DNA of 44,796 bases, from assembly GCA_025358155.1 (NCBI GenBank), contig JANYKR010000249.1, positions 1-44,796 on the forward strand, read 5' to 3'. This document shows positions 1 to 44,796 of the stretch, piece after piece (the first letter of the stretch is position 1; each line of letters starts with the position of its first letter). Origin of the DNA: Betaproteobacteria bacterium. Its GTDB lineage: Bacteria; Pseudomonadota; Gammaproteobacteria; Burkholderiales; Burkholderiaceae_C. A model generated the notes under the pieces. That model saw only the letters and a list, made by a program, of their open reading frames with translations, had not been told where the DNA came from and made no database searches. Made by a program: the position numbers and the translations under genes.

Positions 1-80
1 GGCGGAGGGGCTCATGTCGGCGGGCGGGCTCGAAGGTGTCAGGGGCACTGCGGGGCTCGGCAATCGGATCGGGCCGGCGC

Positions 81-1268
81 TCAGCGCAGGTCCGAGACCA
101 CTTTCCAGCGGCCGTCCTGGATCTGGCTCAGCCGCGACAGCGCCGAGCCCAGCCGCTTGGTGGCGGAAAAGCTCAGCGGCGGCGTGCCGAACATGTCGGC
201 CGGGATCTCGCCCAGGGTCTCCATCGCTTTGACAAAGCTGTCGGTGCTCAGGTTGGGCCCGGCTTTTTGCGCTGCGCGGATAAAGATCTCGATGTCGGCA
301 TAGGTGCCGGTGGAGTAGGTGCTGGGGTCGTCGCCAAACTTGGTCTTGTACTTGTTGGCCCAGAAGCGCAGCGCCGGCTGCTCGACATCCAGGTACGGGA
401 AAAACGCGGTCGATATGGCGTAGTAGCCGTCCATGCCCTTGCCGCCCAGTTTGTGGATCAGGTCGGTGTAGCTGGCCTGCGAGCCGATGATGGTCGGGTT
501 CCAGCCGGTCTTGCGGGCCTCGGCAATCGCGCCAATCGTCTCGCGGATGATCGTGCCCAGCACCAGAAAATCGCAGTTGCTGGCCTTGAGCCGGGCCACC
601 TGGGATGAAAAGTCGGTGGCGCCGCGTTTGTAGGTGGTTTTTTCGCCCAGCGTCGCGCCAATGTCCTTGAGACCCTGCTCGGCGCCGCGCACCACCTCCA
701 GGCCGTAGTCGTCGTCCTGGTACAGCGCGCAGGCCTGTTTGGCGGCCTTGTCCTTGTACAGCTTGGCCACGTTCATGCGCAGGGTGTCGTAGTACGAGGC
801 CACACCGGCAAACTTGAGCTTGTGCGGTGGCTCGTACATCTCGCGCCCGGCCGACAGCGGCATGAAGTTGATCACGCCCTTCTCGAACATCACTGGCATC
901 GCCGCGTTGTTCATCGGCGTGCCGATGTGCGCGACGATCATGAACACCTTGTCCTGGTTCACCAGTTTTTGCGCCGCCAGCACTGCCTTCTTGGGGTCGT
1001 AGCCGTTGTCCTCGACCAGCAGCCGGATCTTGCGGCCGTGGATGCCGCCTTGCTCGTTGATCTCGTCCACCCGCAGCTGCATGCCGTTGCGCGCCGCCTT
1101 GCCGTAGGCTGCGACCGGGCCAGACAGGTCTTGAATGGTGGCCAGCAAAATCTCGGTCTTGGTGATGCCCTGGGTGGTGCTGGCGCTTTGCGCCGCAGCG
1201 ATGCCGGCCAGCGAGAGCAGGGCGGTGGCCAGGGTGACCAGCCGGGGGAGCTGCAGACTTGATGTCAT
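81..1268 (-). CDS. ABC transporter periplasmic substrate-binding protein, branched-chain amino acid (LivK-like) type
   Basis: A 395-residue exported protein. An N-terminal signal peptide (hydrophobic stretch about 9-24, cleavage near AAAQS) is followed by a type I periplasmic binding fold beginning with ITKTEILLATIQDLSGP and a typical NGMQLRVDEINEQGGIHGRKI segment, as in LivK/AmiC-like receptors. Proteins of this family capture amino acids, amides or aromatic and aliphatic acids for an ABC importer. No permease or ATPase gene is visible; only 80 bases remain before the window edge, where they could begin. The gene is divergent from the acyl-CoA dehydrogenase, so a ligand linked to that catabolic cluster is possible, but this is inferred from position only. 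The start ATG sits directly before a clear signal peptide. Confidence 0.9.
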   Translation of the reverse strand: MTSSLQLPRLVTLATALLSLAGIAAAQSASTTQGITKTEILLATIQDLSGPVAAYGKAARNGMQLRVDEINEQGGIHGRKIRLLVEDNGYDPKKAVLAAQKLVNQDKVFMIVAHIGTPMNNAAMPVMFEKGVINFMPLSAGREMYEPPHKLKFAGVASYYDTLRMNVAKLYKDKAAKQACALYQDDDYGLEVVRGAEQGLKDIGATLGEKTTYKRGATDFSSQVARLKASNCDFLVLGTIIRETIGAIAEARKTGWNPTIIGSQASYTDLIHKLGGKGMDGYYAISTAFFPYLDVEQPALRFWANKYKTKFGDDPSTYSTGTYADIEIFIRAAQKAGPNLSTDSFVKAMETLGEIPADMFGTPPLSFSATKRLGSALSRLSQIQDGRWKVVSDLR

Positions 1269-1512
1269 GGCTTGGGTTCTTTGCAGAGGGTGGACAGGCG
1301 TGACGACCGGGACAGCCAGTCTGACGGTCGCGCCGCCGGCCGGCCATCGTCGATTTGGACGAGCAGCCTAGACCTGGGCCCGGGTCGCCGTCTTGTGCGA
1401 GCTGGCTGTGCGCGGGTGAGAGCGCCGGCCGGTGGCATCGCTTGCGATGGCATCAGCCAATACGCACAAGACGCCTCAGGCTGGCGCGGCGAGAGTTCAG
1501 GCTGACACTCCG

Positions 1513-1518
1513 TAGACT
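1513..1518 (+). promoter_or_regulatory. Possible -10 element (TAGACT) of the carboxylation cluster
   Basis: TAGACT matches the sigma-70 -10 consensus at four of six bases and ends 7 bases before the ATG at 1526. Transcription would then start at or beside the start codon, giving a leaderless mRNA. No Shine-Dalgarno sequence is visible before this ATG, which fits. No convincing -35 hexamer lies 16-18 bases upstream, so the call is weak. Confidence 0.25.
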
Positions 1519-1525
1519 GCCCGTC

Positions 1526-2713
1526 ATGAGCCTGCTCGACGCCCCCGCCGTACCGCACTACTTCACGCCCGAGCATCTGCAGTTCCGTGCCGCGCTGCGC
1601 GACTGGGTTTCGCGCGAGATCACGCCAAATGTCAACGCCTGGGACGAAGCCCAGGGCTTCCCGCGCGAGCTGTACAAAAAAGCCTCGGCAATCGGCTTGC
1701 TGGGGCTGGACTACCCCGAGCAATTTGGCGGCACCCCGGCCGATTTGTTCTACCACCTGATCCTGTCCGAAGAACTGGCCCGGCCCGGCTGCGGCGGCGT
1801 GGCGGCGTCGCTGATGTCGCACAGCATCGGCTTGCCGCCGGTCCGCAATTTTGGCAGCCTGGCGCTGCAGGCGCGGGTCATCCCGCCGGTGCTGGCGGGC
1901 GACAAGATCGCCGCGCTGGCGGTCACCGAGCCGTCGGGCGGCTCGGACGTGGCGGCACTCAAAACGACCGCGATCCGGGGCAACGACGCCCAGGGCGATC
2001 ACTACCTCGTCAACGGCGAGAAGGTGTTCATCACCTCGGGCATGCGGGCCGATTTCATCACCTTGGCGGTGCGCACCGACCCGGCCAACAAGGGGCCGGG
2101 TGGCATCTCGGCCTTGCTGATCGACGGTGACACCCCCGGCTTGAGCCGCGTCAAGCTCGACAAGATGGGCTGGTGGGCGAGCGACACCGCCCACCTGCGG
2201 TTTGATAACTGCCGCGTGCCGGCGGCCAATCTGATCGGTGAAGAGGGCAAGGGCTTCAAGACCTTCATGAGCAACTTCAACGGCGAGCGCCTGGGCATGG
2301 CGGCACAGGCGGTGGGCTATGCCGAGTGTTGTTTTGATGAGGCGCTGGACTGGGCTCGGCAGCGCCAGACCTTTGGCGCGGCGCTGTCCGAGCGTCAGGT
2401 CATCCGCCACAAGCTGATGGACATGCTGCGCAGCATCGACGTGGCGCGCTGCCACATCTACGACCTGGCCTGGCGGGTGCAGCAGCGCAGCGGCGACGCC
2501 CAGCAACTGGTGGCGCGCACGGCGCTGGCCAAGGTGCAGGCCACCCAGTGCATGCAGTTCTGCGCCGATGCGGCGGTGCAGATCCTGGGCGGCATGGGCT
2601 TCATGCGCGGCACCCGCAGCGAGCGCATCTACCGCGAGGTCAAGGTGATGATGATCGGCGGCGGCTCAGAAGAAATCATGAAAGACCTGGCGTCGCGGCA
2701 ACTCGGCATCTGA
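1526..2713 (+). CDS. Acyl-CoA dehydrogenase (AtuD / isovaleryl-CoA dehydrogenase-like)
   Basis: A 395-residue flavoprotein of normal family length. It has the N-terminal helical domain, the first ACAD signature ALAVTEPSGGSDVA (about residues 130-143) and the C-terminal QILGGMGFMRGTRSERIYRE region that closes the FAD and substrate site. It should oxidise an acyl-CoA to the 2,3-enoyl-CoA and pass electrons to ETF. At the position of the usual catalytic Glu (IYEGT in medium-chain enzymes) it reads MIGGGSEEI. The base must therefore lie elsewhere, as it does in isovaleryl- and long-chain-type enzymes. The start at 1526 (MSLLDAP) was chosen because upstream in-frame codons give a low-complexity arginine-rich extension unlike the family. 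A carboxyltransferase gene follows after 41 bases, so the product is probably carboxylated next. Confidence 0.93.
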   Translation: MSLLDAPAVPHYFTPEHLQFRAALRDWVSREITPNVNAWDEAQGFPRELYKKASAIGLLGLDYPEQFGGTPADLFYHLILSEELARPGCGGVAASLMSHSIGLPPVRNFGSLALQARVIPPVLAGDKIAALAVTEPSGGSDVAALKTTAIRGNDAQGDHYLVNGEKVFITSGMRADFITLAVRTDPANKGPGGISALLIDGDTPGLSRVKLDKMGWWASDTAHLRFDNCRVPAANLIGEEGKGFKTFMSNFNGERLGMAAQAVGYAECCFDEALDWARQRQTFGAALSERQVIRHKLMDMLRSIDVARCHIYDLAWRVQQRSGDAQQLVARTALAKVQATQCMQFCADAAVQILGGMGFMRGTRSERIYREVKVMMIGGGSEEIMKDLASRQLGI

Positions 2714-2754
2714 GCACTGGGCGTCAGACAAATCAGCATCGGACCTCCCAACGC

Positions 2755-4377
2755 ATGGCGACCATCGAATCCACAATTTCACCCAGCAGCGAGGCCTTCC
2801 AGGCCAACCGCAGCGGCATGCTGGCGCTGCTGCAGCGGGTGCGCAGCGCCGAGGCGCGGGCGGTTGCTGCCAGCAACAAGTCGCAGCCACGCTTTGAGTC
2901 GCGCGGCCAGTTGCTGCCCAGGGAGCGCCTGGCGTTGCTGCTGGACCCGGGCGCGCCCTGGCTGGAGCTGTGCACGCTGGCCGGCTACGGCATGGACACA
3001 CCCGACCCTGACCACACCGTGCCCGGTGGCGGGGTGATTGGCGGCATCGGCTGGGTGGCCGGCATCCGCTGCATGGTCAGCGCCAGCGACTCGGGCATAG
3101 ACGCTGGTGCGATGCAGGCGATGGGCCTGGACAAGGCGCTGCGCATCCAGGAGCTGGCGCTCGAGAACAAGCTGCCGTATGTGCAATTGGTCGAGAGCGC
3201 CGGCGCCAACCTGCTGAAGTACCGGGTCGAGGGCTTCATCAAGGGTGGCGGGCTGTTCCGCAACCTGGCGCGCATGTCGGCACGTGGCCTGCCGGTGGTC
3301 ACCGTCACGCACGGCTCGTCCACCGCCGGCGGCGCCTACCAGACCGGCCTGTCGGACTACATCATCATGGTGCGCGGCCGCACCCGGGCGTTCTTGGCCG
3401 GCCCGCCGCTGCTGATGGCCGCCACCGGCGAGGTGGCGACCGAAGAAGACCTGGGCGGCGCGCAGATGCACACCTATGTCTCCGGACTGGGCGACTACCT
3501 GGCCGAGGACGACCGCGATGCGCTGCGGCTGGCGCGCGAGGTGCTGGGCCAGATTGACTGGCCGCGGGCCGAGCCCCCTCAGTCGACTGTGCGGGCCTTC
3601 AAACCGCCGCGTTTCGATGCCGAAGAGTTGCTGGGCATCATGCCTATGGACCACAAGCGGCCGGTGGACATGCGCCAGGTGATCGCCCGGTTTGTCGATG
3701 ACAGCGAGTTCTTGCCCTTTGGCGAGAACTACGGTGCTGCCACCGTCTGCGGCCACGCCCGGATCGAGGGCTGGGCAGTCGGCATCATCACCAACAACGG
3801 GCCGATCGACAACGCCGGTGCTGCCAAGGCGACCCACTTCATCCAGGCCTGCTGCCAGAGCCGCACGCCGCTCATCTACCTCAACAACACCACCGGCTTC
3901 ATGGTCGGCCGTCAGTTCGAGGAGGGCGGCATGATCAAGCACGGCAGCAAGATGATCCAGGCGGTGGCCAATGCCACGGTGCCGCAGATCACGCTGTACT
4001 GCGGCGCCAGTTTTGGCGCGGGCAACTACGGCATGTGTGGCCGGGGTTTTGCACCGCGATTCTGTTTCAGCTGGCCCAACGCCAAGACCGCCGTGATGGG
4101 CGGCGAGCAAGCGGCCAAGACCATGGCTATCGTCACCGAGGCAGCCATGTCACGCAAGGGCGCGGTCGATCAGGCCAAGCTCGACGCGCTGCAAGCCGGC
4201 ATCATCCAGCGCTTCGACAGCCAGATGAGTGTGTTCACCACCAGCGCGCTGCTGCTCGACGACGGCGTGATCGACCCACGCCTGACCCGTGACGTGCTGG
4301 CACAGGTGCTGTCGGTCTGCCGCGACGGCGACGCCCGCCAGCCCCAGGCGATGCAGTTTTCAGTCGCCAGGCCGTAG
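2755..4377 (+). CDS. Acyl-CoA carboxylase carboxyltransferase (beta) subunit, methylcrotonyl/geranyl-CoA type
   Basis: A 540-residue protein with paired crotonase-like halves of the carboxyltransferase family. Landmarks are RERLALLLDPG near the N-terminus, GGAYQTGLSDYIIMVRGR and the AFLAGPPLLMAATGEV loop in the N-half, then YLNNTTGFMVG and GNYGMCGRGFAPRF in the C-half. Such subunits move CO2 from carboxybiotin to an enoyl-CoA. The length and motifs fit methylcrotonyl-CoA (LiuB) or geranyl-CoA (AtuC) carboxylase better than the propionyl/acetyl-CoA enzymes. Exact substrate cannot be fixed by eye. The start MATIEST (2755) was preferred because the upstream in-frame sequence reads through the end of the acyl-CoA dehydrogenase gene. 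The matching biotin carboxylase gene follows after 116 bases. Confidence 0.92.
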   Translation: MATIESTISPSSEAFQANRSGMLALLQRVRSAEARAVAASNKSQPRFESRGQLLPRERLALLLDPGAPWLELCTLAGYGMDTPDPDHTVPGGGVIGGIGWVAGIRCMVSASDSGIDAGAMQAMGLDKALRIQELALENKLPYVQLVESAGANLLKYRVEGFIKGGGLFRNLARMSARGLPVVTVTHGSSTAGGAYQTGLSDYIIMVRGRTRAFLAGPPLLMAATGEVATEEDLGGAQMHTYVSGLGDYLAEDDRDALRLAREVLGQIDWPRAEPPQSTVRAFKPPRFDAEELLGIMPMDHKRPVDMRQVIARFVDDSEFLPFGENYGAATVCGHARIEGWAVGIITNNGPIDNAGAAKATHFIQACCQSRTPLIYLNNTTGFMVGRQFEEGGMIKHGSKMIQAVANATVPQITLYCGASFGAGNYGMCGRGFAPRFCFSWPNAKTAVMGGEQAAKTMAIVTEAAMSRKGAVDQAKLDALQAGIIQRFDSQMSVFTTSALLLDDGVIDPRLTRDVLAQVLSVCRDGDARQPQAMQFSVARP

Positions 4378-4493
4378 CGTTCAGCGGCGGGGTGATGCGG
4401 CAGAACCCCGGCAAGTTCAGGCATGCAATCCGATTGACGCCTTGGGTTCTTTCGCCATGTGTCGGCCTTTTCACGACCTCTAACCTGTAGCCC

Positions 4494-6602
4494 ATGACTG
4501 CCTCGACGCCGTTCTCAAAGATCCTGATCGCCAACCGGGGCGAGATTGCGTTGCGGGTGATGCGCAGCGCGCGTGCGCTGGGCTACCGCACGGTGGCGGT
4601 GTACTCCACCGCCGACGCCCAGGCCCGCCACACGCTGGAGGCCGACCAGGCGGTGTGCATCGGCGAGCCCCTGCCGCGCCAGAGTTACCTCGACATCCCG
4701 GCCATCATCGCCGCCGCCCGCCTGAGCGGTGCCGACGCGGTACACCCAGGCTACGGCTTTCTGGCTGAAAACCCGGCGTTTGCAGCGGCCTGCGCCGAGG
4801 ACGGGCTGGTGTTCATCGGGCCGTCGTCGGCTTCGATCTTGGCGATGGGTGACAAGGCCGGCGCCAAGGCGCTGATGCGCGCTGCCGGTGTGCCCTGCAT
4901 CCCCGGCTACCAGGGCGATGACCAGTCGGCGGGGCGGCTGGCCGCCGAGGCCGCGCTGATCGGTTGGCCGGTGATGATCAAGGCCACCGCAGGCGGCGGC
5001 GGTCGCGGCATGCGCCGGGTCGACCGTGCTGAGGACTTTGCCGAGGCGCTTGTCAGTGCCCAAAGCGAGGCGCTGAGCGCCTTCAGCGACGCCACGGTCA
5101 TCCTGGAGCGCGCCTTGATCGCGCCACGCCACATCGAGATCCAGGTGTTTGCCGACCGCCACGGCAACGCGTTGCACCTGGGCGAGCGCGACTGCTCGGT
5201 GCAGCGCCGGCACCAGAAACTGATCGAGGAGGCGCCGTCGCCGGCGGTATCGCCTGACTTGCGCGAGCGCATGGGCGCGGTGGCGATGCAGGCGGTGCGG
5301 GCCATCGGCTACGAGGGCGCGGGCACGCTGGAGTTTTTGCTCGACGCACAAGGTGATTTTTTCTTCATGGAGATGAACACCCGGCTGCAGGTTGAGCATC
5401 CGGTCACCGAGGCCATCACCGGGCTGGATCTGGTGGATTGGCAATTGCGCATCGCCGCCGGTGAGCCGCTGCCGCTGCGTCAGGACCAGTTGCGCTTTGA
5501 CGGCCACGCGATCGAGCTGCGGCTCTGCGCCGAGGACGCCTTGCTGGGGTTCATGCCGCAAAGCGGCCGCATGGACGCCTGGCTCATGCCCGAAGCCACG
5601 ACGGCCAGCGCCGGCGGCTTGCGGGTGGAGCACGCGTTGCGCTCTGGCGACGAGATCCCGCCGTTTTACGATTCGATGATCGCCAAGCTGGTGGCGCATG
5701 GCCGCAGCCGCGACGAAGCCTTGCGCAAGCTGCGGCACGGCCTTGCCGATGCGGTGGCGCTCGGCGTGGCCACCAACCAGGCGTTTCTGGCGCGTTGTCT
5801 GGCGCATCCGGTGTTTGCGGCGGGCGGTGCCACCACCGCCTTCATCCCTGATCACCAGGCTGAGTTGCTGGCAGGCCTGACACGCGAGGGCGACGCTACC
5901 GGCCACCAGCGGGCGGCGGCGGTGGCAGCGGTACTGCTGCACCTGAGCGCCGAGACCTTGGGTGCCGACGCCGGCGAATCAAACCCGCACGGCCTGGCCC
6001 ACCGGCTGCCGATGCTGCAGCGGTTTGACCTGGGCGCTATGGCCTGCCACGGTGCGCTGATGCAGCAGGGGCCGCTGCAGTTCAGCACCCGGCTCGATGA
6101 CCATGACAGTGCGCTGCAGGTGGTGGCCCACACCGTCATGGCCGGGCGATCCAGCGCCGGCTCAGGCTCGGCTGGGCGCAGCCGCATCGTGGTGGACGGC
6201 CTGGCCGACAGCGCCGTCTGGCACCGGACTGGCGCCACGCTGCGCTTCCACTTTGCCGGCCGGCCTTGGGTCGTCACGGACCGCAGCCGCGCCGCCGCCA
6301 ACCGTGCCGGCGCTGGCGCCAGCGACGGCAAGTTGCGCGCCAGCATGAACGGCCGCGTGGTGGCCCTGCAGGTGGCGGTGGGCGATACGGTGGCCGCAGG
6401 CCAGCCGCTGCTGGCGCTGGAGGCCATGAAGATGGAGCATGTGCACACGGCACCCTGCGCCGGCCGGGTGGCGGCGCTGCATGTCAGCCTGGGCGAGCAG
6501 GTGGCGGCCCACCGGGTGCTGGTGGAGATCGAGCCTGCGTTGCCGGCTGCTGCGTTGCTGGCGGCTGAACTACCGACCGCGTCAGGGTCCGCCGCCGGTT
6601 GA
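4494..6602 (+). CDS. Biotin carboxylase / biotin carboxyl carrier (alpha) subunit of an acyl-CoA carboxylase
   Basis: A 702-residue alpha subunit. The N-terminus (FSKILIANRGEIALRVMRSARALGY) is the standard biotin carboxylase start. It is followed by the ATP-grasp domain with the glycine-rich KATAGGGGRGMRR loop and the MNTRLQVEHPVTE catalytic segment, a variable linker, and a C-terminal biotinyl domain with EAMKMEH in which Lys646 should carry biotin. It carboxylates its own biotin using ATP and bicarbonate, then serves the carboxyltransferase encoded just upstream. Order dehydrogenase-beta-alpha resembles liu and atu clusters, although no enoyl-CoA hydratase or lyase gene follows here. The next gene converges from the other strand with only 22 bases between stops. 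Confidence 0.94.
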   Translation: MTASTPFSKILIANRGEIALRVMRSARALGYRTVAVYSTADAQARHTLEADQAVCIGEPLPRQSYLDIPAIIAAARLSGADAVHPGYGFLAENPAFAAACAEDGLVFIGPSSASILAMGDKAGAKALMRAAGVPCIPGYQGDDQSAGRLAAEAALIGWPVMIKATAGGGGRGMRRVDRAEDFAEALVSAQSEALSAFSDATVILERALIAPRHIEIQVFADRHGNALHLGERDCSVQRRHQKLIEEAPSPAVSPDLRERMGAVAMQAVRAIGYEGAGTLEFLLDAQGDFFFMEMNTRLQVEHPVTEAITGLDLVDWQLRIAAGEPLPLRQDQLRFDGHAIELRLCAEDALLGFMPQSGRMDAWLMPEATTASAGGLRVEHALRSGDEIPPFYDSMIAKLVAHGRSRDEALRKLRHGLADAVALGVATNQAFLARCLAHPVFAAGGATTAFIPDHQAELLAGLTREGDATGHQRAAAVAAVLLHLSAETLGADAGESNPHGLAHRLPMLQRFDLGAMACHGALMQQGPLQFSTRLDDHDSALQVVAHTVMAGRSSAGSGSAGRSRIVVDGLADSAVWHRTGATLRFHFAGRPWVVTDRSRAAANRAGAGASDGKLRASMNGRVVALQVAVGDTVAAGQPLLALEAMKMEHVHTAPCAGRVAALHVSLGEQVAAHRVLVEIEPALPAAALLAAELPTASGSAAG

Positions 6603-6624
6603 CCGCCTGGCCGTCAGACCCAGA

Positions 6625-7149
6625 TCAGCGGCCGTTGATGCCCAGCAGCTCCACCTCGAACTGCAGCGTGGCATTGGGCGGGATCGTGCCGCCGGCGCCG
6701 CGTTCGCCGTAGGCAATCGCCGGTGGGCAGGTCAAGCGGGCCGAGCCGCCCACCTGCAGCTTTTGCACACCCTCGGTCCAGCACTTGATCACCCGGTTGA
6801 GCGGAAACTCGGCCGGCCCGCCGGTCTTGTAGGAGCTGTCGAACTCGCGCCCGTCCATGAAGGTGCCGCGGTAGTTCACCATCACCATGTCGCTGGCCTT
6901 CGGGCTGGCACCCGTGCCCTGCTTGATCAGCTTGAAGATCAGGCCGCTGCTGGTGGTGATCACCGTACCGGCACCGGCTGCTGCGGGCGCTGATGCGGCT
7001 GGGGCCGCACTGGCCGCTGGCGCCGCATTCTTGACGGGAGTCTGGGTTTGGGCCAGCACCAGCGGGGCTGCGCAGAGCGTTGCCAGGGAGACAAAAATCC
7101 CGGCCAGCGCCGGGCGCCGGCGGGTGAAATCGGTGTTGCAAGCAGTCAT
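6625..7149 (-). CDS. Exported FKBP-type peptidyl-prolyl cis-trans isomerase
   Basis: A 174-residue protein: signal peptide about 1-34 (ending PLVLAQ), an Ala/Pro-rich linker (38-60), then one FKBP domain of about 110 residues. Recognisable parts are VNYRGTFMDGREFDSSY, the buried Trp in IKCWTEGVQKLQVGG, PPAIAYGERGAGGTIPPNATLQFEVELLGI at the end. It should catalyse prolyl isomerisation in the periplasm and help envelope proteins fold. The start at 7149 was chosen because it gives an immediate signal peptide. It is probably transcribed with the OmpW-like gene 67 bases upstream, which suggests a periplasmic or outer-membrane role. Note an extra Cys beside the active-site Trp (KCWTEG) and a second in LTCPPAIAYG, which could form a disulfide. 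Confidence 0.93.
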   Translation of the reverse strand: MTACNTDFTRRRPALAGIFVSLATLCAAPLVLAQTQTPVKNAAPAASAAPAASAPAAAGAGTVITTSSGLIFKLIKQGTGASPKASDMVMVNYRGTFMDGREFDSSYKTGGPAEFPLNRVIKCWTEGVQKLQVGGSARLTCPPAIAYGERGAGGTIPPNATLQFEVELLGINGR

Positions 7150-7216
7150 GGCGTCAGGTGCAAAGTGGAGGCAGGCCGCGATCATCGCATCCCACCCCCG
7201 CGACGCCGCCGTACTG

Positions 7217-7867
7217 TCAGAACTTGTACGCCACGCCGGCCGCGTAGGTGACTGGCCGGAAGTCGATGGTGCTGCGCAGCACCGACGCACCCACCGCCAC
7301 CAGATCGCTCTTGACCTGGGCTGCGCCGATGCTGGCAAACAGGCCCCACTGCTTGCCCATCGCAAAGTCCACGCCGACCTGGGCTGCCAGACCCCAGCTG
7401 TCGCTCAGGTTGACCTTCCAGCCGTAGGGCGTCTTGGCATCGGTGAACCGGGTGTAGTTGACGCCGATGCCGACATAAGGCCGCAGCGAGTTGCCGGCAT
7501 CGCCGAAGTGGTAGTTGATCAACACCGTGGGCGCCACGTTCTTGGCGCTCAACACCTCGCCCAAAAAGGCCACGGTGCCGGCGCCCTTGGCCTTGATCGT
7601 TGGCGGCACGCCCAGCACCAGCTCGATGCCCAGGTTGGGTGCCACCTCACGCTCCCAGGTGCCCAGCAAGGTGGTAGCACTGCCGATGGAGGCGTCGGCG
7701 CCGGCCGGCACGCCCAAGCCGGTGATGCCCGAGGTCTGGGCATGGGGCTGGTAAAAGATGACACCCAGTTTGACAGTGTTGGGCGTTGCGCCGCTTTGCG
7801 CCAATGCGCCGCCGGCCAGGCTGGAGGCTGCGATCAGCAGCGACAGGGAACGGATAGAGTTTTGCAT
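7217..7867 (-). CDS. OmpW-family outer-membrane protein
   Basis: A 216-residue protein with a signal peptide (cleavage near GALAQS, about residue 23), alternating hydrophobic beta strands and a C-terminal phenylalanine (VAYKF), the usual outer-membrane insertion signal. The regions RPYVGIGVNYTRF and WGLAAQVGVDFAMGKQWGLFASIG are typical of OmpW, an eight-stranded barrel with a narrow hydrophobic channel thought to pass small hydrophobic compounds. Its location beside an aliphatic acyl-CoA catabolic cluster fits uptake of hydrophobic substrates, but that is inference. It lies 24 bases downstream of the GDSL lipoprotein gene on the same strand, and the two are probably cotranscribed. A purine-rich GAGAA precedes the ATG. 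Confidence 0.9.
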   Translation of the reverse strand: MQNSIRSLSLLIAASSLAGGALAQSGATPNTVKLGVIFYQPHAQTSGITGLGVPAGADASIGSATTLLGTWEREVAPNLGIELVLGVPPTIKAKGAGTVAFLGEVLSAKNVAPTVLINYHFGDAGNSLRPYVGIGVNYTRFTDAKTPYGWKVNLSDSWGLAAQVGVDFAMGKQWGLFASIGAAQVKSDLVAVGASVLRSTIDFRPVTYAAGVAYKF

Positions 7868-7891
7868 GGTGAAGTTCTCTGTGTCGCGGGG

Positions 7892-9088
7892 TCAGATCCA
7901 GCCAAAGGCCTTGAGCTGGCTGGTGACGAAGTTGCTGATGAGCTTGTGGCCGCCTCGGGTGGGGTGCACGCCATCGGCAAACAGCCAGGTGTCCACATTG
8001 GCGCCAGCGCGCAAGCCGTTGTAGGGCATGCCGGGAGTGGCATTGCAAAAGAGCGACGAGCCATCGGCCACGGCGCCGCCCGTGATGGCACTGATCTTGG
8101 CGGCATCACAAGTTGGTACGGCGTTGTTGACCAGACCGTACTTGGCCGGGTTGGCGTACTCGTCCTTGCCCGTGCTGTTCTGGTCCACCCACTGCACCGG
8201 CAGGCCGGTCAGGCCGTCGCGCAGCCACAGGTTGAAGGTGTCGACCAAGGTGACGAGCACGCCCCGGGCGCTGGCATCCAGGGTGCTGCCGAACGGGGTC
8301 TGGCTGGAGTCGTTGAGGTTGAACACCGCCACATACTTGCCACCCTTGGCCAGAATCTGGTCGCGCACATAGCCGGTCAGCTCTTGGGCGGCAGTTTTCA
8401 TGCCGTATTGCGCGGCGGTCTGGGCGTCGTAGAGCTGGCGATTGGCTTGATCGGCGGTGATCTTGCCAGCCGCCGCGTTGGCCTGGATGACGCCGGCTGC
8501 GGCAGCGAATGCGCCAAACTGGACAAAGACATCGTTGTTGCCGCCCCAAACCAAAATCAGGTCGGTGCTCTTGAAGCTGCCAAACGCGGCCAGGTGGTTG
8601 GCAATCTGCTTGACCATCGGCACCGTCAGTGCGCCGGCGCCGTTGTTGCGGCCGATGCCGTTGGGGTCGGTCACGCGCGAACCGCCTTGGCCGTAGCTGG
8701 TGCACAACGCTGCAGCGGCAGGCACAACCAGCTTGACCGGGCATTTCACCGAGCTGGCGCCAAAACCCATCTCGGCCGGGTACACCGTCAAGCCCATCGT
8801 GGTGGCCAGGTTCTCGACCCAGATCGTGCCCTGGTTGCCGTCGATGTTGGTGGTGAACTTGCCGCCAAAAAACGGCGGTTGGCCGTTGCCGGTCAGCGAG
8901 GTGGCGGGTGAATAAGTGCCCTGGTCGCTGAGGCTGTCACCAAAGGTGACGAGCGAGGTGAAGTTGCCCTTGGCAGTGGGCGCGCCGGCAGGTGCACCGC
9001 TGCCGGGGATGGTGGTGTCACCACCGCCGCAAGCCACCAGCAGGGCGGCGCCCAGCAGTGAAACGACGCCTAAGCGGATGTTGATCAT
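7892..9088 (-). CDS. SGNH/GDSL-family esterase lipoprotein
   Basis: A 398-residue lipoprotein. The N-terminus is a type II signal peptide with lipobox LVAC, giving a lipidated Cys20 followed by GGG. The GDSL block I is VTFGDSLSD with nucleophile Ser52, block III is WGGNNDVF (oxyanion Asn), and block V is DGVHPTRGGH with Asp372 and His375 completing the triad. The family hydrolyses esters of lipids, short acyl chains or polysaccharide acetyl groups. The lipid anchor places it at the inner or outer membrane facing the periplasm or surface. Two internal cysteine pairs (about 219-232 and near 315-331) suggest disulfides typical of a secreted enzyme. The substrate is unknown. The leader carries an unusual octamer repeat (9105-9128). 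Confidence 0.92.
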   Translation of the reverse strand: MINIRLGVVSLLGAALLVACGGGDTTIPGSGAPAGAPTAKGNFTSLVTFGDSLSDQGTYSPATSLTGNGQPPFFGGKFTTNIDGNQGTIWVENLATTMGLTVYPAEMGFGASSVKCPVKLVVPAAAALCTSYGQGGSRVTDPNGIGRNNGAGALTVPMVKQIANHLAAFGSFKSTDLILVWGGNNDVFVQFGAFAAAAGVIQANAAAGKITADQANRQLYDAQTAAQYGMKTAAQELTGYVRDQILAKGGKYVAVFNLNDSSQTPFGSTLDASARGVLVTLVDTFNLWLRDGLTGLPVQWVDQNSTGKDEYANPAKYGLVNNAVPTCDAAKISAITGGAVADGSSLFCNATPGMPYNGLRAGANVDTWLFADGVHPTRGGHKLISNFVTSQLKAFGWI

Positions 9089-9104
9089 GGGGGTTCCAGG
9101 CAGG

Positions 9105-9128
9105 GAGGTGGAGAGGTGGAGAGGTGGA
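9105..9128 (-). repeat. Three tandem copies of an 8-bp unit in the esterase leader
   Basis: GAGGTGGA is repeated three times exactly on the plus strand, 17-40 bases upstream of the lipoprotein start. On the transcribed strand the unit is TCCACCTC, which contains the CACCTC core of the 16S rRNA anti-Shine-Dalgarno tail. Whether it lies inside the mRNA leader or in the promoter is not known, since no clear promoter is visible. Confidence 0.7.
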
Positions 9129-9266
9129 GGGGCCCGGAGACGCGGTCAAGGCGGCGCGGGTCCGGGCATCACAGTGCGCCCGGTGCGCTCGCAAGGCGGG
9201 ACACCGGGCCGGCAGCTTTGAACTTTAGCGGTGTGCCAAGCAGGGCTTGAAAGGGTAAACCCGATA

Positions 9267-9280
9267 CTTGGCGCGCCAAG
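9267..9280. promoter_or_regulatory. Perfect 14-bp palindrome, possible operator
   Basis: CTTGGCGCGCCAAG is a perfect inverted repeat in the 212-base gap between the AtuA-like gene stop (9301) and the esterase start (9088). About 20 bases to its left, CAAG-CAGGG-CTTG (9237-9249) repeats the CAAG/CTTG arms. Both are possible protein-binding sites for a dimeric repressor. No T-run follows, so a terminator is less likely. Confidence 0.3.
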
Positions 9281-9300
9281 CGATGACCTGCCGGTTCCCC

Positions 9301-11142
9301 TCAGACCGGCCAGTCTGCCGGTACCGTGACCGGCATCTCCAGCAGCATCTGCGCCATGCCTTTGCCCAGCGGGTCCAGCCGCAATGAGGCCGGGCCTCCA
9401 CCGTCGAGCGCCTGGTGGATCACCAGGTTCATCGCAGACAGGCCGGGCAGGTGGTAACGGTCCACCGGGCCTTTGACCAGGTGGCCGAGCCAGGCCAGCA
9501 CCGCTGCCGGCGTGACCTGGGCCCACAGCAGTGGCAACCACTCGGGCCGGCGCGCGATCAGGCCGATGTTGGACAAATCGCCCTTGTCGCCGCTGCGGCC
9601 CCAAGCCAGTGCCACCAGCGGCACGCAGCGGCTGGGGCCGGCCGCTGGCGCAGGCGCGATCGGGTCAGGCAGCCCGGTGACAGGTTGCACCGGAGCCGGG
9701 ATGTTGAAAGGTACGGCGATGACCACCTCGCCCAGGTTGACCTGTGGCGTGACGGCCGTGCGCGGCAGCGCAAACGCGCAGGGCACGATCAAGGGCTGCA
9801 CCGGTGGCCGGCCCGCGCCCGCGCCGGTGGTGCCCGGGCTCCAACTGGTGCCGGGGGCGGCTTGCTCGCGCGCAAACAGCTCCAAGGCCTCTTTTTTGGG
9901 ATGCTGCACCGCCAGGCGCAGCATCACCTCGCGCAGCCTGGGTGGCGAGGCGTGCGGGCCGTACAGGCTCTCGGCGCCAATCACCTCGATGCGGGTGGCC
10001 GAGAAGTCGCCCCAACCGCGCGCGGCGATCAGCTCGCGGGTGCGCTCCAGCAGGGCCTCGCCGGTGCGTCTGGCCTTGGCCACCGCGTCGATGCCGACGA
10101 TGGTGAGGCTGCTGCTGCAGCGCCAGCCCGCCATCGAGGTGGCGCTGACCTTGAGCGTGGCCGGGGGAGGCCCGCCGCGGGCGCCGCTGACGCGCACCCG
10201 GTTTTCGCCCACTTGCTCGATCCGGACCTGGCGGAAGTCGCAGCGCACATCGGGCAGCAGGTAGGCGCCGGGGTCACCGATCTCGTAGAGCAATTGCTCG
10301 CCCACCGTCGCCGGGCTGACCAGGCCACCGGTGCCGGGCGACTTGCCGACCACGAAGCTGCCGTCGGCTGCCACGTCGACGATTGGGTAGCCGATGTGGG
10401 CCCAGTCGGGCACCGATTGCCAGTCGGTGAACAGTCCGCCGGTGGCCTGGCAGCCGCACTCGATGATGTGGCCGGCCAGGCTTCCGCCGGCCAGCGCGTC
10501 GTACTGGTCCATCGTCCAGCCGAAGTGGTGGATCAGCGGGCCGAGCGTGACGGCGCTGTCCACGCAGCGGCCGGTGATCACCACGTCGGCACCGGCCGCC
10601 AGCGCGCGGGCCACCGGCTCGGCGCCCAGGTAGGCGTTGGCGCTGAGCAAGGCGCCGGGCAAGGGCCGGCCACTGACCAGGTCGGTCAGCACACCGCCCG
10701 GCGCAGCGCTGGCGGCAGCAGCGCGCAGCGCCGGCAAGGCCTCGCGCACATCGTCGCCGTCGACCACCGCGATCTGCAGCGTCAGGCCCAGTTCAGTCGC
10801 CAGCGCCGCCAGTGCCCGGGCGCAGGCCTGCGGGTTGATGCCACCGGCATTGCTGACCACCTTGATGCCGCGCCGCACCACCTCGGGCAGCACCTGGCGC
10901 ATGGCGCTGTCGACAAAATCGGTGGCGTAGCCGGCCTCGGGGTTCTTGCGCTGGGCCGACACCAGGATCGCCATCGTGGTCTCGGCCAGGTAGTCAAACA
11001 CCAGCACGTCGATCAGCCCGCTGGCCACCAGTTGCGGTGCGCCCACGCTGCTGTCGCCCCAGAAACCGGACGCGCCGCCAATGCGCAGCGGCGGGCGGGT
11101 GGTGGCAGACAGGGGCGGGGCGGTGGGGTGGTGGGCGCTCAT
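9301..11142 (-). CDS. AtuA-like acyclic terpene utilisation family protein (DUF1446 plus C-terminal AtuA domain)
   Basis: A 613-residue protein. The N-terminal DUF1446 domain starts at IGGASGFWGDSSVGAPQLV and contains DYLAETTMAIL, VSNAGGINPQAC and VITGRCVDSAVTLGPLIHHFGW. The C-terminal domain of about 110 residues begins at LAWGRSGDKGDLSNIGLIARRP and runs to the end. This two-domain layout is that of AtuA, the first gene of the Pseudomonas citronellol/geraniol (atu) cluster, whose biochemical role is unresolved. It lies leftward about 2.7 kb beyond the biotin carboxylase gene, so it is not in the same transcript as the dehydrogenase and carboxylase, but the company strongly suggests a shared pathway. 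The start MSAHHPT was taken because it precedes the first conserved block by about 20 residues. Confidence 0.88.
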   Translation of the reverse strand: MSAHHPTAPPLSATTRPPLRIGGASGFWGDSSVGAPQLVASGLIDVLVFDYLAETTMAILVSAQRKNPEAGYATDFVDSAMRQVLPEVVRRGIKVVSNAGGINPQACARALAALATELGLTLQIAVVDGDDVREALPALRAAAASAAPGGVLTDLVSGRPLPGALLSANAYLGAEPVARALAAGADVVITGRCVDSAVTLGPLIHHFGWTMDQYDALAGGSLAGHIIECGCQATGGLFTDWQSVPDWAHIGYPIVDVAADGSFVVGKSPGTGGLVSPATVGEQLLYEIGDPGAYLLPDVRCDFRQVRIEQVGENRVRVSGARGGPPPATLKVSATSMAGWRCSSSLTIVGIDAVAKARRTGEALLERTRELIAARGWGDFSATRIEVIGAESLYGPHASPPRLREVMLRLAVQHPKKEALELFAREQAAPGTSWSPGTTGAGAGRPPVQPLIVPCAFALPRTAVTPQVNLGEVVIAVPFNIPAPVQPVTGLPDPIAPAPAAGPSRCVPLVALAWGRSGDKGDLSNIGLIARRPEWLPLLWAQVTPAAVLAWLGHLVKGPVDRYHLPGLSAMNLVIHQALDGGGPASLRLDPLGKGMAQMLLEMPVTVPADWPV

Positions 11143-11368
11143 GGGTTTCCATTCAGGGCAGCAGCAGCTTCAGGCAGCTTGCCGCAGCGCCATGCCGGGC
11201 GTCTTGCGGGCAGTGGCTGGAGCCGCTTGGGTTCCGACATGATCCCGGCCGACACGCCGGGTCGCCGCTGCAAGCCGGGCAGATACACTGATCGCTGCCG
11301 ATTTGGTGTCTTTTTACCGTCATTTTCAGCTGCGGTGCACCTTGTGCCGTGTGCAATTCATCCCGCCC

Positions 11369-12223
11369 ATGTCCACCGCAGCCCCGGCCAAGCCTTTTTT
11401 TGACCTCAAGAGCACCGCCTGGACGCTCACGGCACTGCGTTTGCAGACGGCCGACCTGGCCACGCTGGTGGCCGCGCTCGATGCCCGTTTTGGCGATGAC
11501 TCGGGCCTGTTTGACAACGACGCGGTGGTGATCGACCTGAGCCCGCTGCGCGCCGGCGATGCCGAAGTCGACATCGCCGGCCTGCTGCCGCACCTGCGCC
11601 GCCACCGCCTGCTGCCGATCGCCGCCCAGGGTGGCAGCGCGTCGCAGATGGCAGCGGCCCGCGCTGCCGGTCTGGCCGAGGCGCTGGACGCCGCGCCGGA
11701 GGATGCAGTGCCGGCACGCCAGGCCGCGCCAGCCGCACCGCTGGCGCCTGCGCGTGATCGGGTGGTGCGCGAGCCGGTCGCCACCCGGCCTGCGGTTGCC
11801 AACGCTGATGCCGTTGATGGGGTGCGCGAAGCGGTGCGCGAAACCGTGCGGGAGGTCGAGGTGGTCCGCGAGGTGCCCGCCGCTGCCGTGCCCACGATGG
11901 TGATCGACAAGCCCCTGCGCTCGGGCCAGCGGGTCTACGCCCGGGGCGGCGACCTGGTGGTGCTGGCGGTGGTGAGCTTTGGTGCCGAGGTGATCGCCGA
12001 CGGCAACATCCACGTCTACGCCCCGCTGCGCGGCCGGGCGATTGCCGGTGCCCGGGGCAACACCGAGGCTCGCATCTTCAGCACCTGCCTGGAGCCGCAG
12101 TTGGTGTCGATTGCCGGCATCTACCGCACCACCGAAACCCCGCTGCCCGCCAATGTGCTGGGCCAGCCGGCCCAGGTCTGGCTGGACGGTGAAAAAATCA
12201 GGGTCGAGCCGCTGGCCTCTTGA
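11369..12223 (+). CDS. minC: Septum site-determining protein MinC
   Basis: A 284-residue MinC. The N-terminal domain (about 1-100, [21 protein letters not shown]) is the FtsZ-inhibiting half. The C-terminal domain (about 180-284) has the right-handed beta-helix sequence [42 protein letters not shown] (split here as [11 protein letters not shown] and [15 protein letters not shown]), which dimerises and binds MinD. Between them is an Ala/Pro-rich stretch and an unusual run with VRE repeated about every four residues ([18 protein letters not shown]), probably a charged helix. It blocks Z-ring assembly near the poles. The start MSTAAPAK was chosen as the closest ATG to the conserved domain. minD follows after 118 bases. 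Confidence 0.96.
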
Positions 12224-12341
12224 CACCTGCATGAAGATTTCCAGCAAGAAGCGGCACAACGGCCCCCACGTTTCCAGCGGCACAGGCGCTGCCTTCGCCA
12301 AGCCCGCCCAACCCAATCCTGTTTCACAGAAAGCACACCGG

Positions 12342-13157
12342 ATGGCCAAAATCATCGTCGTCACCTCTGGCAAGGGCGGGGTCGGCAAGACCACCACCAG
12401 CGCCAGCTTTTCAGCCGGCCTGGCCTTGCGCGGCCACAAGACCGCCGTGATCGACTTCGACGTCGGCCTGCGCAACCTCGACCTGATCATGGGCTGCGAG
12501 CGCCGCGTGGTCTACGATCTGATCAACGTGATCCACAACGAGGCCAAGTTGACCCAGGCCTTGATCAAGGACAAGCAGTGCGACAACCTGTACGTGCTGG
12601 CCGCCAGCCAGACCCGTGACAAGGATGCGCTGACGCAGGACGGCGTCGAGCGGGTGCTGACCGAGCTGGCCGGCATGGGCTTTGAGTACATCGTTTGCGA
12701 CTCGCCTGCCGGCATCGAAACCGGCGCCCTGATGGCCATGCACTTTGCCGACGAGGCGCTGGTGGTGACCAACCCCGAGGTCTCGTCGGTGCGCGACAGC
12801 GACCGCATCCTGGGCATGTTGTCCTCCAAGACCAGGCGCGCTATCGAGGGCCAGGCGCCGATCAAGGAGCATTTGCTGATCACCCGCTACAACCCGAGCC
12901 GGGTGGTGGGCGGGCAGATGCTGTCGCTCGACGACATCCAGGAGATCTTGCGCATCCCGCTGATCGGCGTGATCCCGGAGAGCGAGACCGTGCTCGACGC
13001 CAGCAACCAGGGCGTGCCGGCGATCCATCTGAAGGCCACCGATGTGAGCGAGGCCTACCAGGACGTGATCAGCCGCTTTCTGGGCGAGACCGTGCCGATG
13101 CGCTTTGTCGACGCCGAGAAGCCCGGCTTCTTCAAGCGGCTGTTTGGCGGGAGGTGA
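12342..13157 (+). CDS. minD: Septum site-determining ATPase MinD
   Basis: A 271-residue MinD of standard length. The deviant Walker A motif [11 protein letters not shown] (residues 11-21), the [23 protein letters not shown] segment (read as [14 protein letters not shown]) and the switch region [11 protein letters not shown] are all present. The C-terminal amphipathic membrane-targeting helix is [12 protein letters not shown]. MinD-ATP dimers bind the membrane, recruit MinC and are released by MinE, giving pole-to-pole oscillation. The start at 12342 places the Walker motif at the expected distance. Its stop overlaps the ribosome-binding site of minE. Confidence 0.98.
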
Positions 13158-13162
13158 GCGGC

Positions 13163-13426
13163 ATGTCGTTTCTCTCGTTTTTTCTCGGTGAAAAGAAAAA
13201 GACAGCCTCTGTCGCCAAGGAGCGGCTGCAGATCATCCTGGCGCACGAGCGCTCGGGCCGCGGCAACTCCCGTGCCGACTACCTGCCGCAGCTGCAGGCC
13301 GAGTTGATGGCGGTGATCAGCAAGTACGTCAACATTGCGCCCGGCGACATCAAGGTCAGCCTGGAGAAGCAGGACAACTTCGAGGTGCTGGAAGTCAAGA
13401 TCGAACTGCCGGACGCGGTGCGCTGA
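13163..13426 (+). CDS. minE: Cell division topological specificity factor MinE
   Basis: An 87-residue MinE. The N-terminal membrane-binding segment ([15 protein letters not shown]) is followed by the MinD-stimulating helix ([13 protein letters not shown]) and the C-terminal dimerisation domain ([16 protein letters not shown]). It activates MinD ATPase and sets the oscillating ring that keeps division at midcell. The start is fixed by a strong Shine-Dalgarno GGGAGGTGA at 13149-13157, which overlaps the minD stop codon. Only 5 bases separate the two genes, so translation is coupled and the MinD:MinE ratio is probably set here. Confidence 0.97.
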
Positions 13427-13478
13427 GTGGCCGGGACAGGCGGTAAAGCTGCGTGGCCCCGGTGTCCGGTTGATCGGC

Positions 13479-14030
13479 ATGCCCGCAGCTGACACGCTGA
13501 CTGACCCCTGTCGGCGTTTTTTGGTCGGCTACCCCGAGCCCTTGCTGGCCCAGGTGCGCCAGCAACTCGCCGAGGGCCGGCTCGGTGCTTACCTGAGCGA
13601 GCGTTACCCCGAGCGCCACACCGTGCGCACCGACGCCGCGCTGTACGACCATGCAATGGCACTCAAGAGCCGCTACCTGCGCCATGCGCCGCCGCTGGCC
13701 AGGGTGGGCTTCGATAACCGGTTGCAGATTGACCAGCGTGCGCTGGGCACGCTCACCAGCGTGTCGCGGGTGCAAGGTGGCCGCCTCACCGCCAAGCGTG
13801 AGCTGAGGGTGGCGGCGGTGTTCAAAGGCGCACCGGCCGCCTTGCTGCAGATGATCGTGGTGCATGAGCTGGCGCACCTCAAAGAGCGCGAGCACAACAA
13901 ACCCTTTTACGCGCTGTGCGAGCACATGCTGACGGGCTACCACCAGATCGAGTTCGATACCCGGCTCTACCTGACCTGGCGCGCCACCGAGGACGCAGCG
14001 GCCAAGCCAGCGGACGGGCTGGCAGATTGA
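13479..14030 (+). CDS. YgjP-type (DUF45) zinc metallopeptidase
   Basis: A 183-residue protein. The C-terminal half carries the gluzincin-like motif HELAHLKEREHNKPFYALCEHM: HELAH with two zinc His, then a third His in EHNKPF, which is the YgjP/WLM family pattern. E. coli YgjP belongs to this family; its substrate is not known to me. No signal peptide is seen, so it should be cytoplasmic. The N-terminal part (about 1-110) lacks the usual beta-rich YgjP start and is less recognisable. The start MPAADTL (13479) was chosen because earlier in-frame sequence runs back into minE in another frame. It follows minE by 52 bases and may share its transcript. Confidence 0.82.
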   Translation: MPAADTLTDPCRRFLVGYPEPLLAQVRQQLAEGRLGAYLSERYPERHTVRTDAALYDHAMALKSRYLRHAPPLARVGFDNRLQIDQRALGTLTSVSRVQGGRLTAKRELRVAAVFKGAPAALLQMIVVHELAHLKEREHNKPFYALCEHMLTGYHQIEFDTRLYLTWRATEDAAAKPADGLAD

Positions 14031-14050
14031 TCCGGGTCGCGTCAGGTGTC

Positions 14051-14071
14051 GACAGCTCACGCTATGCTGTC
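14051..14071. promoter_or_regulatory. Inverted repeat before the solute-binding protein gene
   Basis: GACAGC, nine bases, then GCTGTC forms a 6-bp inverted repeat ending 15 bases before the ATG at 14087. It could be an operator or a leader hairpin controlling the sensor module. TATGCT (14063-14068) within it is a four-of-six match to a -10 element, with no clear -35. The evidence is sequence symmetry only. Confidence 0.3.
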
Positions 14072-14086
14072 TGGTCTGGAGTTGCC

Positions 14087-14872
14087 ATGCGCTGGAGTGC
14101 TCGACTGCTGTTGCTTGTTGCTCTGGCCTGGCCGCAGGCCAGCCCGGCCGCGGACAAGCCTGACTGCAGCCGGCCGCTGACCCTCGCACTGCACGAGCAC
14201 GGCCTGCTGTATGCCAGCCAGACCGGCGAGGGCATTGACAAGGACATCGCCGACGAACTGGTACGCCGCAGTGGCTGCAAGTTCAGCATCGCGCTGATGC
14301 CCCGGGCACGGATCTGGCAGTTGATCGAGTCGGGTGCACTGGATTTCAGCCTGTCGGGTATCAGCACCGAGGCGCGTGAGCGTTTTGCCGCTTTTGCCTG
14401 GTACTTCTCCAACAAGTACTACCTGCTGCTGCGCAACGATGCCGGGGTGCGAACCCCGGCCGACTTCGAGCGCAACCCGGCACTCGGGCTGGGTGTGATC
14501 CGGGGTTTTCGCTACGGGCCTGCCGCCAACCGGTTTGTCGACCGGCTCGACGCCCAAGGCCGGGTCAGTTATGCCAGCCAGCTGGACCCGCTCTACCGGG
14601 TGCTGCTCGACAAGCGGGTGCATGCCATGATCATCGAGCCTTTCGACTACCCCGCCGTCGCCAGCGCCGACATTCACGCCCAGACCTCGATCCAGGCGTT
14701 TGAAGATCCGCCGGTGCCGCATGGGCTGATCATGTCGCGCAAGTCGCTGCCGCCGGCCCAGCAGCAGGCCTGGCGCGACCTGATGAACGACATGCGCACC
14801 GACGGCACCGTGCAGCGCATCTTCGAGAAGTACTTCAAGCCCGAGCTGGCTCGGGCCTTGACCCAGTTTTGA
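14087..14872 (+). CDS. Exported solute-binding protein, amino-acid (SBP_bac_3) type, linked to a sensor kinase
   Basis: A 261-residue protein with a signal peptide (MRWSARLLLLVALAWPQASPAAD, cleavage near residue 22). The rest is a type II periplasmic binding fold: LTLALHEHGLLYASQTGEGIDKDIADELVRRSGCKF resembles the start of family 3 receptors, and FSLSGISTEARERFAAFAWYF matches the hinge region (each cited in short form). No transport genes are nearby. It precedes the hybrid histidine kinase by only 13 bases, so it may supply ligand information to the kinase rather than feed a transporter. Similar free-standing binding proteins paired with kinases are known in signalling, but the ligand here is unknown. 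The start was chosen to give the signal peptide. Confidence 0.85.
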   Translation: MRWSARLLLLVALAWPQASPAADKPDCSRPLTLALHEHGLLYASQTGEGIDKDIADELVRRSGCKFSIALMPRARIWQLIESGALDFSLSGISTEARERFAAFAWYFSNKYYLLLRNDAGVRTPADFERNPALGLGVIRGFRYGPAANRFVDRLDAQGRVSYASQLDPLYRVLLDKRVHAMIIEPFDYPAVASADIHAQTSIQAFEDPPVPHGLIMSRKSLPPAQQQAWRDLMNDMRTDGTVQRIFEKYFKPELARALTQF

Positions 14873-14885
14873 GCCCGATCCGCCA

Positions 14886-17558
14886 GTGAAGCGACCCAGC
14901 CCGCTGTTGTGGTCCCTGCTGTGGCCGGTGTTGGTAGGCTTGATGTCGCTGGCGATCACCGCCTGGCTCTGGCAGCACGAACGCCAGACCCAGCAACGAG
15001 ACCTGAGAAGCAATTTCGATTTTGGGCTGCGCCAGACCGCCACCCGCATCGAAGAGCGGTTGACCGGCTACGAGCAGGTGCTGCGCGGGGTGCGGGGCCT
15101 GTTCGAGGCCACCGACCTCGTCAGCCGGGAGGGGTTTTCGCTGTACGTCGATTCGTTGCTGGCGGGCAGCGACTTTACAGGCCTGCGCAGCATCGGCTAT
15201 GCGCCGCAGTTGCGCCCCGTCACACTGACCGGTGGTGTGGCGGCTCCGCTCGAGCCTGGCCTGCCACGGCCGGCTGGCGGGCTGGTTGTGGCGACCGATC
15301 CTGTTGCACCGCTGAAATTCACCGCGCCGACTGTTGATTCACTGGTGGGCGCCGCGGGGGACGATCTCTGGCTCGACCCGGTGCGCCAAGCCGCGATGCT
15401 GCAGGCCCGCGACTCGGGTCAGGCGACCCTGACACCAGGCCTGCCGGCAGAGCCCGGTGCCGCCAAGCTCCCCGGGACAACGGCGGACACCGGCTTCTTG
15501 ATGGTCATGCCGGTCTACCAGCGTGCCGGCGCCCGCGACACGGTGGCGGCTCGCCGCGCGAGTACGGCGGGCTGGGTTTTAGCCAGCTTTCACATCCACG
15601 ACCTGATGGCCAGCCTGTACGGCGAGAACGCCCCGGGGCTGGATGTGCGGTTGAGCGACGGTGTCACACCCAGTGATGCCAACCTGCTGTATGCCACGCC
15701 CGGCGCGGCCCATACCAGCCACAAGCCCCGATTCGAGGCCCAGGAGTACCTCTTTGCTGCCGGACGCACCTGGACATTGACCGTGCGAAGCAGCCCGGGC
15801 TTTGAGCAGCGCTACGGCAACGATTCGGCCCTGATAATCGCCAGCGCCGGCACCGGCCTGAGCCTGGTACTGGCCTTGCTCACCTGGCAGGGGCTGACCG
15901 GCCGCGCCCGCGCCGAGGCCGCCGCACGCAGCATGACGCGCCGCCTGCGGCAGAGCTCCGAGCGCTACCGCCGCATCGTCGATACCGCCGACGAGGGCAT
16001 CTGGGTGGTGGACGGCGAGGGGCGCACGTCCTTCGTCAACCCCAAGCTGCAACAGATGCTGGGTTATGGCGAAATCGCGATGCTGGGCCGGCGCTGGACC
16101 GACTTCATGGACGACGCCGGCAGGGCCAGCCTGGCCGCTCTGGCAGCCGCTGGCGCCGACCCGCTGCGGCAAGCGCATGCCGAGCACCTGGACCTGCGTT
16201 TTGTGCGCCGCGACGGCAGCGAGCTCTGGGCCTCGCTGTCCACCAGCCCGGTGCGCGCCGACTCAGGCCAGTACGGGGGCGCGCTGGCGATGCTGACCGA
16301 CATCACCGAACACAAGCGGGCGCAGCACAACCGGGAGCAGTTGGAGGCACAGTTGCGCCAGTCGCAAAAAATGGAAGCCATCGGCACCATGGCCGGTGGC
16401 ATTGCACATGACTTCAACAACCTGCTGGCCGCCATCCTGGGCAATGTGGCGCTGGTGCGGCAGGACCTGGGCGCTGAGCACCCGGCGGCGTTGCGGCTGG
16501 CGCAAATCAGCCAGGCCGCAGAGCGGGGCCGCAGCCTGGTGCAGCAAATTGCCGCGTTCAGCCGCCGGCAACCGCCGCAACGGCTGAACCTGCCGATACG
16601 GCCGGTCCTCGAAGAGGCGGCCCGGCTGCTGCGGGCGACCCTGCCGACCCTGGTGGAACTGCATTTGCGCCTGAGCGACTCGCCGCTGCGGGTCAGTGCG
16701 GACGCCACCCAGTTGCAGCAGGTGATGCTGAACTTGTGCACCAACGCCTGGCATGCGATGGCGGGTGGCACCGGCCGGATCGTGATTGCACTGGATTTGG
16801 CCTTGCTGGACGAGCAGGCGGCGGCCGAAGTGGGGGGTCTGGCGCCTGGCCCGCATGCGCATGTCAGTGTCAGTGACAACGGCTGCGGCATGGACGAGGC
16901 GACCCGGCTGCGGATTTTCGAACCCTTCTACACCACCAAACCCGTTGGCAAAGGCACCGGACTGGGTTTGTCGGTGGTGCACGGCATCGTGGTGTCGCAT
17001 GGCGGCGCGATCGCGGTGCAGAGCACGCCAGGCCAAGGCAGCCGGTTTGACCTGTACTTTCCGCTCGTGGAACCGGTCGAAGTGGCTGACGCTGACGCTG
17101 CCGCGCGGGTTCAACCCAGCGTGCCGCTTGTGCTTGCCGTGCCTGCAGTGCTGCCGGGGCATGGCCAGGGCCAGCATGTGCTGTATGTCGATGACGACCC
17201 GGTGATGGGGGAGATGGTGCAAGCCTTGCTGCAGCGCGCTGGCTACCGCGTCAGCTGCGTTGACGACCCGCGTGTCGCGCTCGCCAGAGCGACATCGACC
17301 GACGACCCGGTCGATGTGCTGGTGTCCGACTTCAACATGCCCGAGATGTCCGGCCTGGACCTGGTGCGTGCGCTGCACCAAACCCGGCCGGCCTTGCCGG
17401 TGGTGCTCAGCTCGGGCTATGTTTCGGACAGCCTGCGCAGCGAGGCGCAGCAAGCCGGTGTGCGCCACCTGATGCACAAGGAGTTCACGCTCGAACAGCT
17501 CGCGGGCCTGGTGCACCAGGCCTTGAGCGAGGCCAACGCCGGCGCCGGTAAAACCTGA
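14886..17558 (+). CDS. Hybrid sensor histidine kinase (CHASE-PAS-HisKA-HATPase-REC)
   Basis: An 890-residue membrane kinase. Transmembrane helix 1 lies at about 7-27 and helix 2 at about 308-330. Between them is a periplasmic CHASE domain (RIEERLTGYEQVLRGVRGLFEA; FTGLRSIGYAP), followed by PAS (about 360-475), HisKA with IGTMAGGIAHDFNNLL (phospho-acceptor His508), HATPase with NLCTNAWHAM and GTGLGLSVVHG, and a C-terminal receiver with the acidic pair YVDDD and phospho-acceptor Asp815 (SDFNMPEMSG). It should sense a small molecule outside the cytoplasmic membrane and relay phosphate inward. No output regulator gene is adjacent. GTG is the start codon, chosen because it lies 13 bases after the upstream stop and before TM1. 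The upstream binding protein is a likely partner. Confidence 0.94.
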   Translation: MKRPSPLLWSLLWPVLVGLMSLAITAWLWQHERQTQQRDLRSNFDFGLRQTATRIEERLTGYEQVLRGVRGLFEATDLVSREGFSLYVDSLLAGSDFTGLRSIGYAPQLRPVTLTGGVAAPLEPGLPRPAGGLVVATDPVAPLKFTAPTVDSLVGAAGDDLWLDPVRQAAMLQARDSGQATLTPGLPAEPGAAKLPGTTADTGFLMVMPVYQRAGARDTVAARRASTAGWVLASFHIHDLMASLYGENAPGLDVRLSDGVTPSDANLLYATPGAAHTSHKPRFEAQEYLFAAGRTWTLTVRSSPGFEQRYGNDSALIIASAGTGLSLVLALLTWQGLTGRARAEAAARSMTRRLRQSSERYRRIVDTADEGIWVVDGEGRTSFVNPKLQQMLGYGEIAMLGRRWTDFMDDAGRASLAALAAAGADPLRQAHAEHLDLRFVRRDGSELWASLSTSPVRADSGQYGGALAMLTDITEHKRAQHNREQLEAQLRQSQKMEAIGTMAGGIAHDFNNLLAAILGNVALVRQDLGAEHPAALRLAQISQAAERGRSLVQQIAAFSRRQPPQRLNLPIRPVLEEAARLLRATLPTLVELHLRLSDSPLRVSADATQLQQVMLNLCTNAWHAMAGGTGRIVIALDLALLDEQAAAEVGGLAPGPHAHVSVSDNGCGMDEATRLRIFEPFYTTKPVGKGTGLGLSVVHGIVVSHGGAIAVQSTPGQGSRFDLYFPLVEPVEVADADAAARVQPSVPLVLAVPAVLPGHGQGQHVLYVDDDPVMGEMVQALLQRAGYRVSCVDDPRVALARATSTDDPVDVLVSDFNMPEMSGLDLVRALHQTRPALPVVLSSGYVSDSLRSEAQQAGVRHLMHKEFTLEQLAGLVHQALSEANAGAGKT

Positions 17559-17586
17559 GCGGCCAGCCGCACCGCCCCGTGGCTGC

Positions 17587-17590
<4 letters not shown>
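17555..17590. terminator. Bidirectional hairpin spanning two convergent stop codons
   Basis: CTGAGCGGCCA (17555-17565) pairs with TGGCTGCTCAG (17580-17590) with one G-U wobble, giving an 11-bp stem and a 14-base loop. The kinase stop TGA is in the left arm and the yheS stop (TCA on the plus strand) is in the right arm. There is no U-tract on either side, so it may act as a weak terminator or as a 3'-end stabiliser for both mRNAs. Confidence 0.5.
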
Positions 17591-19644
<2,054 letters not shown>

Positions 19645-19672
19645 GGGGAGGTTTTTGGGTGGCGCCCAGGCG

Positions 19673-22919
<3,247 letters not shown>

Positions 22920-22975
22920 CGAGTAGCCTGTTCAGTCGGTTGCATGCCGGGCCTGGGCCTGATGTTGGGCTGGGT

Positions 22976-23800
22976 TCAGGGCCGCAGCAAGTCGTTGATG
23001 CTGGTCTTGGCGCGGGTGCCCGCATCGACCTTCTTGACGATCACGGCGCAGTACAGGTTGTACTTGCCCCCATCGCGCGGCAGGCTGCCCGAGATCACGA
23101 CCGAGCCGGCGGGGATGCGGCCGTAGCTGGTCTCGCCGGTCTCGCGGTCGTAGATCGGGGTGCTCTGGCCCAGGTACACGCCCATGCTGATGACCGAGTT
23201 CTCCTCGACGATCACACCCTCGACCACCTCGGAGCGGGCGCCGATGAAGCAGTTGTCTTCGATGATGGTGGGATTGGCCTGCAGCGGCTCGAGCACACCG
23301 CCGATGCCGACGCCGCCCGACAAGTGAACGTTTTTGCCGATCTGCGCACACGAGCCCACGGTGGCCCAGGTGTCGACCATGGTGTTTTCATCGACATACG
23401 CACCGATGTTGACGTAGCTGGGCATCAGCACCACGCCACGCGCCAGGTAGCTGCCGCGCCGGGCCACGGCCGGTGGCACCACGCGCACGCCCGATGCCCG
23501 CAGTGCGGCCTCGTCCATGTGCGAGAACTTGGTCTGCACCTTGTCAAAAAAGCTCAAGCCGCCGGCCTGCATCAGCTGGTTGTCATTGAGCCGAAAGCTC
23601 AGCAGCACCGCCTTCTTGATCCACTGGTTCACCGCCCACTGGCCCACACCCTGGCGCTCGGCCACGCGCATGCGGCCGGCGTTGAGCTCGGCGATCACGG
23701 TCTCGACGGCGGCGCGCACGGCCGGCGCGTCGCTGCTGGGGCCGAGGCTGGCGCGGTCGTCCCAGGCCTGGGCTATGGTGTTTTGAAGTTGTGCGGTCAT
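22976..23800 (-). CDS. dapD: Tetrahydrodipicolinate N-succinyltransferase DapD
   Basis: A 274-residue enzyme of the usual length. It has a helical N-terminal domain (ending about 100) and a left-handed beta-helix of hexapeptide repeats in the centre, for example [20 protein letters not shown] (residues in the 130s to 150s) and [18 protein letters not shown], then a C-terminal strand region with [20 protein letters not shown]. It transfers succinyl from succinyl-CoA to tetrahydrodipicolinate to start the succinylase branch of diaminopimelate synthesis. It lies 70 bases after dapC and 56 bases before pilU, on the same strand. Confidence 0.97.
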
Positions 23801-23870
23801 GGGATCAGCTCGGGGCTGTGGGGATGAGTTTGCGGGACAAACGGAGGTCAGGGTTCAGCGGGCCGATGGA

Positions 23871-25106
23871 TCAGGCGGCTTGCTGGCGGCAAAAGTCGGC
23901 GATGCGGTGCGCCGCTTCCAGGCATTCATCGGTGCTGGCTACCAGGGCCATGCGGATCCGGCCGCTGCCGGGGTTGTATCCGGGGTTTTGTGCGTCGGTG
24001 CCACCGCCAGCCGTGCGGGCCAGCAAGCTGCCCGGCAGCACCGCAACATTGTATTGAGCCAGCAGTTGCTGCGCGAAACCGATGTCGTCACCGGCCTGGC
24101 CGTTTTGGGTCGGCAAGCCGGCCCAGAGGTAGAAGCCCGCGTCGGGCAGCGCCACGTCCAGCACCTTGGCCAGCACGGGGGTGACCTGGGCAAACTTGGT
24201 GCGGTAGAGCGCTCGGTTGGCCACCACATGGGCCTCGTCGTTCCAGGCGGCCAGGCTGGCCGCCTGCACCAGCGGGCCCATCGCCGAGCCGTGGTAGGTG
24301 CGGTAGAGCAGAAACTTCTTGATGATCTGCGCATCACCGGCCACAAAACCCGAGCGCAGGCCGGGCACGTTGCTGCGCTTGCTCAGCGAGGTAAAGCTGA
24401 TCAGGTTCTTGAAATCGCTGCGGCCCAGTTGGGCTGCGGCCTCCAGCCCGCCCAGCGGCGGCTCGTCCCGGAAGTAGATCTCCGAGTAACACTCGTCGCT
24501 GGCGATCACAAACCCATGGCGGTCGCTCAAATCGAACAGCGTGGCCCATTCGGACAAGGGCATCACCGCGCCGGTCGGATTGCCGGGCGAGCAGACGTAG
24601 AGCAACTGGGTTCTGGCCCAGGTGGCCGCGTCGATCTGGTTCCAATCGGCGGCAAAATTGCGCGCCGGGTCGCTGTTGGCAAAGGCCACCTCGGCGCCGG
24701 CCAGCAGCGCCGCGCCTTCGTAGATTTGGTAGAACGGGTTGGGGCAGACGACCGTGGCGCCAGCCCTGCTGGCATCGACCACAGTCTGGGCAATGGCAAA
24801 CAGCGCCTCCCTGGAGCCCCCCACCGGCAGCACCTGGCTGGCCGCGTCCACCGTCAAGCCGTAGCGCCGCTGCAGCCAGCCGGCAAAGGCCTCGCGCAGC
24901 GCGGGTGAACCGGCGGTGGGCGGATAGACCGACAGGCCTTTGATGCTGGCCAGCAGCGCGTCCTCGATCAGCTGGGGCGTGGCATGGCGGGGCTCGCCGA
25001 TGCCCAGGCTGATCGGCCGCAGCGCTGTGTTGGGCCTGATGTGCTCGGTCAACGCACGCAGGCGCTCGAAGGGGTAGGGGTGCAGTTTGCCCAGCAGCGG
25101 ATTCAT
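23871..25106 (-). CDS. dapC: N-succinyldiaminopimelate aminotransferase DapC
   Basis: A 411-residue fold-type I PLP enzyme. LGIGEPRHATPQLI is the N-terminal specificity segment. VCSPGNPTGAVM and SDECYSEIYF hold PLP-binding residues, and SLSKRSNVPGLRSGF carries the Schiff-base lysine, Lys243. The sequence type and the adjoining dapD identify it as the succinyl-DAP aminotransferase rather than a general aspartate aminotransferase. It is the first gene of the leftward operon dapC-dapD-pilU-dapE-prmB. The 131 bases upstream (25107-25237) hold no gene and no promoter I can support. Confidence 0.94.
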   Translation of the reverse strand: MNPLLGKLHPYPFERLRALTEHIRPNTALRPISLGIGEPRHATPQLIEDALLASIKGLSVYPPTAGSPALREAFAGWLQRRYGLTVDAASQVLPVGGSREALFAIAQTVVDASRAGATVVCPNPFYQIYEGAALLAGAEVAFANSDPARNFAADWNQIDAATWARTQLLYVCSPGNPTGAVMPLSEWATLFDLSDRHGFVIASDECYSEIYFRDEPPLGGLEAAAQLGRSDFKNLISFTSLSKRSNVPGLRSGFVAGDAQIIKKFLLYRTYHGSAMGPLVQAASLAAWNDEAHVVANRALYRTKFAQVTPVLAKVLDVALPDAGFYLWAGLPTQNGQAGDDIGFAQQLLAQYNVAVLPGSLLARTAGGGTDAQNPGYNPGSGRIRMALVASTDECLEAAHRIADFCRQQAA

Positions 25107-25237
25107 GGCCCGATTATCGCGGGCGGTGGCGGGTGGGCTGCAGTTGCTGATGTGAGACGAAATGGCCGGTCCTGGCTCCAGCCCGCTTGTTTACCCCGAC
25201 TTGCCCCGTCTGGCCCGAAACACTGCCGCCGCTGTGC

Positions 25238-25663
25238 TCACAGCCAACCGATGCAGTTGGCCGCGCCACAGCGGCAAGCCAGTGTGCCTTCGTGGTGGGT
25301 TTCGCCGTAATTCACCGTGATTTCTTCGCCCGGCACGATGGCGCGCAAGGCGTAGAACTCAATGCGCCCGCCCTGGATCGTCAGCCGTGTGTTCGGGCTG
25401 CAGCAGTGGTTCGTGAAGCGCATCGGGTCGCTGCTCTGTGAGGCGTCAATCGCCTTGCGGGCTGAAATCTCAACGATCATGATGCGTTGCCGGCCACTGG
25501 CCCGCGCCCTGGCCTCGGCCACGCTGATCGCCTCGCCGCGGATCTCGCCGATCTTGCGGTGCGCCGGTATCGGTTCGCCAGCAAACGCGCCAAAGCCGTC
25601 GATGCCGCTCTTGTGCACCGCAACCTCGAACTTCTGGTAGGCCGGCCGCTCGCCAGGCGTCAT
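25238..25663 (-). CDS. Bacterial SET-domain protein (possible lysine methyltransferase)
   Basis: A 141-residue protein that is essentially one SET domain. It shows SGIDGFGAFAGEPIPA at the start, the FTNHCCSPN segment (SET motif NHS.xPN, with C replacing S), GEEITVNYG and a post-SET-like Cys cluster ACRCGAANCIGWL. SET proteins transfer methyl from SAM to lysine. A bacterial target cannot be read from sequence. The start ATG overlaps the stop of the peroxiredoxin gene (ATGA), so it is translated with that exported antioxidant. No signal peptide is present, so it is cytoplasmic. Confidence 0.85.
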   Translation of the reverse strand: MTPGERPAYQKFEVAVHKSGIDGFGAFAGEPIPAHRKIGEIRGEAISVAEARARASGRQRIMIVEISARKAIDASQSSDPMRFTNHCCSPNTRLTIQGGRIEFYALRAIVPGEEITVNYGETHHEGTLACRCGAANCIGWL

Positions 25664-26238
25664 GGCTTCTTGGCGATCCAGGTCTTGAGTGCACTCAGCG
25701 TATTGGCCACGTGGCGCATCGGGTTCAGGCTGGTGAACTGGTAGACGATGGTGCCGTTGGGCGCGATGACGTAGGACGTGCGGTTGGCGTAGTCGGTCTT
25801 GTAGAACAGCACCGAGTCATACGACTTCATCACCGCCTGGTCGACATCGGCCGCCACCGCAAACTTGTTGCGGCACTCGGTGGTCGAGAAGCGCTTGAGC
25901 GTGTCGATGTCGTCGGCCGAGACACCGATCACGGTGGCGCCGAGCTGGTTGTACTGCTCGGTGGCTTCGGCAAACTCATGCGCTTCAATCGTGCAATCGC
26001 GCGAAAATGCGGCCGGGAAAAAGTACAGCACCACCGGGCCGCTCTTGAGCTTGTCGGCTAGCGAGAACTTGAACACATTGCCCGCCAGCGAGGCATCGAT
26101 GGAAAAGTGGGGCGCCTTGTCGCCCACATCGAGCGCGGCCTGGGCGCTGCCGCCTCCAGCCAACAGCGCACAGATCAACGCGCCGCTGCCGAGCAGGGCG
26201 CGGCCTCGGGCGGGTGCAAAAAAAGTTGATGGCGGCAT
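25660..26238 (-). CDS. Exported peroxiredoxin (AhpC/TSA, BCP-like)
   Basis: A 192-residue protein with a signal peptide (hydrophobic 14-30, cleavage near SAQAA, about residue 34) and a thioredoxin-fold peroxiredoxin domain. The peroxidatic cysteine is Cys82 in PAAFSRDCTIEAHEF, where the usual PxxxT/SxxC is kept with Ser. A possible resolving cysteine is Cys122 (TTECRNKF). It should reduce peroxides in the periplasm using a thiol donor. Start 26238 was chosen because AAGGA, a good ribosome-binding site, lies 8-12 bases upstream and because longer forms begin inside a tandem repeat. Its stop overlaps the SET gene. It is divergent from the phospholipase D gene. Confidence 0.9.
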   Translation of the reverse strand: MPPSTFFAPARGRALLGSGALICALLAGGGSAQAALDVGDKAPHFSIDASLAGNVFKFSLADKLKSGPVVLYFFPAAFSRDCTIEAHEFAEATEQYNQLGATVIGVSADDIDTLKRFSTTECRNKFAVAADVDQAVMKSYDSVLFYKTDYANRTSYVIAPNGTIVYQFTSLNPMRHVANTLSALKTWIAKKP

Positions 26239-26304
26239 TGCGTATCCTTCTTGCCCATGACATTCGATCGGGCCGGTTTGCAGACCACGACATTCAGCGG
26301 CGCC

Positions 26305-26391
26305 GGCACCCGGCATGATACGCAGGGGCACCCCTGGCAGATTACGCAGCGGCACCCCTCGCAGATTACGCAGCGTCACCCCTGGCAGATG
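26305..26391. repeat. 24-bp tandem repeat between peroxiredoxin and phospholipase D genes
   Basis: A unit of about 24 bases starting GCACCCCTGGCAGATTACGC is present at 26328-26351 and 26352-26375 (one mismatch), with a partial third copy at 26376-26390 and a degenerate copy at 26305-26327. It lies in the divergent promoter region. The period is a multiple of three, so the same DNA could be read as protein repeats (HPWQITQR) if the phospholipase gene starts upstream. Confidence 0.75.
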
Positions 26392-28056
26392 CCGCTCGGG
26401 TCATCCCCAGCGCCGCATTGCGGGCCGGCGCAAGCGGACGGGCAGCCGCACGGGCGTGCGCGGTGGCCGCTGGCCGCAGCCGCTGGGTGCTATGGCCTGC
26501 TGTCGGTTTTGATCTTGCTGGCGCTGCTGAGTGGCTGTGCCGGCCTGCCGCCCCAGGCGGCGCGGGCCTACAGCGCGGCCGAGCCGGGCTCCGTGCGTAC
26601 CACCCTGGGCCGCATCGCGGCCGACTCCTCGCCGGACGCTGCGCTGTCGGGTTTCAGGCTGCTGCCCATCGGCGCCTTTGCCATCGACACCCGGCTGACC
26701 CTGATCAAGCGCGCAGAACGATCGATCGACGTGCAGTACTACCTGATTGCCGACGACGAAACCGGCCGCTTCCTGCTGCGCAGCCTGCGTGATGCGGCGC
26801 TGCGCGGGGTGCGGGTGCGACTGCTGATGGATGATCTCTACACCGCCGGCAGCGACCCCTTGTTGCTCGGGCTGGCGAGCTACCCGAATGTCGAGATCCG
26901 GTTGTTCAATCCGTTTCCGGGCTGGCGTGATTCTCTGTTGACGCGCTTTGCCTACTCGGCACACGACTTCAGCCGGGTCAACCGGCGCATGCACAACAAG
27001 CTGCTGGTAGTAGACGGCGCCATGGCGGTGGCGGGTGGCCGCAACATCGCCAACGAGTACTTCATGCGCCATGCCCAGGCCAATTTTGTCGATCTCGATG
27101 CCTTTGTCACCGGCGCCCTGGTGCCCAAGATGCAGGCCTTGTTCGATGACTACTGGAACAGCCCGGTCGTGTTCCCCTTGCATGCCATCGTGCCGCCGGA
27201 GGACGATGTCGAAACTCGGCGCTTGCGCTTTGACAATGCCACCGCGCCATCTGTCACGCCACCGCCCGAGGCGCCGCCCAGTACTGACGTGCTGGGCTAC
27301 GGGCCTTTGTCCGACGAGCTCGATGCCGGTCGCCTGGGCCTGATCTGGGCCAGTGCAACCACCTACGCCGATCCCCCCAACCGCCTCAAGGGCATGGGCG
27401 CGAGCTACGGCCTGGTGCCGCTGCAGGATGTGGAGTCGGTGCGCTACAACGTGCTGGACCTGATCCGCAGCGCCAGCAAAGAGGTGGTGCTGACATCGCC
27501 CTACCTGATCCCGGGCGACCGCGGCATGGTCTTGTTTGCCGAGCAGCGCCGGCGGGGCGTCAAGTTCAAGGTGCTGACCAACTCGCTGGCCGCCACCGAC
27601 GAGCCCTTGGTGCATGTGGGCTACCGAAAATACCGCAAAGAAATGCTCAAGCTCGGCATCGATCTCTACGAGCTCAGCCCGGTGCGGGTGCAGCGCGCCA
27701 GCCGGCTCGGCATGTTTGCCAGCAGCCAGGGCCGGCTGCATGCCAAGACCGCCGTGATAGACCGGCGCCACATCTTCATCGGGTCGATGAACTTCGACCC
27801 GAGATCGGAGATTCACAACACCGAGATGGGCTTGTTCATCGACAGCCCGCCACTGGCGCGTGAAGCGCTGCGGCTGATGGACCTGGACAAGCTGCAGGCG
27901 TCTTATCGGCTGATGCTGGCGCCCGACGGCAGCCTGCGCTGGCTGGCGGCCGACGACGAGGGCGAGGTCAGCTTTGATGTCGAGCCCGACGCCAGCTTTG
28001 CCACCAAGTTCTGGCTGGAGTTGCTGGCGCCGCTGGCGCCCGAAGAGTTGCTCTGA
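26389..28056 (+). CDS. Phospholipase D-family lipoprotein, ClsC-like cardiolipin synthase
   Basis: About 555 residues. After a hydrophobic signal ending LLALLSGC (lipobox), the protein has two HKD motifs: MHNKLLVVDGAMAVAGG (His202) and LHAKTAVIDRRHIFIGSMNFDPRS (His451). This is the ClsC/YmdC-type phospholipase D arrangement, which makes cardiolipin from phosphatidylethanolamine and phosphatidylglycerol. The lipid anchor puts it at the periplasmic face of a membrane. The start is uncertain: ATG at 26389 keeps a normal intergenic space, whereas ATG 26257 or TTG 26251 would leave under 20 bases to the divergent peroxiredoxin and would translate the tandem repeat. No Shine-Dalgarno sequence supports any of them. 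It converges with the ASK-like gene. Confidence 0.88.
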   Translation: MPLGSSPAPHCGPAQADGQPHGRARWPLAAAAGCYGLLSVLILLALLSGCAGLPPQAARAYSAAEPGSVRTTLGRIAADSSPDAALSGFRLLPIGAFAIDTRLTLIKRAERSIDVQYYLIADDETGRFLLRSLRDAALRGVRVRLLMDDLYTAGSDPLLLGLASYPNVEIRLFNPFPGWRDSLLTRFAYSAHDFSRVNRRMHNKLLVVDGAMAVAGGRNIANEYFMRHAQANFVDLDAFVTGALVPKMQALFDDYWNSPVVFPLHAIVPPEDDVETRRLRFDNATAPSVTPPPEAPPSTDVLGYGPLSDELDAGRLGLIWASATTYADPPNRLKGMGASYGLVPLQDVESVRYNVLDLIRSASKEVVLTSPYLIPGDRGMVLFAEQRRRGVKFKVLTNSLAATDEPLVHVGYRKYRKEMLKLGIDLYELSPVRVQRASRLGMFASSQGRLHAKTAVIDRRHIFIGSMNFDPRSEIHNTEMGLFIDSPPLAREALRLMDLDKLQASYRLMLAPDGSLRWLAADDEGEVSFDVEPDASFATKFWLELLAPLAPEELL

Positions 28057-28082
28057 AGCCGGGGCCTGCGCCGCCCGGTCAG
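28053..28082. terminator. Hairpin spanning the convergent phospholipase D and ASK-like stops
   Basis: CTGA-AG-CCGGG (28053-28063) pairs with CCCGG-TCAG (28074-28082), with a 2-base bulge and a 10-base loop. Both stop codons sit in the arms, as in the hairpin at 17555-17590. No U-tract follows, so the efficiency as a terminator is unsure. Confidence 0.4.
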
Positions 28083-29728
28083 AAGTAGTCGATCTTGCAG
28101 GTCAGCTCGATGGACCGGATCTGCTTGCCCGGCGAAATGTCGGCATCGATGGTGATCGGGCGCCGACCGGCTGACGGGGCGGCACGGTTGGGGGGGGCAG
28201 TGGCCGGGCTGTGCGTGGCGGCGGCGTCAGAGACATCGACCGCGCTGGGATCGGCGCCGACTGCGGGTTGCGGGCTCAAATCCTCCGGCCGCACCTTTTG
28301 CCGGAATTGGTCGATCAGGTGCGCCAGCTTGGCCTTTTGCTCGCCGTAGGTGTGCTTGCCAAAGTCTGAGGCCACGCGGTCGATCTTGGCCTCCAGCCTG
28401 GCGCCGTCGTCAGTCTGGCCCAGGCCCTGGTAGGCCTCGGCCAGGCTCATCAAGACCCACTCCTGGTCGCCACGGCGGGCAAAGCCGGCTTCGTCCGCGA
28501 TCAGTTGTTCGCAGATGTCGGCCACCAGGCGGCGGATCAGGTTGGCATGGCCAAAGCTGACGATGGCGTCAAAGCGCTGGTCTTGCAGCAGCGCCCGCTG
28601 GTTGTACATGTACGCCACGTTGATGCCGTTGTAGTAATCCTGTTTGACGTAGAAGCCGCGCTCGTAGGCGTGGATGGCCCGGTTGAGGTAGGTCGCATCG
28701 CCGCTCAACTCGAACAGCCGCTTGTTGATCGCGCCTGAGAGGCCCAGCGTCTCGGGGCAAGTGGAAATCTTGGGTTCGCAATTTGCGGCCAAGATTTCTT
28801 CGGCCTCCAGCAGTGCCGCTATCGCCACCGGCTTGTCGATCTCGCCTTGGGCGTTTTTTTGTTCGCCGTTCTTGTAGGTCACCAGCGCCAGGCGTTGCGA
28901 CAGAAACAGGTCGGGTTTGCTGTCGGGCTTGCCTTGCGCCTGTTGGCGGATGGCTTGCTGAAACAGCTTGATTGCCTCACCAAAACGCTTGCCCTGTTTG
29001 GCCGCCTCCGCCGCGTCGATGATGCTGGCAAGGCTGAGGCCGGGCGCCACACCCACTGGCAGGCGCTCGGCGGGCGCCAGGTAGGCCGGTGGCTCGACGT
29101 AGCTCTGTGCGGTGTAGCTGGGCGGCGTCATGCCGGTCAGGTGCTTGAACACCGGGCTGTCCGATTCAGCCAGCACCTGAGGCGTGGTCTGCAGCCGCCG
29201 CTGCTCGATGGCGATGAGCTTGGCCAGCACCTCCGACAGGTGCGCGACAAAGCGCTCCTGCTCGGGCGCGCTGATGCTGTCGCCGCCGTGCTCGTACTTG
29301 TGCACCACAAACGAGCTCAGGTCAAACGGGATGCGCTGGATCAGCACCGACTCCGCAATGATCACCGTGGTGTTGGGCTTTTGGGCATGGCGCACGCCCA
29401 ACTCGTAGAACACGTTGGCGTTCAAGGTCGACAGATCGGCGATGACGATGTCGGCGTGGTAAATCCAGCGGTACATGATCGAGTCGATGCTGCCGGTCAG
29501 GTTGGCATCGATCGCCCGGAAGCAGTTGACGTTGACCTTGTCGCAAGCCGGCCGCACCAGTTGCTCGTAGGTCTTGTCCAGGTTGAGCACCCGCCCGGTC
29601 GAGTAATCGGTCTTGTTGCCAAAGCCGGTGACGACAAAACAGGTCAGCTGCCGATCAGGTGGCGGTGAGGGCTGGGTGGCCACGGGAGCCGCTGACGCCG
29701 ATTTTGTTCTGGCCTTGTTCATGTCCAT
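28079..29728 (-). CDS. TRAFs-binding (DUF4071)/TPR protein with N-terminal nucleoside deoxyribosyltransferase-like domain (ASK-like)
   Basis: A 549-residue cytoplasmic protein. Residues about 28-175 form a Rossmann-like domain: CFVVTGFGNKTD, then ADIVIADLST and NANVFYELGVRHA with Glu109 in the place of the catalytic Glu of nucleoside 2-deoxyribosyltransferases and TIR-like NAD-processing enzymes. Residues about 235-465 are helical TPR-like repeats with GLSGAINKRLFELSGDATYL and YERGFYVKQDYYNGIN, the hallmark of the MAP3K TRAFs-binding domain. Animal ASK1 kinases combine the same regions before their kinase domain. Here there is no kinase; a Pro/Ala linker leads to a short charged tail ending CKIDYF. 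It is probably a stress-signalling or nucleotide-cleaving protein, but no function is proved. The start has a good AGAGGA ribosome-binding site 5 bases upstream. Confidence 0.83.
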   Translation of the reverse strand: MDMNKARTKSASAAPVATQPSPPPDRQLTCFVVTGFGNKTDYSTGRVLNLDKTYEQLVRPACDKVNVNCFRAIDANLTGSIDSIMYRWIYHADIVIADLSTLNANVFYELGVRHAQKPNTTVIIAESVLIQRIPFDLSSFVVHKYEHGGDSISAPEQERFVAHLSEVLAKLIAIEQRRLQTTPQVLAESDSPVFKHLTGMTPPSYTAQSYVEPPAYLAPAERLPVGVAPGLSLASIIDAAEAAKQGKRFGEAIKLFQQAIRQQAQGKPDSKPDLFLSQRLALVTYKNGEQKNAQGEIDKPVAIAALLEAEEILAANCEPKISTCPETLGLSGAINKRLFELSGDATYLNRAIHAYERGFYVKQDYYNGINVAYMYNQRALLQDQRFDAIVSFGHANLIRRLVADICEQLIADEAGFARRGDQEWVLMSLAEAYQGLGQTDDGARLEAKIDRVASDFGKHTYGEQKAKLAHLIDQFRQKVRPEDLSPQPAVGADPSAVDVSDAAATHSPATAPPNRAAPSAGRRPITIDADISPGKQIRSIELTCKIDYF

Positions 29729-29749
29729 CCTCTATGGAGTTTGGCGGCG

Positions 29750-29779
29750 ATCATGCGTCAGCCCGCCGTTGCTGGTCAA
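29750..29779 (-). promoter_or_regulatory. Possible sigma-70 promoter for the ASK-like gene
   Basis: Read on the minus strand, TTGACC (29779-29774) lies 18 bases before CATGAT (29755-29750). These match the -35 and -10 consensus at five and four of six bases. The leader to the ATG at 29728 would be short, about 15 bases, and would still contain the AGAGGA ribosome-binding site. The rest of the 140-base gap to the MFS stop holds nothing recognisable. Confidence 0.3.
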
Positions 29780-29868
29780 TTGCGTTGGGTAGGTGGCGCC
29801 GTCCCAGCCCATCACTGTGCCGTGAAAGAGCCGTAACGCGCAGCCGTACCGCCAGCTAGACCCACCGA

Positions 29869-31206
29869 TCAGTCTGAGTTGGTACCAGCACCGGCACCGG
29901 CACCGACACCAGCCCCGACATCGATCCGCCAACCGCCCTCAGCCCACCAAGCCCCCAACCCCAACAACACCCCCAGCGCTGCCGCCCCGGCCGTCACCCA
30001 CCGCGCGGCACCCCACGCGCCACTGGCCGCCACCACAGCCGCTATCAGCGGCGTGCCGATGAACTGGCCGAGCTGTGACCCCTGCATGAACAGGCCTTGC
30101 AGCGCGCTGACCTGGCGCGGGCTGCGGGCCAGCGCGGCCGAGCTTGACATCACCGCTGCCGGGATCACACCGCCGATGAACGACAGCGCCACGCACAGCG
30201 CGTAGCGCAGGCCGTCGGGCAGGGCGTCTGAGAACAGGCCCAGGCCGCACAGCCCGGTCAGGCTGTGGGCGGCGGCGATCAGCCGGCCGCGCGACATGCC
30301 GCGCTGCACCAGCCCGCCGCCGATCAGGTTGCCCGGCACGTTGGCCAGCAGCATGGTGCAGCAGAGCAGGGCGACCCAGCCGGGGGAGTAGCCGCGTTGC
30401 TCTTTCAAGAAGGTGGGCAGCCAGACGATCAGCGCAAAGTGCTGCAATGCCCAGACCCCGAAGGCCAGCGCCAGCAACCAGGGCAAGGGCTGGCGCAGCA
30501 CTGCCAGCGTAGGCCCGGTGGCTGCCGCGTGGCTGGACCCGCCCGCTGGGCGGTAGTGCAGCCGCTGCGACCAGGCCGCTGCGGCCGCCAGCAGCAGTAC
30601 TGCGGCGGCTGCGACCCACAGCCCGCGCCAACCGGCTGCAGGCAGCAGCAGCGGCGCCAATGCCATGGCCAGGCCCGCGCCCGTGGGCATGTAGCTGCTC
30701 CACACGCCCAGCGCAAAGCGCCGATCGCCTGCAGCGGTGGCGGCGCTGATCATGGACGGGCCCGACACCGCCACCGCCAGAAAACCCGCACCCTCGAAAA
30801 AACGGGTGGCGATGAGCAGGCCAAAACCCCAGCCGGGCGCATCGACGCTGGCCATCAGGCCGCCAGCGCCGTGCACCGCCAGCGCAACCAGCGACGCTGC
30901 CGCGCTCAGGCCCAAGCCGCCCAGCACCATGGGCAGCGCGCCGATCCGACCGGCCAGCAAGCCAAAGCCCAGCGCGGCCACCACCGCCAGCGTGCTCAGC
31001 ACCGACGACACCCAGCCGGCCTGCACCAGGCTCAGGCCCAGCTCTGTGCGTAGCAGCGGCAGCGCCAGCGGCACCTTGCCCACATTCATCGCAATCGCCA
31101 CGCCGGCCAGCGCAGCAGCCAGCACGGCGGGCCAGTGGGTCAGCCCCGTTGCGCCGGCTGTCGGCCTTTGCCCGGTGCCGGCCAGCGGTGCAGGGGCGCC
31201 GGCCAT
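29869..31206 (-). CDS. MFS transporter (CynX/NimT-like)
   Basis: A 445-residue membrane protein with about 12 hydrophobic helices. An MFS motif-A-like loop follows helix 2 (LLAGRIGALPMVL), and FFEGAGFLAVAVSGPSMISAA is in the fourth to fifth helix region. The general look is that of the cyanate/NimT group of MFS exporters and importers; the substrate is not evident. The C-terminus is a Gly-Ala-Val tail built from ACCGGC-type simple repeats (29883-29918). The start ATG shares one base with the queF stop (TAATG), so it is translated after queF. This suggests a link to queuosine or deazaguanine metabolism or simply operon economy. Confidence 0.87.
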   Translation of the reverse strand: MAGAPAPLAGTGQRPTAGATGLTHWPAVLAAALAGVAIAMNVGKVPLALPLLRTELGLSLVQAGWVSSVLSTLAVVAALGFGLLAGRIGALPMVLGGLGLSAAASLVALAVHGAGGLMASVDAPGWGFGLLIATRFFEGAGFLAVAVSGPSMISAATAAGDRRFALGVWSSYMPTGAGLAMALAPLLLPAAGWRGLWVAAAAVLLLAAAAAWSQRLHYRPAGGSSHAAATGPTLAVLRQPLPWLLALAFGVWALQHFALIVWLPTFLKEQRGYSPGWVALLCCTMLLANVPGNLIGGGLVQRGMSRGRLIAAAHSLTGLCGLGLFSDALPDGLRYALCVALSFIGGVIPAAVMSSSAALARSPRQVSALQGLFMQGSQLGQFIGTPLIAAVVAASGAWGAARWVTAGAAALGVLLGLGAWWAEGGWRIDVGAGVGAGAGAGTNSD

Positions 31207-31688
31207 TAGCCCAGCAGCCCGCGCTCCATCGGCATTGCAGGCAGCTCGACGGTGGGCTGGGGCTGCCAGCCGGGCTTGCGCTGCTCGGCGACCACGTTGG
31301 TGTAGATGCCGCCGCGCACGTACCACTTGGCGGTGATGCGGATGAACCGCGGCTGGATGGCTTGAACGATGTCGTCGAGGATGGTGTTGGTCACCGCCTC
31401 GTGGAAGGCCCCCTCGTTGCGGTAGCTCCAGAAGTACATCTTCAGGCTCTTGAGCTCGATGCACAGCGCATCGGCGATCACGTCGATGCTGAAGTGGGCA
31501 AAGTCGGGCTGGCCCGTCAACGGGCAATGGCAGGTGAACTCGGGCACCTGGAACTGGATCAGGTAGTCGCGGTCGGGTGCCGGGTTGGGGAACACCTGCA
31601 AGTCTTTGGACGGCACGCTCGGCGGGGTGGCCGGCGAGGGCCGCTCGTTGAGTGCGGGCGGCGCGGCTCGGGTGGCTTTCTTGGCCAT
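31206..31688 (-). CDS. queF: NADPH-dependent 7-cyano-7-deazaguanine reductase QueF (short type)
   Basis: A 160-residue protein of the single-domain (Bacillus YkvM-like) QueF class. [16 protein letters not shown] contains the catalytic Cys55 that forms a thioimide with preQ0, and Asp62. [20 protein letters not shown] (split as [16 protein letters not shown]) is the QueF family signature binding NADPH and substrate. It reduces preQ0 to preQ1 for queuosine in tRNA. The first 25 or so residues are a low-complexity Pro/Ala extension. The start at 31688 (MAKKATR) was taken as the first ATG before the conserved part. It is divergent from smc, with a 169-base gap in which I see no supported promoter. 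Confidence 0.94.
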
Positions 31689-31857
31689 GGCGTTGGGGCC
31701 GGCGGCAGCGCCGCAAGCGTCAGTCTGAGAGGGCCGCGATGGTATCATCGGGCTTGTTGCGCTTGTGGCGCGGCAAGCAATAAAGCCATACAAATCAAAC
31801 ACTTGCAGCGTCTGGCCCAGGGGCTGGCGGCGCTGCGGGCCCAGGGCCCCACCGCGC

Positions 31858-34800
31858 ATGCGCCTGAACCAGATCAAGCTTTCGGGCTTCAAGTCCTTCG
31901 CTGAACCCACCACCTTCCAGCTGCCCGGCCAGCGGGTGGGCGTGGTCGGCCCCAACGGTTGCGGCAAGTCCAACATCATGGACGCGGTGCGCTGGGTGCT
32001 GGGCGAAAGCAGGGCCAGCGAGCTGCGTGGCGAAAGCATGCAAGACGTGATCTTCAACGGCTCGGGCCTGCGCAAGCCCGCCAGCCGGGCCAGCGTCGAA
32101 CTGGTGTTCTCCAACGAGGACGGCCGCGCAGGTGGTGCCTGGAGCCGGTTTGCCGAGATCGCCGTCAAGCGGGTGCTGACCCGCGACGGCGGCAGCAGCT
32201 ACTTCATCAACAGCCAGTTGGTGCGGCGGCGCGATGTGCAGGACGTGTTCCTGGGCACCGGGCTGGGACCGCGCGCCTACGCCATCATCGGCCAGGGCAC
32301 GATCAGCCGCATCATCGAGTCGCGGCCTGAGGAGTTGCGGCTGTTCTTGGAGGAGGCCGCCGGTGTCTCCAAGTACAAGGAGCGGCGGCGCGAGACCGAA
32401 CACCGGCTCAAGGACACCCGCGAAAACCTGACCCGGGTGGACGACATCCTGCGGGAGCTCAACGCCAACCTGGACAAGCTCGAGAAGCAGGCCGAGGTGG
32501 CGGCGCGCTACCACCGGCTGCAAGCGGCCGGCACGCTCAAGTTGCACCAGCTCTGGTTCTTGAAGCACCGCGACGCCGCAACCGAAGCGGCCCGGGTGGC
32601 CAAGGCGGGGCTGGAGGCCACCAACGCACTCGAATCTCGCCTGGCCGAGTTGCGTCAGGTGGAGGCCGGGCTCGAGACGGTGCGCCAGGCTCACTACGCC
32701 GCCAGCGACGGCCTGCACACCGCGCAGGGCGCGCTGGCCGAGGCGGCGCTGGAGGTCAGCCGGCTCGAAGAGCGCATCCGCTACGTTGTCGAGGGCCGGC
32801 AGCGGGTGCAGCAGCGCCTCATCGCCTTGCAGCTGCAGACCACCCAGTGGCAGGACAAGCACGACGCCGCCGAGGTCGAGCAAACCAGCCTCGCCGGGCA
32901 GATCGCCGCAGCCCAGGAGCGGGCGGAGATCAGCGCGGCGCAGGCCGAGGAGCAATCGATCCGTCTGCCTGAGCTGGAGGACGCTGTGCGCGCTGCGCAG
33001 GGCCGCGCCAACGCCCAGCGCGGCCAGGTCAGCCAGGTGCAGCAGCAGATCCAGGTGCTGGCGGCAGACAGCCGCAACGTCGATGAGCAAAGCCGAGGCC
33101 AACGCGGCCGGCGCGAGAAGCTGCAGGCTGAGCGCAGGGCGCTGGTCGCCCCCGACGTGCAGCGGCTGGCCGGGTTGCGCGAGCACAGCGCAGCGGCCGA
33201 TGAGGCCCATGCCCTCACCGAGGGCCGCTTGCATGAGCTGCAAGACCAGTTGCCGGTGCAAGAAGACCAGCGCCGCGCCGGCCAGCAGGCCGCCAATGCC
33301 GCAGCCGGCCAGCTGACCGACACGGTAGCGCGGCTGGCGGCCTTGCGTGCCTTGCAAGAAAAATTGCAGAGCGGCTCCAAGCTCAAGCCCTGGTTGGCCA
33401 AACACGGGCTGGACGGGCTGGCCGGCTTGTGGACCCGCATCCACATCGAGCCCGGCTGGGAAAACGCACTCGAGGCAGTGCTGCGCGAGCGCCTGGCCGC
33501 GCTGGAGGTGGGCCGCATCGACACGGTGCGCGCCTTTGCTGCCGATGCGCCACCGGCGCGGCTGGCTTTTTACACGTCGCCAACGGCTGAACTGCTGGCC
33601 GCGAGTTCGTCGGCAAGCGGGTTCGATGTCAGCTCCACCGACACCACCCGGCCCCGCCTGCCCCGGCTGGCCGATTTGCTGCGCCTGGGTCAGCATCAAG
33701 GCGACGACACCCTCCGCGCCTTGCTGGGCGACTGGCTGGAAGGCGTCTACACCGCCGCCGACCTGGACAGTGCGCTGGCCCAGCGCGGCCAGCTGCGCCA
33801 CGGTGAGACCCTGATGACCCCGGCCGGCCATGCGGTCAGTGCCTTTGCGGTTGCGTTCTACGCGCCCGACTCCGAGCAATCAGGCCTGCTGGCCCGGGCT
33901 CAGGAGATCGAGCAACTTGACCTGCGGCAGCGCGCCCAGACCCTGATCAGCGACGAGGCGCGCGGCGCCCTGGTGCGCATCGAGGCTGCCTGCACCGACG
34001 CCGCCCAGCGCCTGGTGACGGCCCGCCGCGAGGCCACCGAGGCCCAGACCCGTGCCCACCAGTTGCAGGTGGAGTTGCTGCGCCTGGCCCAGCAGGCCGA
34101 GGCCAGCCAGGCCCGCAGCAGCCAGCTGGAGGCTGAACTGGCCGAGATCGAGGCCCAGCTCGAAGCGCTGGACGAGCGCCGGGCCATCGGCGAGGCCCGC
34201 TTCGAGGAGCTTGACCTGCAACTCGCCGGCACCCAGCAGCGCCATGCCGAGCTCGACGATGCGGTGATCGCCGCCGAGCGCCGCTTGGCCGAGGCCCGCG
34301 AGCAAGGCCGGTTGCTGGAGCGGGCGGCCCAGGAGTCGCAGTTTCAGGCCCGGGCGTTGGCTGCGCGGCGCGCCGAGTTGCTGCGTGCCGCCGAGACGGC
34401 CGCCGAGCAAGCCGCCGGCAACGCCCAGGCCGGCGAGCAACTGCAAGCCGAGCTGGCAGCGCTCAACGACGCTGCCGCGCAAGCCGGCCTGCAGACCGCG
34501 CTGGCGCTCAGGCTGGAGCGCGAGCAGGCGCTGGGCGCACAGCGCACCTTGTACGACGACTTGTCGGCCCGGCTGCGTGCGGCCGACGAGCAGCGCTTGC
34601 ATTTCGAGCGCAGCCTGCAGCCGCTGCGCGACGAGATCACCAAACTGCAGCTCGAAGCCCAGGCCGCGCAGTTGGGCGGCGCGCAGTACCAGGAGCAGTT
34701 GCTGGCGGCCCAGGTTGATCTGGCTGCCCTGGCCGCCAACATCGAGGCTGAGCAGGTCAAGCTCTGGGGCTTGCAAGGCGAGATCGACCGCATCACCCGC

Positions 34801-35433
34801 GAGATTGCCGCACTCGGCGCGGTCAACCTGGCCGCACTCGACGAACTGACCGCCTCGACCGATCGCAAGACCTTTCTGGATGCCCAGGTGGCCGACCTGA
34901 CGGATGCGATCAACACGCTCGACGACGCGATCCGCAAGATCGACCTGGAAACCCGCGACCTGTTGGGTGCCACCTTCAACCAGGTCAACGAGCACTTTGG
35001 CCGCATGTTTCCCAGTCTGTTTGGCGGTGGCACGGCGCGGCTGCAGATGACCGGCGACGAGATTCTGGACGCGGGGGTGCAGGTGATGGCCCAGCCGCCG
35101 GGCAAGAAGAACTCGACCATCCACCTGCTGTCGGGCGGCGAAAAAGCGCTGACGGCCATCGCGCTGGTGTTTGCGATCTTCATGCTCAACCCGGCACCGT
35201 TTTGCCTGCTCGACGAGGTGGACGCACCGCTGGACGACGCCAACACCGAGCGCTACGCCCGGCTGGTGGCCGAGATGTCGAACAAGGGCACACAATTCCT
35301 GTTCATCAGCCACAACAAGATCGCGATGGAAATGGCCGAACAATTGATTGGGGTGACGATGCAGGAGCAAGGCGTCTCGCGGATCGTCGCGGTCGACATG
35401 CAAGCCGCTGTGGGATGGGTGCAAACCGCATGA
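31858..35433 (+). CDS. smc: Chromosome segregation protein SMC
   Basis: A 1191-residue SMC of full length. Walker A is GPNGCGKSN (31-39), followed by [20 protein letters not shown]. Long coiled coils surround a hinge at about 500-660 with [19 protein letters not shown]. The C-terminal head carries the signature [18 protein letters not shown] from 1091 and Walker [14 protein letters not shown] (Asp1119, Glu1120). With ScpA/ScpB it forms a condensin ring that arranges the chromosome after replication. The start [14 protein letters not shown] is the conserved N-terminus; 31 extra in-frame codons upstream do not fit the family. It overlaps zipA by 4 bases (ATGA), so the two are translationally coupled. 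Confidence 0.97.
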
Positions 35434-36521
35434 TCACGATCACCTTGATGGAGGGTCTGGCGGCAGTGGGCGGCGTGGTGCTGGCAGGCGTGGTGGCGCA
35501 AGGCCTGTGGAGCGCACGCAAGGCCAGCCCGCGGCTGGCCGACAGCACCGGGTCGCAGCGGCTGGAGCCCTCGCTCCATGCAGGCGGCGCAGTCGAGCCG
35601 GGCTCGCCCGGGCAGGTCGGCGCGGCCGAGGGCCAGGGCGATGGCAGTGGCGAGGGCCTGGGCGAGTTCCGTCCCATCGCGCTGCGCAAGTCCGCCCGGC
35701 TCGACCCGCTGATTGACGCGATTGCAGGGATGCGGCTGGAGGCGCCGGTCTCGGGAGAACTGGCGCTGCTGCACTTGCCGCCGTCGCGCCGGGCCGGCAC
35801 CAAACCCTTCTTGATCGAAGGCCTTCACACCGAATCGGGCGACTGGGAGCTGCCCGCCGCCGGCCAGCACTACAGCGAGTTCCAGGCCGGTGTGCAACTG
35901 GCCAACCGCAGCGGCCCGCTCAACGAGATCGAATACTCCGAGTTTGTGCAAAAGCTGCAGGCTTTTGCCGAGGGCGTGGGCGCGATGGCCGAGCTGCCCG
36001 ACATGCTCGACGTGGTGGCGCGGGCCCGTGAGCTCGACAACGTTGCGAGTGACCACGACGCCCAGTTGGCGCTCACGCTGCGGGCCAACGGCGCAGCCTG
36101 GAGCGTGGGATACCTGCAGCAGTGCGCCGGCCGCCGTGGCTTCTTGCCCGGGGTGCTGCCCGGCCGGCTGGTGATGCCGGGGCTGGAGGACGGCTCACCG
36201 CCGGTGCTGGTGCTGGGCTTTGATTCGCAGGCCGCGTTGGCCGCGCTGGGCAGTGATCCGGGCGCTGCGGCGGTGCGCGAGGTGCAGCTCACGCTGGACG
36301 TACCGCAAACCGCCGAGGCGGCCGAGCCCTTTCCGGCCTGGCACGAGGCCGCCCGCCTGCTGGCTGCCGACATGGACGCGGTGATGATCGACCACACCGG
36401 CCGGCCGATCACCCTGCACGCCTTTGCCACCATCGGCACCGATCTGGCCACGCTCTACACCGCGCTGGCCTCGCGTGACCTGGCGGCCGGCTCGGCGGCA
36501 GCGCGGCGCTTGTTCAGCTGA
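35430..36521 (+). CDS. zipA: Cell division protein ZipA (FtsZ-binding, C-terminal domain conserved)
   Basis: A 363-residue protein with one N-terminal membrane helix (about 6-24, LMEGLAAVGGVVLAGVVAQGLW as parts), a Gly/Glu/Pro-rich linker (about 40-90) and a ZipA C-terminal domain from about 150 (DWELPAAGQHYSEFQAGVQLANRSGPLNEIEYSEF in parts). ZipA tethers FtsZ to the inner membrane at the division ring. The sequence diverges from E. coli ZipA, but smc-zipA-ligA order is usual in Betaproteobacteria, which supports the name. Its start overlaps the smc stop. ligA, normally next, is 3.6 kb away here (see 36580-39863). Confidence 0.88.
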   Translation: MITITLMEGLAAVGGVVLAGVVAQGLWSARKASPRLADSTGSQRLEPSLHAGGAVEPGSPGQVGAAEGQGDGSGEGLGEFRPIALRKSARLDPLIDAIAGMRLEAPVSGELALLHLPPSRRAGTKPFLIEGLHTESGDWELPAAGQHYSEFQAGVQLANRSGPLNEIEYSEFVQKLQAFAEGVGAMAELPDMLDVVARARELDNVASDHDAQLALTLRANGAAWSVGYLQQCAGRRGFLPGVLPGRLVMPGLEDGSPPVLVLGFDSQAALAALGSDPGAAAVREVQLTLDVPQTAEAAEPFPAWHEAARLLAADMDAVMIDHTGRPITLHAFATIGTDLATLYTALASRDLAAGSAAARRLFS

Positions 36522-36579
36522 GGCTCCGCGAACCTGCGTTGTCGGGCGGCCGACCCGCCCCGGCGCGGCGTGCAACCCG

Positions 36580-36945
36580 CTACCGCGCCGCCGACTGGTT
36601 TGCCTTCCGGGGCCAGGCTTGCGGGACCACCAGGTCCTTGGCATGCAAGCGGATCGAGCGCATCGGCTGGCGCAATTTCAGGTCAATCTCGATCTGCCCG
36701 CTGTGACCGGGCTGCGACGGGTCGAGCTTCAGCGCCAGGGCATAGGCTTGGGGCACGACGTCGGGGCCGAGGCGCATCGGCAGCGCCGGTACGGGCGTGG
36801 CGGGCCTTGGCTTTGCCGTGGCGGCCCAGGCCGCAGTGCCCGCAAGCAGCAACAACAGGCACAACCACAGGCGCAGCAACAGGACCAGCCGCGCCGGGGT
36901 CGGCAGCGCCCGCTGAAGTGGGCAGATTTGCGCTGCCTCGGTCAT
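36580..36945 (-). pseudogene. Truncated M1-family aminopeptidase (signal peptide and N-terminal domain start only)
   Basis: A 121-residue remnant. A signal peptide (about 17-41, LVLLLRLWLCLLLLLAGTAAWA) is followed by MRLGPDVVPQAYALALKLDP and IRLHAKDLVV, which match the opening strands of M1 zinc aminopeptidases of the PepN/ERAP type. The catalytic GxMEN and HExxH parts, about 700 residues, are absent. Similarity stops near LVVPQA, then 11 unrelated residues precede the stop, 58 bases from the zipA stop. The ATG overlaps the stop of the propeller-cytochrome gene (ATGA), so a coupled operon partner was once here. A stable short secreted peptide is possible but a decayed gene is more likely. Confidence 0.72.
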
Positions 36946-39863
36946 GGCAGCCTCAGTGCCCAACCCGGCGGCAGACAGGTGAAGGTCAGGGCCTGGCCGG
37001 CCACATTGGCCAGGTCACGCAGGGCGGCGTCGGTGACGGGCCCGCTGCCGTCATCACGCAGGTAGCTGCCGTCACTGCGCAGCACGTAGGTGCTGGGGCG
37101 GCCGGCAATGACGCCGCGCGCCACCAGGTCGCATTCGGTGCTGGCGCCGCCCAGCATCCTGGACGGGAACGGCGCGCTGGCGCGGGTGCGCAGCAAGTCA
37201 ATGCGCGCACTCACGACGGCGGCGTTGCTGCTGTCGAGGGTGATCTGTTGGCCCACCACCGGCGCCAGGTCATTGTCAAAAGCCAGCATGAAGGCCTCGA
37301 CATCACGCCGCTGCGCATCACCGCCCGCAAAGCCCACCCGCCCGCCCGACGCACTGTTGAAGACCTTGGCCTGAAAAAAGCGGAACAGCGAATCGACGCT
37401 CGCGTCGTTTGAAAAACCAAAGCCACGGACCTGTGCGCCCTGGTGGATGTTGTCACCCGGGTTGCTGCTGCTGTTGGCGGCCACGCCAAACATGCCCACC
37501 CGGTCGTAGAGGTTGCGCAGTTGCGGGATCTTCATGGTTTGCGGCAGGGCTTCAAAGCTGCTCTGGCCGTCGGTGCCAAAAAAGCCGTTGACCGGCGCCA
37601 GGGTGTGGCAGCCTTCACAGGTAAAACCCAGGCCATTGACCGTGCGCCCGTCCGAGAAATGCCCGGCACCCACCGGCCTGCCATCGGCGCTGCACTCCAC
37701 CGGCTGGCCGCTGATGCTGTCGAGGCCCTCGCAGCCCATGAAAAATCGCTTGCCCCGCGCTTGCGCAGCGGTCAGGCTGTTGTCGAGGTTGCGCACCGGG
37801 TTGGGCGGCGGTGATATTGCCAGCGCAAAGTTCGCAAAGCACTGCATCTCTGGCGTCGGCAAGGGAGTGGCGCGGCCCAGCAGGCCCTGAAAAGCGACGA
37901 TGAAGTTCTTGAACGACAGCGCCGAATCAAAGGGCGGCGTGGTGCGCGTGTCGGTGCCAAAGAAACCGGCAACCCGGTCGCCCCGCCAGTGCATTGCGCC
38001 GTGGTTGGCCATCCCGCGCAGCGTCTGCGTGCCCATCGGGCCCTTCATCGGATGCAGGCTCCGCACATCGCCGTTGCCATTGATGTTGCTGCCCAGGCCA
38101 CCCAGGCCGAGCTTGATGTTGACGGGGGTGTTGACCACCTGCCCGTCCGGGTCGCCCAGGTCCCAGGCCAGGTGGTCGGTATTGCCGAAGATGTGGCAGC
38201 TGCTGCAACTGGCCTCGCCGTTGGACGATGACAACGTGGCGTCGTACAGCAGGCGCCGGCCGTCGGTGATGGCGGTGGGTTCTGGGTTGGCCAGCACCAG
38301 GTGGTTGAGCTCGCGTTTGCTCGCCAGGTCGATCACCGAGACACCGCTGTCAAAGCGGGTGGCCACGTAGAGCCGGCCACGTGCTTCATCCAGCACCACA
38401 CCCGACGGCCCGCCACCGCTGACGCTGATGTGGTTGGCACTCTCGGTGCTCGGGTCGAAGCTGTTGTCCTCGAGCTTGGCTGTGGGGTACACGCCCACCT
38501 TGCTGGAGCCAAACGCAGCCACGTAGAGCGTGGCACCGTCGGCCGAGACCACCAGGTCCAAGGGCGTGGCCAGGCTGTGCTGCTTGACGCTGGCCGGTGT
38601 CGGCAGCGTGGCGTACGGGATGTGTTTGTTCAAGTGCCGGGGCGCCACCTTGTTGCCCTTGAGCACGGTGATGCGTGTCTCGGCCAGGTGACCTTGCAAG
38701 GTGGTACCGCCAAAGTTGCCGGCGCCCTCAAAACGCAAGTCGTTGCGGGCTTCGGTGTTGGAGACATAGACCGCGCCGTTTTTCGGGTTCACCGCCATGT
38801 TGAACAGCGTCGTGCCCACCCCTTGAAAACTGCCAGTGCTGGCCAGGCTGGCGGCGTCGATGGCAAAAACATCATCGTCCGGCAGGCCAAAGCGCACCAC
38901 TGCACTCCAGTCGCGGCCTTGGCTGTCACGCCACTTGCCGTCGCCACCGGTCTTGACCACCAGACCCACCCTCGGCGCCGGGGCGCCGGCGGCATTGGTG
39001 GCCGGGCCTGTGATCGAGCCCGGAATGGGGTTGCCTGACATGCTGCACGGGGTGTCGCTGTTGAAGCCCTCACAGGGCAGCAGCGACGATACCGACGTGG
39101 TCTGGTTGCCCGAGTGGTGCACGGCTGCGTACACCGTCTTGCCGTCCGGGGTTGCCGCGAGGGCGCGCGGTGTGTCGCCGCGCAGGGTGATGATGGCCAG
39201 CGGCCGACCGCCCAGGCCTTTGCCCAGCGCCTCGGCGTTGAACACCCACACATCGGCGCGGCCGATGCCTGCACTGGTGAGCTGGGGGTCGCCCGCACCC
39301 GGCACGCCCGCCAGGCCGGGGTCGCTGCGCTGTTGGCCCCGGTGAGCGGTGGTGATGAAGGCACGTTGGCGGTCGGCACCGGCAAACACGATATCGCGCG
39401 GTTCGTCACCCACCAGCAGCGTGCGCACCACGCGCGGTGGCGAAACGCTGACGTTGACAACGCTGACACTGTCCGACACATGGTTCACCACCCAGACTTC
39501 ACCGGCATTGCGCACGGCCACGGCCACCGGCTCCACACCCACCGGTACCGTTGCTTCGAGCACCATGCCAGCGCCACTGACGTTGACGATGTCGAGCGTG
39601 CCCGCTGCGGTGTTGGCAACGAACAGCCGGTTGCCATCGGCCGACAGCGCCAACGGCCGCACCGGGCCTGACTCAAAGGTGAAATTGCGCTGACCTTGCG
39701 CCAGCGGCGTGGGGTTGGGGGCCACCGACGGCACTGGCCCGGCGACCGGAGCGCTACCCCCACCCCCCCCCCCACCCCCACTGCCGCCGCCGCAGGCAGC
39801 GACCACTGCCAGCACCACCACCGCAACCGTGGCCGCTGCCATCATCCGGACGTTGAACTGCAT
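36942..39863 (-). CDS. Beta-propeller / di-heme cytochrome c peroxidase-like lipoprotein
   Basis: A 973-residue lipoprotein with lipobox AVVAAC (Cys24) and a Gly/Ser linker (25-37). Residues about 60-540 are YVTN-like propeller blades, for example RPLALSADGNRLFVANTAAGTLDIVNV and TPLDLVVSADGATLYVAAFGSSKVGVY (only parts cited). The C-terminal half has two heme c sites: CSSCH (553-557) and CEGCH (749-753), with TQTLRGMANHGAMHWRGD between them, resembling di-heme peroxidase or MauG folds. It should be a periplasmic or surface redox protein, perhaps a peroxidase or oxidase. Start 39863 is backed by AAGGGTGAG 4 bases upstream. It is on the opposite strand to zipA and ligA and splits them. Confidence 0.85.
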   Translation of the reverse strand: MQFNVRMMAAATVAVVVLAVVAACGGGSGGGGGGGGSAPVAGPVPSVAPNPTPLAQGQRNFTFESGPVRPLALSADGNRLFVANTAAGTLDIVNVSGAGMVLEATVPVGVEPVAVAVRNAGEVWVVNHVSDSVSVVNVSVSPPRVVRTLLVGDEPRDIVFAGADRQRAFITTAHRGQQRSDPGLAGVPGAGDPQLTSAGIGRADVWVFNAEALGKGLGGRPLAIITLRGDTPRALAATPDGKTVYAAVHHSGNQTTSVSSLLPCEGFNSDTPCSMSGNPIPGSITGPATNAAGAPAPRVGLVVKTGGDGKWRDSQGRDWSAVVRFGLPDDDVFAIDAASLASTGSFQGVGTTLFNMAVNPKNGAVYVSNTEARNDLRFEGAGNFGGTTLQGHLAETRITVLKGNKVAPRHLNKHIPYATLPTPASVKQHSLATPLDLVVSADGATLYVAAFGSSKVGVYPTAKLEDNSFDPSTESANHISVSGGGPSGVVLDEARGRLYVATRFDSGVSVIDLASKRELNHLVLANPEPTAITDGRRLLYDATLSSSNGEASCSSCHIFGNTDHLAWDLGDPDGQVVNTPVNIKLGLGGLGSNINGNGDVRSLHPMKGPMGTQTLRGMANHGAMHWRGDRVAGFFGTDTRTTPPFDSALSFKNFIVAFQGLLGRATPLPTPEMQCFANFALAISPPPNPVRNLDNSLTAAQARGKRFFMGCEGLDSISGQPVECSADGRPVGAGHFSDGRTVNGLGFTCEGCHTLAPVNGFFGTDGQSSFEALPQTMKIPQLRNLYDRVGMFGVAANSSSNPGDNIHQGAQVRGFGFSNDASVDSLFRFFQAKVFNSASGGRVGFAGGDAQRRDVEAFMLAFDNDLAPVVGQQITLDSSNAAVVSARIDLLRTRASAPFPSRMLGGASTECDLVARGVIAGRPSTYVLRSDGSYLRDDGSGPVTDAALRDLANVAGQALTFTCLPPGWALRLP
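39763..39773. repeat. Run of 11 cytosines in the lipoprotein linker
   Basis: Eleven C in a row on the plus strand (G on the coding strand) lie inside codons for the glycine linker just after the lipobox of the propeller-cytochrome. Flanking shorter C-runs (39757-39761, 39775-39779) extend the low-complexity zone. A length change by slipped pairing would shift the reading frame after about residue 30 and switch the protein off. Confidence 0.8.
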
Positions 39864-39910
39864 GCTCACCCTTTGATTTTTCAGCCACCAAGCTGTCGCC
39901 GTGACTGTAG

Positions 39911-42292
<2,382 letters not shown>

Positions 42293-42324
42293 CGCGGCGG
42301 CGGTTGGCGTTGCGCAGTGGCGAT

Positions 42325-42363
42325 GTGCGCAGGTGTCGTGCGCAGGTGTCGTGCGGCAATGTC
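42325..42363. repeat. Three tandem copies of a 13-bp unit
   Basis: GTGCGCAGGTGTC occurs twice exactly (42325-42337 and 42338-42350), followed by a third copy with changes, GTGCGGCAATGTC (42351-42363). The array lies between the ligA stop and the DUF4440-like remnant and could be a local slippage product or a regulator site. Confidence 0.7.
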
Positions 42364-42411
42364 GCGCGTCGATGTTGCGTTGTTTCTTGAACCCTGACCT
42401 GGAGTGCTTTG

Positions 42412-42698
42412 ATGAAATTTTTTGCCGTTTTCACGCTTGGCCTGGCCGCAGTGGCCAGTTTGATCTCTGCTGGCCCTGCGCTCGCGCAGACCAGCTGGAA
42501 GTCAGTGGCAACTGGCCGATGGCCTACGAGGAGGGCCGGTGGTCTGGTCACCCGGGCACTGTGGCCGCGCCGGCCATCATCGGCGGGCGCTACTCGGCGC
42601 AGTGGGTCAAACGCGGCGGCCAGTGGTTGATCCGCTCTGAGGTGTTCGTCGCGCTGACCTGCGCTGACGCCGGCTGCAAGTACCCGGCTGCACCGTAG
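42412..42698 (+). pseudogene. Frameshifted exported DUF4440/SnoaL-like protein remnant
   Basis: The gene starts well: GGAG at 42401-42404, ATG at 42412 and a signal peptide MKFFAVFTLGLAAVASLIS ending PALAQ. At about 42490 the reading frame breaks. The second frame then continues as LEVSGNWPMAYEEGRW, IIGGRYSAQWVKRGGQWLIRSEVFVALTC and a final CKYPAAP, which is the C-terminal half of a DUF4440/SnoaL-like domain. The first half of the domain, about 60 residues, is missing. An internal out-of-frame deletion fits best; a sequencing error alone would not remove half a domain. The original protein would have been a small periplasmic protein of about 150 residues. Function unknown. Confidence 0.72.
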
Positions 42699-42845
42699 TC
42701 CGGCAGGCAGCCCGCCGCTGCGGCGCCTGATCCTCGGCCAACTGTCCTCCGCCAACTCGCCCACCCGTACACTGCGGCGCGCCTGCAGCATCGGGCGCCG
42801 GTGCGGCTGTTCCGCGCTGAATCCGATTGGGATGGAGACACCGAC

Positions 42846-43385
42846 ATGGCCGTGCGTGAGATTTTGAAAATGGGTGACCCGCGTTTGTTGCGGGTGGCCC
42901 AGCCGGTGCTTGAATTTGGCACCGCGGAGTTGCAACTGCTGGTGGCCGACATGCAGGAGACGATGGTGGCCGCGAACGGTGCCGGCCTGGCCGCGCCGCA
43001 GATCGGGGTGGATCTGCAACTGGTGATCTTTGGCTTCCAGCACAACGAGCGCTACCCCGAGGCGCCGCCGGTGGCGATGACGGTGCTGCTGAACCCGCAG
43101 ATCACCCCGTTGTCGGACGAAGAGGCGGACGGCTGGGAGGGCTGCTTGTCGGTGCCCGGGCTGCGCGGCCGGGTGCCGCGTTGGGCCCGTATCCGCTACA
43201 CCGGCTTTGACCTGGACGGTCAGCCCATCGAGCGCGAGGCCGACGGCTTCCACGCCCGGGTGGTGCAGCATGAGTGCGACCACCTGATCGGCCGGCTCTA
43301 CCCCACCCGCATGCGCGATCTCAGCCAGCTCGGCTTCACCAGGGTGCTGTTCCCCGAACTGGGCGACGACGCCGGCGACGACTGA
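42846..43385 (+). CDS. def: Peptide deformylase
   Basis: A 179-residue iron/zinc deformylase. All three family motifs are present: [10 protein letters not shown] (45-54), EGCLSVPG with metal ligand Cys100, and QHECDHLIG with ligands His142 and His146 and catalytic Glu143. It removes the formyl group from new proteins at the ribosome. The form with [16 protein letters not shown] insertion and [15 protein letters not shown] is that of a second-type Def often found as an extra copy in Proteobacteria, and no fmt or trpS gene accompanies it, so a main def-fmt locus probably lies elsewhere. ATGGAGACACCGAC before the start supplies a GGAG ribosome-binding site. Confidence 0.95.
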
Positions 43386-43403
43386 GGCACAGCGGCTGAT
43401 CGA

Positions 43404-43423
43404 GGCCCGGCGCAACCCGGGCC
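43404..43423. terminator. Hairpin downstream of def
   Basis: GGCCCGG (43404-43410) pairs with CCGGGCC (43417-43423) around a 6-base loop, 18 bases after the def stop. There is no T-run after it, so it is only terminator-like. It could serve both def and the converging EamA gene. Confidence 0.4.
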
Positions 43424-43463
43424 GACCCGCCACGGCCCGCCACGACCCGCCGCGAGCCGGCAC
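43424..43463. repeat. Four imperfect 10-bp tandem repeats
   Basis: GACCCGCCAC, GGCCCGCCAC, GACCCGCCGC and GAGCCGGCAC follow one another directly after the hairpin, in the 137-base gap between the converging def and EamA genes. The rest of that gap shows nothing recognisable. Confidence 0.6.
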
Positions 43464-43522
43464 GGCTCAACGAACTGCCGGCCGGTGTCGGGCGCAGGCG
43501 AGCGCTTGCGCTCCGGTGCCGT

Positions 43523-44416
43523 TCAGCCTCTGGCGGGCCGGGTGGCCACGAACACGCTGCCCAGACACAGCGCCATGCCCACCCCCGACAGCGGGCTGGG
43601 CTGCCAGCCCTCCAGCAGCGCAGACACCCCCAGCGCGATCACCGGAATCAGCACCCCGGTCAAGGCCGCATGCGCCGGCCCCTTGCGCTGCACCAGCTTG
43701 AAGTACAGCAAAAAGGGCAGCACCGTGCCGATCACCGCCAGGTAGCCCAGCGACCACCACCAAGCCGCTGTATCGCCGGTGCGAAACCCCACGCCCGTGA
43801 CGCCGGCAGCCACCAGCAGGCTGAGCGCGCCGTAGCCCATCGACCAGGCCAGCATCGGCACCAGCGGCACGCCCTGGCGCGCTTGCCGCAGCGTGAGTGC
43901 GTTGCCTGTGCAGGCGCTGGCCACCGCCAGCAAGCCGATGGCCAGCCCGAGCCCCGCGTTCGGCCGGCCACCGGTGGCCAGCACCTCGGGCCAGAAGATC
44001 AGCGTCACGCCGGCCACACCCACCAGCGCCGATGCCGCAAAGCGCCGCGTGATCGGCTGGCCAAACAGCCAGGCGCCGCTGAGGGCGTTGCCAAACACCA
44101 TCAGTGAAAACAGCACGGCCACCAGGCCCGAGGGGATGTAGCGCTCGGCCTCGTACACGCACCAGTAGTTCAACCCGTACTGCACCGCCCCGGTCAGCAG
44201 CAGCCCGGGTTGCAGGCGGGCAGGCAGCCGCCAGGCTTCGCCCCGCAGCTCGGCGATGGCAAACAGCAGTGCCGAGGCCAGCGCAAAACGACAGGCCACC
44301 GAGTTGAGCGCCGGCACCGGACCCAACTGGTACAGGATCACATGCCAGGTGGACGCCCAGACCAGCGTGGGGCCCCAGAACAGCAGGCGGGTCGAGTCAA
44401 GCAGGCGTGTTGTCAC
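43523..44416 (-). CDS. EamA-family (drug/metabolite) transporter
   Basis: A 297-residue inner-membrane protein with about ten hydrophobic helices in two related halves, the EamA/DMT pattern. The first helix begins LFWGPTLVWASTWHVILYQLG, and the two EamA halves each end with a run such as LVGVAGVTLIFWPEVL and VIPVIALGVSALLEGW. Members export amino acids, purines or other small metabolites; the substrate here is unknown. The start codon is GTG at 44416, chosen because it gives the usual short N-terminus before helix 1. TAGAGT about 28 bases upstream is a weak -10 candidate. It lies about 200 bases after the aldehyde dehydrogenase gene on the same strand. Confidence 0.9.
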   Translation of the reverse strand: MTTRLLDSTRLLFWGPTLVWASTWHVILYQLGPVPALNSVACRFALASALLFAIAELRGEAWRLPARLQPGLLLTGAVQYGLNYWCVYEAERYIPSGLVAVLFSLMVFGNALSGAWLFGQPITRRFAASALVGVAGVTLIFWPEVLATGGRPNAGLGLAIGLLAVASACTGNALTLRQARQGVPLVPMLAWSMGYGALSLLVAAGVTGVGFRTGDTAAWWWSLGYLAVIGTVLPFLLYFKLVQRKGPAHAALTGVLIPVIALGVSALLEGWQPSPLSGVGMALCLGSVFVATRPARG

Positions 44417-44613
44417 GGGCGAGGGAGGTCAGCGGCGCGCCACTCTAGTCGAAGCCCCGTCGCGATACCGCGTTGGCGGGCCGTGTCAGTGGCGCCGCCG
44501 GCGGACTGGCGCTCTGCTGTGCCGATGTTCAGAGTGGGTGCTGAAGGCCTGAGCCCGGCAGGCCTGGGTCGGGCTGGCTGGCGGGCGAGGGGCAGCGGTG
44601 GCTGCCCGCCAGC

Positions 44614-44796
44614 TCAGGCTGAGCACAGGTGCCAGGCCTTGGGCCGGGTGAAGGTCTGGATGCCTTGTGCCGACAAAGTCAGCCCGACACCTGAGTCGCG
44701 GACGCCCGACCAGGGCAGCCGCGGGCTGACCCGGTCGCAGCAGTTCCAGTACACGCTGCCGGCATGCACGCGCGACAGCAAGGCGCGTGCTGCGGC
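44614..44796 (-). CDS. Aldehyde dehydrogenase family protein, C-terminal end (cut by window edge)
   Basis: The last 60 residues of a gene that continues beyond the right edge. The sequence ALLSRVHAGSVYWNCCDR, then PRLPWSGVRDSGVG and IQTFTRPKAWHLCSA, matches the C-terminal part of NAD(P)-dependent aldehyde dehydrogenases (GxVxxN, PFGGxxxSGxG, FTxxK). The catalytic Cys and Glu lie outside the window, so the substrate cannot be judged. The stop codon is at 44614-44616. The usual order of residues is intact, so this is an edge fragment rather than a pseudogene. Confidence 0.8.
   Translation of the reverse strand, partial: AAARALLSRVHAGSVYWNCCDRVSPRLPWSGVRDSGVGLTLSAQGIQTFTRPKAWHLCSA

Follow-up and report, generated by a model that had tools for sequence, protein, structure and literature searches.

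An ASK1-like two-domain protein without a kinase in a betaproteobacterium, and its possible place in TIR-linked immunity

The window analysed here, a stretch of 44,796 nucleotides from a Betaproteobacteria bacterium (GCA_025358155.1, contig JANYKR010000249.1), encodes a 549-residue protein in which a DRHyd/TIR-like domain is followed by a TPR-S domain, as in the front end of the human stress kinase ASK1 (MAP3K5). Because many of its homologues lie beside TIR, SLATT or patatin genes, phage defence is indicated rather than oxidative stress, and we consider it somewhat more probable than not that the protein belongs, as sensor or effector, to a bacterial immune family that is TIR-linked (Thoeris-like); an immune signalling protein is in any case more likely than an oxidative-stress sensor. 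The TPR-S family is already known in Pfam, RefSeq names many of its members 'TRAFs-binding domain-containing protein', and part of PMC8195603 reports that components of the ASK signalosome originate in bacterial conflict systems. As far as the open-licence literature was searched, the new elements are an orphan branch of the family with a conserved C-terminal tail, a SLATT-fused sister of that branch and a site in a related genome that is empty of the gene. A histidine in ASK1 at the position of the presumed catalytic glutamate is also new within that literature, and may already be published.

Domain organisation and comparison with ASK1

The gene lies on the minus strand at 28079-29728 (coding 28082-29728 plus the stop codon), and its reading frame, proposed in the original prediction, is real. 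The motifs picked out there fall at residues 92-101 (ADIVIADLST) and 103-111 (NANVFYELG), the glutamate of the latter being Glu109 (codon 29402-29404, minus strand), and the TRAFs-binding segment YERGFYVKQDYYNGIN occupies residues 355-370. Against the orthologue in genome G011, dN/dS is approximately 0.15 for the N-terminal domain and 0.32 for the TPR part, so that this looks like a working gene. An NCBIfam search of the 549-residue protein returned no family above its cut-off. The AlphaFold2 model of the whole protein, built with 16 sequences, has a pLDDT of 77.7 and is weak in the linker and tail.

The N-terminal part is predicted to form an alpha/beta domain of five main strands at residues 28-181 (29186-29647, minus strand), which when modelled alone has a pLDDT of 83.5 and a pTM of 0.83. 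The closest Foldseek matches to this model are TIR-STING chains (E 5e-4) and the CMP glycosidase MilB (7e-4), followed by the retron Ec86 effector (1.7e-3) and DNPH1 (4.6e-3), with receiver domains, GTPases and other Rossmann-like proteins ranked among them; in a viral structure library a CMP/hydroxymethyl-CMP hydrolase comes first (E 3.6e-7) and a CAP12-type TIR protein next. Over the first 180 residues no Pfam model exceeds its cut-off (only KHA is listed, E 0.017), and neither the Pfam TIR models nor Nuc_deoxyrib_tr (PF05014) match the protein up to E 1; the PADLOC 'Effector, TIR' profile matches residues 78-168 (E 1.6e-6), and one relative (L038) matches PF05014 under the cut-off (E 0.0081). 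Among phage records there are 32 matches, 16 of them from Streptococcus and 14 from Staphylococcus phages, none covering more than 80% of the query, and the 20 listed involve the N-terminal domain only.

The profile of the N-terminal domain also matches eleven distinct Rcl/DNPH1 sequences (E 4.4e-4 to 4.9e-3), aligning YELG with YELG and placing Glu109 on the Rcl/DNPH1 glutamate, which we take to be the nucleophile of those enzymes. The acidic residue at position 109 was expected to be kept among homologues, and it is present in 29 of 29 full-length sequences, as well as in 14 of 14 aligned homologues and in 16 of 16 members of a wider set that includes stand-alone domains from virus contigs. 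Equally invariant in the 29 are G35, G37, K39, D82, D98, N103, N105 and R113. The protein thus shares both fold and YELG glutamate with DRHyd/nucleoside deoxyribosyltransferase-like enzymes, and its N-terminal domain resembles in fold DNPH1/Rcl, MilB, the TIR domain of TIR-STING and the retron Ec86 effector, none of which is known to have a TPR-S part. However, the Rcl aspartate, presumably at position 69, is not kept: its place is taken by Met85 in all 29 full-length homologues, with Asp82 near, and glycosidase activity of the Rcl type is therefore not assured. TIR, DrHyd and SLOG domains are grouped as binders or processors of nucleotides, including NAD, in a section of PMC9503650.

The TPR-S domain is recognised by Pfam (PF20308) at residues 249-374 (28607-28984) with an E-value of 4.9e-19 and 69.2 bits against a cut-off of 27.6. 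MAP3K_TRAF_bd (PF13281) also exceeds its cut-off (E 1.5e-6, 28.0 bits against 24.1), through just profile positions 197-262 of 371. In the AlphaFold2 model a TPR solenoid spans residues 233-478 (28295-29032, minus strand), so that structure prediction and fold search together bear out both the DRHyd/TIR-like core and the solenoid that had been anticipated. Seven residues of this part, K286, E326, T327, K336, Y366, G368 and N370, are present in 29 of 29 full-length homologues, a pattern of conservation that suits a putative ligand pocket.

The proposal of an ASK1-like two-domain front end without the kinase is supported by Pfam, Foldseek and hhalign. When the whole model is compared with the PDB by Foldseek, human ASK1 ranks third (8qgy_A, E 8e-5, 466 alignment columns) and its chain B nineteenth (473 columns), while none of the other 48 matches listed, all of them TPR-type proteins, exceeds 348 columns; the whole-chain TM-score of the ASK1 match is low, at 0.33. 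ASK1 is thus the only protein among the matches listed whose alignment to the predicted model is long enough for both domains, and since the modelled solenoid accounts for only about 246 residues, the N-terminal domain should be included. With the N-terminal domain alone as query, ASK1 is absent among the best 50 PDB matches. In hhalign comparisons, made with an ASK1 stretch that agrees with the PDB sequence except for one letter and giving E-values that are single-pair values, NPNVFYELGVRHA of the family aligns with QPSLFYHLGVRES of ASK1 and the GAI.KR...GIN.A region with GRIYKDMF...SGINYA, so that the FYxLGVR and GIN motifs correspond. None of 200 shuffled ASK1 controls did as well for the N-terminal domain and none of 200 for the TPR part; the whole-family profile (A1) aligns weakly (E 0.006), with 2 of 200 shuffles as good.

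ASK1 and the window protein have in common the order of an alpha/beta domain followed by a TPR solenoid, but ASK1 continues into a PH domain and a kinase (the cryo-EM paper gives the order thioredoxin-binding domain or TBD, TPR, PH, kinase; PMC10972558), whereas Pfam finds neither kinase nor PH domain in the window protein and the reading frame stops after a short tail. The region beyond the solenoid had been described as a disordered linker and a short tail. The first of these stands, in that a variable Pro/Ala-rich linker occupies residues 479-521 (28166-28294, minus strand) and residues 492-524 are of low confidence in the AlphaFold2 model, but the tail is more than disorder. Residues from about 522 to the end of the protein at 549 (28082-28165, minus strand) are conserved in the window protein and in all four of its orthologues, with a common pattern around V+S.E..C+I+Y. 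A search of nine genomes recovered the five copies of the tail only, plus one chance-level match, and dN/dS within it ranges from about 0.23 to more than 1, depending on the pair compared.

A relative in genome G313 is 66% identical over residues 10-529 and is a DRHyd-TPR-S-SLATT protein, SLATT being DUF4231. The tail is absent from it, and the SLATT domain begins at the tail's position. Twenty-eight nucleotides upstream is a patatin gene whose product matches the PADLOC 'Effector, Phospholipase' models (best E 1.4e-46). The tail-bearing proteins and the G313 protein form one clade (support 100/100), and the tree leaves undecided whether G313 falls outside the tail-bearing branch (88/61). The window protein and this relative therefore share a clade but differ at the C-terminus, where the one has a conserved tail and the other a two-transmembrane (2TM) SLATT domain, with a patatin gene upstream.

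These C-terminal arrangements bear on whether the N-terminal domain acts as an enzyme. It could instead be an inert scaffold, as in ASK1, with the protein doing no more than passing a signal on to a partner by way of its tail, in line with the histidine that hhalign places in ASK1 at the position of Glu109, the loss of the Rcl aspartate to Met85 and the C-terminal location of the G313 SLATT output, which parallels that of the ASK1 kinase. We regard this as unlikely, though the strongest of the four rival readings, because the N-terminal domain is the most constrained part of the protein in the comparison with G011, Glu109 and other polar residues are invariant, and 9 of the 14 aligned homologues stop after the TPR part and have no output domain.

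The window locus and distribution of the family

The genes around the locus are those originally described: a peroxiredoxin (25660-26379, minus strand; AhpC/TSA, E 8e-25) with a signal peptide judged by eye, and a cardiolipin-synthase-like protein with two PLDc domains (26251-28056, plus strand) and a lipobox likewise judged by eye. They were said not to share an operon with the window gene, and the PLD gene is indeed convergent with it. On the other side is a long reading frame for an MFS transporter (29869-31716, minus strand), in which the MFS match starts at residue 202. There are four PLD-family genes in this genome, at 26251-28056 in the window and on contigs C232, C265 and C218.

By comparison with related genomes these neighbours are residents of the region, and the peroxiredoxin and PLD genes lie outside the system to which the window gene belongs. 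The ends of the MFS and PLD matches are separated by 44 bp in G004 and by 188 bp in G012, and neither interval contains a gene; the homologous gene of G012 is on another contig, and the gene caller placed a different ORF across this genome's PLD gene. In G003 PLD and SMC genes are present, but other ORFs occupy the corresponding stretch, and in G011 PLD was seen there with no MFS match. Because PLD and MFS abut in G004, the window gene probably arrived as an insert shorter than 1.9 kb, if it was not lost twice; the sequence that G004 lacks extends at most from 28053 to 29950, limits that include the end of the MFS gene (29869-29950). The GC3 of the gene (0.84) is like that of its neighbours (0.84-0.87), so that base composition gives no sign of recent foreign origin. 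The four tail-bearing orthologues have other genes alongside, namely WS/DGAT and MatE in G011, EutBC in G012, an FtsX/MacB permease in G002, and TPR and TctC proteins in G009.

The original prediction had proposed a free-standing sensor of oxidative or membrane stress, working with the adjacent peroxiredoxin and PLD lipoprotein. The attractions of this are that ASK1, with the same two-domain order, answers oxidative stress through thioredoxin (as part of PMC10972558 describes) and that the peroxiredoxin gene is only 1.7 kb away. However, the peroxiredoxin, PLD and MFS genes form a resident block that is present without the gene in G004 and G012, the four orthologues have different neighbours, the PLD gene is in a separate operon and many homologues accompany TIR, SLATT or patatin genes. 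The stress role drawn from the neighbours is thus unsupported, and we consider it improbable.

The family is distributed sparsely. With a threshold of E 1e-60, 8 of the 21 genus genomes have the full module; full-length copies occur in 4 of 369 genomes of the class (7 with any match at 1e-40) and in 3 of 398 genomes of the phylum, own genome included in each, and the tail-bearing branch is patchy, in 5 of the 21 genus genomes. A DNA search of E. coli genomes gave no match. Sixty-one plasmid records match, and a search of viral sequences with an alignment found 18 loci; the same search with a single protein found nothing, and those with the TPR part or the N-terminal domain alone added no further contig.

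TIR genes beside the homologues

The neighbourhoods of homologues point to phage defence. With TIR search models built in part from these very genes, and with some flanks short and ended by contig ends, a TIR gene was found within 150 nt of the homologue in 17 of 31 full-length loci, rows that are not independent, several plasmid ones being near copies. These fall unevenly on the tree, at 1 of 13 loci on the window's side, where the TIR gene is convergent, versus 16 of 18 elsewhere (Fisher 7.6e-6; L117 and L124, which the tree lacks, were assigned by kinship). The distances at L051 and L119 rest on the longest ORF, and if annotated starts are used these gaps become 364 and 267 nt and the counts 15 of 31 overall and 14 of 18 elsewhere (p 1.7e-4). 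At the five tail-bearing loci the available flank out to 5 kb contains no TIR gene; two of these loci are in genomes (G002 and G011) that are 86% and 82% complete.

All 12 TIR-like neighbour proteins examined with Pfam, whose models owe nothing to these genes as search models, exceed a TIR cut-off. Nine match ThsB_TIR (one each in L047, L050, L037, L114 and L123, and two each in L048 and L115), that of L114 being 4 kb away from the homologue, and three match TIR_2 (the third of L048, and those of L051 and L122); PADLOC identifies the Pseudomonas TIR neighbour as ThsB. SLATT genes lie within 5 kb in seven of the 31 loci. On a Rhizobium plasmid TRAFs-binding, DUF4231 and TIR genes are consecutive, a viral contig carries TPR-S, TIR and SLATT together, and in G348 a TPR-S-patatin fusion (L113:4556-7156) is beside a DRHyd-TPR-S gene.

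Several smaller features were seen in these loci. A gene that appears SLOG-like by eye is on the opposite side of the DRHyd-TPR-S locus in G348, and small PGDYG-like proteins, under the cut-off, occur near two homologues of different branches (L046:7519-7914 and L111:9452-9835, the latter in the locus of the G313 relative). About 2 kb upstream in L046 is an ORF that resembles TIR-WD40 by eye, and the plasmid record carries a 102-base 'GIM-2 beta-lactamase' prediction (L046:9372-9473) that is probably spurious.

The plasmid TRAFs-binding/TPR-S (PF20308) proteins beside TIR genes share with the window protein both domains, their order, Glu109 and the TPR-S residues, the best matches being approximately 33-36% identical. 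Seventeen of the 61 matching plasmid records, picked for diversity, were examined, two of them outside the 31-locus count; the aligned proteins stop after the TPR part and most of those examined have an adjacent TIR gene, whereas in the window protein a linker and conserved tail follow, and its gene has no TIR gene alongside. The likeness to Thoeris is similarly partial. ThsB-type TIR genes adjoin many homologues, but there is none within 5 kb in the window locus, and Pfam finds in the window protein none of the Thoeris effector domains listed in part of PMC12847820 (SIR2, macro as TM-macro, and caspase-like).

The lack of a partner alongside, the scattered occurrence in the genus (5 of 21) and the different genes beside each copy would also fit an orphan relic, brought in on a defence cassette, then left without its TIR partner and now a decoy, a regulator or a decaying part. 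This is again improbable, since the gene is intact in five genomes, its domains are under purifying selection and the tail is common to all copies. A nucleotide-salvage or house-cleaning glycosidase of the DNPH1/MilB type, regulated by its TPR part and unrelated to defence, would account for the fold and motif matches but is very improbable given its rare and patchy distribution and the relatives on plasmids and beside TIR genes.

A possible signalling pathway and a TIR partner in trans

For the favoured reading, a protein of a TIR-linked immune family, we infer the signal, cleavage and output steps on the model of Thoeris, whose effector is activated by an NAD derivative that a TIR enzyme produces (as stated in a portion of PMC12847820). 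A TIR enzyme would sense infection and make an NAD-derived signal, and the TPR-S domain would bind it. Binding would then switch on the N-terminal domain, which would cleave NAD or a nucleotide by means of Glu109, and/or a C-terminal output, which would be SLATT in the G313 relative and the kinase in ASK1; in the window protein the conserved tail may dock a partner in trans. As the window branch has no TIR gene next to it, the signal would have to come from a TIR protein elsewhere in the genome.

Candidates for such a protein were sought in the genomes. No ThsB-type TIR was found in those of the five tail-bearing loci, own genome included, and among eight genomes examined only G015 has one, while TIR_2 genes are present in every one of the eight. 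For a TIR protein of approximately 466-470 residues, an orthologue is present in 8 of the 21 genus genomes, comprising 5 of 5 with the tail versus 3 of 16 others (p 0.003, kinship ignored), a co-occurrence that we treat as a lead only. In the own genome the 466-residue TIR is followed by nSTAND1, as called by Pfam (L159:2581-5998, contig C126). nSTAND1 also follows the orthologous TIR in G009 and G012, by eye, and was not called after it in the G002 and G011 stretches; SLATT matches closely precede the TIR gene in G011, G002 and G009.

A more specific scheme, doubtful as a whole but slightly better placed than the inert scaffold, is that the tail-bearing branch is a receptor acting in trans with the TIR of about 470 residues, that its tail recruits an unfused effector in place of the fused SLATT domain of the G313 relative or the kinase of ASK1, and that ASK1 descends from this module, with a kinase swapped in and the catalytic glutamate lost. 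If the favoured reading is true, the front end of a human stress kinase survives in a bacterial immune receptor, with both domains present and the presumed catalytic residue intact, and the chemistry and ligand that the ASK module had ancestrally would be directly measurable. The plasmid-borne pairs of TIR and DRHyd-TPR-S genes would likewise be a Thoeris-like type of defence, with SLATT or patatin as further outputs.

Two other proteins of the own genome have related domains; a search there for DUF4062 (PF13271) found none. One, of 666 residues (L044:3018-5018, contig C127), is a second TPR-S protein, with an NPNVWYELG domain ahead of the TPR-S part and a long C-terminal region, SLOG-like by eye; its relative L040 matches YAcAr under the cut-off. 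The other (L158:2398-4449, contig C86) joins a prokaryotic TRPM-type SLOG domain (LSDAT_prok) to SLATT domains.
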